Source of the DNA: Chloroflexota bacterium
GTDB taxonomy: Bacteria; Chloroflexota; UBA11872; VXOZ01
Assembly (NCBI GenBank): GCA_028874195.1
Contig: JAPPLM010000043.1
Location: 62,001-126,000 of the forward strand
DNA: 64,000 nt
Reading direction: 5' to 3'
Shown: one piece after another, positions 1 through 64,000 of the stretch
Numbering within the stretch: the first letter of the stretch is position 1
Layout of the letters: each line of letters begins with the position of its first letter
Translations under genes and position numbers: made by a program
Notes under the pieces: generated by a model
The model's database searches: none
What the model was told of the DNA's origin: nothing
Seen by the model: the letters and a program-made list of their open reading frames with translations, nothing else

Positions 1-390
1 CCCAACATTGGGGAAAAGCACCTCGGCATCCACCCCATCCAAGGCCAGCTCCGCCGCCCGTTCATCTGGATTGCGCCCTGACTCGTGGCGTAGCCTTTCG
101 TGCCCTTCGAGCGGCTGCACCCAATTCAACTTGGCTGGGCGAAACCCCTCGGTCTTTTGATACTGCGTCTTCTTGTCCCGGCCAACGACGACCGTCGGCA
201 GGCGATCATGGAACGCCTCCGGCAGCCGTTCCTTGAAAATCTTCCTGGGTTCCTGAACATGCCCGTCCGCGGAAACCATGAAGTACTTGTTGGGCGCGTC
301 AGGGTGAGGCGACCGTGGCCAGTCTGCCGACCCTGGCGATTGAGTGCGCCAAGCATTGTGCTCATCGGGCGCTGGTATCGAAATGGTCAT
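1..390 (-). CDS. amidohydrolase family 2 protein, N-terminal part (cut by window edge)
   Basis: An open frame runs leftward from an ATG at 390 to the window edge, 130 codons without a stop. A GGGGAGAG ribosome site sits just upstream of the start. The readable part contains SADGHVQEP near residue 40, which matches the metal-binding start of amidohydrolase-2 proteins (compare DADSHVLEP in the gene at 8450), and later ALDGVDAEVLFPNVG, the usual next conserved block. Family members are metal-dependent hydrolases or decarboxylases acting on cyclic or aromatic acids. The C-terminal part with most metal ligands lies outside the window. Family assignment is fairly secure; the substrate is unknown. 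Confidence 0.75.
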   Translation of the reverse strand, partial: MTISIPAPDEHNAWRTQSPGSADWPRSPHPDAPNKYFMVSADGHVQEPRKIFKERLPEAFHDRLPTVVVGRDKKTQYQKTEGFRPAKLNWVQPLEGHERLRHESGRNPDERAAELALDGVDAEVLFPNVG

Positions 391-480
391 GACTCTCCCC
401 TTTTACTCAGGTGTGGTTAACGGTTGCTCCAGACTGACTATAGGTAGTCCGCGGGCGTCACGGGCGCGGCGCGTTTCTCA

Positions 481-1098
481 TCATGGGCCCAGATCGAGTG
501 TACGGTGCGCGGTCTGCCGTTCCGCAATACCCTTGTTGATGTGGTGTTCCAATAGACCTAGGCGCCTCTCGGCATCGTTGGCGTGCATGATGACGCGCAC
601 TTTTTCCGATATGTACGTCATGTCTATTGGGTTTGGTCCGTATCGAGCAAGGGACTGAATATCCACGAAGTCCTTGTCTCGCCCGAAAATGGACTTCATG
701 ACAATCAGATCATCGGGGCCAATCACATTGATTGTTTCCCCGTAAAGAGGCAGTGGCAGGGCTTTCTCAACGACCTCACGCAAGTAGTCAATGTTCGGAA
801 AGAACAGATCAACCTTGATCATGCCGCTGGCGCCTTGGATGAAGCCTGTTTCCTCGGATTTGGCAAGAAGTTGCTCTTGGGTTTCGCCAAAGGCAATCCC
901 ACATTTTTCTTGTAGATGACGTAGGACTTCGTCCGAAAAAAAGGTGGTTCCTTCCACACCTATGTTCATGTCAACGTCATAGGTGGCTCGCGGCACGCCG
1001 TGAGCCGCAAGAGCCAAAGCGCCGCCCACGGCGTAGGGTATGCCCAATTGATCCAGCAGCCTTGCGATTTGTACAACAAGGTCACCGGCGCCGTTCAT
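481..1098 (-). CDS. nucleotidyltransferase-fold protein (AbiEii/DUF6036-like)
   Basis: A 205-residue protein. Near residues 25-46 it shows GGALALAAHG followed by a T-x-D-V-D segment, the pattern of minimal nucleotidyltransferases (GG motif, helix, then D-x-D metal ligands). A later aspartate in KVDLFF could be the third acidic residue. Such proteins often serve as toxins, antitoxins or nucleotidyl-transferring partners in two-gene modules. It overlaps the upstream small gene by 17 bases on the same strand, so the two are probably translated together. The family is clear at fold level only; whether it belongs to a toxin-antitoxin pair is an inference from the gene arrangement. Confidence 0.65.
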   Translation of the reverse strand: MNGAGDLVVQIARLLDQLGIPYAVGGALALAAHGVPRATYDVDMNIGVEGTTFFSDEVLRHLQEKCGIAFGETQEQLLAKSEETGFIQGASGMIKVDLFFPNIDYLREVVEKALPLPLYGETINVIGPDDLIVMKSIFGRDKDFVDIQSLARYGPNPIDMTYISEKVRVIMHANDAERRLGLLEHHINKGIAERQTAHRTLDLGP

Positions 1099-1342
1099 AG
1101 GCGTACCTCAAACGCCCCGGGAATTGCGCCTTGGCTTCATCAGGTTCTCTCGCCCTTTCAGTGAGTCTCTTCCTGAGGTCTTCGTTGCCTTCAGCAATGC
1201 GCATCGAGTCTCTGTCGAGGGCCTCAACGGCTTTCCCGCGTTCCTGCAGTGATGCATGGCGCCAACGATCATGTTTGTCCGGACCACTTGTCATTCCCGG
1301 AAGCGGAGCCGAGCGGGTTGGTTGCCAGTTTTTCCGGGCCAT
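1082..1342 (-). CDS. small charged helical protein, partner of the nucleotidyltransferase
   Basis: An 86-residue, highly charged protein predicted to be largely helical (many Arg, Glu and Lys residues), with no domain I can name. Its 3' end overlaps the nucleotidyltransferase gene by 17 bases, the usual layout of a coupled two-gene unit. The start at 1342 is the first ATG of the frame; no strong ribosome site is visible. It may be the small partner of a toxin-antitoxin-like module, but this is inferred from position only. Coding status is moderately supported. Confidence 0.45.
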   Translation of the reverse strand: MARKNWQPTRSAPLPGMTSGPDKHDRWRHASLQERGKAVEALDRDSMRIAEGNEDLRKRLTERAREPDEAKAQFPGRLRYAYERRR

Positions 1343-1417
1343 TGGCTAAGTTCCATTTCAATTGCACATGCATTGTAGGGGATTCGGAGAGCATTCCAAC
1401 TATGGAGGAGAGACTCA

Positions 1418-1624
1418 ATGGTGGCTGCATCATCATTCGAGATTTCACACATCTCGCGCCGCCCCGCCTTTGCCAGCGGTCAGTTCCATGTTCCTGCACC
1501 CCTAGACCAGGTAGCCATCGCCAGATGCCCGAGCGGGCAGGTCGCCTCTATCCCTGAGCGGGGGAATCCGATATTTTTCGCATGCAGCGCAAGAACTGGA
1601 AACTGGCGGAAAAAGGGGTATTGA
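1418..1624 (+). CDS. short open frame with strong ribosome site, unknown
   Basis: A 68-codon frame whose ATG at 1418 is preceded at optimal distance by GGAGGAGAG. The protein is low in recognisable features and matches no family I know. It stops one base before the start of the flavoprotein gene at 1626, so it could be a leader or a decayed gene. The ribosome site is the only positive evidence; it may be chance. Confidence 0.25.
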   Translation: MVAASSFEISHISRRPAFASGQFHVPAPLDQVAIARCPSGQVASIPERGNPIFFACSARTGNWRKKGY

Positions 1625-1625
1625 T

Positions 1626-3032
1626 ATGGGAGGCAATCGGTCGAGACAGCACGCTAGAGACTATGACGTGATCGTGATCGGTTCCGGAGCGGCGGGTCTC
1701 TCGGCGGCTGTAGCCGCTGCGGATGCCGGGGCCAGTGTACTTGTCGTTGAGGCGGAAACCGTTGTTGGCGGTTCGTCCCGCCTGAGCGGGGGTCATTTCT
1801 ACGCAGCGGGAACGTCGGTACAGGCGGAAGCGGGGGTTATTGGCGACACCGCGGATGCCATGTTCGAACATTACATGACCCTGAACCAGTGGATGGTCGA
1901 CCCTGCAGTCGTTCGGAGGTACTGCGATCTTTCGGCGCCCACTTTCGAATGGCTCCGGGGGCTTGGCGTCACATTCCCCAAAGAGGGCGTCTACCCCTCC
2001 GGTGTCGGTTCGACACCTCGTGGGCATCAGCCGGATGGCGCTGGCCAAGAGGTCGTGAATGTGCTGGACGGCCATCGCAGCCACAAGGGTGCCGACATGG
2101 TTCTCGATTCCCGCGTCACCGGGCTGCTGACGGATGAAGACGGGCGCGTCAGGGGCATCCGTGTCGGCGACGACGAGGCGACTGCCGGCGCTGTCATCCT
2201 GGCGACCGGCGGCTTTGGCGCCAACCCGGAAATGATCGAGAAGTACTACCCTGAGGCAGCGGCCACCGGAGACTGGCGCTGGTACATCGGCGCGGACGGG
2301 GCCCGGGGCGATGGCATTACCCTTGGCGAGGCTGCCGGCGCCGCTGTGGACGGCTACGACAGGGGATTGCTGCTGGTGACGCCGGGTTTCAGCAGGGACC
2401 TCGAAGTCCTATTGCCGGGCTGGCTGATCCTGGTCAACAAGTCAGGGCGCCGGTTCGCCAACGAGTCCGCGCCCTATACGGTGCTTGGCGGGCTGATCGG
2501 GAAGGAAGGTGGCAACGCATGGGCCGTGTTCGATGAAGATGCCCGGCGCAATGCCAGCCCCACGCCCACCTCGCAGGCTTACTGGGTGAACGATGTGCTG
2601 GAGAAGAAAGCGGATGAAGGACGCATCAAGCGCGCGAGCACCTTGACCGGCCTGGCGGCGATGATGGAAGTCGATGCAACCGGTCTGGCGGGCACGGTGG
2701 AACGCTACAACGCTGACGTCCAGCAGGGCAGCGACACCGCGTTTTTCAAGCCGGGCGGCATGAGGCCCATCGAGAAACCGCCTTTCTACGGTGTCGAAGT
2801 GAGGCCAGCCATTCTCTGCTGGACGGGAACCGGGGTGCGCATCAATGCGGATACCTGCGTGATGGGCCGGAATGAAAGGCCGATTCCGGGTTTGTTTGCC
2901 GCTGGCGAAACCGTCGGAAATCTGCATGGCGATCGGTACATCGGCGGAGGCGGTTCGTATGGTCCCTGTATCGTGTTCGGCAAGCTGGCCGGGGAGAACG
3001 CGGCAAAGTATGCGAAGGCGTTGAACGAGTAG
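1626..3032 (+). CDS. FAD-dependent oxidoreductase, fumarate reductase / 3-ketosteroid dehydrogenase type
   Basis: A 468-residue flavoprotein. The dinucleotide-binding motif VIVIGSGAAG lies at residues 15-24, followed by the E...GG(S) segment that contacts FAD, and the C-terminal FAD block GLFAAGETVG leads into a glycine-rich GGGGSYGP stretch. This is the layout of the FAD_binding_2 family, which includes flavocytochrome fumarate reductases and 3-ketosteroid-delta1-dehydrogenases that introduce or reduce carbon-carbon double bonds. There is no signal peptide, so it is probably cytoplasmic. Length suits the family. An AAAGGGG ribosome site precedes the ATG. The CoA transferase and monooxygenase downstream suggest use in degradation of alicyclic or steroid-like compounds, which is inference. 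Confidence 0.85.
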   Translation: MGGNRSRQHARDYDVIVIGSGAAGLSAAVAAADAGASVLVVEAETVVGGSSRLSGGHFYAAGTSVQAEAGVIGDTADAMFEHYMTLNQWMVDPAVVRRYCDLSAPTFEWLRGLGVTFPKEGVYPSGVGSTPRGHQPDGAGQEVVNVLDGHRSHKGADMVLDSRVTGLLTDEDGRVRGIRVGDDEATAGAVILATGGFGANPEMIEKYYPEAAATGDWRWYIGADGARGDGITLGEAAGAAVDGYDRGLLLVTPGFSRDLEVLLPGWLILVNKSGRRFANESAPYTVLGGLIGKEGGNAWAVFDEDARRNASPTPTSQAYWVNDVLEKKADEGRIKRASTLTGLAAMMEVDATGLAGTVERYNADVQQGSDTAFFKPGGMRPIEKPPFYGVEVRPAILCWTGTGVRINADTCVMGRNERPIPGLFAAGETVGNLHGDRYIGGGGSYGPCIVFGKLAGENAAKYAKALNE

Positions 3033-3202
3033 CAAGATCCGCCATTTCACACCACTAGTGCCCCGGATCAGACAATCCGCCAAAGTGAGAACTGCTGCCC
3101 TAAAGGCTGAAACCGTGTTTGGGTTTCCGCTTCAAGTTATGGTTGTAGCTGAACCGTTACGAACCAGTACGAACCACTACGAATCACAGAGGCAGATGAG
3201 CG

Positions 3203-3442
3203 ATGGGCACCGAGGCATTTACAATCCGGTCGGACAGCAAGAAAGTGAAGCAGCTGGACATGCTGGCAAGCCAAGTGGACAGGTCGCGCAGTTACTTGGT
3301 CAATCAGGCAATCGATCAACTCTTGGAATTGCATAAGTGGCAGATCGGTCGCACGATGGAGGGTATTGAAGCGGCGGACAAAGGTCACTTTGCCAGTGAT
3401 GCCGAGATAGAGCGGATTTTGAACAAATATGCAGACAGCTAG
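3203..3442 (+). CDS. ribbon-helix-helix antitoxin-like protein (orphan)
   Basis: A 79-residue protein with an N-terminal beta strand (TEAFTIRSD) followed by two helices containing DRSRSYLVNQAID, the classical MetJ/Arc ribbon-helix-helix DNA-binding layout of CopG/ParD-like antitoxins. The charged C-terminal tail is the part that normally binds the toxin. A RelE/ParE-like start follows two bases after its stop, but that toxin frame is broken after about 17 codons. The antitoxin is therefore an orphan that may persist as a repressor or simply be decaying. Confidence 0.75.
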   Translation: MGTEAFTIRSDSKKVKQLDMLASQVDRSRSYLVNQAIDQLLELHKWQIGRTMEGIEAADKGHFASDAEIERILNKYADS

Positions 3443-3444
3443 TC

Positions 3445-3495
3445 GTGCGGGCAATATGGACTGAACCGGCGGCGCACGCGCTGGAGAGCATTCAA
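3445..3495 (+). pseudogene. RelE/ParE-type toxin, N-terminal remnant
   Basis: A GTG start two bases after the antitoxin stop opens with MRAIWTEPAAHALESIQ, which resembles the first strand and helix of RelE/ParE toxins. From about 3495 onward the frame no longer resembles a toxin: it runs antisense through a quinone reductase remnant. The toxin has therefore lost most of its length (families are usually 90-100 residues). The position directly after an antitoxin supports the call; the exact breakpoint is approximate. Confidence 0.55.
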
Positions 3496-3506
3496 AATAC
3501 GCAAAA

Positions 3507-3692
3507 TCAGCCTTCAGACACCACCACGATCGTCTTGCCCAACCCATCGCGCCCTGCGGCCAGCGCCACGGCGTCGCGGAATTTCTCGAAGGAAAACGTG
3601 GCGTCAATTGCCGGCACCAAGTCGCCTCGCGCCACGCCAACGACCTGAAGGCAGTCTCCAGAATCGACCCCGCCACCGGATCAAAAACTACG
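3507..3692 (-). pseudogene. quinone reductase / zinc-less alcohol dehydrogenase, internally deleted C-terminal remnant
   Basis: Reading leftward, one frame gives GHDVVFDPVAGSILETAF, the NAD(P)-domain block of medium-chain quinone reductases. A second frame then gives DCLQVVGVARGDLVPAID and continues through a normal C-terminus (AGRDGLGKTIVVVSEG) to a TGA at 3507. The roughly 75 residues that usually separate these blocks are missing and the frame shifts at the join, near 3655. No N-terminal half is present. It lies directly after the CaiB gene stop on the same strand. A complete relative of this family sits at 51199-52248. Confidence 0.65.
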
Positions 3693-4880
3693 TCATGGCC
3701 TCTTGATCCCAAACTCGGCCAGCACTTCATCAGTGTGCTCCCCATGGGTGGGCGGCCGCTGGTAGAGCCGCGTGGGCGCGTTCAGGAACTTGATCGGGCT
3801 CGCCGTGAAGGTGCCGCCGGGTTCCGATCCGGGATAGTCGTACCTCTCGATCATGCGCCGTGCTTCGACGTGCGGGTCAGCCAGAACCTCCGCCAAGGTG
3901 TTGGCGGGCCCCACGGGAACCTTGCCGCCAAGCAGGTCGACGATTTCCCGCTTGCTGAGGTTGGACGACCACGCGGCCACCTGCGCGTTGGTGAACTCCA
4001 CGTTTTGCACCCTTCGGCGATTGGTTCGGGTCCGGTCGTCGGTAGCCAGATCCATGCGGTCCATGGCCTCGCATAGATCGGCCCAGTGCCTTTCCACCGG
4101 CGCCGCGATGGCAATGCGGCCGTCTCTCGCCGGAAACAGGCCGAAGGGCACCATTGCGCGGCGGTCCGGCCTTGGCTCCATGCCCGTCAGGCTGTAGGCC
4201 GCAATGTTCGACTTCATCAGCGTCATGACGCTGTCGTACATGGCGACGTCCAGGAACTCGCCCTGCCCCATCCGCTTGGCGCGGTGCACCGCAGCGAGCA
4301 GGCCCAAGGCCATCAGGGTTCCCGGATAGATGTCGGCAATGGCGAACGGCACCAGGTCGCCGGTTGCCTCCACCAATCCGCCGGCGGCCTGCCCGGCAAC
4401 GTCTAGGCACGGCCATTCGCCGTACGGGCTGGCGCCGGTGCGCGCATCGCCGTAGCCGCGAACCGTGCCGTACACGATGCTCGGATTGCGCGCGGCAATG
4501 GCCTCGTAGCCTAGGCCCAGCCCGTCCATCACCCCGGCGCGCATGTTCTCCACGATGGCATCCGCCCTTTCGCACAGTTGCAGCAGCAGCTCCCTGTCCC
4601 CTGCTTGCTTGAGGTCAAGGCAGACGCTGCGCTTGTTGGCGTTCACGGACGCGAAGGCCGTTCCGTAGTCCGCACCCTCGGCGGACGAGTCACCGACCCT
4701 TCGATAGCCAGACGGATGCGGCGGCACCAACCGGAAGGCGTCCCCCGAAGGGGGCTCCACCTTGATGACGTTAGCGCCCAAGTCGGCCAGCAAGGAGGTT
4801 CCGAACGGACCGGCGTACGCCATGGTGCAGTCCACTACCGTCAAGTCCTCAAGCGGACCGGTTCTTCCGTTGTCGCCCAT
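3693..4880 (-). CDS. CaiB/BaiF family CoA transferase
   Basis: A 395-residue class III CoA transferase, close to the usual 380-410. It opens with LEDLTVVDCTMAYAGPFG and contains ADLGANVIKVEPPSGD, both standard for the family, and the block AIADIYPGTLMAL carries the expected catalytic aspartate at about residue 183. Such enzymes move CoA between carboxylic acids through a covalent aspartyl-CoA intermediate. The protein is cytoplasmic. It is divergent from the monooxygenase gene at 5138, with 257 bases between them, and may activate acids generated by neighbouring oxidations. The substrate pair cannot be deduced from the sequence. Confidence 0.9.
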   Translation of the reverse strand: MGDNGRTGPLEDLTVVDCTMAYAGPFGTSLLADLGANVIKVEPPSGDAFRLVPPHPSGYRRVGDSSAEGADYGTAFASVNANKRSVCLDLKQAGDRELLLQLCERADAIVENMRAGVMDGLGLGYEAIAARNPSIVYGTVRGYGDARTGASPYGEWPCLDVAGQAAGGLVEATGDLVPFAIADIYPGTLMALGLLAAVHRAKRMGQGEFLDVAMYDSVMTLMKSNIAAYSLTGMEPRPDRRAMVPFGLFPARDGRIAIAAPVERHWADLCEAMDRMDLATDDRTRTNRRRVQNVEFTNAQVAAWSSNLSKREIVDLLGGKVPVGPANTLAEVLADPHVEARRMIERYDYPGSEPGGTFTASPIKFLNAPTRLYQRPPTHGEHTDEVLAEFGIKRP

Positions 4881-5074
4881 GATGCGCCTCTCTAGTTGGC
4901 TGAGGGGCCGATTGTAAGGTTCCGCGAATCTCCATGGTGTGTTGATGTGCGAAGCTTTTCCCGCAATGTCTGACCCGACGTCAACCAGTCATGCATAGCG
5001 CTTCCCTCCCTAACCAACGACAACGCACTACTACAACTAAATCACCCATGTCGAAATATCCCATATATTCGGCT

Positions 5075-5103
5075 TTGATTACTTACGCATAATCGAGTAC
5101 ATT
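5075..5103 (+). promoter_or_regulatory. candidate sigma-70 promoter for the monooxygenase gene
   Basis: TTGATT (5075-5080) and TACATT (5098-5103) are separated by 17 bases, a good fit to a housekeeping promoter. Transcription would begin near 5110, about 28 bases before the ATG at 5138. The surrounding 257-base divergent intergenic region is AT-richer than the genes. Nothing else recognisable was seen in it. Confidence 0.45.
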
Positions 5104-5137
5104 TCAGGAACGACATCATCCAAACGAGAAATGGGCC

Positions 5138-6958
<1,821 letters not shown>

Positions 6959-6987
6959 CTCCACCCAGCCCTGAGTGACCGACGCAT

Positions 6988-8160
6988 ATGGACAGACACC
7001 AAGGAATCTCCGACGAATCTCTCAGAAGCCGCAGCAGGATCGCCGCTCATGCGTTGTGGGATGCGATGGTGCGTCCCACCGTCGAACACCCGGAACAGAT
7101 TCCGTGGCATGCCGACGCCATCTCGTGCGAATGGCTAACGCTTCATTTGGCGTCCGGCATCGAGGGCGCCGCCGTGGAGCGCATGGTGGTGGGGGATGGT
7201 GACAACGGGTCTAGCGTAAGGCGCAGGCTCGACCTCACCTGGAACGCCGAAGGCGCGGCGGCCGCTTTGCCAATGCGCTTGTTCGCCAAAGTGACCCCAT
7301 CCTACCTCACCCGCATTTCCTCCGGTGTCGCCGCCCGGGCGGAAGGCAGGGTGCTGCGCAAGATCACACCGCAGCTCGGCGTGGAAGCGCCCAAGTGCCT
7401 GTGTTCCGGGTACGATCGCAAGTCAGGTCGCACGGTGCATCTGTTCGAAGACCTGACGGAAACCTCTGGGGCGACGTTCTGCGATTTCGAGACTAGCATC
7501 AATCGGGACCAGGCGAACGAGATCGTCGATACGCTCGCCACCCTGCACGGCTCCTTCATGCAGCAAGACGAGGTGCTCGGTGGCTTCCCGGTGTACGAAC
7601 GGTTCTTCGATGCTGGGGCTCGCAACGGCATTCACGAGGCCCACGAAACGGCGATGACCCAGGCGCAAAGCGTGATACCGGCTGCGCTGCAATCCCGGCG
7701 GGAGGAGTTCTGGCCGGCCATGGTCGCCGCAAGAAACGACCATGCCAACAGGCCACGCACGCTCATCCACTCCGACGTACACCTCGGCAACTGGTACATC
7801 ACGCGGGACGGACACATGGGCCTGGCCGATTGGGCATGCGTCTGCACCGGCACCTGGGCGCGCGACTTTGCCTATGCCCTCGCCACGACCCTTCACATCG
7901 ACGATCGCAGAAACTGGGAAACGGATCTGATCGAGCGCTATCTTCGTCGGCTTGCCGCCGACCACGGCATCACTGTCGGCTTCGACGACGCCCTGCGCCA
8001 AGTACGCCGCCAGTTGATGACGGCGCTGCTGATGTGGACCCCCACGCTGTGCCCGGCGCCGGGTTTCCCGGACATGCAGCCTGAAGCGATGTCCATGGAA
8101 ATGATCGCCCGCATTGCCACAGCCATAGATGATCACGCAGCGCTTGATGCGTTCAAATGA
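6988..8160 (+). CDS. phosphotransferase of the APH / choline-kinase-like family
   Basis: A 390-residue protein with the kinase catalytic block LIHSDVHLGNWYI (about residues 259-271; compare HGD-x-x-x-x-N) followed by GLADWACVCTGTWARDFAY, which supplies the metal-binding aspartate. This is the aminoglycoside-phosphotransferase fold, here of the large group found next to lipid, steroid and acyl-CoA genes rather than a resistance enzyme. It begins 29 bases after the monooxygenase and overlaps the next gene by four bases (ATGA), so the three are probably cotranscribed. The acceptor molecule is unknown. Confidence 0.8.
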   Translation: MDRHQGISDESLRSRSRIAAHALWDAMVRPTVEHPEQIPWHADAISCEWLTLHLASGIEGAAVERMVVGDGDNGSSVRRRLDLTWNAEGAAAALPMRLFAKVTPSYLTRISSGVAARAEGRVLRKITPQLGVEAPKCLCSGYDRKSGRTVHLFEDLTETSGATFCDFETSINRDQANEIVDTLATLHGSFMQQDEVLGGFPVYERFFDAGARNGIHEAHETAMTQAQSVIPAALQSRREEFWPAMVAARNDHANRPRTLIHSDVHLGNWYITRDGHMGLADWACVCTGTWARDFAYALATTLHIDDRRNWETDLIERYLRRLAADHGITVGFDDALRQVRRQLMTALLMWTPTLCPAPGFPDMQPEAMSMEMIARIATAIDDHAALDAFK

Positions 8161-8408
8161 AAGGCAGCTCGATGAACGAAAACGATATGCTCACTTGGGG
8201 AAAACAGTTGCTGGACGAATTGCTGTTTCGCGCCGGGCGATCGGTGACCGACCCTGACCAGCCCGTCCGCGAAGTGAGCACAACCCTCGCCTTCGACATC
8301 ACCGCAGATGAACAGGACCGAACTATCTCAATCAGTCTGCCCGCGGTGGATGGCAACGAGATCTGTTTGACTATTCAACTATCCGCCGATCAGGCGATCA
8401 TTCAGTAA
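8157..8408 (+). CDS. hypothetical 83-residue protein
   Basis: A small acidic protein with no family I recognise and no signal peptide or membrane segment. The ATG at 8157 overlaps the stop of the kinase gene as ATGA, and an in-frame ATG at 8172 (MNENDML) is an alternative start. The second half (RTISISLPAVDGNEICLTIQ) alternates hydrophobic and polar residues, suggesting beta strands. Translational coupling and normal base composition support it as real. Confidence 0.55.
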   Translation: MKGSSMNENDMLTWGKQLLDELLFRAGRSVTDPDQPVREVSTTLAFDITADEQDRTISISLPAVDGNEICLTIQLSADQAIIQ

Positions 8409-8449
8409 ATCTAGCTTGTTCGGTTTAGTCACTAATTTGGAGCATTTCG

Positions 8450-9595
8450 ATGACCGAAGTTCATCCGCAGCAATTTGTCGTTGATGCAGACTCTCACGTG
8501 CTGGAGCCGCCTGATCTGTGGAACAGCTACCTAGAACCGCAGTATCGGGATCGTGGAATCTACTTTCGAAAAAACTCGAACAACCTCGAAGAACTGATTG
8601 TCGATCAGGAAGTGCTCATGGCTGGTGGGCTAGCGGGGCTCGGCGGCGCTGAACATGCGGCTGATGAACTGTTTCTCGACCCCCATACGCCCTATGTTGA
8701 AGGCTGTCCGAAGGCCAGTTTTGATACGCATGCGCGCCTGGAATTGATGGACGAGCAGGGCGTCAACGCGGGCGTCCTCTTTCCAACGGTGGGCATCCTG
8801 TGGGATAAGCCGGAAGACCCGGAGCTGGCGATTGCCTACGCCCGGGCCTACAACAATTGGCTATGGGATTTCTCGTCGCCGGCGCTGGATCGCTTGGTGC
8901 CGATCGCACACATACCGCTCTATGACGTTGATCTCGCGGTGACGGAGCTTCGCCGCTGCCTGGCGCTGGGTTTTAAGGGCATGTTTCTGGCGCCGGAACC
9001 GGTCTTGGGAAAGCGGCCTTCCCATCCGGTTTTCGATCCAATTTGGCGGGAATTGGTGGACGCGGATCTTCCCGTCTGCATGCATCTGATCGTGCGGTTC
9101 AATCGAGCGGTCAACCAGGCCACTCATGGATGGTGGGACTCTGAGAACGAACCGACCAACCCTGTGTTTACCTTCGGCCTAGGGGGCACCATGCAGCTCA
9201 TTCCTGCCGTGTCGGCGTTGGTCTGCGATGGTTTCTTTGATCGGTTCCCGCAGCTCAAGGTCCTAGTTGTTGAATCGGGCGCCGGGTATGCCGGTTATCT
9301 CATGGATCGTTTGGATGAAAAGTATGATCGCTTCAAGGCCATGGTGCCCACGGCGCGTCGGCCTAGCGAATATCTGCGCGAGAACTTTTGGTTCGTCATG
9401 GATCCGAGTGAACGCTCGATTTCCGCTCAATGCGACTTGCTCGGTGAGGAGCACTTTCTATGGGGGTCGGATTACCCCCACATCGATTCACATGTGACGG
9501 CAGCCGATGAAGTAAGGGCAGTCCTCGAATCGGTTGAACCCAATCGAAGAGACAAAATCCTAGGCGGGAACGCCAAGTCGCTCTTCCAGCTTTGA
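8450..9595 (+). CDS. amidohydrolase family 2 (metal-dependent hydrolase/decarboxylase)
   Basis: A 381-residue protein. It opens with VDADSHVLEPPDLW, the family's D-x-H metal site, carries a histidine in VCMHLIV near residue 210, and ends with LWGSDYPHIDSH, the block that supplies the last active-site aspartate. It is an Amidohydro_2 / ACMSD-type TIM barrel; relatives hydrolyse lactones or decarboxylate aromatic acids with zinc or manganese. Length is typical. The start is preceded by GGAG. It could hydrolyse a lactone product of the upstream Baeyer-Villiger enzyme, an inference from gene order only. A relative lies truncated at the left window edge. Confidence 0.88.
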   Translation: MTEVHPQQFVVDADSHVLEPPDLWNSYLEPQYRDRGIYFRKNSNNLEELIVDQEVLMAGGLAGLGGAEHAADELFLDPHTPYVEGCPKASFDTHARLELMDEQGVNAGVLFPTVGILWDKPEDPELAIAYARAYNNWLWDFSSPALDRLVPIAHIPLYDVDLAVTELRRCLALGFKGMFLAPEPVLGKRPSHPVFDPIWRELVDADLPVCMHLIVRFNRAVNQATHGWWDSENEPTNPVFTFGLGGTMQLIPAVSALVCDGFFDRFPQLKVLVVESGAGYAGYLMDRLDEKYDRFKAMVPTARRPSEYLRENFWFVMDPSERSISAQCDLLGEEHFLWGSDYPHIDSHVTAADEVRAVLESVEPNRRDKILGGNAKSLFQL

Positions 9596-9614
9596 TCAAT
9601 CCTTAACTGCTCTG

Positions 9615-10586
9615 TCAGCTCAGCCGCGGACACTCCGGCATCAAATCATCAACGACACGGTCCATGGACTCCTTCCAATCCAGCTTGCAAGGGCCCACCC
9701 GCTCAAGGAGCTTGGAGGTATCGGAAATGGTGCACATCAACCCCCAGGGATCCTCGACGAATTCAATGTTCTCCTGACCGATCCGTTTGCCGATGTAGGT
9801 TGCCACATCCCGGATATCGACCACCTCCGCACCCGTCCAATTCAGGGTGTCCGGCTTGGTGGAAGCGATGGAGAGGAGGCCGGGAACATGATCGTAGATG
9901 TCGTCGTCATGAATGTACTGGTACACGCACGGACGGTCCGCATGAAAGCCCGGGAAGGGCATGCCGGCCGCGATGGCACCGACGTAACCGGCGACAAGCC
10001 CATCCTCAATGGTGCTGACCTGGCAGCCAAGGCGGGCGATGGTCGTCGGCAGGCCGAATTCCTCGGCGCTGAACCGAGCCACCACTTCCTGCGCGTTTTT
10101 CGAAGCGCTGTATTGAGGGGCATCGTCATGAAATGCGCCTAGGAGGCCATCCTCCACTTCGGCTACGTCGTATTGGTCCGGGTCCCGCTTCTTGAAAACT
10201 CCGGTGGTGCTGACAACCAAGCAGGATTCGGCATTGCGGAATCGGGACATCAGCTTGCCTGTGCCGATGCCATTGACCTGGTTGGCCAGCAGGAAGCTGG
10301 CGCCGTTGGGCATGAAGATGCCTGTTTCATCCCCTTGGCAGACGTCCCCTCCCAAGTGGATCACGTGATCGAAATCTTCGGGCAATTCCGAGAAATCGGG
10401 ATCCAGCAGGTCCACCACTCGAGTGTGAACGCCCATGTCATCCAGGCGTTTTTTCCTTTCGGGCTTCGTGAAGCGGGCAATGCCCCAAACTTCATTGTCA
10501 TCCCGCAAAAGGCGTTCGCTCATGGGGATGCCCACTTTCCCGGAGGCTCCTGTGACCAAAACGCGCTTACCTTGCAACTTGTCCAT
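9615..10586 (-). CDS. NAD-dependent epimerase/dehydratase (extended SDR)
   Basis: A 323-residue extended short-chain dehydrogenase. It has the nucleotide motif VTGASGKVG near residues 11-19 and the catalytic tyrosine-lysine pair in QYSASKNAQEVV. Extended SDRs of this kind act on sugar nucleotides, flavonoids or hydroxysteroids. There is no signal peptide. It converges on the amidohydrolase with 19 bases between stops and is followed upstream on the same strand by a classical SDR gene after 135 bases. The substrate is not evident. Confidence 0.85.
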   Translation of the reverse strand: MDKLQGKRVLVTGASGKVGIPMSERLLRDDNEVWGIARFTKPERKKRLDDMGVHTRVVDLLDPDFSELPEDFDHVIHLGGDVCQGDETGIFMPNGASFLLANQVNGIGTGKLMSRFRNAESCLVVSTTGVFKKRDPDQYDVAEVEDGLLGAFHDDAPQYSASKNAQEVVARFSAEEFGLPTTIARLGCQVSTIEDGLVAGYVGAIAAGMPFPGFHADRPCVYQYIHDDDIYDHVPGLLSIASTKPDTLNWTGAEVVDIRDVATYIGKRIGQENIEFVEDPWGLMCTISDTSKLLERVGPCKLDWKESMDRVVDDLMPECPRLS

Positions 10587-10721
10587 CGACGGCCCCTTAG
10601 TCCAGATTCACAACAGTGACACCCTACGACTCAAGCATTGCAAAACTCGCCATGATTGTGCGGAAATGCCCGGCCCTTGACGCTCTGCGCCCGATATAGC
10701 TCAATTTCCTTGTCTGCCGCT

Positions 10722-11510
10722 TTACAAACCGGCAACAAAACCACCGCCGACATCGATCGTGGAGCCGGTAACAAAGCTGGCCATGTCGCTGGCGAGATAC
10801 ACCATTAGATCCGCGGCCTCACCCGGATCGCCCCAGCGACCCAGCACATTGGCGTGCTCCGCCAACTTAACCGCCTCGTCAAAGGGTATGTCCATCTCTT
10901 CGGCGACGCGTCGTGAACCGCCGAGGCCCAGCTCAGTTCGAATGGGCCCTGGTGCGATGCAGTTGCTGCGGATGTTGTCAACGCCAAATTCCAGCGCAAT
11001 GGACTTGCTCATGCCGATCATGGCCATTTTCGAGGTCGTATAGGGCGCCCAACCCGCCACCGGGCGAGTCGCATTCAAAGACGCATTGTTGACTATGGCA
11101 CCGCCGCCCTGCTTCCTCATGTGCGGGATGACGGCCTGGCAAAAGTACCATGCCCCTTTGAAGTTGACCGCGATGTTGCGATCCAGCATGTCTTCGCTGC
11201 ATTCGAGGAAAGGCCCGTTGTCAGTTGCGATGCCGGCGTTGTTGATCAGCACATCGATGCGGCCAAACGCATCAATCGCTTGATCAACAACCTGCTGAAC
11301 CTGCCCCCGAATGCTGATGTCAGCCTGAACCCAGATCGCCCGGCGCCCCAACGCCTCGATCTTCTCCACAAGCTGGCCCAGCTTGTCGGTGGTGTAGTCA
11401 CAGACAACCAGGTCGGCGCCCTGCTCGGCGCACTTGATGGCGGCAGACCACCCCATGCCGATCTCGCTGTTGCAACCGGAAATAATGACCACCTTGTTTT
11501 CCAAAAGCAC
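10722..11510 (-). CDS. short-chain dehydrogenase/reductase
   Basis: A classical SDR of 262 residues. I chose the GTG at 11510 because AGGAGG stands six bases upstream and the protein then begins directly with the first strand (LLENKVVIISG); the frame stays open to an ATG at 11585, which would add an unlikely leader. Cofactor motif GCNSEIGMG, NNAG motif, catalytic serine block and YTTSK are all present, so it should be active with NAD(P)H. The C-terminus ends in the usual GGxDVGGG-type loop. The alcohol or ketone substrate is unknown. Confidence 0.88.
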   Translation of the reverse strand: MLLENKVVIISGCNSEIGMGWSAAIKCAEQGADLVVCDYTTDKLGQLVEKIEALGRRAIWVQADISIRGQVQQVVDQAIDAFGRIDVLINNAGIATDNGPFLECSEDMLDRNIAVNFKGAWYFCQAVIPHMRKQGGGAIVNNASLNATRPVAGWAPYTTSKMAMIGMSKSIALEFGVDNIRSNCIAPGPIRTELGLGGSRRVAEEMDIPFDEAVKLAEHANVLGRWGDPGEAADLMVYLASDMASFVTGSTIDVGGGFVAGL

Positions 11511-11604
11511 TGCTGCCTCCTGCTGAGTTAAAACCGTTCCGCTTCGTGCTCCAACTGTAGCATTCCGGCGGGAAAATTCAGCCATGCAGCTTGGTCACTG
11601 TGCT

Positions 11605-12289
11605 CTAGTCCAGAATGCGACCCTCTACGAGGTCGTCCCCAAAGATCGCTCGAGCAAAAGGTTCAAGATTGGGACCACGTCTCAGGTGATGACCACCGTC
11701 AACACTCATGACCACACCCGTTATCCAAGAGGATTCTGGTCCACAAAGAAACCTCACAGCCTGACTGATGTCCTCTACCGTACCGTGCCTGCTGATGGGC
11801 ATGCACTCAAGGTAGTCATTGTAAATCTCCTTAGTGGCGAAGAGGCCTGACTCCGGCGATAGACGATATGGTACAGATCGCCCCGCCGCCTGATTTTGCC
11901 ATCCAGCGCGCTGAGTGCTTGATGGTGTAGAAGGTCCCGCTGAGATTTGTCTGCATGACCTGATCCCAACTCTCTGATTCCATGGCCATGATCGGCGCTG
12001 AGATCCCCATTCCAGCATTAGCAACAGCGATGTCCAAGACGCCGCCTCGTGCTGCAGCTTGCGCAGCAGCCTCAACATCACTTTCTTTACCGGCATCGCC
12101 CACAAACACTTCGATATCACCGGCACCTTCAATTGCGGCCAGTTCATCCTTCGCTTGCTCAAGGCGCTCCGCTGTCCGCCCCATAATCAATACGTTAGCG
12201 CCATCTGCCGCAAATGACTTAGCGCAACCCAGGCCAATGCCAGCACTGCCACCGGTAACCATTGCATTCTTGTTTTCAAGCTTGAGCAT
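11605..12289 (-). pseudogene. SDR pseudogene with internal deletion and frameshift
   Basis: The 5' part (12289 to about 11850) encodes a normal SDR start with GGSAGIG, NAG and the serine block TISSIAGVRPLRH, then hits TAA at 11831. A second frame resumes SDR sequence at GLFATKEIYND and continues through ISRHGTVEDISQAVRFL to a stop at 11605. The segment between, which should hold the YxxxK catalytic motif (roughly 55-60 residues), is missing. The join lies in a GGCCTCTTCGCCA stretch that fits both flanks. The product cannot be an active dehydrogenase. Confidence 0.8.
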
Positions 12290-12378
12290 AACCGCTGCTC
12301 CTTTGAAGCATGTTGAGAGGTAAGTATTCGTTTATTCTAGGCGCAATCGAACTTTGGAACCTTTAAGGGACTTAACAA

Positions 12379-13188
12379 ATGCTGGATTTTGCAGGTAAAC
12401 GTATTGTCATCACCGGCGCGTACTCCGGTATTGGGGCCGCACTGGTCGAGCTGCTCAAACAATCGGGCGCTGATCAGATTGTTGTCCTGGACATTAAAGA
12501 GCCTGAAACAGAGGTGGATGAGTTCATCGAAACCGACATGGGTAATCCGGTCTCGATTGACGGCGCGGTAGCAAGGATCAACGCCGACAGCAGTCGCCCT
12601 GTGGACCTGTTGATAAACAACGCAGGCGTGGCGGCAACACAACCGGCACAGACGGTAATGCGTGTCAACATCCTTGGGCTCAAGCGTCTGACTGAAAGAC
12701 TCCTGCCCAGCATGCGGGCAGGTGGTGCCATCGTGAACACCGCGTCGATCGCCGGCAATCGCTGGCCAGAGCGTCTGGCCGAAATCAACACTCTGCTGGG
12801 CATCGATAGCTGGGATGAAGGCGTCGCATGGGTGGCGGACCATGCAGACGTGGTGGCTGATGGCTACTCGTTCTCCAAGGAATGCCTGCAGGTTTACACG
12901 ATGCGTGCTGCCAAGGAAGCAACAAAACACAACTTGCGCATCAACAGCGTATGCCCTTCCCCTGTGGATACACCATTGCTTCCGGCGTTTCGTGAAACGA
13001 TGAGCGACAAGATCATTGACTGGGCAATTGAATCAGGTAACGGGCGCGTCTCCACGGCAGAGGACCAAGCCCGCGCTATCCTGTTCCTCGCTTCTGATCT
13101 GGCCGGGTACGTGAACGGTGTCAATTTGCTGGTTGACGGCGGGTTCACCGCAGCGACGCAGATGGGGCAGGTGGATCTGCCTGTTTAG
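12379..13188 (+). CDS. SDR oxidoreductase, 3-alpha-hydroxysteroid dehydrogenase-like
   Basis: A 269-residue SDR with GAYSGIG cofactor motif (about residues 13-19), LLINNAG, serine in NTASIAGN and the catalytic YSFSK. The short sequence between strands and the unusually long insert after the catalytic serine (about 25 residues rich in Trp, Glu and Asp) resemble 3-alpha-hydroxysteroid dehydrogenase / carbonyl reductases of the HsdA group. An AAGGGA ribosome site precedes the ATG. It is divergent from the SDR pseudogene with 89 bases between. Function as a hydroxysteroid or alicyclic alcohol dehydrogenase is plausible, not proven. Confidence 0.8.
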   Translation: MLDFAGKRIVITGAYSGIGAALVELLKQSGADQIVVLDIKEPETEVDEFIETDMGNPVSIDGAVARINADSSRPVDLLINNAGVAATQPAQTVMRVNILGLKRLTERLLPSMRAGGAIVNTASIAGNRWPERLAEINTLLGIDSWDEGVAWVADHADVVADGYSFSKECLQVYTMRAAKEATKHNLRINSVCPSPVDTPLLPAFRETMSDKIIDWAIESGNGRVSTAEDQARAILFLASDLAGYVNGVNLLVDGGFTAATQMGQVDLPV

Positions 13189-13234
13189 CTGTTCGATTCG
13201 CTTGCTTTAGAGGAGTTGGCCAGCGGAAGGTCCG

Positions 13235-13556
13235 CTAATGCGGATTGAACACCTCTTCGATCGTGTCGGCGTCGAGCACGTTGACCGCCCACGTCTCCAG
13301 ATCGGACGCGGACGCGTTGCCGAGACGCACGCCGACCACCGGCGGCAGGGTGCCGAACTTTTGGCGAAGCAGTCGCTCCAGGACCGTGCGCTCGCCCGCG
13401 ATGTGGCCAAGGTGCATTCCTTCCGTTCGCCCCTCTTCGCGGGCTCGCCAATTCATTCCCTTTATCATTCCGCTCTCCTCGGCATACCGCTCCTGATAGT
13501 GCCGACGCTCATTGTCGCTGAGGTCGGCGTAGACGTCTATGAAGTCGAACGTCAGT
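13235..13556 (-). pseudogene. truncated copy of the Rpn-like nuclease gene (C-terminal part)
   Basis: The leftward reading from about 13556 gives FIDVYADLSDNERRHYQER and continues through REEGRTEGMHLGHIAGER to LDADTIEEVFNPH and a stop at 13235. This parallels the last 107 residues or so of the intact protein encoded in the opposite orientation at 13657-14565, at roughly 70 percent identity by eye. The N-terminal nuclease domain is absent. The two copies form an imperfect inverted pair about 0.7 kb apart. Confidence 0.75.
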
Positions 13557-13656
13557 AGGCTAGGGCGAATATCCCACAGCTACGTAAGCCTTTGGCCATA
13601 GCGCGGAGCACGGCGCGTGGCCCATGCTACCCCCAAAATCACAACGGGGAAGCGGC

Positions 13657-14565
13657 ATGGCGGAGCCCGTCAGCCACGACCAGAACTTCAAGAACCTCAT
13701 CGTGGACTACCCGGAACAGTCGCTGGCGTTCCTAGCGCCGGATGAGGCGCCCAAGGCCGAAGACGCCGTGCGAATCGTCCCGGTGCGCGAGGAGCAGCTC
13801 AAGTCGGACCTCAGAGAGCGCTACCGGCGGCTCGACGTGCCGCTGCTTGTGGAGTGGAAGGACGGCAGACGCGAGGCGGTCCTGTTCGCCGTCGAGGAGG
13901 AGACTGACCCCCGCCGGTTCTCGCCGCTCCGGCTCATCCACTACTGCGCCGACCTCGCCGAGACGTTCAAAACCCAGCGGGTGGTGCCCGTGGTGGTGTT
14001 CCTGCGCCCCGGCGCGAGGCGCGGCCCGCTGGCGCTCGGGACGGAGCGGCGGGACTACCTGTGGTTTGACTATCTGGTCTGCGCCCTTGGCGACATGGCC
14101 GCCGAAGACTGGCTCGACAGCAACAACCTAGTGGCGCGGTTGAACCTGCCAAACATGCAGGTTCCGGCTGGCGGCAGGGTGGACGTTTACGCGAGCGCGG
14201 TTCGCGGCCTTCTGGATCTGGAACGGAACCTTAGCCGGCGCGAGAAGTACATTGAGTTCATAGACATCTATGCCGGCCTCAACGACAATGAACGTCGCAT
14301 CTACCGGGAGCGGCACCCCAAGGAGAGCAACATCATGACAGGAATGTTTCAGCGCGCCCGCGAAGAGGGTCGCACGGAAGGAATGCAGCTTGGCCGCGTT
14401 GCAGGCGAGCGCATGCTTCTGGAGCGACAGCTGCGCCGAAAGTTCGGCGCCCTGCCGTCAGTGGTGGATGCACGTCTCAGCAACGCGTCGGTGGCCGACT
14501 TGGAGGCTTGGGGGGAAAACGTGCTCGACGCCGACACGATCAATGAGGTGTTCAATCCACATTAG
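13657..14565 (+). CDS. Rpn-like PD-(D/E)XK nuclease / DUF4351 protein
   Basis: A 302-residue protein starting at an ATG after ACGGGGA. The N-terminal half has DHDQNFKNLIVDYPEQSL-like sequence and the block VPLLVEWKDGRREAVLFAVEEE, which resembles the core strands of Rpn-family recombination-promoting nucleases. The C-terminal 60 residues (RRKFGALP...LEAWGENVLDADTINEVF) match the DUF4351 domain, with an EEGR-TEGM coil before it. Such genes occur in repeated, mobile-like copies, and a truncated inverted copy lies just upstream. Whether it is active is unknown. Confidence 0.7.
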   Translation: MAEPVSHDQNFKNLIVDYPEQSLAFLAPDEAPKAEDAVRIVPVREEQLKSDLRERYRRLDVPLLVEWKDGRREAVLFAVEEETDPRRFSPLRLIHYCADLAETFKTQRVVPVVVFLRPGARRGPLALGTERRDYLWFDYLVCALGDMAAEDWLDSNNLVARLNLPNMQVPAGGRVDVYASAVRGLLDLERNLSRREKYIEFIDIYAGLNDNERRIYRERHPKESNIMTGMFQRAREEGRTEGMQLGRVAGERMLLERQLRRKFGALPSVVDARLSNASVADLEAWGENVLDADTINEVFNPH

Positions 14566-14723
14566 CTGCACCCATCCGCTTGCCATTGGGTAGCCGTGGA
14601 GAATCCAACCGGGGTCACGCCGTTCTCGCTCAGACGCCAGAGGAGTCGCGTACCGCTGTGTGGCAGCCCCCACACAAGGGGGCAATGTAGCCAGGGGGCG
14701 AAAGGGCCACGAGGAACCACGCT

Positions 14724-16586
14724 ATGTGCCGCCTGTTTTGTCTGTTAGTCATCAGCCTAGGACTGCTGGCTTGCACCAACGATGAGCCCGCCACCTTGCA
14801 GTCCACAGACGACTTTCAGGCTACAAGCAGCGACTTCGGCCCGCGCGAGGAAATGCCAGGCGCACCGCTCTACGCACAACATTGCGCCCATTGTCACAAC
14901 GGCTCAGTGCCAAAGGCACCGCACTTCACCTGGCTTGAGTTGATGACGCCGAAAACCTTCATGTCGTCCATGAACGAAGGCATCATGGCGCCGCAAGCCG
15001 CGCACCTCTCCGATGAACAAAAACGACACATCACTGAGTATGTGACCCGAACCCCTGCCGATCAGGATCTGGCGACCGCGATCCCTTGGTGTGAATCACG
15101 AGACCTTGGCGACACACCCCCCGAGTTGATCGGTTGGGGGCATGACACTAATCGGTCCACACCCGTCAGCCAAGGCGGCATCCCCAAGGACCAAGTTGAA
15201 GGCCTTACCCTCAAATGGAGTTTCACCTATCCCGGCGCCTTGCGGACACGTTCCCAGCCTTCGGTCGGCTGGGATACTTTGTTTACGGGTTCTCAGGACG
15301 GGACGGTTTACGCATTCGATCTAAACACCGGCTGCGTTAAATGGACCTTCCAAGCAGCAGCCGAAGTCCGCACCGGCATTGTGCTGACACCAAGCGGTAT
15401 GGCGTTCTTTGGTGACATTCTCGCGAAGGTTTATGCGCTAAACGCCAAGACCGGTGAACTGGTCTGGCAGGAAAAGGCAGACGACCACCCCAGTGCCACC
15501 CTCACCGGCACCCCGGCTTATCATGAAGGGCGGCTGTACGTTCCCGTCTCTTCACTGGAAGTGGTCCCTGCAGCAGACCCTGGTTATGCATGCTGTACGT
15601 TCCGCGGCAGCGTCCTCGCACTGCAAGCCGATTCAGGGGAAGAGGTTTGGCGGCACTACACAATTCCTTCCGCACCCAAGGAAATCGGTCGCACGTCTGC
15701 GGGCACCGCCAAGTTCGCCCCCTCCGGCGCTCCCGTCTGGAGCAGCCCAACCATCGATGTTCGCCGCAACCTCTTGTACGTTGGTACCGGTGAGAACTAC
15801 TCCTCCCCTGCGGATGAGCATAGCGATGCCATTCTGGCCATCGATCTCGACACGGGGGAGCGCGCTTGGCAGCGACAAAGCACCGCTGGAGATGCGTGGA
15901 ACGTCGCCTGCATGATGGCCGACAACCCAAACTGCCCTGAGGAAGACGGCCCGGACTTCGATCACGGCTCGAGCATACTGCTGGCACAAGTTAAAAGCGG
16001 CAAAGAAGTGCTCGCCGCTGGACACAAGGACGGCACCGTCTTCATCCTAGACCCCAACAACAAAGGGGCCTTGCTGTGGACCGAAAGATTGGGGCGCGGC
16101 AGCATCCAGGGCGGCGTACACTTCGGCATGGCCGCGTCGGGGGATGCCGTCTATGTGCCGATCAACGACATGAACGACACCCGCAACGGGGATTTTCTCG
16201 ATCCTGAACTTGCACGGCCTGGCGTCTCCACCATCGACCTCGATGAACAAACCGTCATTTGGCAACACGTACAGCAGGATCGGTGCGGCGACGACCGCCC
16301 TTTTTGTGATCCAGGTGTTTCCGCACCCTTATCCGTCTCGGATGGCGTGATCTATGCCGGTCACTTAGATGGGTACCTGCAGGCGTACGATGCTGAATCG
16401 GGTGAAGTCCTTTGGTCCTATGACACCACCCAAGAACATGAGGGTACAAACGGATTGATCGGCCGAGGTGGCGGCATGAGTGGAGCAGGTCCCACCGTGG
16501 CCGCAGGTCATCTCATCGTCAATTCCGGTTACGGACTCTACTTCCACGAACCCGGCAACCTCCTCCTGGTCTTTGCACCGCAATAG
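14724..16586 (+). CDS. PQQ-dependent alcohol dehydrogenase with cytochrome c domain (polyvinyl-alcohol dehydrogenase type), lipoprotein
   Basis: A 620-residue exported quinohaemoprotein. The first 17 residues form a lipoprotein signal ending in GLLAC, so the mature protein is probably anchored in a membrane by a lipidated cysteine. A haem c site CAHCH lies near residues 54-58. The rest is a PQQ beta-propeller with repeated YAFDLNTG, YALNAKTG and LALQADSGEEVW units, and adjacent cysteines (ACC) as in PQQ dehydrogenases. An N-terminal haem domain before the propeller is the arrangement of polyvinyl-alcohol dehydrogenase. It would oxidise an alcohol in the periplasm and pass electrons to cytochrome c. 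The acyl-CoA ligase follows after 39 bases. Confidence 0.85.
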   Translation: MCRLFCLLVISLGLLACTNDEPATLQSTDDFQATSSDFGPREEMPGAPLYAQHCAHCHNGSVPKAPHFTWLELMTPKTFMSSMNEGIMAPQAAHLSDEQKRHITEYVTRTPADQDLATAIPWCESRDLGDTPPELIGWGHDTNRSTPVSQGGIPKDQVEGLTLKWSFTYPGALRTRSQPSVGWDTLFTGSQDGTVYAFDLNTGCVKWTFQAAAEVRTGIVLTPSGMAFFGDILAKVYALNAKTGELVWQEKADDHPSATLTGTPAYHEGRLYVPVSSLEVVPAADPGYACCTFRGSVLALQADSGEEVWRHYTIPSAPKEIGRTSAGTAKFAPSGAPVWSSPTIDVRRNLLYVGTGENYSSPADEHSDAILAIDLDTGERAWQRQSTAGDAWNVACMMADNPNCPEEDGPDFDHGSSILLAQVKSGKEVLAAGHKDGTVFILDPNNKGALLWTERLGRGSIQGGVHFGMAASGDAVYVPINDMNDTRNGDFLDPELARPGVSTIDLDEQTVIWQHVQQDRCGDDRPFCDPGVSAPLSVSDGVIYAGHLDGYLQAYDAESGEVLWSYDTTQEHEGTNGLIGRGGGMSGAGPTVAAGHLIVNSGYGLYFHEPGNLLLVFAPQ

Positions 16587-16625
16587 GAGGAAACAGGTGA
16601 TCGCCAGTTAAGTGAGAGGTCTGTT

Positions 16626-18206
16626 TTGAACATTCCCGATTTGAACTTTGGCGATCTGTTCGAGGCGCTTGCACAAACCATCCCGCAGCGAACGGCGATC
16701 ATTTACGGCGATGCCGAGTTGACATGGCGAGAACTCGACGAGCGCTCCAATCGCCTGGCCAGGAAGCTGATGGAGGCCGGGCTTCGGCCCGGTAGCAAAG
16801 TTGCATTTTATCTACGGAACAGCCCTGCTTATCTTGAGCTGTTCGTCGCCTGCTCGAAGGCACGTCTGACCCATGCCAATGTCAACTACCTCTACGTCGA
16901 CAATGAACTTTTCCATGTGCTCGACAATTCGGATGCCGAAGCTGTCGTTTATGACGCTGAGTTCGGCGGGCATGTTGAAACCCTGGCGCCCCGTTTGCCC
17001 AAGGTCCGGCTCTATCTCGCAGTCGGTGACGAGGCCACAGGCAAGCCTGCCGAGAGCTTTGAGAAGGCCTGTGCTGAAGGAGATGCGGCGCCGCTCGGGA
17101 TAGAGCGGTCCGGGGATGATCTCTACTTTATGTACACCGGCGGTACAACCGGCTATCCCAAGGCAGTCATGTGGCCGCACAAGCACAGGATTGCCGTGAT
17201 CGGCATGGCAAGAGGGGACGATGCGGCAAGGCATGCTGAAGCCGTCGCGGCAAGCCCAGTCTCTGTTCTGCTGCCCGCGTGCCCGCTCATGCACTCAACC
17301 GGATTCACCACCGCGGTCGCCAGCCTCCTGAGCGGCGGCACCACGGTCCTGCTGCCCACCAAGTCATTCGACGCCGAGGTTTGCCTGCGGGCCATCGACG
17401 ACCACAAAGTGCAGACTGTTGCAATCGTCGGCGACGCATTTTCAGTGCCTATTCTGGAGCACTTGACCGATCGAAGCGCGGATTACGATCTTTCTTCCGT
17501 CAGGGTGATCACTTCGGCTGGGGCCATGTGGAGCGCTGAACGCAAGCAACAACTCATGGCGCACTTTCCCAACGCGTCGATGAACGATTCGCTGGGGTCC
17601 AGCGAAGGCTCCAGGCTCGGATCAAGATCATCCAAGAACGGCGATGAGGTTGAAACCGCGCGCTTTCAGCTCGGCCCTCACGCCAAGGTGTTCACGGAAG
17701 ACTTCCGAGAAGTGGAACCGGGCTCCGGTGAGGCTGGGCTGATTGCCACGGCGGGCCCAATACCGCTTGGCTACTACAAGGATGATGAAGGCACAGCAAA
17801 GACCTTCCCTACCATCAATGGCGTCAGGTACTCCATAGCCGGCGACTGGTGTCGAGTCGAGAGTGACGGCAGCATTACCCTGTTGGGCCGGGGCAACAAC
17901 TGCATCAACTCCGGTGGTGAGAAAATCTATCCGGAGGAAGTCGAGGAAGCGCTGAAACTGCACCCACTGATTCATGATGTCGCGGTGATCGGCATCCCCG
18001 ATGAACGTTGGGGGCAGGCCGTCGCGGCCGTGGTGAACTCGGAAAAGCACCGGAGCCTAGCCATGCAAGACGTCCGATCACACTTGAGCGGCAAGCTGGC
18101 TAGGTACAAGCACCCGAAACGGATCGAATTCGTAGATGGTGGTTTTCGCCACGCAAACGGAAAGGTCAACTACCGGCTTGTCAGAAAGCTCATGGGCGTG
18201 GAGTGA
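16626..18206 (+). CDS. acyl-CoA synthetase (AMP-forming)
   Basis: A 526-residue adenylate-forming ligase. It contains the phosphate-binding loop YTGGTTGYPKAVMW near residues 170-183, the C-terminal hinge region GRGNNCINSGGEKIYPEEVE, and the catalytic lysine block ANGKVNYRLVRK near the end. It activates a carboxylic acid to an acyl-CoA through an acyl-AMP. The start is a TTG at 16626 with GAGAGG upstream; there is no ATG nearby that keeps the first strand. It follows the PQQ dehydrogenase, so it may activate the acid derived from that alcohol. Its 3' end overlaps the convergent selenoprotein gene by 37 bases. Confidence 0.9.
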   Translation: MNIPDLNFGDLFEALAQTIPQRTAIIYGDAELTWRELDERSNRLARKLMEAGLRPGSKVAFYLRNSPAYLELFVACSKARLTHANVNYLYVDNELFHVLDNSDAEAVVYDAEFGGHVETLAPRLPKVRLYLAVGDEATGKPAESFEKACAEGDAAPLGIERSGDDLYFMYTGGTTGYPKAVMWPHKHRIAVIGMARGDDAARHAEAVAASPVSVLLPACPLMHSTGFTTAVASLLSGGTTVLLPTKSFDAEVCLRAIDDHKVQTVAIVGDAFSVPILEHLTDRSADYDLSSVRVITSAGAMWSAERKQQLMAHFPNASMNDSLGSSEGSRLGSRSSKNGDEVETARFQLGPHAKVFTEDFREVEPGSGEAGLIATAGPIPLGYYKDDEGTAKTFPTINGVRYSIAGDWCRVESDGSITLLGRGNNCINSGGEKIYPEEVEEALKLHPLIHDVAVIGIPDERWGQAVAAVVNSEKHRSLAMQDVRSHLSGKLARYKHPKRIEFVDGGFRHANGKVNYRLVRKLMGVE

Positions 18207-19075
18207 GCCGGAGCTTGCGTTCCCGCCGCTCGCTTGCGCCGCAGCGCCCGACGTTCGTCGCCTTGCCGGCGCAAGACGTCTAGGTCGGCTTCGCGGATGG
18301 CCATGTAGTTGTCCCGCCAGCTTTCGTCCCCGCCCCAACGGTAGGGCAGGCGCGCCGTGGTGCGCGGGCCGGCGGCCGTCTCAAACAAAGCCATCGCGGA
18401 CGCCACCACCTGTCTCTGCATGACGCCATCCCAAGGCCGGCCGCAGGGGTTGCCGAGCGGGAAGTCCGCAAAGGCGAAGCGCGGCACCCCGCAGTGCTCC
18501 ACGATGTCGAGGGCGGAGCCGAGCACCACGGTGGCGATGCCGTCCGCCTCCAGGCCGCGCGCGACCAGACTCACGGTCTGGTGGCAGACCGGTCATAGCG
18601 GTACCAGCAAGGCGATGTCTGCGCCATCCTCCCGGCAGCGGCGGAGAATCTCCGGGGCGTCCTCAGTGCGGGTGCGGCGCTGGCTGTATTCCGTGGGCAC
18701 GCAGTGGAACCGCTTGGCGAGCGCGCCCAATCGGCCCTCGTCCACCATCGCCCGCAACGGCGCAAGGGGCAGGAAGGTCTCGCGGTCATCAAGATGGGTG
18801 GCTTTCTTGTCCCAGGCCAAGTCATTGGCGAACAGCGGCGGCGCTGCCGCCGTGGCAGCGGAGGCAACGGCCCGGGGGTCCGTGGCTCGGCGGTCGTGGA
18901 GGGCCGAGGTGGTGATGATGGCAAGGGTCGATTCCGCCAGCGGCTTGGCCGACTTGGTGAAGGGAACTTCATCAAAGTGCGCCCACACATAGGGCTTGGC
19001 ATAGCCTTGGGCCTCGTAGTAGCGCTTGGTGCGCGCCATGTAGGCGACCGGCGGATGGGCAGTGGCAGTTGACAT
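18170..19075 (-). CDS. predicted selenoprotein, glycine/betaine reductase component B (GrdB)-like family
   Basis: One continuous frame of 301 codons from ATG at 19075 to TAG at 18170, interrupted only by a TGA at 18593-18595. Sequence on both sides fits one family: before it REDGADIALLVPL, after it PVCHQTVSLVARGLEADG, then FADFPLGNPCGRPWD. Read as selenocysteine, residue 161 gives U-P-V-C-H-Q, a redox UxxC motif; relatives with C-P-V-C-H-Q at this place are known in Proteobacteria. A hairpin 17 bases after the UGA has SECIS features (separate entry). Related GrdB proteins act in reductive cleavage of amines in anaerobes; the job of this aerobic branch is not established. The upstream frame remains open, but the protein family starts near MARTKRYYEAQGY, so this start is preferred. 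Confidence 0.8.
18565..18581 (-). promoter_or_regulatory. candidate bacterial SECIS hairpin after in-frame UGA
   Basis: Immediately after the UGA (18593-18595) the RNA can form CCAGAC-CGUGA-GUCUGG, a perfect 6-bp stem with a 5-base loop. The loop begins 17 bases after the UGA and has G at its second position, which agrees with the published bacterial SECIS pattern (short apical loop 16-37 bases after UGA with G among its first two bases). A competing 7-bp hairpin, CGGUCUG-CCAC-CAGACCG at 18574-18591, overlaps it. Confidence 0.6.
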
Positions 19076-19151
19076 GGACGATTCGAGCCTTGTGTATTGA
19101 GGGCTGAGCGCCGATGGTACACGATTGCCCGTTGTTCGAGACGCACTCCTG

Positions 19152-19886
19152 ATGCTGCTGACCTTCATCCTCGCCACCGTGTTCGCCACGGCAGTGCTCT
19201 CCGGTGTGCTGGGCATGGCCGGGGGCATGATCCTAATGGCGATCCTGGTCTCCACCCTGAGCGTAGCGGGGGCCATGATCGTGCACGGGGTGGTGCAGGC
19301 GGTTTCCAACGGCTCGCGCGCCTGGTTTCTGCGCCATCACATCCAATGGCGCATCCTGCCTGCCTACACGCTCGGGGCTGCCGCCGCCCTGGCCGGGTTT
19401 ACGGCACTGAGCCTGGTGCCGAACGCCGGCGTGGTGCTGATCCTGGTGGGCGCCTTTCCCTTCGCCGCGCGTTGGAACGCCCGGCTTTCGGGGCTCGATG
19501 TCACCCGGCCCGCCACCACCCTGGCTTGCGGGTTCACCGTCACCGCCGCGCAGCTACTCGCCGGAGCCTCCGGCCCCTTGCTGGATGCGTTCTACTTGAA
19601 CACGCCCCTCAGCCGCCAGCAGGTGGTCGCTTCCAAGGCCATCACCCAAACCCTCGGCCACTTGGTCAAGCTCTTCTACTACGGCCTCATCATCGGGGTG
19701 GCCGAGGAACTGCCCGGCTGGTTCTTCGTCCTAGCGGCCATGCTGGCGGTGGCCGGCGCTCGGTCCGGGGTGGCGCTGCTCCATCGTTGGAACGACGAGC
19801 GCTTCCGCACGGTCAGCGGCCGGGTGATCCTGGTCATTGCGGCGGTGTGCGTGGCCCGCGGCGCGTACGAACTGGTGGTGGCTTAG
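19152..19886 (+). CDS. TauE/SafE family membrane permease
   Basis: A hydrophobic protein of 244 residues with about seven or eight membrane segments. It opens with the glycine-rich first helix (LSGVLGMAGGMILMAIL) typical of the TauE/SafE sulfite exporter family, and the second half repeats the pattern (AAQLLAGASGPLLDAF). Members move sulfite, sulfonates or other organic anions across the inner membrane. I take the ATG at 19152; a TTG at 19125 would add nine residues. It is divergent from the selenoprotein gene, 76 bases away, and may share a promoter region with it. The substrate is unknown. Confidence 0.8.
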   Translation: MLLTFILATVFATAVLSGVLGMAGGMILMAILVSTLSVAGAMIVHGVVQAVSNGSRAWFLRHHIQWRILPAYTLGAAAALAGFTALSLVPNAGVVLILVGAFPFAARWNARLSGLDVTRPATTLACGFTVTAAQLLAGASGPLLDAFYLNTPLSRQQVVASKAITQTLGHLVKLFYYGLIIGVAEELPGWFFVLAAMLAVAGARSGVALLHRWNDERFRTVSGRVILVIAAVCVARGAYELVVA

Positions 19887-19931
19887 GCCTGTATGACTGA
19901 ACAAAAGGTTCACGCGCCGGTTGCTTGAAAC

Positions 19932-21974
19932 TCACAAAGCCTGGGCACCATGCGGACTCACCCAAATCGGGGAAGACCAAACCCGTTCCTGAATAACCAA
20001 CCCAAGATCCTCGCGAGGTGCCACGCCGGCGCGAAGGGCATCCCACGTGGACCATCGACAGGTTGGATTTTCCAGGACGCGAGCGTAGTAGAACGCCTTT
20101 TGTTTTCCGTCAAATTCCGGGTCATGCCAAAGCGCCTTCAGCTCTGCCGCGCCCCGGTCGGCGGAAATGGCACAATCAGATAGGTTCACTTTGGCGCCAT
20201 TGTCGGGACAGCGATAGGTGGTCGGGTCAACCGCCAATCCGTCCGAGCAGGCAACATCAAACACGCGCTCGTGGGTTTCGCCGTCCTCAAGCCAGCCCTT
20301 GATGATCTGCACACGTTGCAATGGCGCCGATTGCGCATCTCGGGCAGCCCACACAACAAAGGCCGGTGCATCGCCGGGCTTCGCCACTAGGTCTCCACCC
20401 ATCGACACACCTTGGATGTACGCGCGGGAAATCCCATCCGCTGTTTCCAGCATCGTGCTGTCGAGGCCATGGCCTGAAAAAAAGCGCACTTGTATCCGCG
20501 GCCCAGAAGTTGCAAAAGTTTCCTTGCGGCGGAAGGCGTCATAGATGGATTCCCTAGTGTTCTCCTCAGCCCATACAGCCGCCAAGCCTGACGCGCCATA
20601 GACCGATGCATTGCGCGACAGGTAGCGCCTGCCATCCGACGCGACATAGAACGCCGAGTCTTCTGCATCGCTTAGGCCCAGGGTTTTCAGGTCGTCGTCA
20701 CTGATCGGCACCGAACCACGAAGGGCGGCGGTTGAGTCGAGGAGACCCACCTTTGCGAAGAAATTCGTTTCATCGTAAGAACCCGCGCCGGTATGCGTGT
20801 CGGAAGATCCGATAAAGCCGTACTCGAACGGATTGCCCAACCCTTCCGCCTCCAGCAGCAATCCCTTCTTCATCGCATCTCGCACATAGCCACCTGCGGT
20901 CTTGGCAATGGTCAAAGGTCCGCCGCCAGCCACGTAGGGGTCGATTTCGAAGCCAGCCCATTCGTCATTCATGGAAAGCGCCGGGTGCGTTTCCGAGGTG
21001 CCTTTGACTTGGGTGATTTCAACCAGCGGTTCGTTGCGCATGCGCTTTTCGTTGTGCGCCAGCGTCATCGGGTCACCTGCCCAGGTGGCCAGTTCGAACA
21101 TCTGTCCATTGGACTTGTTGGAGTTGTGCGGGATGGCCAGGCTCTCAACGCCCTTTTTCCTCAGTTCGTCCATCCAGTTCCATAGATCCTCTGGATCAAG
21201 TGAATTGAGTCGATTGAACGGCATCGCCGGCATGTTCTCGGTGCCGCGGAAGACGACATTCCGGTGCATGCTGCCACCGTCCTCCTTGGTCGTTGAGAAC
21301 TCATAGGCGGCGAAGGTGGTGAACTTTCCAGGCTCGTAATGGCGGTCCGCAGCCCGCACCGAGTCTGCCCAGGTCGAGCGCATGATGCGCGCCACCTCCG
21401 CCCTTAGCGGCTCGGAGCCCGCCATTGCATTTCTCAAGCCCCCGATCCAAGCGCGAAAGTTCCGCCCAGGGATGCTCTCGAGGGTCAGGTTTTCGGCGGC
21501 ATTCAGATTGTGGATCGACTTCATGGCCGCGTAGGCGGAGATCTCGGTTGAAGTGTCGGCCCCCGCTCGGACCACGCCAAGATAGAAGCCGTGGTCCGTT
21601 ACCGCGTAAAAGTCCAGGGGCCGGCCGAGCTGCATTTCGAAGCCAGCCGGATGCCGGATAGCTGCGCCTCGAGCGAAGCGGTAGGCATCGTCAGGCGTCG
21701 CCAGCGTGCCGAACTGAAAGGCATCGAGTGAATAGGTGGTGTGGACGTGGAGGTCGCCGAAGTAGGCCTTTCGGCCAGCAACCATTTCAGCATCGCCATT
21801 GATTGTCGCTGCGGGCGGCGGCAGACGCGGCGTCCCGCCGTGCTCATCCATTCCCGTTGAATGCGCCGCCGAGTCCATCTTCTCCGACCCACATGCCGAA
21901 GACGCGACGCACACAACACCTAGAAGCACGGTCGCGCGCCAAGACTTCAGCGATTGAAACGAGATGCACATCAT
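19932..21974 (-). CDS. DUF3604 lipoprotein (PHP-like)
   Basis: A 680-residue exported protein. The signal region ends in VASSACGS, a lipobox, so it is probably a lipoprotein. Near residue 72 it has YFGDLHVHTTYSLDA, the metal-binding start of PHP-type phosphoesterase folds and of DUF3604 proteins, and later GSSDTHTGAGSYDE with further metal-ligand candidates. DUF3604 proteins are common in marine bacteria; their activity is not established, although the fold suggests a metal-dependent hydrolase. It is convergent with the permease gene (45 bases apart) and lies downstream of the deacetylase gene on the same strand. Confidence 0.85.
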   Translation of the reverse strand: MMCISFQSLKSWRATVLLGVVCVASSACGSEKMDSAAHSTGMDEHGGTPRLPPPAATINGDAEMVAGRKAYFGDLHVHTTYSLDAFQFGTLATPDDAYRFARGAAIRHPAGFEMQLGRPLDFYAVTDHGFYLGVVRAGADTSTEISAYAAMKSIHNLNAAENLTLESIPGRNFRAWIGGLRNAMAGSEPLRAEVARIMRSTWADSVRAADRHYEPGKFTTFAAYEFSTTKEDGGSMHRNVVFRGTENMPAMPFNRLNSLDPEDLWNWMDELRKKGVESLAIPHNSNKSNGQMFELATWAGDPMTLAHNEKRMRNEPLVEITQVKGTSETHPALSMNDEWAGFEIDPYVAGGGPLTIAKTAGGYVRDAMKKGLLLEAEGLGNPFEYGFIGSSDTHTGAGSYDETNFFAKVGLLDSTAALRGSVPISDDDLKTLGLSDAEDSAFYVASDGRRYLSRNASVYGASGLAAVWAEENTRESIYDAFRRKETFATSGPRIQVRFFSGHGLDSTMLETADGISRAYIQGVSMGGDLVAKPGDAPAFVVWAARDAQSAPLQRVQIIKGWLEDGETHERVFDVACSDGLAVDPTTYRCPDNGAKVNLSDCAISADRGAAELKALWHDPEFDGKQKAFYYARVLENPTCRWSTWDALRAGVAPREDLGLVIQERVWSSPIWVSPHGAQAL

Positions 21975-22001
21975 CGCCTCAGACCGACGAGGCAGAATCG
22001 T

Positions 22002-22031
22002 CCACTACTCCCCCTTGAGGGGGAGTAGTGG
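22002..22031. repeat. perfect 13-bp inverted repeat at end of deacetylase gene
   Basis: CCACTACTCCCCC and GGGGGAGTAGTGG are separated by TTGA. The hairpin contains the last codons and the TAG stop of the deacetylase gene. No T-run follows on either strand, so it is not a standard terminator; it may stabilise the mRNA end or be a REP-like element. Confidence 0.6.
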
Positions 22032-22943
22032 CTCGAACGCGGACAGCGCCTCGGCGTGCAGCGCCGCGCAGCGACCGAGCGCAGCCAAGTCGTAGCCGCC
22101 TTCCAGGGCGGAAACCACTCGTCCGCCAGCGTGGGTTTCGGCGAGATCCACGATGAATTCGGTGATCCAGCGGAAGTCCTCATCGTCGAGCAGCAAGCCG
22201 CCCAAGGGATCGTCGCGGTGGGCGTCGAAGCCCGCTGACACCAGGATCAGGTCCGGGCGGTGGGCGTTGACGGCTGGTGCCCAGTCCCGTTCGATCGCAC
22301 GACGAAACGCCGCGCCATCCGTGCCCGCCGGCAAGGGCGTGTTGACGATGTTGGGCGCATCGACGTCAACGTAGCGGTAGGGGTAGAAGGGGTGCTGGAA
22401 GCTGGAGCAGACCAGCGCCTCGGGATGGTCCTTGAAGGCATCGACGGTGCCGTTGCCGTGATGCACGTCGAAATCGAGGATGGCCACCCGGTCCACCTGC
22501 TCAAGCGCCTCGACCGCGCCCAGCGCGATGCTGTTGTAGTAGCAAAAGCCCATGGCCGCGCCGGCCTCGGCGTGATGGCCGGGCGGGCGGACGGCGCAAA
22601 AGGCCGATTTGTCCACGCCGTCCAGCACCGCCTGCACCGCGCCCGTCACCGCGCCGGCGGCCAAGGCCGCGGCTCGCAAGGTGCCTGGACTCATGGCGGT
22701 GTCCGGGTCCAACCGCACCAAGCCGGATGCTGGGCTGACCGAGTTCAGTTTGGCCACGTAAGCCGGGGCATGGACCGCCGCCAAGCATTCCGCCTCAATG
22801 GGCTGGGCGGCGCGGCATTCGAAACGGTCCATGAGGCCGCAGGCTGACAGGCTTTGGTTGACGGCCCGCAGCCGATCCGGGCGCTCCGGGTGGCCCCGCT
22901 GCATCTCGTGGCGCAGGCAGTCGTCGTGGGTGTAGAAGAGCAT
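22005..22943 (-). CDS. histone deacetylase-fold hydrolase
   Basis: A 312-residue member of the arginase/deacetylase fold. It contains RPPGHHAEAGAAMGFCYYNS (near residue 120), the zinc-ligand block DFDVHHGNGT (near 160) and SAGFDAHRDDPLGG with the second metal aspartate. In bacteria such proteins are acetylpolyamine amidohydrolases, acetoin-utilisation deacetylases or protein deacylases. There is no signal peptide. It follows the giant carboxylase gene by 20 bases on the same strand, so the two are probably cotranscribed. Which acylated substrate is used is unknown. Confidence 0.88.
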   Translation of the reverse strand: MLFYTHDDCLRHEMQRGHPERPDRLRAVNQSLSACGLMDRFECRAAQPIEAECLAAVHAPAYVAKLNSVSPASGLVRLDPDTAMSPGTLRAAALAAGAVTGAVQAVLDGVDKSAFCAVRPPGHHAEAGAAMGFCYYNSIALGAVEALEQVDRVAILDFDVHHGNGTVDAFKDHPEALVCSSFQHPFYPYRYVDVDAPNIVNTPLPAGTDGAAFRRAIERDWAPAVNAHRPDLILVSAGFDAHRDDPLGGLLLDDEDFRWITEFIVDLAETHAGGRVVSALEGGYDLAALGRCAALHAEALSAFEPLLPLKGE

Positions 22944-22963
22944 GCGGACAGGGTTCAGCGCGA

Positions 22964-25900
22964 CTAGGCGGCCTCGAGGGGGCGCACCACGAATAGCAGG
23001 TCGCCCGCATTCACCTGCTGCCCGTTGCCCATGTTGATGCGCGTGACTTCAAACTGCAGGGCCGGATCATAGAGGCTCGCTTCGCCGTTGAAGTCCTTGA
23101 GGGCCAAGGGGGTGAAGATCTTCATCGCCTCAAGCTGGCAGAGCGTGGCATCGACCGCAATCCGGTCGCCGACGGATACGAATTCCGGTTCCGATGGCGA
23201 CGGGCTGGTGTAGAAGATCGCCGCCGCCGGGGAGAGCACCTTCAGCTCGTCGCTGCCGTCAATGCCGATGCTCTCCAAGTTGAAGGCCGAGGCGGACTCG
23301 CCAGCCCCCGCTTCGATCTCCTCGATCAATCCTTCAACATCGGTGCGGCGCAGGAATTCCGGCAAAAAGCCGGTGTCGTAGTCACCTTGGCGGAACACTT
23401 CATCGGCGAGCACACGCCTCAACAGCGGAATGTTGGTGCAGATGCCCGTGATGCGCACCCGGCTTAAGATGTCGGCCAGCCGCTTGATGGCGGCCTGACG
23501 GTCCTTCGCATGCACGATGACCTGGGCGACCATGCTGTCGTAGTACGGCGAGATGAACTTGCCGGGCGCAGCGATGGTGATGACGTCAACGTCCTCTTCG
23601 GCGGGAAACAGCGCATCCTCGATGGTGCCCGGATGGGGGCGGAAGGACAGCGCTCCCTCGCCGTCCAACTGCACCCGCTCGGCATTGATGCGCGCCTCGA
23701 TGGCGTAGCCCTCGAACTTCGGCTCAAGCTCGGCAATGGACTCGCCCGCGGCGATGCGGAACTGCTCGCCAACGATATCGATGCCCGACACCCATTCGGT
23801 GACCGGGTGCTCCACCTGCAGGCGGGTGTTCATCTCCATGAAGTACACCGCGCCGGCGGCGAGGTCGAAGATGAACTCCACCGTGCCCGCCCCGACGTAG
23901 CCCACTTCGTCCGCAATGGCCGCCGAGTAGGTCAGCACGTCCCGGCGCAGATCCTCCGGCAGCATCGTGGACCCGGACTCCTCGAACACCTTCTGCTTGT
24001 CCCGTTGCACGCTGCAATCACGCAGGCCCAACACTAGGGTGTTGCCCAGGGTGTCGCGCAGCAACTGCACCTCGATGTGCCGCAGCGACGTGACGTACTT
24101 CTCCAGGTAGACGTCGCCGTTGCCGAAGGCGCTTTGCGCCTCGGCGGTGACCCGATGGAAGAGTTCGAAGAACTCAGCGCCGCTTTCCACCACCTGAATG
24201 CCCTTGCCGCCGCCCCCGTGAACCGCCTTGATGAGCACCGGGTAGCCAATTTCCTCGGCCACCTCGGCGGCCCGTTCCGCGTTGGTCAAAATGCCGTGGC
24301 TGCCCGGAACCACCGGCACGCCCAAGCGCAGCGCGGTGTTGATGGCGTTGGACTTGTTGCCCATGGTCTCCATGCTGGCGACGGGCGGCCCGATGAAGTT
24401 CAAGCCCCGGCTGCGGGTGAGCTCCGCAAATTGGGCGCTTTCGGACAGGAAGCCGATGCCCGGATGCAGCGCGTCCGCCCGCTCTTGCTCGGCGATGCTG
24501 AGCACGCTGCGGGCGTTCAGGTAGCTTTCGTCCGGGGTGTTGCCGCCGATGCAGACCAGCGTGTCCCGTTTGCCGAGCTGATCGGCCACCGCCGACTCCA
24601 TGTCCGGGTCTGATTGCACCAGGACCACTTCCAAGCGATGGCGTTGGGCCACCCGCACCAGCTTGGCCGCCGTGCAGCCGCGGGCGTGGATCAGCAGCCG
24701 CTTGATGGGCCGGATCAGGTCGGCGTCGGTGTAACGGGGCGGGGCGGCAACTTCCGGGGCTTCCTGGTCGAGCACGCCCGACAGCACTCGCCGAATCACC
24801 GCATCAATCGATTCCTTGGGCAGCGGAATGTCCGGGTCAACCCGGCGCAGGTCGTTGTCGAGTTCGAGGTGGAAGGGGTGTTCCACCAAGCCTTGCATGG
24901 ACTCCGGATTGGTTGACAAATAGTTGGCGAGAATTGAATTCAGCGGCAGGTTGCTCGGCACCACGATCTGCCCCGCGAAGGGGATGCTGGCCCCGGAGAA
25001 GTAGTAGGTCTGCACCAAGGGGTGGGTGACGAAGCTGGCTTGGGCGCCGCCGGTGCAATCACCGTAGCCGAACACGATGATCGGCAGGTCGTGGTCGCGC
25101 ACGAAGCGGGTGATGCGGTCGTTGACGGCGGCCATGGAGAACAGCGCCCCCGCCCCTTCCTTGGTCTGCATGCCGCCCGACGAGATGAAGCAGATCACCG
25201 GCAGGTGCCGGGTCGCGCAGACCACCAGCAGCTTGCAGAACTTCTCCGCGCTGGCCATGTCGAACGCCCCCGCCTGGAAGGCCACATTGGACAGCACCAG
25301 GCCGCAGGGAATTTCCTCCGCCCCCGCCTTGAAGCGGGCCGTGCCGGTCACCACGCCGCAGGGCGGGAGGTCTTGGTTCAACGCCGCCTCGATGGAGTGG
25401 CGGAACCCCGGGAAGGTGCAGGGATCCGAGCTGATGAGATCCCCGAAACGTTCGCGCCAGCCCGTGAAGAAGGCGTCGATGATGTCTTGATGGCTAAAGC
25501 GATGGGCACCCTTGGCACGGCGCAGCACGTTCTGCATCAGCAGGTCTTGGTAGGCCACGTTCAGGCGGTACCAGAAGTCCTTGCGCCGGCCGATGTTCTT
25601 GGGCGCGATGCGGCCGTTGTAGGCCTTGCCGGTGCGCTCGGAGTGCACGTAGGACTCCAGCAGGTGCTCGAACAGGTAGGTCACCACCACGAACAGCGCA
25701 TCGGCCAAGTCGGGAAAGCGGGTGCGCTTCCACTCCTCAACGGCGCGGAAAAAGGCGGGGCTCTTGGTCTTGGGCAAATCCTGCACCCTCAAGTACCAAT
25801 CAAGCACTTGCGCCCGCAACCGATTGGAAATGCCTTTCGATCCATCGTCGGATGCATCAAGGGTCAAGGCACCGGCCGCCAACGACGATTCCAGCAACTG

Positions 25901-27841
25901 TCCCACGGTGCTTCGGGACAGCGCCTGCGCCGACTGCGCCTCTTCGGCGATGCTGTCGAGATTGGCCACGATGTGGTCGTACACCACGTCGAACAGCAGC
26001 AGGTTCTCGCACTCCTTAAGGAAGTCTTGGCGCAGATCATCGGCGATCAGCACGTCGAGCACGGTCAGCTCGCTGAGCTGCACCGGCGAGCCGACGGCGC
26101 CAGCCCGGTCGATGAACTCGGCGTAGCGCCCCTCAAGGACCTCACGGTTGGCGCGGATGGACGTTCGCCCGCCGCCCGCCGAAGCATTCCCGCCATTGCC
26201 TAGCGAAACCCCGGTCAGCGCCAAGTTCAGCTCAGCGGTCAGTTGGGTGGATAGGTAGGTTTCGGACTTGTTGGCCGTGCCCCCGACGCGCAGCAGCTTC
26301 TTGCCCTCGTGGCTGAAGTGCTCATAGGCGGTGCTGAAGAACTCGCGGTCCCGTCGAATCGCCCGGATCAGTCCGACCGGATTGCGCACCTCGGCGACGC
26401 GCAGAATGTAGCGGGTGTCCTCCGGGTCGGCCAGCAGCTCCCGAAGCCCCTGCAGGTTGCCCGAAACCTCTCCCTTCCAGCGATTGTAAAGGTAAGCGCC
26501 CAAGGTGGAGATCAAGTTGGCGCGGGCGCGTTGGTAGTTGCGCCTCGGCTCGCCAAGGATCATGGTCGCCAAGCGGCCCCTTTCATCCTGCAGCGCCTGC
26601 TTCTTCTCGTTGTAGTTGCGCCACGCCTTGGACAGGCCGTCGTCATAGACCACCTTGTCCGGATCCTGCATCCACTTCAGGAAGGTGCGCCGCCGTTCCC
26701 GGTCGGCACGCTGGGCGAGTTCGCCCTTGGGCAGGTCGCGGTCCGCCAGCCGTCCGTATTGATGGGTGCTGGTGGCCTTGATGCGCTGGCGCACCTTCAG
26801 GTAGCGCAGGTAGCGGAAGGCGACGCCGAAGACGTTCAGGTACTCGGTGGGGTTCTTGGTCAGGGTGAGCGAGGCGCTGTCCTGCATCTTCTGCAGTTGC
26901 GGCGAGGGGTTGAGGTAGCGCTGCAGGCTTTGCTGATAGTGGTTGATGATGTACGGGTTCTGGGCAACGAACTGCTTGGCGCGCTCCTCCACCGACTGCA
27001 GGCCAGCCACGATGGCCGAACGCAGGTTGGGCAGCTTGTCCGGCTCCGAAGGCGTGTAGTCGATCACGCCGTCGATGTTCCCCTGCATGAACAGCTCGAA
27101 CGGCGACAGCCCCACGTACTTGGCGCACTCCTGCCAAGACAGGTTCAGGCGCCGGGCGATGTTGGCCAGCGACGGCGGCTGGATGGTGCTGAACACCCCG
27201 TCGGCGACCGACAGGATCATGTTGCTGGCGGCCAAGGGAATGGCGCCGCCGGAATAGCCGAGGCCGTAGATGACGCCGACATTGGGCACATCGACGTTGC
27301 TCGCCTCGGTGATGAGCCGGGAGATGCTGTGCGCTTGGTTGTTGCGGTTGGCGTCCTCACGGGCGTCGGCACCGGGCGTGTCCATGAAGGTCACGACGGG
27401 AAGGCGCTGCTTGGCCGAACCCTCCAGGAAACGCGCCGCGTCAAGATGATGCTCAGGCCCCCAAACACCGTTCTCCACCGATCGGTCCTGGGCGATGAAG
27501 CCGATCAGCCGCGCATCGCCATCAAAGTCCATCTCCAGCGTGGCTGCGTAGAAAGGCCCTTTCGACACCTCGCTTTGCACCCTGCCGAGCTGGCGGATCA
27601 CCTCCGGGGCCGGGGTGCGGCTCTTGTCTTCGGCCGGGGCTACCACCGCCTCGATATAGGAATCGATGTCCAAGCTCTGCAGCCGCTGGGTGCGGCGGGC
27701 AATGGTGGCACGGCGCAGCAGCCCAGGCAGGGCTTCTTCGCTGGCCACGCTTGGAAACAGCGAGAACTCCTGTGCGAGGCGCTCGGCGATCAAGTAGAGC
27801 CGGTCGCCTTCGGCGGCTCGCTTTTGCACTCGGGATGGCAC
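22964..27841 (-). CDS. single-chain biotin-dependent acyl-CoA carboxylase, domain order CT-alpha, CT-beta, BC, BCCP
   Basis: A 1625-residue fusion of all parts of a biotin carboxylase system. Residues about 95-300 resemble AccA (VVTFMDTPGADAREDANR; GLGYSGGAIPL). Residues about 300-800 have no domain I recognise. About 810-1030 resemble AccD (CFISSGGMQTKEGAGALF; GDCTGGAQASF). About 1045-1510 form biotin carboxylase with ATP-grasp loop KAVHGGGGKGIQ, and the C-terminus is a carrier domain whose EAMKI puts biotin on Lys1574. It should carboxylate an acyl-CoA using ATP and bicarbonate. The start is GTG at 27841, directly after a stop in frame; no strong ribosome site is visible. The acyl-CoA used is unknown. 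Confidence 0.88.
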   Translation of the reverse strand: MPSRVQKRAAEGDRLYLIAERLAQEFSLFPSVASEEALPGLLRRATIARRTQRLQSLDIDSYIEAVVAPAEDKSRTPAPEVIRQLGRVQSEVSKGPFYAATLEMDFDGDARLIGFIAQDRSVENGVWGPEHHLDAARFLEGSAKQRLPVVTFMDTPGADAREDANRNNQAHSISRLITEASNVDVPNVGVIYGLGYSGGAIPLAASNMILSVADGVFSTIQPPSLANIARRLNLSWQECAKYVGLSPFELFMQGNIDGVIDYTPSEPDKLPNLRSAIVAGLQSVEERAKQFVAQNPYIINHYQQSLQRYLNPSPQLQKMQDSASLTLTKNPTEYLNVFGVAFRYLRYLKVRQRIKATSTHQYGRLADRDLPKGELAQRADRERRRTFLKWMQDPDKVVYDDGLSKAWRNYNEKKQALQDERGRLATMILGEPRRNYQRARANLISTLGAYLYNRWKGEVSGNLQGLRELLADPEDTRYILRVAEVRNPVGLIRAIRRDREFFSTAYEHFSHEGKKLLRVGGTANKSETYLSTQLTAELNLALTGVSLGNGGNASAGGGRTSIRANREVLEGRYAEFIDRAGAVGSPVQLSELTVLDVLIADDLRQDFLKECENLLLFDVVYDHIVANLDSIAEEAQSAQALSRSTVGQLLESSLAAGALTLDASDDGSKGISNRLRAQVLDWYLRVQDLPKTKSPAFFRAVEEWKRTRFPDLADALFVVVTYLFEHLLESYVHSERTGKAYNGRIAPKNIGRRKDFWYRLNVAYQDLLMQNVLRRAKGAHRFSHQDIIDAFFTGWRERFGDLISSDPCTFPGFRHSIEAALNQDLPPCGVVTGTARFKAGAEEIPCGLVLSNVAFQAGAFDMASAEKFCKLLVVCATRHLPVICFISSGGMQTKEGAGALFSMAAVNDRITRFVRDHDLPIIVFGYGDCTGGAQASFVTHPLVQTYYFSGASIPFAGQIVVPSNLPLNSILANYLSTNPESMQGLVEHPFHLELDNDLRRVDPDIPLPKESIDAVIRRVLSGVLDQEAPEVAAPPRYTDADLIRPIKRLLIHARGCTAAKLVRVAQRHRLEVVLVQSDPDMESAVADQLGKRDTLVCIGGNTPDESYLNARSVLSIAEQERADALHPGIGFLSESAQFAELTRSRGLNFIGPPVASMETMGNKSNAINTALRLGVPVVPGSHGILTNAERAAEVAEEIGYPVLIKAVHGGGGKGIQVVESGAEFFELFHRVTAEAQSAFGNGDVYLEKYVTSLRHIEVQLLRDTLGNTLVLGLRDCSVQRDKQKVFEESGSTMLPEDLRRDVLTYSAAIADEVGYVGAGTVEFIFDLAAGAVYFMEMNTRLQVEHPVTEWVSGIDIVGEQFRIAAGESIAELEPKFEGYAIEARINAERVQLDGEGALSFRPHPGTIEDALFPAEEDVDVITIAAPGKFISPYYDSMVAQVIVHAKDRQAAIKRLADILSRVRITGICTNIPLLRRVLADEVFRQGDYDTGFLPEFLRRTDVEGLIEEIEAGAGESASAFNLESIGIDGSDELKVLSPAAAIFYTSPSPSEPEFVSVGDRIAVDATLCQLEAMKIFTPLALKDFNGEASLYDPALQFEVTRINMGNGQQVNAGDLLFVVRPLEAA

Positions 27842-28005
27842 TTAGGCTGATACGCAGGGACGGGGCGCAAGTAGTAGAATTGGCGCGTACTCTAGCTAGT
27901 TGACAAAGTCATGGCAACGACCGGCAAACCGCCTGCCGACGGCCAACTCAGCCGCTGCGGAGCCTCCATGCACCGGCCAGCAACTCGCATTTCGAGGGAA
28001 TCCAG

Positions 28006-28509
28006 ATGACCGCTTTGGCCTGCGCGGTGCTCACCATATCCGACACCCGCACCGCAGCGGACGACACCTCCGGCGACCTGTTGGTGGAATTGCTGACCGG
28101 AGCCGGCCACCGGCTGGTGGAGCGGACGATCAACCCGGACGACATCTACGCCATCCGCGCCACCGTCTCCCGCTGGATCGCAGACTCGGAAATCCAAGTC
28201 ATACTCACCACCGGCGGCACCGGCTTCACTGGCCGCGACAGCACCCCGGAGGCGCTATCCGCCCTGTTCGACAAGACCATCGACGGCTTCGGCGAACTGT
28301 TCCGCCAACTCTCCTATGATGAGATCGGCTCCTCCACCATTCAGTCCCGGGCCATCGGCGGCCTCGCCAACGCCACCCTCATCTTCGCCCTGCCCGGCTC
28401 CGGCAACGCCGTGCGCACCGGCTGGGAGAAGATCATCAGCAAGCAACTCGACATCAACAACCGCCCCTGCAACTTCGCGGAACTCTACGCCCGTTTTCGG
28501 GAGTCGTGA
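28006..28509 (+). CDS. moaB: MoaB/MogA-family molybdopterin biosynthesis protein
   Basis: A 167-residue protein with the MoCF-binding core: SDTRTAADDTSGDLL near the start, then ILTTGGTGFTGRDSTPEAL (about residues 65-83) and PGSGNAVRTGWE, which form the molybdopterin-binding site. MoaB/MogA proteins adenylylate molybdopterin before metal insertion, or serve a related role. The length matches MoaB. It is divergent from the giant carboxylase, 164 bases away. No other molybdenum cofactor gene lies in the window. Confidence 0.88.
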   Translation: MTALACAVLTISDTRTAADDTSGDLLVELLTGAGHRLVERTINPDDIYAIRATVSRWIADSEIQVILTTGGTGFTGRDSTPEALSALFDKTIDGFGELFRQLSYDEIGSSTIQSRAIGGLANATLIFALPGSGNAVRTGWEKIISKQLDINNRPCNFAELYARFRES

Positions 28510-28612
28510 TCCCGCCCAATCCAGCATCGCACTTCGAACCCAACTACCCTACAATCCGCCGCACTTCATCTTACGCACCGGTTCATAGAGCAGAAGGAAA
28601 CGGCCCAGCGAA

Positions 28613-30460
28613 ATGAAGCCACTTCCCGTTATTGTCGGCTTTGGCGGCGTTAACTCCGCCGGGCGGGTTTCCTTTGACCATGCCTATCGGCGATTGGTGA
28701 TCGACGCGTTGCCCGAGGCGGAGCGCTTGCTGGCCTACCAGAGCCTGGCAACGCTGATGAACCTGGATGGCGATCCGGCCACCGAGGCGGTGCGCCGCCA
28801 TATCGACGCCCATACGCTGATCCGCAGAGTCGAGCTGTTCGATCCAGACGACATCCCCTGGAATCGGGAGGTCAATCTCAAGGCGCCGGGCGCACCCATG
28901 GAGTTTCGGGTGCGGGCGCGGCAGATGCCGGATCGCTTGCCCGAGGGTTGGCAGGCCGTGCCGGAGGGGAAGGGCGAATTCAAGATCACGGTGGATGAGC
29001 AGTTCAAGGCATTGGTGCCGGATCGGCGCGTCTCCAAGGTGTCGAGCGCCGCGCAGGTGCCAACTGGCTTCGACCCCGGTGCAATCTACGCCTCTCGCAG
29101 CCATCCGCGGGGCCTGCAATTGGCTATTTTCGGCGCATCCGACGCCCTGCGCTCCTCCGGGCTGCCGCTCGACTTGCTCAAGCAAAAGGTGGCACCCGAT
29201 CAATTCGCCGTGTACTCCGGCAGCGCCATCTGCCAACTGGACACCGACGGCTACGGCGGCATGATGCAGAATCGGATGCTGGGCAAGCGCCCCACATCCA
29301 AGAACGGCGCCCTCGGCCTGCCGGAAATGACCGGCGACTTCATCAACGCCTACGTGCTCGGCTCGGCGGGCGGCACGGCCGGCATCATTGGCGCCTGCGC
29401 CACCTTCCTCTACAACGTCAAGCAAGGCCTGGACGACATCCGCTCCGGCGCCAAGCGGGTGGTGATGGTCGGCAACGCCGAAGCGCCGGTGCTGCCGGAG
29501 GTGCTCGAAGCCTACGGCACGATGGGCGCGCTCGCCGAAGATGACTCCCTCATGGCCTTGGATGGCTCCGAGGCGCCTGACCATCGCCGGGCCTGCCGTC
29601 CCTTCTCCAGCAATTCCGGCTTCACCGTTGGCGAATCGGCGATCTACGCGCTGTTGATGGACGACGGGCTGGCCGTGGAACTCGGCGCCGAGGTTCTAGG
29701 CGCAGTGGCCGATGTGTTCGTCAACGCCGACGGCTACAAGAAATCCATCCCCGGCCCCGGCATCGGCAACTACCTGACCATGGGCAAGGCCTTGGCGGTG
29801 GCGCGCAGCCTGCTCGGCGAGCAGGGGCTGCGCCAGGGCACCTATGTGCAGGCCCACGGCACCGGCACCCCCCAGAACCGGGTGACCGAGTCTCACATTC
29901 TCAACGAGTTGGCCAAGCTCTTCGGCATCGAGGATTGGCCGGTGAGCGCCGTGAAGGCCTACGTCGGCCATTCCATGGCACCAGCGGGAGGCGACCAGCT
30001 CGCCTCGGTTCTCGGCGCTTGGCAACACGGCTTCATCCCCGGCATCACCACCATCGACCACATCGCCGACGACGTGCATGCCAGCCATCTGCGCCTGCCC
30101 ATGCAGCACGTGCCCTTCGATCCGCAAGCCATGCCCGGCGCGATCATCAACTCCAAGGGCTTTGGCGGCAACAACGCTTCGGGGCTGTTCCTCGCGCCGC
30201 AATTCACCGCCGGCATGCTGGCCAAGCGCTGGGGCAAGACAGCGTTCGCGGACTACCAGAAACGCAATGAGGCGGTGCGCGGTGCCCGCCTTGAATATGA
30301 CGCGGCCATGTGCCGAGAGACGCTGGCGCCCATCTACCAGTTCGGGGAAGGCGTACTGGAGGGCGAGGACCTGTCGATCAGCGCCGAAGGCATCCGGCTG
30401 CCCGGGTTCGGTCTGCCAGTCAGCTTGGACTTGGCCAATCCCTACGGGGACATGGTCTGA
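28613..30460 (+). CDS. fabY: beta-ketoacyl-ACP synthase FabY
   Basis: A 615-residue condensing enzyme. It opens with PVIVGFGGVNSAGRVSFDH, close to FabY of Pseudomonas, which starts fatty acid synthesis from acetyl-CoA and malonyl-ACP. The thiolase-fold active site is complete: Cys262 in GACATFLYN, His415 in QAHGTGTP and His453 in VGHSMAPAGG. The length, well above the 410 residues of FabB/FabF, is also characteristic of FabY. A GAAGGAAA ribosome site precedes the ATG. It is followed without a gap by rsmA. Confidence 0.85.
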   Translation: MKPLPVIVGFGGVNSAGRVSFDHAYRRLVIDALPEAERLLAYQSLATLMNLDGDPATEAVRRHIDAHTLIRRVELFDPDDIPWNREVNLKAPGAPMEFRVRARQMPDRLPEGWQAVPEGKGEFKITVDEQFKALVPDRRVSKVSSAAQVPTGFDPGAIYASRSHPRGLQLAIFGASDALRSSGLPLDLLKQKVAPDQFAVYSGSAICQLDTDGYGGMMQNRMLGKRPTSKNGALGLPEMTGDFINAYVLGSAGGTAGIIGACATFLYNVKQGLDDIRSGAKRVVMVGNAEAPVLPEVLEAYGTMGALAEDDSLMALDGSEAPDHRRACRPFSSNSGFTVGESAIYALLMDDGLAVELGAEVLGAVADVFVNADGYKKSIPGPGIGNYLTMGKALAVARSLLGEQGLRQGTYVQAHGTGTPQNRVTESHILNELAKLFGIEDWPVSAVKAYVGHSMAPAGGDQLASVLGAWQHGFIPGITTIDHIADDVHASHLRLPMQHVPFDPQAMPGAIINSKGFGGNNASGLFLAPQFTAGMLAKRWGKTAFADYQKRNEAVRGARLEYDAAMCRETLAPIYQFGEGVLEGEDLSISAEGIRLPGFGLPVSLDLANPYGDMV

Positions 30461-31254
30461 CCCGGTCAGGCTCCCAACCCTCCCGAGGCCAAAGCGCCCG
30501 GCAGCCGCGCAAGCGTTTCGGCCAGCACTTCCTGATCGACGAGGGCGTGCTGACCCGCTTGGCGGACTGCATTGGGCTGGGGCCTAAGGATGCGCTGCTC
30601 GAAATCGGCCCTGGCCGTGGCGCCCTCACCCGCTGCCTGCACGGCTCGGTGGACCGCTACACGGCCGTCGAGATCGACCGTGACCTGATTCCTGGCCTGC
30701 GCAGCCGCTTTCCCGGGATTGAACTCTTCAACGCCGACGCCCTGGCCTTCGATTTCAACGCGCATTGCCAAGGCCGCCCCTGGCGCTTGGTCGGCAACCT
30801 GCCCTATAACATCGCCTCCCCGCTGCTGTTCAAGTTGATCGCCTGCGCAGCGCACATTCAGGACATGCATTTCATGCTGCAAAGGGAAGTGGCCGAACGG
30901 CTCGCCGCCAAGCCCGGCACCAAGGCGCGGGGCCGGCTGTCGGTGGGCATTCAGCACCGCTTTGCCGTCGAGACGCTGTTCGACGTGCCTCCCCAGAGCT
31001 TCGCGCCGCCACCCAAGGTGTTCTCCACGGTGGTGCGGCTGACGCCCCATCCGGCGTCCGCCCAATCAACCGCACCGGAACAGCTCGAGGCGGTCGTCCG
31101 CCTCGCTTTCGCATCGCGCCGCAAGCGACTCGGCAACGCCCTCAAGCCGCTGGGGCTGGATTGGGCGGCGCTCGGCATCGATGAGCACCTGCGGCCCGCG
31201 GATCTTTCGGTGGCCGAGTTCGTGACCATCGCCAACGCCGTCGCGGAGGATTGA
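30457..31254 (+). CDS. rsmA: 16S rRNA adenine-1518/1519 dimethyltransferase RsmA (KsgA)
   Basis: The protein has the KsgA signature: KRFGQHFLIDEGV, SAM motif EIGPGRGALT, and the catalytic motif NLPYNIASPLLFKL. It dimethylates two adenines in the 3' end of 16S rRNA. The start is problematic. Between an ATG at 30310, which would overlap fabY by 151 bases and add 49 odd residues, and the conserved region, the frame has no ATG, GTG or TTG. A CTG at 30457 that overlaps the fabY stop gives 265 residues, the normal KsgA length, and is preferred tentatively. The apaH gene starts three bases after the stop. Confidence 0.85.
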   Translation: MTRSGSQPSRGQSARQPRKRFGQHFLIDEGVLTRLADCIGLGPKDALLEIGPGRGALTRCLHGSVDRYTAVEIDRDLIPGLRSRFPGIELFNADALAFDFNAHCQGRPWRLVGNLPYNIASPLLFKLIACAAHIQDMHFMLQREVAERLAAKPGTKARGRLSVGIQHRFAVETLFDVPPQSFAPPPKVFSTVVRLTPHPASAQSTAPEQLEAVVRLAFASRRKRLGNALKPLGLDWAALGIDEHLRPADLSVAEFVTIANAVAED

Positions 31255-31257
31255 GCG

Positions 31258-32079
31258 ATGGCCACCTACGCCGTGGGCGACATCCAGGGCTGCCACGCCG
31301 AATTCGCCGCGCTGCTGGACGAAGTCGCCTTCGACGAGCGGCACGACGCGCTCTGGCTGCTGGGCGACCTCGTCAACCGCGGACCGGACTCGCTGGCGGT
31401 GATGGAGCGCGTCATGGCGCTCGGCGACCGCGTGACGACCGTGCTCGGCAACCACGATCTGCACTTCCTTGCCATCTGGTACGGCGGCCATCCCGTTCGC
31501 GCCACCGACACCTTCACCGACCTGCTCGCAGCGCAGGAGGCCCCCGCCATCGCTAATTGGCTGCGGCGGCAACCTTTCTTTCACCAGGACCCCAGCTTGG
31601 GCTACGCGATGGTTCACGCTGGCATTCTGCCGGGCTGGACATTCGCTGACGCCCAAGCCGCTTCGGATGAGCTGATGGGCGTGCTGGAGGGACCGGAATT
31701 CAAGGGCTACTTCCGCGACCTCTACGGCGACCGGCCGCGCAGGCTGAAGAAAAAACATGTCGGCATGGACCGCTGGCGCATCCTAACCAACGGCTTCACC
31801 CGCATCCGCTTGGTGGACGCCAAGGGGAGTTTGAACTTCACACACAAGGGCGCGCTCGACGAAGCGCCGCCGGATTGCCGGCCTTGGTACGAACTGGCCG
31901 CGGACGCGCTCGACGGGCAACGCCTGCTGTTCGGCCACTGGGCGGCCCTGAACGGGCACACCGGCAAGGATAACTTGATCGCCTTGGACACCGGCTGCGT
32001 CTGGGGCCGCAGCCTATCCGCCCTGTGCTTGGAAAGCGGCGAACGCATCGTCATCCAAGCCCTGAACGCTAAGGTTTGA
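31258..32079 (+). CDS. apaH: symmetrical bis(5'-nucleosyl)-tetraphosphatase ApaH
   Basis: A 273-residue metallophosphatase. The calcineurin-like metal motifs are in order at the N-terminus: [27 protein letters not shown] and [11 protein letters not shown]. It splits diadenosine tetraphosphate into two ADP and also removes NpnN caps from RNA in relatives. The length matches ApaH (about 280). The start lies three bases after rsmA, an arrangement conserved in gammaproteobacteria, and cca begins four bases after its stop, so rsmA, apaH and cca form one operon. Confidence 0.95.
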
Positions 32080-32083
32080 CGCG

Positions 32084-33133
32084 GTGGAAATCTACTTGGT
32101 CGGCGGCGCGGTGCGCGACGAACTGCTCGGGCGGGACCTGGGCGAGCGCGACTGGCTGGTGGTGGGCGGCAGCGCCGAGGCCCTGCTCGCCCAAGGCTAT
32201 CGCCAAGTGGGCAAGGACTTCCCGGTATTCCTGCACCCGGAAACCCACGAGGAATACGCCCTGGCCCGCACCGAGCGCAAGACTGCCGCCGGCCACACCG
32301 GGTTTGACACCGACGCCAATCCCCAAGTGACCCTGGAGGAGGATCTCGCGCGGCGCGACCTCACCATCAACGCGCTGGCCAAGGACGGGCGCGGGCGCGT
32401 GATCGATCTCTTCGATGGCCGCCAGGACTTGGAGCGCCGGATTCTCCGCCACGTGACCGAGGCCTTCGCCGAAGACCCGCTGCGGGTGTTCCGCGTGGCG
32501 CGCTTCGCGGCGCAGCTCCAGGGGTTCAGCGTCCATCGAGACACCCGGGCCTTCATGGCCGGCATGGCCGAATCCTTAAGTGAGCTGCCCGCCGAGCGCG
32601 TCTGGGGCGAGTTCCGCAAGGCCTTGGCCGCACCGGCCCCGCAACGATTCATCGAGGTGCTCCTGGACTGCGGCTGCCTGTCGCCCTGGGTCCCGGAACT
32701 GAAGGACATCCGCCTCGACCACGGGCTTGAAGACGCCGAGGCCCGCTACGGCGCCATCGGCTGGTCCTTGACGCCCGCCGCCGCGGCCGCGCTCAGCAAA
32801 CGGCTGAAAGCGCCCAACGCCTTCGCCCGGCTCGCTGGTGACATCGCCCGCCATGGGCGCACCTTAAGCGCTTGGCGGGGCGCCGATGCCGAGGCGCTGC
32901 TCGCCGCACTGACCGCCATCAACGGCTTGCGCGACCCCGTCCGACGCCGCGCGGCGCTGACCGTTGCCGGATTCAAGGCGGGCGTCAACCTCGACCCGCT
33001 CGACGCCGCGCTGGTCCGCCTGGAGAACGAACTCGCAGCGGAGCGCCAGCACTGGCCCAAGCTAAGCGGCCCGGAAATGGGCAAGCGTCTGCGCGAGGCG
33101 CGGCTGCAACGGCTCGCCCAGGCGCAACGCTAG
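32084..33133 (+). CDS. cca: CCA-adding tRNA nucleotidyltransferase (without HD domain)
   Basis: A 349-residue class II nucleotidyltransferase beginning at GTG 32084. It has [13 protein letters not shown] (GG motif), GERDWLVVG (D-x-D type region) and [10 protein letters not shown], the block that selects ATP and CTP. The enzyme builds or repairs the 3' CCA of tRNAs. It follows apaH by four bases. The C-terminal part lacks the His-Asp phosphohydrolase motif present in the longer E. coli enzyme, so it probably has only nucleotidyltransferase activity. Confidence 0.92.
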
Positions 33134-33150
33134 CCTAGGAGCGTGCGGCC

Positions 33151-35097
33151 CTACAGCCCCCCTGGTCCGCAGTCGTTGCGCAGGTAGTCCTCCAACGACG
33201 ACAGCACAGCAAGATGGTGCTGCGGCCACCAGGGAAGGCTGTGCCATAGGTCCGTGATTTCCTCGTACTTGACGTCCTTGCCGGCGCGCTTGAGCGCATT
33301 GGCGAACTTTCGGGACTGCTCGATGGGCACGCGCTGATCGCGGTCGCCGTGGAACAGATAGACGGGCATGGCGACCTGCTTCACATGGTCAATCGGTGAT
33401 AGGCCCGCGATGGTCGGGTTTTGGTATTCCCGAATAAAGGGAGATTCGTACGTGATCTTGTCGAAGGTGCGCAGTTCCGACAGCCCCGCCCCGGCAATCG
33501 CGCACTGGTAAGGCGAGTTCGGGCGCACACTGGCCGCCATGGCCGCGTAGCCGCCGTAGGAGTAGCCGTAGATGGCGACGCGATCCTTATCTGCGATGCC
33601 CTGCTCCACCAGCCAGCGGGCGCCGTCGTCCTTGTCGTCCTGCATCTTCTGGCCCCATTCCCGGTCGCCAGCCCGCCAGAGCGCTTGGCCCCAGCCCTCC
33701 GAGCCACGGTACTGGGGCTGCAGCACGGCATAGCCCCGGTTGGCGAGGAATTGCGCCCAAAGATCCCAGCCCAGAAAGTCCCGGGCCCAGGGCCCGCCGT
33801 GGGGCATCACCACGGCAGGCAGCGGTCCCTCGGCGCCTTGGGGGAGGGTCAGGAAGCCCGGAATCTCCAAGCCGTCGCGGGCCGCGTAGCTGACGAAGCG
33901 CGTGTCAGCCAGCTTTTCCGGCAACAAGTGCGGGAAGCTGCGGCCCAACGGCACTAGCTGGCTGCCGTTGACAAGCAGATGGTAGAGGCCAGGCTCCCGC
34001 GGCCCCGAGGAGCGCACGACGATCATCGTGAGGTCGTCGGACCGCGAAGCGATGCGGTGGTCGAGGCCGGCGGGCAGCGCCTTCTCCAAGCGTTGCTGAA
34101 TCGACCGGCGCTTGGGCTCGTGGTAGTCGATGACAACACCCTCGTCAAAGCCGACAAAGCCAATGACCTCCCCGAAGTCCGCAGGGTTGCTCGCCTGCAA
34201 AACCCCGGACGCCTCCACTGTGCCGCCACCGAACAGGGGGTCACCCAGCGTCCGGTCAATCAGGTCATAGGCGCGGATGACGGCTTTGTCGAGGCCCGTG
34301 TTGTCCTGCATGTACACCCGGCGTCCGTCCATATCGAACGCAACCGGAGCCATGCCTTCCCGGCGGTTGGCATAAAGGCGGTGGTGCTCCTCCCACTTGC
34401 CGGTTTCCGGATGCTTGTAGGAGAAACGAATGTGAATGTCATCGCCGCCCCCTTCAATTCGCTGCTTGCCGCGGATCGTGCCGTTGATGTCGCCGATTGG
34501 GCTCTCGTCGCTCGCGTTGCGGTAAACGCGCTTGGCGTTGTAGCTGTTCAGGTCCAACTCGTAGATGTCGGCGGAAAACTCCCGGTTGATGACCTCCACA
34601 AGCACCTTGTCCGGCTGCCGCGGCATCAAGTTGAACAGGCCCACCCCGACGAATTCTTTGTTCTTGAACAGTTCCCTGCCGGTCTTGCCTGCGCCATCGT
34701 AAATGTAAACCTTCTCCCGGAACCACTTGGTGGTGCGCCCGCCCGTCCGGATGTCGAACTTCTGCCGACCGATGACCAGCAACCGGTCTTCGTTCAGCCA
34801 AAAGGCCGCCCTCGCCTTGACGTCGCGGGGCCTGAACCGCACGGGTTGGGCCGACATGTCCGCCGTCCGCCAAACGGTGACGTCTGGGGGCGCGTTCACG
34901 CCGCCGAGCGTCACTGCCGCCAAACGGCTGCCGTCCGGGCTGACGGTGACGCTGTCGATCACCGGGTCGTGAATCCAAGCGCTGATGGGGATGGGCTGGG
35001 CACCCGCCAGGCCGCCGGCCAGCAGGCCGAGCAACAGCGCGGTTACCCGGAACGCAGGGCGCTTCAAATCAAAAACTGCGCGAAATTTGCAGCACAT
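33151..35097 (-). CDS. prolyl-oligopeptidase family (S9) serine peptidase, exported
   Basis: A 648-residue protein starting at ATG 35097, which gives a clean signal peptide (FRVTALLLGLLAGGLAGAQ); the frame stays open further upstream. A beta-propeller occupies residues about 30-390. The hydrolase domain has GYSYGGYAAM (nucleophile serine), HGDRDQRVP (aspartate) and DLWHSLPWW (histidine). It is a dipeptidyl-aminopeptidase/acylaminoacyl-peptidase-like enzyme probably acting in the periplasm. It overlaps the upstream TonB-dependent receptor gene by 29 bases, suggesting joint uptake and cleavage of peptides. It converges on cca with 17 bases between. Confidence 0.88.
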   Translation of the reverse strand: MCCKFRAVFDLKRPAFRVTALLLGLLAGGLAGAQPIPISAWIHDPVIDSVTVSPDGSRLAAVTLGGVNAPPDVTVWRTADMSAQPVRFRPRDVKARAAFWLNEDRLLVIGRQKFDIRTGGRTTKWFREKVYIYDGAGKTGRELFKNKEFVGVGLFNLMPRQPDKVLVEVINREFSADIYELDLNSYNAKRVYRNASDESPIGDINGTIRGKQRIEGGGDDIHIRFSYKHPETGKWEEHHRLYANRREGMAPVAFDMDGRRVYMQDNTGLDKAVIRAYDLIDRTLGDPLFGGGTVEASGVLQASNPADFGEVIGFVGFDEGVVIDYHEPKRRSIQQRLEKALPAGLDHRIASRSDDLTMIVVRSSGPREPGLYHLLVNGSQLVPLGRSFPHLLPEKLADTRFVSYAARDGLEIPGFLTLPQGAEGPLPAVVMPHGGPWARDFLGWDLWAQFLANRGYAVLQPQYRGSEGWGQALWRAGDREWGQKMQDDKDDGARWLVEQGIADKDRVAIYGYSYGGYAAMAASVRPNSPYQCAIAGAGLSELRTFDKITYESPFIREYQNPTIAGLSPIDHVKQVAMPVYLFHGDRDQRVPIEQSRKFANALKRAGKDVKYEEITDLWHSLPWWPQHHLAVLSSLEDYLRNDCGPGGL

Positions 35098-38065
35098 AGG
35101 TCCTTCCCAACAAGCTGTAGCCGACACCCGGCAGTGTATTGAAAACCCGGCTGGTGGCGTCGCGGGGCACATTGTCGCCCACCAGCGGCGGCTTCTTGTT
35201 GAACAGGTTGCGAACCGATGCGATCACCTCCCAATCCGCCTTGCGCAAGCGCGCGGAAACGTTGTGGAGCCAAGTCTTCGGGGTCCTGACCTTGCGGTCC
35301 GCGTTGGTGGTGCCAGGATCAAAAACCGCATCCTCGGAGGTGTTGCCGATGTAGTTGACGCGCCAGAAATAGGTCCAGTCCCGGTAGTCGACCCGTACAT
35401 CGAACTCGCCAGCCCACTTTGGGTAGCCCCAGTTGTTTACATTGTTCCACCGCTCATCGAACAGTTGCGTGCTTTGTTCCATCAGCCTGGTGAGGGTGCC
35501 GTCCAAGGTGAGGTCGAAGGTCGAGAACTCCTTTTCGTATACGAAGTCGATGTCGTAACCCCGGCTGATGCTGCGCCCAATGTTGACCAAGGAGGCATCG
35601 ACATCGGTCAAGTTGCCCCGTTCGTCCCGGGGGCTGACGCGATCGCACCAAGCGTTGCTGAGCCCTTGGGAGCTGTAGCAAGTGCCGAGAATGTAGCCGG
35701 TGCTGGGATCTGCGACGGTGTTCTTGAGGTCGATTTCGAACCAACTAAAGGCCACCGACAAGCCCAGCGCCTCCGGCTGAATGACCACGCCGCCCGTCCA
35801 AGACTTGGAGGTCTCCGCCTCCAAGTCTCGGTTGCCGCCGATCACGTTTCTGATGCTAGGTGCGCCCGCCGTGCCGAAGTCCGGCGGAAGCCCTTGGCTC
35901 GCGCAGTTGTCGTACACCACGTCGCCGGGCTCGTACTGGTCGCCGTAGTTTAAGCAAGGGTCAAACTGGCCCGACACGAAGCCGGTCTGGTCGGCCAGAA
36001 ACTGTTCGTAGAGATCCGGGGCGCGAAACGAGGTGCCGCGAGTGCCGCGCAGGCGCAGCCATGGGATCAACTGCCAGTCCACCGCCGCACGATAGGTGGT
36101 GTCGCTGCCGTAGGAGTCGTAGTCCGTGTAGCGTCCGGAAACGTTGACAATGAGCTCCTCCGCAAGCGGCATGTCCACCAGCAGGGGCACCTCAACTTCG
36201 GCGAACAACTCAACCACCGTGTCGTCCCCGCTAGTGATGCCGGCCGTGGTGAAGCCCCAGAAGTTGTTGTTCTGCGCATCGGGGTCTGGCACATCGCGGA
36301 TGTCCTCGTTGCGGTACTCGAAGCCGAGCACCGCGCCGACCGCCTCCTCGTTGGGCATCTCGAACAGGGTGCCAGTGACGTGGGCGGCGAACTGGAGGCT
36401 CTTGTAGGTGGTCTCGCCGCGGGTGTCCTTGCGCAGGAAGTTCAGCACGTCCGCCGGCAAGCGTCCGCGCAGCAGGGCGTCCTCGGCGAACAGGTTGGCC
36501 GGCACGCAGCCAGCGATGCTGGGTTCGGCGCACACTAGGTTGCCGTTGGCGTCCAAAGTTGAATTCAGTGAGGCCCGCACTCGGTCGTCGAGAAGCTGCT
36601 GAGCCTCGTAGGAGCCATCGGACCAGCTGTAGCCGAAGTAGGCCTCATAACCCCAGCGCGCTGAGAAGTCGCCGGACAGGCCTGCAAACAGGTTGATCCG
36701 GTCGATTTTGACCGTTGTAACTGGATCCAGCAGCTCATAGCTCGGCAGCACCGGCAGTGCGCCGAACCCCCCGAAGGCGGCCAGCGGACCATAGGCGCCG
36801 AAGGGATTGGTCGGATTGCTGGCCGGTACGGCGGGAAAGAACTGACGGTAGCCGCCGTTGGACTCGAAGGTGCGGTGGTTGTAGTAGAACTCGTAGTAGG
36901 CGTTGACGCTGCGCCCGCCGATCTCAAAGTCCTTGTCGCCAAAAGAGGTCAGCGAATAGATTTCGTACTCGGGAACTATTTGCGCGACGGACGGGTCGCG
37001 CTCGTCCCGGTAGAACTCGCCCTCGTTGTCGTAGAGGGGTTCGCCGTTGAAGGGGTCCAAGCCGTTGACGGGAATGGTGGTGTAATGGGGAATGCCGTAG
37101 GCGTTCGGGCCTGAAGGGTCAAAGTAGGGATTGGCCGGGTCGAGGGTCGCCAGGCTAGGCTCGTAACGAACCCACCCGAATGGCGACACCGCAAATCCAT
37201 AGATGAACCCGAAGCACAGGGGCTCGCCAGTCTCCGGGTGGGCGTTGTCGATGCGTCCGTCACCGTCCTGGTCCGTCACCCGGGGGCGCTCGTCGCACGC
37301 CGCCCAATCGCGCTGTTCCCGCCGCAACTCGTCGTTGGTGGCGTAGCTCCCGGAGACGCTGAACGACCAAGTGTCGCCCACCCTACCCCAGGTGGCGTCG
37401 ATGCCCCGCTCCTCGCCGCCGTCGCTGTGCGGAAACAGGCCTTCAATGTTGACTTGAAACCCCTCGAAACGCTGCTTGGTAATCACGTTGACGACGCCAG
37501 CGATGGCGTCAGCGCCGTAGATGGACGAGGCGCCGTCCTTGAGTATCTCGTAGCGGGCAACCACCGAACTCGGAATGGCAGTGAGGTCCACCGAGTTGGT
37601 CGCGCCGCGCACGCCGGACGGCCCCCAGCGCCTGCCATTGACCAGCACCAGGGTGCGCTGGGCGCCAAATCCGCGCAGGGACACCGAGCGGGCACCGGGG
37701 CCACCGTCGGTGACGAAACCGGAGAAGGAGTCATCAATCTGCTGGCCGGTGGCAACCGTGGAGCCCTGCAGGATGTCCGCTGTGTCGAGCAGCCCCGCCA
37801 AGGCCGAGGTCTCACTGTTGATTACGGTGATGGGCGAGGCGCTGCTGAACTCATCGCGTCGGATGCGTGACCCCGTGACCACGATCTCTTCCACTGGCCG
37901 GGCCTCGCTGGCCGCCCACTCCGTGGCCTCCACCGGCAAGGCCTGTTCCTCGATCGGCTCGGATTCCGGCATCTGGCTCGATTCAGTTTCCTGGGCCAGC
38001 ACCGACTGCGCGCCCAGCGCCCACAATCCCAACAAAACCAATTGGCGAGTTTTGTGACTTCCCAT
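35069..38065 (-). CDS. TonB-dependent outer membrane receptor
   Basis: A 998-residue outer membrane protein. The signal peptide ends at about residue 25 ([10 protein letters not shown]). Then comes the TonB box region [18 protein letters not shown], a plug domain with [19 protein letters not shown] and [20 protein letters not shown], and a large beta-barrel ending with aromatic phenylalanine (LQISRSF). Barrel features such as alternating aromatic girdles and [12 protein letters not shown] are clear. It imports a ligand using TonB energy. The S9 peptidase gene follows with a short overlap, which hints at a peptide or peptide-derived ligand. Confidence 0.93.
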
Positions 38066-38129
38066 GGTTAGCTCCTCCCCTTCGACCCACCAATCAGGGC
38101 CTGTTCAACACAGAACACTCTCCTTACGC

Positions 38130-39155
38130 CTATGCACCGCTCGCCGCCGCAGGCGGCAACAGCTCCGTCATCGGCCAACGGGGCCGGGTGACGATGCTGA
38201 GCGGCGTTCGTTCGCCGGCGCTCAGCCGCTGGCACCCCGCGTAGGCGATCATAGCGCCATTGTCGGTGCAAAGCGCGGGCTCGGCGTAGTGCACCTTGGC
38301 ATCGAGTTGCGCCTCGAGCCGCTGGCGCAGGCGGCGGTTGGCGCTGACGCCGCCAGCCATGACCAGGTGTTCGCATTCGCAAGCGGCCAACGCCCGCCGG
38401 CACTTGATCAGCAGGGTGTCCACCGCCGCCTCCTCGAAGGCTCGGGCGATGTCGGCCCGGTCCTGGTCCGTCAAGGGCCTGTGCGCGTTCACGGTGTTCA
38501 AGGCGAAGGTCTTTAAGCCACTGAAGCTGAAATCCAAGCCGGGGCGGTCGGTCATCGGGCGGGGGAAGCGAAAACGCCCAGCATCCCCGCCCTCAGCGCA
38601 GGCGGCAACCGCCGGACCGCCGGGGTAGCCGAGGCCGAGCATTTTGCCCACCTTGTCAAAGGCCTCGCCCACGGCGTCGTCCAAGGATTCGCCAAGCATC
38701 TCATAGGCCCCGATGCCTGCTACCTTCACCAGTTGGGTGTGGCCTCCCGACACCAGCAAGGCGACGAATGGCAACGGGGGCTGGTCGGCCTCCATCAGTG
38801 GCGCGAGCAGATGCGCCTCCATGTGGTGCACGCCGATGGCGGGCTTGTTCAAGCTCCATGCCAATGAACGGCCAAAGGCGGCGCCCACCAGGAGCGCGCC
38901 CATCAGGCCGGGGCCGGCGGCGTAGGCGATGCCATCGAGGTCCGACAGTTGAACGCCAGCTTGGCCGAGCGCTTCCCGAACCAAGGGCGTGATCTTGCGA
39001 ACGTGGTCCCTCGAGGCCAATTCCGGCACCACTCCGCCGTAGGCGGCGTGCAGGTCCGCCTGGCTGTGCAGCAGGTTGGCGAGCAGGCCCAAGCGGGAAT
39101 CGCACAGCGCCACGCCGGTCTCGTCGCAGGACGTTTCAATGCCAAGCACCAGCAT
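38130..39155 (-). CDS. tsaD: tRNA threonylcarbamoyladenosine synthase subunit TsaD
   Basis: A 341-residue ASKHA-fold protein starting with [16 protein letters not shown]. It has the iron-binding histidines in [12 protein letters not shown] and the nucleotide-binding VSGGHTQLV and FSFSGLKT blocks. With TsaB and TsaE it makes the t6A37 modification of ANN-decoding tRNAs. I start it at ATG 39155 rather than the upstream ATG because the resulting length is standard and the extra 36 residues overlap hairpin repeats. It is divergent from rpsU, as in most gammaproteobacteria. Confidence 0.95.
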
Positions 39156-39183
39156 AAGCAAGTTGTCCAAGTTCAGATGGCGC

Positions 39184-39236
39184 GGAGTTTGGCGCCAGCC
39201 AAACTCCAAATGCCTCTCGCCCATAGGGCGAGAGGC
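39184..39236. repeat. double hairpin element between tsaD and rpsU
   Basis: Two adjacent hairpins. The first is GGAGTTTGGC-GCCA-GCCAAACTCC, a perfect 10-bp stem (39184-39207). The second is GCCTCTCGCCC-ATA-GGGCGAGAGGC, a perfect 11-bp stem (39212-39236). The first matches the hairpin at 39538 except for a base pair that is swapped on both arms. It lies just upstream of the rpsU promoter. Confidence 0.75.
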
Positions 39237-39241
39237 GCATT

Positions 39242-39269
39242 TTGCGCCTTCCACCTTTTCCATTACAAT
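39242..39269 (+). promoter_or_regulatory. candidate rpsU promoter
   Basis: TTGCGC (39242-39247), a 16-base spacer and TACAAT (39264-39269) make a plausible sigma-70 promoter. Transcription would begin near 39276, about 28 bases before the rpsU ATG at 39304. The -35 match is weak (TTG conserved only). Confidence 0.4.
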
Positions 39270-39303
39270 CGCGGCCCTTTTTCGCCGAACAGGCTAACTC
39301 GAC

Positions 39304-39519
39304 ATGCCCCATGTCAAAATTCGGGAGAACGAACCCTTCGATGTCGCCCTGCGGCGCTTCAAGCGCTCTTGCGAAAAGGCCGGCATCCTCTCCGAGGTGC
39401 GCCGCCGGGAGTTCTATGAAAAGCCCACCTCCATGCGCAAGCGCAAGGCGGCCGCCGCAGTGAAGCGCCATCTGAAGAAGCTGCAGCGCGAGGCGCGGCG
39501 GTTCGAGAAAACCCACTAG
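39304..39519 (+). CDS. rpsU: 30S ribosomal protein S21
   Basis: A 71-residue basic protein with the S21 pattern: [39 protein letters not shown] and an Arg/Lys-rich end. It binds the 30S subunit near the anti-Shine-Dalgarno region and helps initiation. Length is exact for the gammaproteobacterial form. In Escherichia and Pseudomonas it heads the rpsU - dnaG - rpoD operon; here yqeY follows at 39617 and dnaG and rpoD are absent, replaced by a convergent TPR sulfotransferase. Confidence 0.97.
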
Positions 39520-39537
39520 TCTTACCCTGGTTGAACG

Positions 39538-39597
39538 GGAGTTTCGCGCCAGCGAAACTCCAACGCGAACCGACACGCACCGAAGGTGCGCGTTCGC
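39538..39597. repeat. double hairpin element between rpsU and yqeY
   Basis: GGAGTTTCGC-GCCA-GCGAAACTCC is a perfect 10-bp stem (39538-39561), nearly the same as the element at 39184. It is followed by a second, two-part hairpin: outer stem GCGAAC/GTTCGC (39565-39570 with 39592-39597) and inner stem GCACC/GGTGC. No T-run follows, so it is not a simple terminator; it may attenuate or process the rpsU mRNA. Confidence 0.7.
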
Positions 39598-39616
39598 ACA
39601 GACCCTGGGGCACCCC

Positions 39617-40066
39617 ATGAGCGACCTACAGGACCGCATCCAGACGGCCACCCGTACGGCCATGAAGGCCCGGGACAAGCGCCTCGTGGCGGCGCTGCGC
39701 CTGGTCAACGCGGAACTCAAGCGGGTGGAGGTGGATGAGCGCAAGGCGCTGGCGGATGCCGACGTGATCGCGGTGCTGACGCGCATGGTCAAGCAGCGCA
39801 ACGACAGCCGCTCCCAGTACGAGGCCGCAGGCCGCACTGACCTGGCCGAGCAGGAAGCCTTCGAAATCGACGTGGTGCGCTCGTTCATGCCCGCGCCCCT
39901 CAGCGAGGCGGAGCTGGACGCGCTGATCGACGCCGCCATTGCTGACACCGGCGCGGCCGGGATGCGGGACATGGGCAAGGTGATGGGGCAGTTGAAAGGC
40001 GAGGTCGCCGGCCGGGCAGACATGGGCACAGTCAGCGCCAAGGTGAAGGCAAGACTCAGCGGTTGA
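39617..40066 (+). CDS. YqeY / GatB-domain protein
   Basis: A 149-residue member of the YqeY family. It opens with DLQDRIQTATRTAMKARDK, has the conserved motif EFAAGRTDLAEQE-like segment (AGRTDLAEQEAFEID) and ends with GKVMGQLKGEVAGRAD. The fold matches the tail domain of GatB and may bind tRNA, but its role is not established. It commonly follows rpsU. Its last 11 bases overlap the convergent TPR sulfotransferase gene. Confidence 0.92.
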   Translation: MSDLQDRIQTATRTAMKARDKRLVAALRLVNAELKRVEVDERKALADADVIAVLTRMVKQRNDSRSQYEAAGRTDLAEQEAFEIDVVRSFMPAPLSEAELDALIDAAIADTGAAGMRDMGKVMGQLKGEVAGRADMGTVSAKVKARLSG

Positions 40067-42068
40067 TCGCCTCATATTGGGCGTAGCGAGGCAGCACCGG
40101 CTCCAGCACTTCGATCAACTCGCCAAGATGGGCTTCGTAGTTGCGCCAGAAATGGATCGACTTGGCGTAGATGGGTTGGCGCACCTGTTCGGAGCTGGCC
40201 GTGCGAACCGGGCGATCGGTCTCGTGGAAATTGGCACAGGCGTCCTCCCAAGGCAGCTCGCAGTAGTCGAGCAGGCGCCGCAATTGGCGGTCGAAATCCG
40301 TTACCAAGTCTTCGTACTGCACGGTCAGGACGCGGCCCGGCAGCACCTCGTGCCAGTGGTCCATCAGTCGTTGGTACTCCAGGAAGTACTCGCCGATCTC
40401 CGTGAGGTCATACACAAAGGTCTGGCCCTTGGCGAACAGTTGACGGTAGCAGCTTAGGGTGGCGTCCAAGGGGTAGCGGCGGGCGTCGATGACCTTGGCG
40501 TTGGGCAGAACCAGGTGCAGAAAGCCGATCGAGGGGAAGTTGTTGGGCATCTTGTCCACGAAGCGGGGCTTCTCGGAGCGCCGATGCACCTGGGCGCGCT
40601 GCAGGTAGTCGTGGCCCAAGGCCTTGAAGTGGGCGGCCCGTAGCTCGCGCACCGCCTGCGGGTAGTTGACGCCATCGGCTCGGTTCCGGTTCAGGGAGGT
40701 GGCCACCCGGCCCAGGTAGGGCAGTTCCGAGGTGCCTTCAACCTGGCTGTGGCTGGCCAGTATCTGTTCAATCAGGGTGGAGCCGGAGCGGGGCAGCCCA
40801 AGGACGAATATCGGCGCCGCATCCGAATGGCCTTGGCCCGCAGCGCTTTGCAGGAACGCGGCGTCGAACGTCTCGATGATCTCGTCGTTGGCCGTCTCGG
40901 TCTGCACCGGATCATAGTGCTCAAGCATTCGCTGCTTGGCGTTGCCCCGCTGGTAGTAATCCCAGGCCGTGTCGAAGTCGCCTGCATCCTCGTGCGCCTT
41001 GGCCAAGGCGAACAGGAAGTTGACCGCGGATTGATCGGTCAGTTCATCGGCTCGCGCCAGGGCTGACTCCATGGCCCGCATGTCGTCGGCAGTGAGCTGG
41101 TAGGTCTTCAGGTTGGCCAGGCTCCAATAGGTCTCGCCATTGTCCGGCCGCACCCGGATGCACTCCCGGTACGCCTCGATGGCCTCCCGCTGCCGCCCGA
41201 CGGTCTTGAGCGTATGGCCGAGCCCCAACCAAGCGCCGGCATGGCGCGGCTGCAGCTCCAGCACTTGGCGGTAGGTGTCCAGGGCATCCTCGGTGCGGCC
41301 CACTGGCGCCAAGGTCGATGCCAGCAGGTGGCGCGGCTTGGCGGCGCTCGGCTGCAGCCGGATGGTGCGCTGAAAGCACTCGATGGCCTCTGCGTAGCGG
41401 TGCTGCTCCTGAAAGAGGCGGCCCAAGTCGAGAAAGGCAAGGGCATAGTCCGGGGCCAGCGAAACGGCCTTCCTGAGCAGCGCTTCCGCCTCCTCCACAT
41501 CGGATTGGCTGGCCAGAATGCCCGCCAACAGGCGCATGGCATCCACGTCGTTGGGTGATTCCGCCAGCAGCGCCCGATACTGGCGACTCGCCTCCTCGTG
41601 CCGCCCCGCCTTGTGGTGCTCGGCCGCCAAGGCAAGCTTCCGGCGCTGCGGGTTGAGTTCGAAGGAGGCCTCGAAGGCGGCGTCCGCCTGGTCGCCGTCC
41701 CCGGCCATGGACAGCGCCCGGCCCAGCGTGAACAAGGCCGTTTCCGACTTGGGATCCAGCCGGGTGGCGGCCCTCAGCACCTCGACGGCCTCCTCCGCCC
41801 GACCCTGTTCCACCAGCAGGCGGCCGAGATCCTCGTGGGGTTTGGCGAAGGTGGGCGCCAGCTCGATGGCGCGCCGCAGATGCGCCTCGGCCGCTTCGAA
41901 CTCGCGCAGCTTCAGGAGGATGGCGCCTAGCAGCGCCGTCATGTTGACGTCCTCCGGATCCCGCTCCACCGCATCGCGGCAGAAGGCCGCGGCAGCGCTG
42001 ACCCGACCCGAGTTGATCAGGTGAATGGCGTGGTTGAACGCCGCTTGGGGCTCGAGCGGTTCCGCCAT
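40056..42068 (-). CDS. TPR-repeat sulfotransferase
   Basis: A 670-residue two-part protein. Residues 1 to about 360 are tetratricopeptide repeats (for example AEAHLRRAIELAPTFAKPHE and AIECFQRTIRLQPSAAK). The C-terminal half starts with PIFVLGLPRSGSTLIEQ, the 5'-phosphosulfate loop that binds PAPS, and contains further sulfotransferase blocks (KVIDARRYPLDATLSCY). It should transfer sulfate from PAPS, probably to a protein or glycan bound by the repeats. It lies 42 bases downstream of the cytochrome c gene on the same strand and may be the last gene of the NO-reductase operon. Confidence 0.88.
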   Translation of the reverse strand: MAEPLEPQAAFNHAIHLINSGRVSAAAAFCRDAVERDPEDVNMTALLGAILLKLREFEAAEAHLRRAIELAPTFAKPHEDLGRLLVEQGRAEEAVEVLRAATRLDPKSETALFTLGRALSMAGDGDQADAAFEASFELNPQRRKLALAAEHHKAGRHEEASRQYRALLAESPNDVDAMRLLAGILASQSDVEEAEALLRKAVSLAPDYALAFLDLGRLFQEQHRYAEAIECFQRTIRLQPSAAKPRHLLASTLAPVGRTEDALDTYRQVLELQPRHAGAWLGLGHTLKTVGRQREAIEAYRECIRVRPDNGETYWSLANLKTYQLTADDMRAMESALARADELTDQSAVNFLFALAKAHEDAGDFDTAWDYYQRGNAKQRMLEHYDPVQTETANDEIIETFDAAFLQSAAGQGHSDAAPIFVLGLPRSGSTLIEQILASHSQVEGTSELPYLGRVATSLNRNRADGVNYPQAVRELRAAHFKALGHDYLQRAQVHRRSEKPRFVDKMPNNFPSIGFLHLVLPNAKVIDARRYPLDATLSCYRQLFAKGQTFVYDLTEIGEYFLEYQRLMDHWHEVLPGRVLTVQYEDLVTDFDRQLRRLLDYCELPWEDACANFHETDRPVRTASSEQVRQPIYAKSIHFWRNYEAHLGELIEVLEPVLPRYAQYEAINR

Positions 42069-42110
42069 TCAACCGATTTCCCTTCGCGGGCTAGGCGCCA
42101 AGCGACGGCG

Positions 42111-42458
42111 TTAAGGACAGGGGGAGAGGCTCGCGTACCAAGCGGCCAAGTCCTCGATGTCCTGGTCGGTGAGATCCTGCACGAAGGGCTGCATCGTGAT
42201 CTCCTCCCGTTCGCCGTCCCGGTAAGCGCGAATCTGAACCGCAAGGTAGGCTTGGTGCTGTCCGGCCAGATTGGGCCACAACGGATTGGCGGATATGCCC
42301 GCCAGTCCATGGCAGGCCGAGCACAATCCCGCCTTCGTCTTGCCCGCCGCCGCATCCCCGGCGGACTGGGCAACGGCGGGGCCAGCAAGGCTCATCGCCG
42401 TGATGCCCGCCGCCAGAATCAAGGTCGGCACCCTGTGCCACATGCGCTTGCCGTTCAT
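42111..42458 (-). CDS. small periplasmic class I cytochrome c
   Basis: A 115-residue protein from ATG 42458. The first 29 residues form a Sec signal (TLILAAGITAMSLAGPAVAQ). The haem site CSACHGLAG and a C-terminal methionine (ITMQPFVQDL) provide the axial ligands; it is close to cytochromes of the c4/c5 type. It starts 16 bases after norB, so it is likely an electron donor to the NO reductase. A longer start upstream would overlap norB and lacks the signal layout. Confidence 0.85.
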   Translation of the reverse strand: MNGKRMWHRVPTLILAAGITAMSLAGPAVAQSAGDAAAGKTKAGLCSACHGLAGISANPLWPNLAGQHQAYLAVQIRAYRDGEREEITMQPFVQDLTDQDIEDLAAWYASLSPCP

Positions 42459-42474
42459 CGAAAAATCCTCGCCA

Positions 42475-43965
42475 TCAACCCGCTGCAGAGCCCTCAGGCA
42501 CCGGCCCGCTGCCAGTCTCTTCCACATCGTCCAAGCCACCCACGACCTTCATCGGCCGTTTCTCCCCGACGCCGATCCGCACCAAGTCCCACAGCAGCAG
42601 GACCACTCCGAAGGTCATCAGCACCCCGAACGCCATGCGCCACCACATCGCCTCCACGAACCAAGGTTGGGTCTGGCCCTCGAAATAGGCCTGCCAAGTG
42701 GAGCCGCCGATGGCACGCTCCACGAATGACTGCTCGTAGCCGGCGATCAGGAGGGCGACGGTCATGCCCATCATGCCGAGATGGGTGAGCCCAAGCGCCC
42801 ACTTCCAGCGCCAGCCGCCCTGCAGTCCGGCGGACATCCAGGCATTGCCCCGCAGCCGCTGCACGGCGACGTAGATCATCGCCACGATGATGGTGACGTA
42901 GGCGCCAAAGAAGGCCAGGTGCCCGTGGGAGGACGACCACTGCGTGCCGTGGGTGTAGAGGTTGATCTGCGGCAGCGTCTGCATGAATCCCCAAACGCCA
43001 GCGCCCAGGAAGTTGCCGAAGGCGTGCGCGATCAGCCAAGCGAGCGCCGGATGGTTGTTGGCCCGGAAGGCGTGCCGCCCGGCGTCGTAAACGGCATGCA
43101 CCACCATCGCCACCAGGGGTATGGGCTCGAGCGCCGAGAAGAAGCCGCCAACGCCAAGCCAGTATTCCGGCGTGCCGATCCAGAAATAGTGATGGCCGAG
43201 CCCCAGGATGCCCGAGCCGAACATCAGCGCCACCTCGATGTAGAGCCAAGTGGTTACGATGCGGCGCCGGGCGCCGAGGGTCTTGATCAGCCCCCAGGCC
43301 ATGATGCAGCCGACCAGCACCTCCCAAGTGGCCTCCACCCACAGGTGGATCACCCACCACCACCAGTACTGGTCCATGGGCAGGTTGGTGGTGTAGAACA
43401 TGCCGGCCAGGTAGAGGCCCGCCAACGCCACCAGGTCGAGCACCAACACACCGGATATGCCGCTCCAGCGCCCCGCCAGGAAGGTGCCGGCCACGTTGTA
43501 GAAGATGGCAAGCATGCAAACGACGATGCCGATGTCCGCCCACCGGGGCGCCTCGATGTACTCCCGGCCCTCGTTGATGAGCCAGAGCGTCCAAGCGTCC
43601 CCGGGGCCGCTTTGCACGAACAGGTACACGACGACGACAATGGTCACCGCCACTGTAAACACCCAGAAGGCGGCCTTGGCAATGCGCGGGCCCGCCAGCG
43701 GCACGCCGGCCTCGTCCTCCACCAGCCAGTAAATGGAGCCGATGAAGCCGTACAGCATCCACACCACCATGGCGTTGATGTGCACCATGCGGTTCACGTT
43801 GAAATCAAGGACGCCGAACAGGAACGCCGGGTCAAGGAACTGCCAAGCCGCCAGCAGCCCGAACAGCATCTGCGCCAGGAACAGCACCATGGCCACGGCG
43901 AAGTAGTGCACCGCCAATTTCTGGCCGATGCGCAGCGAAGCGAATTCAAGCCGGCCGAAGGTCAT
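42475..43965 (-). CDS. norB: nitric oxide reductase subunit B
   Basis: A 496-residue, 12-helix haem-copper oxidase family protein. It shows the histidine ligands in VHINAMVVW, HLWVEATWEV, GLGHHYFWIG and HGHLAFFG, and glutamates near the catalytic site. The absence of an N-terminal quinol-oxidising extension and the presence of a separate norC show the cytochrome-c-dependent type. It reduces two NO to N2O. Start ATG 43965 overlaps the norC stop as ATGA. No norD or norQ, which usually assemble the enzyme, lies next to it. Confidence 0.92.
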   Translation of the reverse strand: MTFGRLEFASLRIGQKLAVHYFAVAMVLFLAQMLFGLLAAWQFLDPAFLFGVLDFNVNRMVHINAMVVWMLYGFIGSIYWLVEDEAGVPLAGPRIAKAAFWVFTVAVTIVVVVYLFVQSGPGDAWTLWLINEGREYIEAPRWADIGIVVCMLAIFYNVAGTFLAGRWSGISGVLVLDLVALAGLYLAGMFYTTNLPMDQYWWWWVIHLWVEATWEVLVGCIMAWGLIKTLGARRRIVTTWLYIEVALMFGSGILGLGHHYFWIGTPEYWLGVGGFFSALEPIPLVAMVVHAVYDAGRHAFRANNHPALAWLIAHAFGNFLGAGVWGFMQTLPQINLYTHGTQWSSSHGHLAFFGAYVTIIVAMIYVAVQRLRGNAWMSAGLQGGWRWKWALGLTHLGMMGMTVALLIAGYEQSFVERAIGGSTWQAYFEGQTQPWFVEAMWWRMAFGVLMTFGVVLLLWDLVRIGVGEKRPMKVVGGLDDVEETGSGPVPEGSAAG

Positions 43966-44600
43966 CGCCCGCCTCCGGTCAGCGGCCCTTGGGGCAGCGG
44001 CGTGAAGCCGTGGGGGAAGCCGTTGGTGTCGATGGCGGACATCCACTTCAGATAGGCGATTACGCCCCGCAGCTCCGCCTCGGTGAGGTTCGGATCGGGC
44101 ATCCGGCGTCCGGTTCCGAAGGTGCGGGCGTTGGCGATGGGATCGTCGAGGAAGCGCGTCATCAGGATCTCCCGCGCCGCTTCATTGCCCCAGCCCGGAT
44201 CCAGCCAAGCCTTGGTGAGATCCGGGGCGTAGTAGGCGCCGTTGCCGAGCAGCGTGTGGCAGTTCATGCAGTTGCGCGCCTGCACCGTCAGCTTGCCGTG
44301 ATCAACCAAGCGGCGCGCCTCCTCCTCGCTCAGCATCTCGCCGAACAGGGGCGCTGGCGGCCCGATCACGGGCACGGCGAAGTTGCGCTGCTCGTCGAAT
44401 TCGTAACCGATGCGGTGGTTGATGACGGAGTAAGCCGGCACCCGCCCCGCTTCCGACCCCGCCTCGATGACGGTGAGCGTGTGGAAGGTCAGCATCACCA
44501 GCACGAGGGCCATGAAGCCGGTGACGAAGATCGCGCACTTGCGCCAAAAGTCCTCGCTGGCCCACCACTCCCTGCGGGGCTCGTCCGCGCCCTCAGCCAC
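43962..44600 (-). CDS. norC: nitric oxide reductase subunit C (cytochrome c)
   Basis: A 212-residue protein with one N-terminal membrane helix (AIFVTGFMALVLVMLTFH) and a periplasmic haem c domain, site CMNCHTLLGNGAYYAPDL, exactly the NorC pattern. It passes electrons from soluble cytochrome c to NorB. I start it at GTG 44600, which has GGAGG just upstream and overlaps the stop of the preceding small membrane gene; a longer frame to 44672 exists. It is coupled to norB by a four-base overlap. Confidence 0.92.
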   Translation of the reverse strand: MAEGADEPRREWWASEDFWRKCAIFVTGFMALVLVMLTFHTLTVIEAGSEAGRVPAYSVINHRIGYEFDEQRNFAVPVIGPPAPLFGEMLSEEEARRLVDHGKLTVQARNCMNCHTLLGNGAYYAPDLTKAWLDPGWGNEAAREILMTRFLDDPIANARTFGTGRRMPDPNLTEAELRGVIAYLKWMSAIDTNGFPHGFTPLPQGPLTGGGR

Positions 44601-44919
44601 CGTGACCCTCCAAGTCGGACGAAGCGCCGCCGTGGACCGCTTCGGACAACCGCCAGATGAACCGCGGCGCAACGAAGTATCCGGCGAGCAGGGCGCCCAC
44701 CAGCGCCAGCCACCAGCCCCAAAGATTGAGCAGCACGGTCAATCCCCCGGCGCTTGCCGCAAGCGCAGCGTAGCAGGCAAGCGAGATGCGCGAAAACAGG
44801 GCGGAGCCGTGCAGGCGGGAAAGGGCAAGGAACAGGGCGTAACCGGCGCCAAAGAGAATGATCGCGCCGCCAAGGAGCGCCGCCCCGGCGATCTCATGGA
44901 TGGCGACTGGATCCAGCAT
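44593..44919 (-). CDS. small integral membrane protein leading the nor operon
   Basis: A 108-residue protein of mainly hydrophobic residues with three predicted membrane helices (about 10-30, 45-65 and 68-88) and a charged tail. I do not recognise a family. A GAGGGGG ribosome site precedes the ATG at 44919. Its stop is overlapped by the norC start, so it is translationally coupled to norC. It may assist assembly of NorCB in place of the missing norE/norD genes; this is inference from position. Confidence 0.65.
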   Translation of the reverse strand: MLDPVAIHEIAGAALLGGAIILFGAGYALFLALSRLHGSALFSRISLACYAALAASAGGLTVLLNLWGWWLALVGALLAGYFVAPRFIWRLSEAVHGGASSDLEGHGG

Positions 44920-45048
44920 CGAGCCCCCTCACGGAAAATCCGAACTCAAGCCTCTGCTTGAGCGGCCGGAGTATAACGCACCGTTCTGGGCGCGAAGGGC
45001 GCTTCAATTGCGTGGTTTGCGGAAGGAGGCCGGACCGTAGCGCCGACA

Positions 45049-45082
45049 TTGACATATTCAATAGATCATCTTAAGTTGATCT
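45049..45082 (+). promoter_or_regulatory. toxin-antitoxin promoter with overlapping operator palindrome
   Basis: TTGACA (45049-45054), 17-base spacer, TAAGTT (45072-45077) form a strong promoter. An inverted repeat, AGATCA at 45063 with TGATCT at 45077-45082, spans the -10 region, the usual place for an antitoxin-bound operator. Transcription would start near 45084 for the gene at 45110. Confidence 0.6.
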
Positions 45083-45109
45083 TGCGCGCTAGCAACCGAG
45101 GCGAGGCCA

Positions 45110-45370
45110 ATGCTGACCACCATCAATGTCAAAACCCTTCGGCAGGAATTGGGCCACATTGTCGAGCGCGTCGGAAAAGGTGAAGGCTTCATGGTGCTCT
45201 ATCGCAGCCGCCCCGCATTCCGCATCGTTCCTATTGACGGCTCCCTAGCGCTTGGCCCCGTGGAGGACGACCCGCTCTATCAGGCCGATGCTGTCGGCAG
45301 GTCCACCGACAGTCGGTCGGCAGCCGATCATGACCAGCTTCTTTATGGCAGCCCAAAGGCCGAGGGCTGA
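45110..45370 (+). CDS. Phd/YefM-type antitoxin
   Basis: An 86-residue protein. The N-terminal part (INVKTLRQELGHIVERVGKGEGFMVLYRSRPAFRIVP, split here as start and strand blocks) fits the Phd/YefM antitoxin fold: short helix, then beta strands. The C-terminal 40 residues are probably disordered until bound to toxin. It precedes a PIN toxin gene by 29 bases, and a palindromic operator lies upstream, which supports autoregulation. Confidence 0.8.
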   Translation: MLTTINVKTLRQELGHIVERVGKGEGFMVLYRSRPAFRIVPIDGSLALGPVEDDPLYQADAVGRSTDSRSAADHDQLLYGSPKAEG

Positions 45371-45399
45371 AAGTCTAAGCCTCAATAGGGTTGCCCTAG

Positions 45400-45852
45400 G
45401 TGCAGGAATTCCGCCCAACCGGAACCGACCGTCTGTTCGTAGATACTGCAGGCTGGATGGCGTTGGCCGACGCCGGAGATCACGCCCATGCCAACGCCAG
45501 GCAAGTCAGAGACGCTCACTTGCACGACGGAGGCGTTCTGATCACAACCGACTATGTGGCCGACGAGACCCTAACGCTGATCAGAATGCGCCTGGGTCTG
45601 CGAGCCGCTGCCCAGTGGTGGGCGCAGGTCGATGCCAGCACACGGATCCGGTGGGAGTGGATCGACCCCACCCGCGCCGAAAAGGCACGGGCATGGTTCT
45701 TCGGCTGGGCTGACAAGACCTTCTCATTCACGGACTGCACGAGTTTCGTGGTGATGGACGAACTAGGGCTCAAGAAGGCGCTGACGACCGATCGGCATTT
45801 TCGGCAAGCCGGGTTTGAATCGTTGCCAACGGCCGACCATGCGGTGACCTGA
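45400..45852 (+). CDS. PIN-domain toxin (VapC-type RNase)
   Basis: A 150-residue protein with the PIN acidic residues in order: FVDTAGWMALAD near residue 14, DETLTLIRMRL near 54, and TDCTSFVVMDELG near 110, with a further aspartate in TTDRHF. VapC-like enzymes cleave tRNA or rRNA under stress. It starts at GTG 45400. Pairing with a Phd-type antitoxin is common. The catalytic set is complete, so the toxin is probably functional. Confidence 0.82.
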   Translation: MQEFRPTGTDRLFVDTAGWMALADAGDHAHANARQVRDAHLHDGGVLITTDYVADETLTLIRMRLGLRAAAQWWAQVDASTRIRWEWIDPTRAEKARAWFFGWADKTFSFTDCTSFVVMDELGLKKALTTDRHFRQAGFESLPTADHAVT

Positions 45853-45888
45853 CGGCAAAGACATGGGACGAAGGGAAGATCGCACCGT

Positions 45889-46230
45889 TCAATTCAGTTG
45901 CAGTACCAATCGCAGCCCGTCGTCCACTTGGTGCATGGTCGCGCTCGATGCCCGACCGCTTCGTTCGGTAAGAAATCGCCGGTCCAGCGTAACGACCTGC
46001 GAGACATTGACGACCGACCGCCGCGTCAAGCCAGTGCCGCGTCGTGGCAGGGGCACGTTGCCGGGCGCTGCCGCCAACCGCTGGTTCGAGGTGATGGCCA
46101 CCACGAGAACGGTGGCGATTTGGCTCTTGTTGAAGTCATCCGATTGCACCACCAGCACAGGACGCCTGTACCCCGGTTCGGAACCGGTGGGAACTGGGAG
46201 GTTGGCCCACCAGATTTCGCCGCGCCTCAC
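45889..46230 (-). CDS. mazF: MazF/PemK-type endoribonuclease toxin
   Basis: A 113-residue protein opening with MRRGEIWWANLPVPTGSEPG and RRPVLVVQSDDFN, the MazF beta-barrel start, followed by TNQRLAA-like and RSVVNVSQVVTLD segments, all typical. MazF cuts single-stranded mRNA at short motifs. It lies eight bases after its antitoxin on the same strand and is convergent with the PIN toxin gene, giving two modules with toxins end to end. All family blocks appear intact. Confidence 0.88.
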   Translation of the reverse strand: MRRGEIWWANLPVPTGSEPGYRRPVLVVQSDDFNKSQIATVLVVAITSNQRLAAAPGNVPLPRRGTGLTRRSVVNVSQVVTLDRRFLTERSGRASSATMHQVDDGLRLVLQLN

Positions 46231-46238
46231 TGGACTCG

Positions 46239-46478
46239 CTACCAGCGTTCTTCGGGAAGGGACAGCGACTGCATCGCAACGAGACCTTGGTCGAGCCCGG
46301 AAGGAACATCTTCTGCGTAAACGGCATCGAGCCTTTCCGTGACCCGCTGCTTTCGGAAACGCGCCACAAACTCCCTAACCGCAGTTGTATAGAGTTCGCT
46401 CCTGGAGATTCCCAACTCCTTCGCTGCACGTTCCGCAGCATCAAACACCTCGTCGCGAATTGAGATGGCTGTCTTCAT
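46239..46478 (-). CDS. ribbon-helix-helix antitoxin for MazF
   Basis: A 79-residue protein with TAISIRDEVFDAAERAA then LGISRSELYTTAVREF, a ribbon-helix-helix domain like that of CopG/MazE-type antitoxins found with MazF. The C-terminal part is acidic and should bind the toxin. Its ATG at 46478 lies only six bases after a good -10 box, so the mRNA may begin at or near the start codon. Confidence 0.82.
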   Translation of the reverse strand: MKTAISIRDEVFDAAERAAKELGISRSELYTTAVREFVARFRKQRVTERLDAVYAEDVPSGLDQGLVAMQSLSLPEERW

Positions 46479-46484
46479 AGCCCA

Positions 46485-46512
46485 AGTATAACTCCGGTTT
46501 TACCAAGAGCAA
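46485..46512 (-). promoter_or_regulatory. promoter of the mazEF-like module
   Basis: On the minus strand TTGCTC (46507-46512), 16 bases, TATACT (46485-46490). Only six bases separate the -10 box from the ATG at 46478, so transcription probably begins at the start codon and the message is leaderless. Confidence 0.5.
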
Positions 46513-46664
46513 AAGGAAGGTGGGTGGTGTCTGGGTGGGGTGCGTGGTCGCGGCGGTTGCGGTCGAGATTGTTGTCGACTAGCGGCACAGGGTCAACGCG
46601 AGTGTGCTACGGACAACGGGAAACTCATATACTCCGGAAATTGACGCCATCCGCCAACCGGGAA

Positions 46665-46760
46665 ATGCCAATGCAAGAGGAACTTCTGCCGGACGACTTG
46701 TTGGGCGACCTAGTCGAGGCGGCAGTCGAGGAGTGCCATGGTACGAAGGAAAGACCGTAA
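46665..46760 (+). CDS. very short acidic frame upstream of DUF5808 gene
   Basis: A 31-codon frame (MPMQEELLPDDLLGDLVEAA and onward) of acidic, helical character whose end overlaps the next gene's start by 23 bases in another frame. It has no strong ribosome site. It may be a leader peptide coupled to the downstream gene, or a chance frame. Confidence 0.2.
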   Translation: MPMQEELLPDDLLGDLVEAAVEECHGTKERP

Positions 46761-46941
46761 CCGGGACTCAAGCGAGCATTGGAAGTGGGGCATTTTCTAC
46801 CACGATCCAAACGACCCCAAAATTTGGGTTGAAAAACTCTACGGCATGGGCTGGACGCTCAACATGGCCCGGCCTGCGGCATGGGTGATCCTCGTGGCAT
46901 TCCTGTCGGCTGCCTTGGCCCTGTTTCTGCTGACCACCTAG
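46738..46941 (+). CDS. DUF5808 small membrane protein
   Basis: A 67-residue protein with the DUF5808 pattern GIFYHDPNDPKIWVEKL followed by GMGWTLNMARPAAWVI, then one membrane helix to the C-terminus (ILVAFLSAALALFLLTT). GAGGAG lies four bases before the ATG. Function is unknown. It stands alone between a toxin-antitoxin module and a polyketide-cyclase-like gene. Confidence 0.7.
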   Translation: MVRRKDRNRDSSEHWKWGIFYHDPNDPKIWVEKLYGMGWTLNMARPAAWVILVAFLSAALALFLLTT

Positions 46942-47096
46942 CGCTCTAGCGAACTGCCCTGCGAGGGTGGGACCCCCGGATCGTGACGGACTCAATCCGA
47001 GCCAAAACCGCTCCCCGCTTGGCGTTGACGCCGGATGCGGCGTGCGACTAGCATACGCCGTCACTTTTATTGACATAAACGTCACGGGAGCCGTAC

Positions 47097-47642
47097 ATGC
47101 ACGAATACACCCTGTCCACGACGCGCGAATCCGACAGCGGATTGGTCAAGTACCCGTACTGTTTCGAAGCCAACGTCGGGATGCCGGCTGGGAATCTGTG
47201 GCGGGAGTGGCTCGCAACCTTGGTTGACTACCGCAAAAGCTGGCTCTGGCCGCTCCGGTACAGCCAACCCTCCGTGGAGAACGGCCTGGTGGAAGCGGGC
47301 GGGCGCGTCATCATGACCTACCAGATCCCCAACCCTTACGACTCATCAAAGCCCGACAAGAACGTGACCCACGAGTTCGACATCACCCAGTTCAACGAAG
47401 GGAACATGTTCTTCGAGTATCTGACCACGGATGAACACACGTTCCTGAAAGGGGGCGGCTCCTTTCAGGTGGAGCCCGTCAACGAACAAAGCTGCGCCCT
47501 GACCTGGCAGGGCGAGTATCGACACGCCACGGGCGATGCGCGCTTGGAAGCGCAGGGCGATGCGTTTCCCTACTATCTGTGCACTTTCTTTACCGCAGCG
47601 GCCCAGAACATCAGAAAGGCGGTGCGGGAGGGCGTCAGCTAG
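47097..47642 (+). CDS. SRPBCC-fold (polyketide cyclase/START-like) protein
   Basis: A 181-residue protein resembling helix-grip ligand-binding proteins: an N-terminal strand, helices around NLWREWLATLVDYRKSW, a long run of beta strands (FQVEPVNEQSCALTWQGEY) and a C-terminal helix (AAQNIRKAVREG). Such proteins bind hydrophobic ligands or act as cyclases or hydrolases. GGGAG precedes the ATG. It is convergent with the LLM oxidoreductase gene. Assignment is at fold level only. Confidence 0.6.
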   Translation: MHEYTLSTTRESDSGLVKYPYCFEANVGMPAGNLWREWLATLVDYRKSWLWPLRYSQPSVENGLVEAGGRVIMTYQIPNPYDSSKPDKNVTHEFDITQFNEGNMFFEYLTTDEHTFLKGGGSFQVEPVNEQSCALTWQGEYRHATGDARLEAQGDAFPYYLCTFFTAAAQNIRKAVREGVS

Positions 47643-47668
47643 ATCGGCACCGTCGAGCCCTAGCCGCC

Positions 47669-48556
47669 TCAAGTAGTCAAGCCGAGCAAGCCGCTCCAGC
47701 GCCGCATGTCGCTTTCGAGGTGCTTGGCCCGCACCGGCAACTGCAGAACGAGCTCATGCAGGCCAAGGCTGGCGGTGGTGCGAATCAGCTTCAGCAGGTC
47801 GTCGTCCGAATTGCGCGGCGAATAGGGCAAGCTCAGCTTGATCTGAAAATCACGGTCTTTGGGACGGTCATCTTGCTCAAGCGCCGCATGCAACCGAGCC
47901 AGCAGGGGTTCCGGATCCTCGTAGCGCGTTCCCACGCCAATCCAGCCGTCGCCGATGCGCAGTGCCCGGCGAATGGCGAAGTCCGAGTTGCCGCCAATCA
48001 GGATGGGCGGTCCGTTGGGAGTCAGGGGATGGGGCTGCAGCACTGCGTCCTTGAATTGCACGAATTCCCCGTTGAACTCGGCGGCCTCCTCCGACCAAGC
48101 GACCTTGATCGCCGCCAGGTATTCGTCAAAGCGCTTGCCACGCCGCTCCCAAGGCACCCCCAGCGCCGCGTATTCCTGCGAAGACCAGCCGAGACCCGCG
48201 CCGAAGTCAAAGCGGCCCTCGGCGATGTGGTCCAGCGTCATGATTTCCTTGGCGACCAGCAGCGGCGGCCTCTCCGGCACGATGAGCACCGCGGAGCCAA
48301 GCCGCAGGCGCGTGGTGACGCAAGCCGCCACCGTGCAGACCAGCATCGGGTCGTAGAGCCCGAACCGGCCTTTCCAAGGCGCAACCCCGTCGGGGGTGTG
48401 CGGATAGGGGTCCGTGTAGCGGGTGAAGAACACGATGTGCTCGGGCACCCAAAGCGAATGAAACCCGCTCGCCTCGGCAGCTTGCGCAAACGCCTTCAGA
48501 AACCCGATGTCCCGAAGCGGCGAGTCGCCGAATGCCGCCGCAATCCCGATTTTCAT
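47669..48556 (-). CDS. LLM-class flavin-dependent oxidoreductase (F420-type)
   Basis: A 295-residue luciferase-like monooxygenase fold. Characteristic blocks are AQAAEASGFHSLWVPEHIV, LRLGSAVLIVPERPPLLVAKE and GRFDFGAGLGWSSQEYAALG. The last is typical of the TIGR03619 group, whose members use F420 or FMN. No F420 biosynthesis gene lies in the window, so the cofactor is open. It is divergent from the CaiB gene by 46 bases. Substrate unknown, likely an intermediate in the same catabolic region. Confidence 0.85.
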   Translation of the reverse strand: MKIGIAAAFGDSPLRDIGFLKAFAQAAEASGFHSLWVPEHIVFFTRYTDPYPHTPDGVAPWKGRFGLYDPMLVCTVAACVTTRLRLGSAVLIVPERPPLLVAKEIMTLDHIAEGRFDFGAGLGWSSQEYAALGVPWERRGKRFDEYLAAIKVAWSEEAAEFNGEFVQFKDAVLQPHPLTPNGPPILIGGNSDFAIRRALRIGDGWIGVGTRYEDPEPLLARLHAALEQDDRPKDRDFQIKLSLPYSPRNSDDDLLKLIRTTASLGLHELVLQLPVRAKHLESDMRRWSGLLGLTT

Positions 48557-48602
48557 ATCTACACTCCCTCACGCACGACCATTATATTGGCCCGCCCACC
48601 GA

Positions 48603-49835
48603 ATGATGAGTGAAAAGGCACCGATGGTTGGCGTCATGAAGGGTGTGCGGGTGCTCGAGATCGCGCAATTCGCACTTGCCCCGTCCGCAGCCGCGATCCT
48701 CTGCGACTGGGGGGCCGAGGTCATCAAGGTGGAGCATGCGGAGCGTGGCGATTTCATGCGCGGCCTGTCCGGCTGGGGTGTGCCGGCGGACGTGGAGGGC
48801 ATCAACTTCCTGTGGGACACCTTCAATCGCGGCAAGCGTTCGGTGGGCATCGACCTCACCTTGGCCGACGGCCGCGACATCGTCCTCGATCTGGCCCGGC
48901 GCGCGGACGTCCTCATCACCAATTACCTGCCCTCGGCACGCGCCAAGCTGCGCATCGACGTCAAGGACATTCGGGCGGCCAATCCCAACATCATTTATGG
49001 CCGGGGCAGCGCTCATGGTCCCAAGGGCGAGGAGGCCGACCTGGGCGGCTTTGAGAGCATCTACTGGCTGCGCTCCGGGGCAGCGGCCGCAGCTTCGCGG
49101 GCAGGCGGCGAGCTGGTGTCCATTCCCACGCCCGGCTTCGGCGATGGCCAGACGGGGCTGGCGTTCGCTGGCGGGCTGGCGGCCGCGCTCTTCCATCGGG
49201 AACGAACCGGAGAAGCCCTGACCGTTGACGCATCCTTGCTGAGCTCGGGCATCTGGGCGATGCAAGCCGGCCTGGTCGGCGCCAATCTGACCGGCGCGGA
49301 CGAATTGGTTCCGACCGACAGGCACGAGCAAGCCAACCCGATCGGCGTCCACTACGCCACGAGCGACAACCGCTTCATCAAGTTGGTGATGCTGCACTCC
49401 GACCGGTACTGGCCAGGGTTCTGCGAAGCGATCGGCCGTGAGGACCTGGTCGACGACCCGCGATTCGCCGACCGGGCGGCGCGGGCCGCCAACCGACGGG
49501 CCTGCGTCGAGGAACTGTCCGCCGAATTCGCCAAGCGTCCGTTGTCGCAGTGGGTCGAAATCCTCGGCCGGCAACGGGGCCAGTGGACGGTGGTGCAAGC
49601 CGTCTCGGAGTTGAACGATGACCGCCAGGCGCTCGACAACGGCTATTTGCAGGCTGTTGACTGGGGCGGCGGACGCTCGTTGACGCTGGCGCCCGCCCCC
49701 GTTCAATTCAACGAATCCTCGCCGCAGTTGAAACGTGCGCCCGAGCTGGGCGAGCACACGGAAGAGGTGCTCCTGGAACTCGGCTACGACTGGGACCGAA
49801 TTGGCAAGCTGAAGGAAAGCGGGGCCATCAACTGA
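48603..49835 (+). CDS. CaiB/BaiF family CoA transferase
   Basis: A 410-residue class III CoA transferase with GVRVLEIAQFALAPSAAA, CDWGAEVIKVEHAERGD and LLSSGIWAMQA blocks. The catalytic aspartate is probably Asp181 in GFGDGQTG. The start is either ATG 48603 or 48606; a longer frame upstream overlaps the divergent LLM gene and lacks family sequence. It differs clearly from the CaiB protein at 3693 and is followed by the convergent P450 gene. Possibly it moves CoA to fatty or alicyclic acids made by the P450, which is inferred. Confidence 0.88.
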   Translation: MMSEKAPMVGVMKGVRVLEIAQFALAPSAAAILCDWGAEVIKVEHAERGDFMRGLSGWGVPADVEGINFLWDTFNRGKRSVGIDLTLADGRDIVLDLARRADVLITNYLPSARAKLRIDVKDIRAANPNIIYGRGSAHGPKGEEADLGGFESIYWLRSGAAAAASRAGGELVSIPTPGFGDGQTGLAFAGGLAAALFHRERTGEALTVDASLLSSGIWAMQAGLVGANLTGADELVPTDRHEQANPIGVHYATSDNRFIKLVMLHSDRYWPGFCEAIGREDLVDDPRFADRAARAANRRACVEELSAEFAKRPLSQWVEILGRQRGQWTVVQAVSELNDDRQALDNGYLQAVDWGGGRSLTLAPAPVQFNESSPQLKRAPELGEHTEEVLLELGYDWDRIGKLKESGAIN

Positions 49836-49868
49836 GCCACCGGCATGGCCCGCCGGGGCGCGAGCCGT

Positions 49869-51131
49869 TTAGACGCCCCGCAGGCGATGCACGCGCACGG
49901 GGAGCGCCGTGTAGCCCTTGACGAAGGCGGATAGCGTGCGCACCGGCTCGCCGACCACCTCGATGAAGTGGAAACGCTTCACGATTTCCTCCCAGAGCAC
50001 GCGCAACTGCATTTCCGCCAGGCGGTTGCCCATGCAGCGGTGGATGCCAAACCCGAACGACAGATGGTGCCGTGCATTGCTGCGGTCGATGAGAAAGGCA
50101 TCGGGATTCTCGATGACCTCCTCGTCCCGATTGCCGGAGACATACCACATCAGGACCTTGTCCCCTGCTGCGATGCGCTTGCCGCCCAGTTCCGTATCCT
50201 TGCGGGCGGTGCGGGCCATGTACGCCAGCGGCGTCTGCCAGCGGATGATCTCCGAGGTCATGTTGGGGATCAGCTCCGGTTTTGCGCGGAGCTTGTCGTA
50301 CTCCTCCGGGAACAGGTTCAGGGCCAGCACGCCGCCTGAGATGGAGTTGCGGGTGGTGTCGTTGCCCCCAACGATCAAAAGCAACAGGTTGCCGAGGAAC
50401 TCCATCGGCTTCATGTTGCGGGTGTCCTCACCATGCGCGAGCATGGAGATGAGATCATTCGAAGGTGGCTCGTTGACCCGCTCATTCCAAAGCCGGGTGA
50501 AGTAAGCCAGGCATTCGTGCAGTTCCTCGACCCGCTGCTCGTGGGAGTCCACCACCCCGGTGCGCGGCGCCCCGGTGGCGACATCGGACCAGCGGGTGAG
50601 CTTGCGCCGCTCCTCGAAGGGGAAGTCAAAGAGCGTCGCCAGCATCTGCGTGGTGAGCTCGATAGAGACCAGATCGACCCAGTTGAACGTCTCGTTCTCC
50701 GGCAGCGAATCGAGGATGCGCCCGGCACGCTCCCGGATGGTGCCCTCCAGGGCCTTGAGGTTGCGCGGCTCCACCACCGGCTGCACCGCCGCCCGCTGAA
50801 CGTCGTGCCGGGGCGGGTCCATGGCGATGAACATCGGCGTGTTCATCAGCTTCTCCTTGGGAACGGTAACCGGCGCGCCCAAGGTGATCCCGCCCTTGGA
50901 GGAAAACAACTCGTGGTGCCGGTCCACGTACAGGATGTCCTTGAACTTGGTGACCGACCAGTAGGGCCCGAATCGGCTTTCCCGGCAGTAGTGCACCGGA
51001 TCCTCGCGCCGCAGGCGCTCGAAATATCCCCAATGCGCATCCTGCTGAAAGAGGTTGGGGTCGGAGAGGTCGTAGTCCTCGATGGCTACGCTGTCGGGAT
51101 CCGGGACAAAGTGGGGGTCTGCGCCATTCAT
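49869..51131 (-). CDS. cytochrome P450 of the CYP153 type (alkane/fatty acid omega-hydroxylase)
   Basis: A 420-residue soluble P450 starting at ATG 51131. The haem-binding block FGFGIHRCMGNRLAEMQ puts the thiolate at Cys366; the I-helix GGNDTTRNS and K-helix EIIRWQTPLAYMAR are present. The start (EDYDLSDPNLFQQD, EDPVHYCRESRFGPYWSVTK) and end (VVGEPVRTLSAFVKGY) follow CYP153A proteins closely. Those hydroxylate the terminal carbon of medium-chain alkanes or fatty acids, needing ferredoxin and a reductase. Neither partner gene lies nearby. The gene is divergent from a quinone reductase with 67 bases between. Confidence 0.87.
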   Translation of the reverse strand: MNGADPHFVPDPDSVAIEDYDLSDPNLFQQDAHWGYFERLRREDPVHYCRESRFGPYWSVTKFKDILYVDRHHELFSSKGGITLGAPVTVPKEKLMNTPMFIAMDPPRHDVQRAAVQPVVEPRNLKALEGTIRERAGRILDSLPENETFNWVDLVSIELTTQMLATLFDFPFEERRKLTRWSDVATGAPRTGVVDSHEQRVEELHECLAYFTRLWNERVNEPPSNDLISMLAHGEDTRNMKPMEFLGNLLLLIVGGNDTTRNSISGGVLALNLFPEEYDKLRAKPELIPNMTSEIIRWQTPLAYMARTARKDTELGGKRIAAGDKVLMWYVSGNRDEEVIENPDAFLIDRSNARHHLSFGFGIHRCMGNRLAEMQLRVLWEEIVKRFHFIEVVGEPVRTLSAFVKGYTALPVRVHRLRGV

Positions 51132-51198
51132 GGGAAGAAGAATACGGGAATTCCCCAGACGGGAAAACCTACGGTATATTCGCGCCCGCATTCCCACC

Positions 51199-52248
51199 AT
51201 GGCCCGGGGGCATCAAACCGGTTTGGCGCGCATAAGAACCATTCGCTGTCACGCAACCAGTGACGACATCGCCTCGGTCAGCCTCGACGAGTTGGATTTG
51301 CCCGATCCAGGGCCGGGAGAGGTACAGGTGCGCACCAAGGCGTGCGCCGTCAACTACCCCGACCTGATGATGATCCAGGGCACGCACCAGCATAGGCCAC
51401 CCCTGCCCTTTGCCCCGGGCGGTGAGGGAGCCGGCGAGGTCGCGGCGGTGGGCGCCGGCGTCTCCCACTTCAGGGAAGGCGACGCCGTCTGCTTCGGGCG
51501 GCTGAGCGGCGGCTTTGCGGAGGCGCTCAACGTGCCCGCCGCCGCCGTGGATCCCATGCCCGCCAACATGACCTACGCCAAGGCGGCCTCCTATCGCACC
51601 GCCTACACCACCGCGTATGTCGCGCTGGTGGTGCGCGGCGCCCTCCAGCCTGGAGAGTGGCTGCTCGTTCACGGCGCCACCGGCGGCGTCGGGCTGGCCG
51701 CGGTGGAGCTGGGCAAGCACTACGGCGCCAAGGTCATCGGCACGGGCGGCCGAGACGACAAGCTCGCCGTGGTGAAGGCCCGTGGCGCCGACGCCGTCAT
51801 CAACTACAGCCTGCCGGATGGCTCCTTGGGCGGCTTCCGCCACAAGGTGAAGGAGATCACGGGCACCGACGGGGCGGACGTGATCTACGACCCGGTGGGC
51901 GGCGACGTCTTCGACGAGTCCATGCGCTGCATCAACTGGTGCGGGCGCATCCTCAGCATCGGCTTCGTCAGCGGCCGCTGGCCCGCCGCCGCCGTGAACC
52001 TAGTGCTCATCAAAAGCATTTCCGTCATCGGAGTGCGCGCAGGCGAAATCGGCCGCCGCGACCCAGCCTTGGGCAGCCAAATCCGCGCCGCCGTTGCGGA
52101 CTTGGCGCATGGGGGAGCCATCGACCCCTACGTCTGCGCCGGCTTCCCGCTCGAACGCGCAGTTGACGCCATGCGCATGCTGGAGAACCGGTCGGTGGTG
52201 GGAAAGTGCGTGGTGACCATGAACGGCTACGAGTTCGAAGGCGCCTAA
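51199..52248 (+). CDS. NAD(P)H:quinone oxidoreductase-like medium-chain dehydrogenase
   Basis: A 349-residue protein of the zinc-independent quinone reductase group. Blocks seen: CAVNYPDLMMIQG (N-terminal GroES-like fold), PGGEGAGEVAAVG, VHGATGGVGLAAVEL (NADPH site) and GADVIYDPVGGDVFDE. No structural or catalytic zinc cysteines are present. I start at ATG 51199; the frame is open further upstream into the P450 leader. It may supply reduced quinone or reduce an enone intermediate near the P450. A broken relative lies at 3507-3692. Confidence 0.85.
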   Translation: MARGHQTGLARIRTIRCHATSDDIASVSLDELDLPDPGPGEVQVRTKACAVNYPDLMMIQGTHQHRPPLPFAPGGEGAGEVAAVGAGVSHFREGDAVCFGRLSGGFAEALNVPAAAVDPMPANMTYAKAASYRTAYTTAYVALVVRGALQPGEWLLVHGATGGVGLAAVELGKHYGAKVIGTGGRDDKLAVVKARGADAVINYSLPDGSLGGFRHKVKEITGTDGADVIYDPVGGDVFDESMRCINWCGRILSIGFVSGRWPAAAVNLVLIKSISVIGVRAGEIGRRDPALGSQIRAAVADLAHGGAIDPYVCAGFPLERAVDAMRMLENRSVVGKCVVTMNGYEFEGA

Positions 52249-52279
52249 AGCGCCGCTGAAACACTTCACCGGGGTGAAC

Positions 52280-52828
52280 ATGTCGTTCGCATTGACGCCT
52301 CCTCAAACCCTGGCCACGCTGGTTCTGGCCGCTGTGGTCCTCGGTTGCTTGGCGATGGGCGTTCGCCTGTTCGTGTTCGAATCCCCCGAAGCTTGGATGG
52401 CTTGGATTCTGCGCGGCTCGGTGGCACTGGCCGTGGGAGTGGCGGGCGTGTTCGCCTACTTTCTGTGGGGCGCTTTCCATTCGACCGTCACCATCGAGAA
52501 AGGCTTGATCCGCCTGCAGGTTCCGATCTATTCCGTGACGATCCCGCTGGATTCGATCGACGCAGAAGGCGCAAGGCTCGTCGACCTCGCGAAAAACCGC
52601 GAATTCAAACCGGGCATCCGCACCAACGGCTTGGGCGTTCCCGGCTACCGGCTAGGCCATTTCAGGCTAGCCAACGGGCTCCGTGCCCGGCTCGCGCTAA
52701 CGACTAAGTCAAGCATCGCCTATGTTCCCTTCGACAGACGCACGGCGCTGCTCCTGAGTGTTGAGGAGGGCGAGAAGTTCATCGCGGCCCTCAAAAGCGC
52801 CGGGGCCGGGAACGCCGGTCGAACCTAA
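52280..52828 (+). CDS. membrane protein with PH-like domain, hypothetical
   Basis: A 182-residue protein with two N-terminal membrane helices (about residues 8-28 and 43-65) followed by a strand-rich cytoplasmic domain (FHSTVTIEKGLIRLQVPI, LGHFRLANGLRARLALTT) resembling bacterial PH domains. I take ATG 52280 because GGGG stands six bases upstream; a GTG at 52274 also fits. Function is unknown. It follows the quinone reductase by 31 bases and may be cotranscribed. Confidence 0.65.
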   Translation: MSFALTPPQTLATLVLAAVVLGCLAMGVRLFVFESPEAWMAWILRGSVALAVGVAGVFAYFLWGAFHSTVTIEKGLIRLQVPIYSVTIPLDSIDAEGARLVDLAKNREFKPGIRTNGLGVPGYRLGHFRLANGLRARLALTTKSSIAYVPFDRRTALLLSVEEGEKFIAALKSAGAGNAGRT

Positions 52829-53241
52829 GGTCGGCTGAGAAGCGTTGACCTGTTAGGATCCTATAGGGCGAGCGCGCCATTCGTCGCGAGGGTGCCGAGG
52901 CGCCACCCGGCGTGGCCGTGCGGACCGCCAAGGGCCGGTCATCCCCCAGGGTCCAGCAGCTTGGCGACCCGCCGCGCCGCGGTCTCCGGCAGGCCATGCA
53001 GGAGCCCGCTGCCCCGCCGATAGTCGCTGGCGGGGCTTCCTGCGTTAGTCCAGTTTAATGTATAGACTTTTCACGTCTAAACGGAAAAACCGAAGTAAAA
53101 CAGCGTTTGCGCCGAGGAAGCACCTTGCGTATGCTCCGCTTTGGACGATGCTGGCAGCCATGTTTACCTTGAATTTCAAGCGTGCTAGGGAACTGGCACA
53201 ACTGCGCTTTGCGTCTCGACATAACTGCAAGGGGAGCCAAC
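52829..53241. other. 413-base stretch without a clear gene
   Basis: The left 210 bases have the high GC of the main chromosome. On the minus strand they show a short frame ending in GLPETAARRVAKLLDPGG, possibly the C-terminal scrap of a lost gene. From about 53045 the composition turns AT-richer, and TAGAC-TTTTCAC-GTCTA (about 53062-53078) forms a small inverted repeat. The ribosome site AAGGGGAG for the next gene closes the stretch. Nothing else was recognised. Confidence 0.4.
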
Positions 53242-53487
53242 ATGAAGCAAATAGACCAGATCAGGGAAGTTATCAGGGACAGAGGGGCTTTAGGGGCCTT
53301 GCGCCTGCTCCTACCCAGTCCGGTTGTGCCAATCCCGAAAAAGCAGGACATGGATGCGGACAGGCAGAACGCTGCTTTAAGCATAGTTGCGCGTCAAGGC
53401 GAGGGCAGCGTTCTGGTTTCTGCGGGCCTCATCGACATGACAGGCGTGGATCTCAACGAGGACAACGTGCAGGAATCGGCTGTGTAG
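53242..53487 (+). CDS. hypothetical 81-residue protein
   Basis: A small protein starting at ATG 53242 after AAGGGGAG at good spacing. It has a basic N-terminal helix (KQIDQIREVIRDRG), a proline-rich link (PSPVVPIPKKQ) and a mixed C-terminus. I know no family. Base composition is lower in GC than the flanking genes and is shared with the next gene, so the pair probably arrived together. The next gene starts ten bases after its stop. Confidence 0.55.
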   Translation: MKQIDQIREVIRDRGALGALRLLLPSPVVPIPKKQDMDADRQNAALSIVARQGEGSVLVSAGLIDMTGVDLNEDNVQESAV

Positions 53488-53496
53488 CCGTTCGAT

Positions 53497-54093
53497 ATGC
53501 TAGTAGTCGCCAAAGAATACGTAAAAGAAATTGCCGAAATCAGGAAACTGTACGACACTGCCGAACAAGACCTAAAAACGGTAGGCCGGGAGCAGAATGT
53601 CCTGATTGTGGCGGGCGTCAACCAATGCAGGTACGCAGGACAACACCTGTCCCGAGCGCTGGCAGCAACAGAGCATGAAACAGTTGTTGAGGAACTAGCG
53701 GCAGCAAACAGGCACCTGCGCCGAGCTGTTTACGACATTAACGATGCCGCTATACAGTTCTACTTGGGTGAAATCGAAGCATTTAAGAAGCGGTTTCCGA
53801 TAAACTTGAGTCAGCACATTCCCGCCTACGGGAATGTAATGTCTGCTGTAGTTGCAGCAAAGGAGCACATTGAAGAGGCTAGCCAGCAAAACCACGGCAA
53901 TCGGGAAACGCTGTATGACCAAGTTCGAGAGGACATAAGCGCCCTGAGGACGGCACGAAACACACTTGTAGCGCACGAGTCCGACTGCTACGCCTCTTTA
54001 CGGAGCGCAAACCGGGCAAGGTTAACCGCGTGGGCAGCAGTTGCAGTGTCTTTGTTGTCCGGCCTCGCTCTTTTTTTGTTGCGCCTACTCTAA
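53497..54093 (+). CDS. hypothetical coiled-coil protein with C-terminal membrane anchor
   Basis: A 198-residue protein made of long helices (EIAEIRKLYDTAEQDLKTVG, EELAAANRHLRRAVYDINDA, QVREDISALRTARNTLVAH) and ending in one membrane helix (AWAAVAVSLLSGLALFLLRLL) with a very short tail. It looks tail-anchored with a helical bundle facing the cytoplasm. No family recognised. Its AT-richer composition suggests transfer. It ends 28 bases before the convergent polA stop. A two-gene effector or defence-like role is only a guess. Confidence 0.6.
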   Translation: MLVVAKEYVKEIAEIRKLYDTAEQDLKTVGREQNVLIVAGVNQCRYAGQHLSRALAATEHETVVEELAAANRHLRRAVYDINDAAIQFYLGEIEAFKKRFPINLSQHIPAYGNVMSAVVAAKEHIEEASQQNHGNRETLYDQVREDISALRTARNTLVAHESDCYASLRSANRARLTAWAAVAVSLLSGLALFLLRLL

Positions 54094-54121
54094 TTCCAAC
54101 TCCTAATTTTCCAAACACTCC

Positions 54122-56824
54122 CTAGTGCGCCTCGTCCCAGTTGGCGCCGACACCGCAATCCACTACCAGCGGAACTGACAGTTCGGCGGCGGCGGCCATG
54201 CGTTCCCGCACGCCTTCGAGCAGCGCTTCCACCGCATCCTCGGCCACCTCGAAGACCAGTTCGTCGTGGACTTGCATGATCATCAGCGCATCGATGCCGC
54301 TGGCGGTGAGCCAGTCATCGACGCTGAGCATGGCCCGCTTGATGATGTCGGCGGCGGTGCCCTGCAGGGGCGCATTGATGGCGGCGCGTTCGACGGCTTG
54401 GCGGCGCTGCATCTGGCGGGCGTTGATTTCGCGCAGGTGCAGGCGGCGGCCGAAGACCGTCTCCACGTAGCCCTGCTGATGGGCCAGGGTGCGGGTGCGG
54501 TCCATGTAGTCGGCCACGCCGGGGAAGCGGTCGAAGTAGCGGTCCATGTGGCCCTTGGCCTCCGGCTGCGGAATACCCAACTGGCGGCTTAGGCCAAAGG
54601 CGGACATGCCGTACATCAGGCCGAAGTTGATGGCCTTGGCGTTGCGCCGCTCATTGTCGCCCACCGCTTCCGGCGTGCCGCCGAACACTTCGGCGGCGGT
54701 GGCCCGGTGGATGTCCTGGCCGGCGGCGAACGCCGACAGCAAGCCCTCGTCGCGGGACAGGTGCGCCATGATGCGCAGTTCGATCTGGCTATAGTCCGCC
54801 GCCACGATGCGCCGTCCGTCCGGGGCGCTGAATGCTTGGCGAATCCGGCGGCCTTCGGCGGTGCGGATGGGGATGTTCTGCAGGTTCGGGTCTGCCGAAG
54901 ACAGCCTGCCGGTGGCGGCCACCGCCTGGTGGTAGGAGGTGTGGATGCGGCCGGTCTCCGGGTCGATGTCGAGGGGCAGCTTGTCGGTGTAGGTGCCCTT
55001 GAGCTTGGTCAGGCTGCGATGTTCGAGGATCACCGTGGGCAGCTCGTGGCCGAGGGCCGCAAGGTCGCGCAGCACTGGCTCCGCAGTGGAGGGCTGGCCC
55101 TTGGGGGTCTTGCGCAGCACCGGCAGGCCCAAGCGCTCAAAGAAGATCTCCTGCAGTTGCTTGGGGCTGTCCAAGTTGAATTGCGACCCGGCTATGTTCC
55201 ACGCCTGCTCCTGCAATTCGACGATCCGCTCGGCGAGTTCCTGGCTCTGCCGGTGCAGGGCCGCGCCATCCAATGCCGCCCCGTTGCACTCGATGCGCGA
55301 CAGCACCGGGATCAACGGCAACTCAATCTCTTCGAACACCTTGACCAGGCTGGGGTGTTGCTGGAGCTTGGGCCACAGCACTTGGTGCAACTGCAAGGTC
55401 ACGTCCGCATCCTCGGCGGCGTAGTGGGTCGCCGCCTCCACCTCGACCTGGTCAAAGCTCAACTGCTTGGCGCCCTTGCCGGCCACGTCCTCGTAGTGGG
55501 TGGTGCGCACGCCCAGGTGCTTCTGCGCAAGATCATCCATGTTGTGGCGGCCCGCGGTGCTGTCGAGCACGTAAGACTCCAGCATGGTGTCGAAGGCAAT
55601 GCCCTCCAGCGGCACGCCCGCCCGGGCCAGCACGTTCATGTCGTACTTCAGGTGCTGGCCGACCTTGGGCTTGCTTGGATCCGCCAACAGGGGCTTAAGC
55701 TTGCCCAGCACCAGGTCCAACGGCAGTTGATCAGGCGCGCCCGGATAGCGATGGCCCACCGGAACGTAGGCCGCCCGTCCCGCCTCCACGGCGAAGGAGA
55801 AACCGACGAGCTCCGCCTGCATGTAGTTGATGCTGGTGGTCTCGGTGTCGAAGGCGAACAGCGGCGCCGCTTCAAGCTGCGCAATCCAGGCATCAAGGGC
55901 GGCTTCCGTGGTGACGCACTCGTAGTCCCGATCCTGAACCGGCTCCGGATCTGGATCCTCAAGCTCGCCCAGCCAAGTGTTGAACTGGTAGCGCTCGAAT
56001 AGCGCCCTGAGCGCCTCGGCGTCTTCCTGGGGCGGCGCGGTCAATTCCGCCATGGGCACGCCCACATCCACGTCGCACTTGATGGTGGTGAGCGTCTGCG
56101 ACAGTGGCAGATGGTCGAGGCTGGCGCGCAAGTTCTCGCCGATCTTGCCCTTGATGCTTTCCGCCGCCGCCATCACCGCATCCAGGGAGCCGTGCTCATT
56201 GAGCCATTTGGCGGCCGTCTTCGGCCCCACTTTCGGCACGCCGGGAATGTTGTCCACCTTGTCGCCCATCAGCGCTAGGTAGTCGATGATGAGCTCCGGC
56301 GGCACGCCGAACTTCTCCACCACGCCCTCCCGATCCATGCTCGTTTCACTCATGGTGTTGAGCAGGGTCACGCGGTCGTTCACCAACTGCGCCATGTCCT
56401 TGTCGCTGGTGGAGATAAGAACCGTGCGGCCCTGGGCGCTGGCCCGGCTTGCCAAGGTGCCGATCACGTCGTCCGCCTCGACGCCGGGAACGGTCAGCAG
56501 CGGCAGCCCCATGGCGCGGATGATCTCGAAGGTGGGTTCGATCTGCCGACGCAGGTCGTCGTCCATCGGCGGTCGGTTGGCCTTGTACTCCGCATACAGG
56601 TCGTCGCGGAAGGTTTTGCCCTTTGGATCGAAGACGATGACCAAGGGACTGCCCGGATAGTCCTTGGCGAGCTTGCGGATCATGGCGATGACGCCGCGCA
56701 TGGCGCCAGTGGGAAAGCCGTCCGCAGCGGTCAGCGGCGGCAGCGCATGGAACGCCCGGAACAGGTAGGTTGACCCGTCCACGAGGACCAAGGGTTTGTC
56801 GTTTGCCGCCGCCTCTGCCACCAT
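54122..56824 (-). CDS. polA: DNA polymerase I
   Basis: A 900-residue protein with the three domains of full-length Pol I. The 5'-nuclease spans about 1-280 (LVLVDGSTYLFRAFHALPPL near the start, ISTSDKDMAQLV), the 3'-5' exonuclease about 320-500 (FAFDTETTSINYMQ, with the exo acidic pair), and the polymerase about 520-900 (VAADYSQIELRIMAHLS, KAINFGLMYGMSAFGL, MIMQVHDELVFEV). It fills gaps in repair and Okazaki processing. I start at ATG 56824; the frame stays open through the inverted repeat upstream but the extra residues look like repeat-derived sequence. Confidence 0.97.
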   Translation of the reverse strand: MVAEAAANDKPLVLVDGSTYLFRAFHALPPLTAADGFPTGAMRGVIAMIRKLAKDYPGSPLVIVFDPKGKTFRDDLYAEYKANRPPMDDDLRRQIEPTFEIIRAMGLPLLTVPGVEADDVIGTLASRASAQGRTVLISTSDKDMAQLVNDRVTLLNTMSETSMDREGVVEKFGVPPELIIDYLALMGDKVDNIPGVPKVGPKTAAKWLNEHGSLDAVMAAAESIKGKIGENLRASLDHLPLSQTLTTIKCDVDVGVPMAELTAPPQEDAEALRALFERYQFNTWLGELEDPDPEPVQDRDYECVTTEAALDAWIAQLEAAPLFAFDTETTSINYMQAELVGFSFAVEAGRAAYVPVGHRYPGAPDQLPLDLVLGKLKPLLADPSKPKVGQHLKYDMNVLARAGVPLEGIAFDTMLESYVLDSTAGRHNMDDLAQKHLGVRTTHYEDVAGKGAKQLSFDQVEVEAATHYAAEDADVTLQLHQVLWPKLQQHPSLVKVFEEIELPLIPVLSRIECNGAALDGAALHRQSQELAERIVELQEQAWNIAGSQFNLDSPKQLQEIFFERLGLPVLRKTPKGQPSTAEPVLRDLAALGHELPTVILEHRSLTKLKGTYTDKLPLDIDPETGRIHTSYHQAVAATGRLSSADPNLQNIPIRTAEGRRIRQAFSAPDGRRIVAADYSQIELRIMAHLSRDEGLLSAFAAGQDIHRATAAEVFGGTPEAVGDNERRNAKAINFGLMYGMSAFGLSRQLGIPQPEAKGHMDRYFDRFPGVADYMDRTRTLAHQQGYVETVFGRRLHLREINARQMQRRQAVERAAINAPLQGTAADIIKRAMLSVDDWLTASGIDALMIMQVHDELVFEVAEDAVEALLEGVRERMAAAAELSVPLVVDCGVGANWDEAH

Positions 56825-56927
56825 TGGACCCATGCCCGCCAACAAACTGACAGTGTGGCCCGCCTTGACCGCTTTGGCAATGCGAGCCTTCAATTCACCC
56901 CGCAAGAGCACGGCGCTCCGCGCCGTC

Positions 56928-56986
56928 CGAGGGCGGGACGCCCTCGCTCCAAGCGGGTTCCCCGGAGCGAGGGCGTCCCGCCCTCG
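56928..56986. repeat. perfect 23-bp inverted repeat between polA and DUF2782 gene
   Basis: The left arm at 56928-56950 begins CGAGGGCGGGACGCCCTCG and the right arm at 56964-56986 is its exact complement; the 13-base loop is AAGCGGGTTCCCC. A smaller hairpin ACGGCGC-TCC-GCGCCGT lies just before it (56910-56926). It sits between divergent genes and ends two bases before the preferred DUF2782 start. It looks like a dispersed repetitive palindromic element. Confidence 0.8.
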
Positions 56987-56987
56987 A

Positions 56988-57260
56988 TTGTGCCGCTGTC
57001 TTGTGGCCACCCTATTGCTGGCCACGGCCGCCTCTTATGCTTCCGAGCCGGAGGACCTACGCGGCCCCGATGTCACCATCATCGCCGGCGAGGAGCGCAC
57101 CGTTTATGAGTACCGGCAAAACGGCCACTTGCGCATGGTCAAGATCGTTCCCCACTGGGGCAAGCCGTACTACCTGTTTCCCCGCGACCAGACTGCCGGC
57201 TTCGGCGACCTGGAGGAAGCCGACATGCTGCTGCCGACTTGGGTGATCGTCGAGTTCTGA
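56988..57260 (+). CDS. DUF2782 periplasmic protein
   Basis: A protein of about 90 residues from TTG 56988 (GTG at 57003 is an alternative). The start is a Sec-type signal (LVATLLLATAASYASEPEDL), and the body VTIIAGEERTVYEYRQNG, MVKIVPHWGKPYYLF matches DUF2782. In Pseudomonas and relatives this gene lies between polA and the homoserine kinase gene, exactly as here. Its TGA overlaps the kinase ATG. Function is unknown. Confidence 0.75.
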   Translation: MCRCLVATLLLATAASYASEPEDLRGPDVTIIAGEERTVYEYRQNGHLRMVKIVPHWGKPYYLFPRDQTAGFGDLEEADMLLPTWVIVEF

Positions 57261-58243
57261 TGAACGCCGTCACCCGCCTGGACCGGGCTGACCTCGAAGC
57301 CGTGCTTGACCGTTATGACGTGGGCGAACCCGTGGATTTCTGGCCTGCCGCCCACGGCATCGAAAACAGCAACTACTTCGTCCGCACCGCCACTCAAGGG
57401 ACGCCCCGTGAGTGGGTGCTTACTATCCTCGAACAAGCGCCCAATGCGGGCGCCGTGTTTGCACCCCTGCTGGATCTTTGCTTCGCCGCCGGGCTGCCCG
57501 TGGCGCCGGTGCGGCGCAATGCCGCCGGCAACTTGCAGGAATCCCTGCGCGGCAAGCCCCTCCTGCTCACGCCTCGGTTGCACGGCACCCACCCCCAAGT
57601 GCCTTCCGCCGCCCAGGTTGCCGCCCTAGGCGCCACAATCGCGAAACTGCACCTGACCACCCACAACCCCAGCTTTGCGACGCCCAACCACCCCCGCGAT
57701 GAAAGCTGGCTGTCGCGCATGGCCAAGACCGTAAGCGGCCAATTGACGGCCGATGACGCCGGGCTGCTGGAATGCGCGTTGCGCCGGGTCACCAGCCTCC
57801 TGCGCAGAGAGGGCCTCGCCGGCCTGCCGAGAGGCATCATTCACGGTGACCTGTTCCGCGACAACGTCCTGTTCGACGGCGACCGGCTCACCGGGCTGCT
57901 GGACTTCCATCATGCTTCCAACGGCTGGCTGATCTACGATCTGGCCGTCGCTGTCAACGACTGGTGCAGTGATCTAGAGGGTCGCTTGAACGAAGGCCAG
58001 GCCAACGCCCTGCTCGCCGCCTACCATGAGCACCGTGCGCTCACGCAGGCCGAAATCGAACGCTTCCCCGATTTCATGACTTACGCCGCACTGGCTTTCT
58101 GGCTGTCCCGCCTGTCCGCCGCGGCCAAGGCGCAAGCCGGCGAGGCGGTTCGGATCAAGGATCCGGGCGAATTCCAGCGCATCATCACCGATCGGTTGAG
58201 CCGCGAGATAGCGCCAGACACACTTGGGCCGCCTCGTGGTTGA
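57260..58243 (+). CDS. thrB: homoserine kinase (ThrB type II, APH fold)
   Basis: A 327-residue APH-fold kinase, unlike the GHMP-type ThrB of E. coli but standard in Pseudomonas. Blocks: AAHGIENSNYFVRT, PRGIIHGDLFRDNVLFDGD (catalytic HGDLxxDN) and TGLLDFHHASNGWLIYDLAV with the metal aspartate. It phosphorylates homoserine with ATP in threonine synthesis. The ATG overlaps the DUF2782 stop, so the two are coupled. A TTG 21 bases upstream is less likely. Confidence 0.9.
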   Translation: MNAVTRLDRADLEAVLDRYDVGEPVDFWPAAHGIENSNYFVRTATQGTPREWVLTILEQAPNAGAVFAPLLDLCFAAGLPVAPVRRNAAGNLQESLRGKPLLLTPRLHGTHPQVPSAAQVAALGATIAKLHLTTHNPSFATPNHPRDESWLSRMAKTVSGQLTADDAGLLECALRRVTSLLRREGLAGLPRGIIHGDLFRDNVLFDGDRLTGLLDFHHASNGWLIYDLAVAVNDWCSDLEGRLNEGQANALLAAYHEHRALTQAEIERFPDFMTYAALAFWLSRLSAAAKAQAGEAVRIKDPGEFQRIITDRLSREIAPDTLGPPRG

Positions 58244-59135
58244 TATCTCTGACTTCAACATGGTTGAAACCATCTGCAGCACCGGCAGCCTGACCAAGGC
58301 TGCGGAAGCGCTCTTTGTTTCTCAGCCTACGCTCAGCAAGCGGCTGGCACGGCTGGAGGATGAACTGGGGGCCAAACTGTTCCATCGCGCTCCGTCGGGA
58401 CTGTCGCCCACCTCCATCGCGAACTACCTAGTCGATAGCGCAAGTCCAGTGAAAGCGCGCGTGGCGAGCATTGAGCGACAGGTCGAGCGGATCTTGGCCC
58501 ACGATCAAGGCGAGGTTCGCATCGGCGTCGGGCCCATCATCGAGCAGGTGCTGTTGCCTGATGTATTGATTCAAATGACCAAAAGAACCGGCAACGTACG
58601 CTGTTCCGTTTTGACGGAGCGCGCAAGCGTGCTCATGGAACAGTTGAAGGTCGGAACGCTGGATGTGATCGCCGGCCCTTTTGGCGCAGGCGACTCAAAC
58701 CTGGAAGAAGAAGGGATCACTTCAATTGATCTCATCCAGGAACGAACGGTAAACGTGGCGCGCGCCGATCACCCAATCTTCGTGACAAGGAACCCAAACT
58801 TTCTAGAGTACGCCTACGCGGCCCCTCCTTTGCAGGGCACAATCGCCTCTCCCGTACCGAGGGGTCTCGAACGCCGAAGGCTCTCTTCCGACAACTACAC
58901 GCTGCTCAAGAAAGTGGTGCTGGAGACGGACTACATCTGCGGTGGGCCGAGGGAGATCTTTCGAGCGGAACTGGAATCTGGCGAACTGCGGGTCATACCC
59001 GATACGCCTTCCGTTGAGTGGCGCAGCGCTTGCCTGTTTCAAACCAAAGCGTTGGAGACGCCTCTCGTGAAGCTCTTCGTGGAAGTCCTTCTGGCGTGTC
59101 GAGACCACTACCTAGCCTCCCACGAGGCTCGGTAG
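58236..59135 (+). CDS. LysR-family transcriptional regulator
   Basis: A 299-residue regulator from GTG 58236, which overlaps the thrB end by eight bases and places the helix-turn-helix (GSLTKAAEALFVSQPTLSKR, residues about 14-33) at the normal distance from the start. The rest is a periplasmic-binding-like effector domain (residues about 90-290). It likely responds to a catabolic intermediate, with targets among the oxidoreductase genes to the right; its own divergent partner is not evident. It overlaps the convergent AraC gene by 28 bases. Confidence 0.85.
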   Translation: MVDISDFNMVETICSTGSLTKAAEALFVSQPTLSKRLARLEDELGAKLFHRAPSGLSPTSIANYLVDSASPVKARVASIERQVERILAHDQGEVRIGVGPIIEQVLLPDVLIQMTKRTGNVRCSVLTERASVLMEQLKVGTLDVIAGPFGAGDSNLEEEGITSIDLIQERTVNVARADHPIFVTRNPNFLEYAYAAPPLQGTIASPVPRGLERRRLSSDNYTLLKKVVLETDYICGGPREIFRAELESGELRVIPDTPSVEWRSACLFQTKALETPLVKLFVEVLLACRDHYLASHEAR

Positions 59136-60133
59136 AACGAGGGTGCATTCCCCGTCCAGCGGCGAAACGCCTTGCGGAAGTTGGAGACATCACCGTAGCC
59201 GCACCGCGATGCGATTTCCTCGATCGGGATGTTGGTGTTCCTGAGGTACTCCAGCGCAACCGAGCTTCGCAACCGATCCAGAAGCGCGAGATAGCTCACC
59301 CCTTCGTCACCTAGACGGCGATGCAACGTCCGCACGGAGACGTTCAACGCCTTGGCAACGGCAGACGCCTGTACTTTGGCCGATGAGAGGTTCCTCGCGC
59401 ATGTACGCAGGATCTGCTGTTGAAACAAGCTCTTTCCCTCACTGCGATCAACAAGCTGTTCACAGTAGTCTTCGCACAGCTGGGCAACACCAGGGTCCGC
59501 AGCATTGCATCGCTCGGTCAAGACACTGGCATCAAAGTGCCACTCCATTCGCTCGCAGCCAAAGTGAACCGGGCACCCAAACACTTCCTTGTACAACGCC
59601 GCATGCCGAGGCGCGGAATACGGAAAGCGCATTTGCAGTGAAGGAAACTCCCGCCCCAACACCAAGGCAAACATCTTGGACTGCGAGCTGCGCCAGTACT
59701 CCGCGACAAATGGAAGGACGGGCCCCAACGACTCAGGATTGTAGGACCGGTACACCCCAACACCATCCTCGATGTCGAGGGATATCCGGAAAAGCGATCC
59801 AGAGAGGCTGAAGAAGTCTCGCCCCACACGCCATGCATCGGCCAGCGTTTCACTGGTTGCGATGGCGTAACCATAGGCACCGTAGTAACTGATCTGTTGC
59901 CTCTGCCCAGCGCGCAAGGCCGTCTCAGGATTTTTCGCCAGCCGCTGAGCGGAGCGAAACAATGAGAGCCTCTCATGGAAACTCAACGCCACATCCGCAC
60001 TTTCCAAGCCAGCATCCGCAAGTACGGCTTGCTGGGTGACCCCCTGATTCGAAAGCTCTTCAAATAGCGCAGGAAGCCCATATCGTTGCCGGGTTTCCAG
60101 CTCTTTGTGCCCGATCACTGCAGCCCCTTCCAC
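59108..60133 (-). CDS. AraC-family transcriptional regulator (Arabinose-binding-like N domain, OruR type)
   Basis: A 341-residue protein. The N-terminal 220 residues fit the ligand-sensing domain of OruR/ArgR-type AraC proteins (GAYGYAIATSETLADAW, YWRSSQSKMFALVLGREFP). The C-terminal 100 residues form two helix-turn-helix units (VAKALNVSVRTLHRRLGDEG and IEEIASRCGYGDVSNFRKAF). It starts at GTG 60133, or possibly GTG 60118. Its promoter region, shared with the divergent TauD gene, contains two 15-bp direct repeats that suit AraC binding. It probably controls the dioxygenase gene and itself. Confidence 0.88.
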   Translation of the reverse strand: MEGAAVIGHKELETRQRYGLPALFEELSNQGVTQQAVLADAGLESADVALSFHERLSLFRSAQRLAKNPETALRAGQRQQISYYGAYGYAIATSETLADAWRVGRDFFSLSGSLFRISLDIEDGVGVYRSYNPESLGPVLPFVAEYWRSSQSKMFALVLGREFPSLQMRFPYSAPRHAALYKEVFGCPVHFGCERMEWHFDASVLTERCNAADPGVAQLCEDYCEQLVDRSEGKSLFQQQILRTCARNLSSAKVQASAVAKALNVSVRTLHRRLGDEGVSYLALLDRLRSSVALEYLRNTNIPIEEIASRCGYGDVSNFRKAFRRWTGNAPSFYRASWEAR

Positions 60134-60135
60134 TC

Positions 60136-60172
60136 TGGCACAATATCACCCTTTAGTTGGCACAATATCACC
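60136..60172 (+). promoter_or_regulatory. tandem operator repeats, likely AraC-family sites
   Basis: The 15-base sequence TGGCACAATATCACC occurs twice, at 60136-60150 and 60158-60172, with starts 22 bases apart, about two helical turns. This is the spacing and orientation of AraC/XylS half-sites. They lie immediately upstream of the AraC gene start and 64-100 bases upstream of the TauD ATG. Confidence 0.7.
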
Positions 60173-60235
60173 TTGTTGAATCGGTCCACAAGCCTAGAAT
60201 GCGACGCTCAAGCCAAGCAACCACGGAAGAGCTTC

Positions 60236-61072
60236 ATGGCTTCAATCACTATCAGGCCCAGCGGCCAAGCCTGCGGCGCGGAAGTTGATGGCCTCGACCT
60301 TTCCAAACCCTTGGATGCCGCAACGCTCGCCGAAGTAAAGGCCGCGTGGCTGGAGCATCACGTCTTGTCGTTTCCAAACCAACAGCTCAACGGTGACCAA
60401 CTCGAAGCTTTTGCTCAACAGTTTGGCGGGCTCGGGGAAGATCCCTTCTTCAACCCGATTCCAGGACGAAAGCACATTGCGGCGGTAAAGCGGGAAGCGG
60501 AAGACACCAACCCGATCTTTGCCGAGTACTGGCACTCAGATTGGAGTTTCATGCCAGAGCCCCCGTGCGGCACCGTTTTGTATGCGCTTGACATACCCCC
60601 GCACGGCGGCGATACCGAGTTTTCCAATCAACATCTTTCCTTCGAATCGATGCCCCAGGAAATGAAAGCCAGATTTGATGGACTGCGCGCCATCCACTCG
60701 CCCAAGCTCGGATACTCTCTCAAGGGCGTCTATGGCGATGTTAACAACAATGGCGCAATGGACATCCGCCCTTCCGAAGAGGCGGAGCGCATGCATCACA
60801 CCCACCCTCTCGCACCCGCGCACCCGGAAACAGGCCGGCGCGGCTTTCTGAGCGGTGTGTCCTACATCGTCGGATTTGAAGGACTGTCGGATGAAGAGGC
60901 CAGGCCGCTGATCATGGCGCTCAATGAGTGGCAGAGCAGAGAAGAATTCATGTATCGCCACAAGTGGGAAAGCAACATGCTGGTGCTTTGGGACAACCGC
61001 AGCGTCGTACACCGCGCCACCGGCGGCTACGAAGGCTACCGAAGGGAACTGCTTCGAGTCACCGTTTACTGA
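60236..61072 (+). CDS. TauD/TfdA family 2-oxoglutarate-dependent dioxygenase
   Basis: A 278-residue enzyme. The Fe(II) ligands appear as H-x-D in YWHSDWSF (about residues 100-106) and the distal histidine in SVVHRATGGY near the end; the 2-oxoglutarate arginine follows in EGYRRELLRV. Members hydroxylate taurine, phenoxyacetates, alkyl sulfates and similar substrates, with CO2 and succinate as by-products. The start ATG 60236 follows GGAAGA. It is divergent from the AraC gene and probably its target. The substrate cannot be read from the sequence. Confidence 0.9.
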   Translation: MASITIRPSGQACGAEVDGLDLSKPLDAATLAEVKAAWLEHHVLSFPNQQLNGDQLEAFAQQFGGLGEDPFFNPIPGRKHIAAVKREAEDTNPIFAEYWHSDWSFMPEPPCGTVLYALDIPPHGGDTEFSNQHLSFESMPQEMKARFDGLRAIHSPKLGYSLKGVYGDVNNNGAMDIRPSEEAERMHHTHPLAPAHPETGRRGFLSGVSYIVGFEGLSDEEARPLIMALNEWQSREEFMYRHKWESNMLVLWDNRSVVHRATGGYEGYRRELLRVTVY

Positions 61073-61100
61073 GCGAGCAACATGAGCATTTGATCGCCAA

Positions 61101-61868
61101 CTAGCGGTGATTCCACCAAGCCAGATCGGAAAACGAGCGCAGGTCAAGTTCGTGGGTCCACGCTGACCGGTGCTGTTGCGACACGTGATAGTAGGTTTCG
61201 GCCATTTTCTCCGGAAGCATCAACCCATCGGCATCGAGCCCTCTTTGCTCTCGGAGCTTTTGGAAGGCTTCCTCTCCGAGCATCCTGCCCAAGGTGTCCG
61301 GCGCATCAACGGCACCATCAATTAGGATATGCGCCACGTGAATCCCTTTCGGGGCATACTCGGCGTTTAGGGTTTGACAGAGCATCCGGCGCCCACCCAT
61401 CGCGGCCGCATGTGAATGTTGACCCGCGTTGCCCCGTACGGCGGCGGTTGCGGAAGTCACCAAGAATGTGCCGCCGCCACGCTCCTCCATTCGAGGGAAC
61501 AGTTCCTTCGCCATCCTGAACAGGGCGAACGTGGCCATGCGCCAGCCCAATTCAAACTGCTTGTAAGTCAGCTCCGTAAGCGTTCGGCTGCCGATCTGCG
61601 CCCCCAAGTTGAACAGCGCGACCTCAATGGGACCGATCTCCCGCTCGATGTGTTCGATGCGGTCCTCCAGCGCATTTTCTTCAACAGCATTCAAAAGAAA
61701 TCCCGTCGCCTCACCACCTTCGGCTTCAATGCCAGACACGAGCTTGCGCAAGCCCTCCGCATCGCTGCGGCGGCATAGGACGGCGTGATATCCCTCCTTC
61801 GCGAATTTCCTGCCAACAGTACCGCCAATTCCTGCGCCGGCCCCCATCACTAGGCAAACTGGTTTCAT
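61101..61868 (-). CDS. SDR-fold protein with degenerate active site
   Basis: A 255-residue Rossmann protein. The cofactor motif GAGAGIGGTVG is intact near residues 9-19, and the serine block TSATAAVRGNAG is present. Where YxxxK should stand the sequence reads HSHAAAMGGRRML, so both the catalytic tyrosine and lysine are missing. The following segment GIHVAHILIDGAVDAPDTLG matches a known SDR subgroup. It may bind NAD(P) without dehydrogenase activity, or use other residues. It starts one base after the GMC gene stop, with GGAGG inside the GMC end, so it is coupled to that gene. Confidence 0.8.
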   Translation of the reverse strand: MKPVCLVMGAGAGIGGTVGRKFAKEGYHAVLCRRSDAEGLRKLVSGIEAEGGEATGFLLNAVEENALEDRIEHIEREIGPIEVALFNLGAQIGSRTLTELTYKQFELGWRMATFALFRMAKELFPRMEERGGGTFLVTSATAAVRGNAGQHSHAAAMGGRRMLCQTLNAEYAPKGIHVAHILIDGAVDAPDTLGRMLGEEAFQKLREQRGLDADGLMLPEKMAETYYHVSQQHRSAWTHELDLRSFSDLAWWNHR

Positions 61869-61869
61869 C

Positions 61870-63498
61870 TCACCCTCCTATCTGTGAACCTTGTGTCAAC
61901 TCTGCCGCGAGCTCGTGTGAGAGTTTCGCGGAGATTCCAAAAATGGACATCTGTGGATTGGTCCCGAGCCCGGTGGGGAACAACGAGCCATCGTGAATGG
62001 ACAGTTGCTCCAAGTGCCGGAATCGACCTCGGCTGTCGGTCACCGCCAGCCGATCTTCCTCCCCCATCGCACATCCACCCATCGGATGCGCACTCGAGAC
62101 GCCGAGCTTGTTGGGCGCCATGTCCAGTGCTTCCACCAAGCCTTTGATGGCGTTGGCAGAAGACACCCACTGCCCGTTGTTGTGAACCGGCCGCACTCGC
62201 TGGGCGCCTGCCGCAAGTTGCAGCCCCATCATGCTCACGTACGCTCGTTTCGCGCCATCGAAAAAGTAATCGTTCATTGGGTAGTCGAGCACAGGCGCGC
62301 CGCCCTCACCCAACTCCACCGAGCCGCCAGGGCTGTCTTCGTGGAATCCATCTCTCAACAGCGACATCAGGGCATTGGTGTGCGAAAGGTTTTGCATATC
62401 CTCGAACAGTTGTTGGCCGTGACCGCCAACCAAGGATGCAAAGGTCCCCGGCAACAAGGGCAGCGCCTCCAGCTTGAACCCCATCCTGCCGTTAACGCCA
62501 TCCCGCCAGGTGTAGGCATCCGAATAGATGGACTGCGGCGCGCCATAGTAAGGATCGATGCGCTCCTTGAATTGGCCCAACGACACCACGACCGGATGCA
62601 GGAACGTCCGCTTGCCAATCCGATCATGGGGATCAGGCACGCCAGAGCGCAACAAAATGCCCGGCGTGTTGATCGCGCCGCCAGACAACACGGTGTGCCG
62701 TGCGCGCACCTTGATGGTTCTTCCGGTTAGGGCTCGGCCATCAGCCGCTAGCGCCCGGCCAGTGACTCCAGCCACCTTGTCACCAACGACGTCCAGGCCT
62801 TCGACACGGACGCGATAGACCAACGAACTGCCTTTGCTCAACGCTTCAGGAATGGTGCTCACCAGCATGGACTTCTTCGCATCCATCGGACAGCCCACGC
62901 CACAGTAGCCAATGTTGATGCAACCAAAGACATTGCGAGGAATGTGGTCCCAATGAATGCCCAGATTTTGAGCGCCGCGTTTCAGCACTTCATTGTTCGG
63001 ATTGGTCGCCATCCATTTCATGACATTTAGCTGGGACTCCATGGCTTCAAAGTGAGGGGCGAGTTCAGTCTCGGCCAGGCCTTGGACGCCAAACTCCGAG
63101 GCCCAATACGCGAGGGTTTGGGGCGGGGTTCTGAAGGTTGAACACCAGTTCACCGTCGTGCCGCCGCCCACGTTGCGGCCTTGGGCGACCAAGATGCTGC
63201 CATCCTTGGTGTGCCGCATGGCGCCCTCTTGATAGAGATCAGTCAGGCCTTCGCGTTCAACCATGTTGAATTGATCAGATGTCTTTAGGATGCCCTCTTC
63301 CAGCATGACCACCTTGAGGCCAGCCTCGCTGAGAACGTTGGCCGTTGTTCCGCCGCCGGAGCCCGTGCCCACGATGACCACATCTGCTTCGAGGTACGGG
63401 TCTTGCGTCAGTGTGCTGGCGTTGGTGATGTCCCAGCCCCTCGCGTTGGCGTCGGCGTAGGGATCCTTGACCCCCCTAATTTCGAGTTCGCTGAACAC
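61870..63498 (-). CDS. GMC-family FAD oxidoreductase, large subunit
   Basis: A 542-residue flavoprotein. Blocks: DVVIVGTGSGGGTTANVLSE (FAD site), GRNVGGGTTVNWCSTF (GMC signature) and HTVLSGGAINTPGILLRSGV, then SSAHPMGGCAMG near the C-terminus with the active-site His. Start is GTG 63498 with GGGAGG upstream; that G is the last base of the stop of the preceding gene. Such enzymes with a separate small subunit oxidise alcohols, sugars or sterols in membrane-linked dehydrogenase complexes. A cluster CINIGYCGVGCPMDAKKS may hold a small iron-sulfur or structural cysteine set, as in related enzymes. Confidence 0.9.
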   Translation of the reverse strand: MFSELEIRGVKDPYADANARGWDITNASTLTQDPYLEADVVIVGTGSGGGTTANVLSEAGLKVVMLEEGILKTSDQFNMVEREGLTDLYQEGAMRHTKDGSILVAQGRNVGGGTTVNWCSTFRTPPQTLAYWASEFGVQGLAETELAPHFEAMESQLNVMKWMATNPNNEVLKRGAQNLGIHWDHIPRNVFGCINIGYCGVGCPMDAKKSMLVSTIPEALSKGSSLVYRVRVEGLDVVGDKVAGVTGRALAADGRALTGRTIKVRARHTVLSGGAINTPGILLRSGVPDPHDRIGKRTFLHPVVVSLGQFKERIDPYYGAPQSIYSDAYTWRDGVNGRMGFKLEALPLLPGTFASLVGGHGQQLFEDMQNLSHTNALMSLLRDGFHEDSPGGSVELGEGGAPVLDYPMNDYFFDGAKRAYVSMMGLQLAAGAQRVRPVHNNGQWVSSANAIKGLVEALDMAPNKLGVSSAHPMGGCAMGEEDRLAVTDSRGRFRHLEQLSIHDGSLFPTGLGTNPQMSIFGISAKLSHELAAELTQGSQIGG

Positions 63499-64000
63499 TA
63501 TGCCTCCCCTGTGGAAACCAATGCTTCGACGATTTTCTTGGGTGCTCCCGGGTAGCCCGTGAGGGCTTGCTCGTCGGGTTGCATGTACCAGGCCGTTCGA
63601 ATAAGCGACGTTGTCAGTGCATAGGCGATTCGCTTGAGTCCAAAACTGCTGCTCCGCCAATCCTCCAAGATCTCGGCAGCCTGATCCGGCGTCATCTTGG
63701 GCCAGTCCGTCCAAGTCAGCGTCATCAGAGGCCGCGTCAGCAAACCCGTGAGGAGGTCAACAAGGTCTCGAATCGCGCCCAGCGTGTTGGGGGCGGCAGG
63801 CGCCAACATTCGCTCAATCGAGACGAGAAAGGCGGACGAGGCTTCTGGAGACCGTGCCTGCACAATTACCGCAGGCAGCATGGCCGTGAAATACACTGCA
63901 TCGACGGCCCGCAGAACATGGTGCCCACTCGCCTGCGCCCGCGCTGAGGGAGAGGTCGTCAGTAGCGCAAGACCACTCCCGGCGTAAATGGCCGCAGTCC
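63498..64000 (-). CDS. dehydrogenase small subunit (GMC partner), 5' end outside window
   Basis: The leftward frame enters at the window edge and runs 167 codons to TAG at 63498. The visible start, TAAIYAGSGLALLTTSPSAR, looks like the end of a signal peptide (probably Tat-type, since the partner is a flavoprotein), and the mature part is about 145 residues of helices ending in TGYPGAPKKIVEALVSTGEA. It resembles the small gamma-like subunits of membrane gluconate/fructose-type dehydrogenases that carry the flavoprotein across the membrane. The last base of its stop is the first of the GMC start. Confidence 0.7.
   Translation of the reverse strand, partial: TAAIYAGSGLALLTTSPSARAQASGHHVLRAVDAVYFTAMLPAVIVQARSPEASSAFLVSIERMLAPAAPNTLGAIRDLVDLLTGLLTRPLMTLTWTDWPKMTPDQAAEILEDWRSSSFGLKRIAYALTTSLIRTAWYMQPDEQALTGYPGAPKKIVEALVSTGEA

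Follow-up and report, generated by a model that had tools for sequence, protein, structure and literature searches.

The window, a 64,000-nucleotide stretch of Chloroflexota DNA, contains a gene that comparison with its relatives supports well as a genuine selenoprotein gene of a PrdB-like UxxC family. We consider it highly probable that the in-frame UGA of this gene is read by means of SelB, tRNA-Sec and a hairpin, and that the product is a genuine selenoprotein of the family, likely a soluble selenol/thiol reductase that works on its own. The frame runs from an ATG at 19075-19073 to a UAG at 18172-18170, and its 301 codons contain a single interruption, the UGA at 18595-18593. The protein sequence around this codon, LLVPL-U-PVCHQT, forms a UxxC motif. 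The first-pass annotation of this DNA gave the coordinates correctly and left the minus strand unstated.

Table. Positions of the selenoprotein gene, its recoding elements, its neighbours and related genes (window coordinates unless another contig is named)
Feature	Position	Strand	Remarks
PrdB-like selenoprotein gene	18170..19075	minus	301 codons and UAG stop; translated with TGA=U; 80 homologous loci
In-frame UGA, Sec at residue 161	18593..18595	minus	motif UPVCHQT; UxxC with Cys164
bSECIS hairpin	18564..18582	minus	7-bp stem ACCAGAC/GUCUGGU, loop CGUGA
Acyl-CoA ligase	16626..18206	plus	Pfam PF00501/PF13193; convergent with the selenoprotein gene
TauE/SafE-type permease	19125..19886	plus	Pfam PF01925; divergent, 49 bp from the selenoprotein start
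Haem-copper oxidase subunit I	42619..43917	minus	PF00115; evidence of oxygen respiration
selD (L022)	G000:C63:53216-54145	minus	one in-frame TGA

A search for relatives, run on a single genome for each species, yielded 238, and 80 loci were retained. Together with the window sequence they make 81 aligned sequences, and the Sec site is occupied by UGA in 78 of them (a count in which the residue of L030 was read by eye), by Cys in three and by any other residue in none. Two extra Cys forms come from Alphaproteobacteria in culture, where plasmids of Roseomonas haemaphysalidis and Haematobacter massiliensis carry them. The first-pass annotation had claimed that Cys-bearing relatives exist and had suggested checking that homologues carry only Cys or Sec at residue 161; the alignment bears out both. 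It had also suggested looking for selA, selB, selC and selD elsewhere in the genome, and all four were found. The genome has one tRNA-Sec, scoring 67 bits, above the curated cut-off, with ARAGORN in agreement; the searches for selB, selA and selD gave 377, 571 and 381 bits, respectively. The product of selD is probably a selenoprotein as well.

Ten bases separate the UGA from the hairpin ACCAGAC-CGUGA-GUCUGGU. All seven pairs of its stem are Watson-Crick, and its loop of five bases lies 17 bases past the UGA with G at the second position, the geometry that the first-pass annotation had described. By itself, the hairpin is only mild evidence for selenocysteine, because the folding energy of the 38-nt hairpin region is unremarkable (z -0.83) and a comparable hairpin of at least 6 bp follows 14 of the 1784 TGA triplets in the window (0.8%). 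A window-wide scan for frames that are split by a TGA and have a hairpin of this sort returned 20 candidates; a UxxC or CxxU motif is present in none of the other 19, which look like chance occurrences. What raises the hairpin of the selenoprotein gene above chance is the restriction of its site to UGA or Cys, together with covariation that is confined to Sec genes. The five inner pairs form in all 77 Sec genes checked and in none of the three Cys genes, all of which break one and the same A-U pair. The codons of Gln166 and Leu170 covary: 63 genes combine CAG and CTG, 13 combine CAA and TTG, and one combines CAG and TTG, which leaves a G-U pair. At one locus (L053) a double change has turned an A-U pair into U-A, through replacement of Thr by Ser and of Ser by Gly, and the outermost pair alternates between C-G and U-A among Sec genes. 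Ser169 is encoded by AGU in 65 of the 77 Sec genes, in a set where, over the whole genes, AGC outnumbers AGU 2.5-fold.

The sequences in this comparison are related, and the Fisher value is not a tally of independent events; the contrast between Sec and Cys genes is the stronger point, though the Cys genes number three. The comparison indicates that the hairpin is under selection in Sec genes and is retained only where a UGA needs recoding, which is the prediction for a bacterial SECIS. The first-pass annotation had proposed a check for such an element, and the conservation of the hairpin by covariation answers it. A pseudogene, with the UGA as a normal stop or as a Cys codon altered by sequencing error, has a negligible chance: a single base does separate UGA from the Cys codons UGU and UGC, but the UGA is common to 78 sequences from independent assemblies and several phyla, and it is accompanied by a covarying hairpin that is missing from the Cys genes, so the homologue and hairpin comparisons refute this reading. 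Because the site holds UGA or Cys only, the hairpin covaries and the machinery is present in the genome, the decoding of the UGA as selenocysteine, which the first-pass annotation had inferred, is as firmly established as sequence evidence allows.

In the AlphaFold model (pLDDT 93), Sec161 lies between a strand at 154-158 and a helix at 162-177. The residues Pro162, Cys164, His165, Gln166, Asp190, Arg199 and Asp204 are invariant. A Foldseek comparison with the PDB gave no match at E under 0.001, and the family profile gave no match to PDB sequences. In the mechanism that we propose, the selenolate of Sec161, placed at the helix start after the central strand, would attack an electrophilic substrate; Cys164 would resolve the selenenyl intermediate as an Se-S bond, which a cellular thiol system such as thioredoxin could then reduce.

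GrdB and its relatives act on C-N bonds, which they break together with a partner that has a pyruvoyl or another carbonyl group. For a GrdB-like operon, cleavage of the C-F bond in fluoroacetate has been proposed (PMC10838667). On these grounds, a reductive bond-cleaving role is a reasonable guess for the family. Our first guess at its chemistry, drawn by analogy and given somewhat less than an even chance, would be that a C-N, C-S or C-halogen bond is split reductively in the manner of PrdB and GrdB, without a pyruvoyl partner. A bolder proposal, which we regard as rather unlikely, is that the family in oxygen-respiring bacteria is a self-sufficient selenoenzyme that breaks carbon-heteroatom bonds by reduction and needs no pyruvoyl partner; to our knowledge, reactions of this type are known only from anaerobes. 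The main alternative to bond cleavage is a general selenoprotein of stress defence that reduces thiol-disulphides or peroxides, with the UxxC motif serving as a redox couple of the thioredoxin type within another fold. The motif itself is consistent with this role, as are the scattered and unlinked gene contexts and the occurrence of Cys forms in aerobic Alphaproteobacteria; we nevertheless lean against it, since Foldseek shows no thioredoxin- or peroxiredoxin-like fold and the many invariant residues distant from UxxC point to a pocket for a specific substrate.

The best curated family for the window protein is PrdB (TIGR04483; 79.1 bits, E 3.4e-22), whose model is matched by all 57 aligned members. 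Profile-based alignment to two PrdB proteins of clostridia extends over 210 columns with 99.8% probability, placing Sec on Sec, and UxxCH is found in both. The differences from clostridial PrdB comprise an identity of 24-27%, a score (79 bits) that falls short of the equivalog cut-off of 300, additional parts at the N- and C-termini, and a host genome without PrdA. The proteins GrdB, GrdF and GrdH of the glycine, sarcosine and betaine reductases (PF07355, TIGR01917/01918) show weak homology to the window protein over the Sec domain; in contrast to it, their models cover about 430 positions, and it falls far under their cut-offs. The NCBIfam models of GrdF, GrdH and GrdB score 24-32 bits on it and Pfam GRDB (PF07355) scores 15.9 bits, under the gathering cut-off of 22. 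A Pfam GRDB search of the genome gave no match anywhere, and the controls were equally silent, so that its outcome carries no weight. The name 'GrdB-like' used in the first-pass annotation reflects a weak homology, but PrdB is the closer family. The plasmid-borne proteins of Roseomonas and Haematobacter are 46-49% identical to the window protein and have the active-site motif in common with it, but carry Cys where it carries Sec. The RefSeq name of these relatives is 'glycine/sarcosine/betaine reductase selenoprotein B family protein'. In Roseomonas haemaphysalidis, the gene of the Cys form adjoins a selO gene (L109 5881-7353).

PrdA is the pyruvoyl subunit required by D-proline reductase. It had no match in the genome, in a search that gives 976 bits in a control plasmid of Terrisporobacter. 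Two haem-copper oxidase genes in the genome, one of them inside the window, support oxygen respiration by the host, in agreement with its earlier description as apparently aerobic. It is thus very improbable that the protein is a true PrdB, that is, a D-proline reductase subunit acting with pyruvoyl PrdA: the top family match and its agreement across all aligned members would fit such a role, but the score stays far below the equivalog cut-off, PrdA is missing where the control is positive, and the host respires oxygen. A score of a quarter of that cut-off, taken with the lack of PrdA, points to a homologue of PrdB that is not a D-proline reductase. A Sec-containing prdB with no adjacent prdA is present on a plasmid of Peptoclostridium acidaminophilum (L111 4007-4720).

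The family is already known and not new. A Sargasso Sea survey lists, under 'proline reductase PrdB', 42 genes that contain Sec and have a UxxC motif (PMC1088965), and the PrdB entries of the GOS survey comprise 235 Sec and 110 Cys forms from 38 samples (PMC2398784). By these survey accounts, Sec-containing PrdB relatives are one of the most abundant groups of selenoproteins in the sea (PMC1088965, PMC2398784), and selenocysteine in a protein of an aerobe is for this reason a weaker surprise than the first-pass annotation had claimed. The survey family is like the present one in its UxxC motif, PrdB homology, marine habitat and largely Sec-containing membership; unlike it, the survey family consists of environmental sequences named PrdB, with no PrdA partner shown in the survey entries (PMC1088965, PMC2398784). 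The window protein has both features by which the GOS survey entry defines its PrdB family, namely homology to PrdB, at the E value given above, and a UxxC motif, here UPVC (PMC2398784). From homology, motif and habitat, as far as the survey entries describe them, we infer that the marine PrdB set is the present family. In the literature, we found no study of 'PrdB-like' proteins and none testing the function of the family.

The genes of the acyl-CoA ligase and the selenoprotein overlap by 37 bp tail to tail (18170-18206). In a close relative, L028, the acyl-CoA ligase and a PQQ-type gene are missing at the corresponding place, which suggests that the overlap is recent or local. The first-pass annotation had placed the selenoprotein next to the TauE permease and the acyl-CoA ligase; a link with them is not supported, since neither gene is kept in other loci, which have other neighbours. 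A conserved operon partner was also rejected: clustering of the flanking ORFs of relatives and a Pfam scan of the 129 nearest neighbours revealed no recurring partner gene, with neighbour ORFs chosen by a simple longest-ORF rule that may miss a small partner. Several neighbour families occur in a few loci each: CoA-transferase III in nine, HpcH/HpaI in six, and luciferase-like proteins and enoyl-CoA hydratase in five each. Elsewhere in the window, on the minus strand, a 1625-residue ORF (22964-27841) fuses carboxyltransferase-like domains with a biotin carboxylase and a biotinyl domain, and a histone-deacetylase family protein is encoded at 22005-22943.

From the class, 41 genomes were compared, five of them from congeners, and the gene is present in the window genome only. 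SelB exceeds its cut-off in 36 of the same 41 genomes, the window genome among them. The selenocysteine trait is thus widespread in the class, and the gene probably came in later, by horizontal acquisition; loss of the gene in the class relatives is the less likely explanation. The nearest sequences outside the close kin, L029 and L030, belong to Pseudomonadales-type MAGs and have 87-89% DNA identity over the gene, with unrelated flanks. In the tree, the window sequence groups with L027, L028 and L029 at full support, beside other Pseudomonadales sequences; the clostridial PrdB branch has a length of 7.2 and an unreliable placement, and the row of L030, which was wrongly cut in this tree, is to be ignored. 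The locus is syntenic in two other MAGs, with 97% identity over 12.3 kb in L027 and about 95% in L028. A misbinned contig was considered: the synteny in the two MAGs shows that the context is no artefact of a single assembly, but both carry a name no finer than Gammaproteobacteria. Four genomes each contain two copies of PrdB-like selenoprotein genes that are distant in the tree (L066 and L093, L068 and L102, L088 and L094, L090 and L103).

The window offers a clear and well-situated case, from a near-complete genome, of a selenoprotein family that the entries of the marine surveys rank among the commonest. The label 'proline reductase' is misleading for its protein, because the genome is without PrdA and the host respires oxygen. 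The case also shows the gene moving among lineages in which the selenocysteine machinery is already present.
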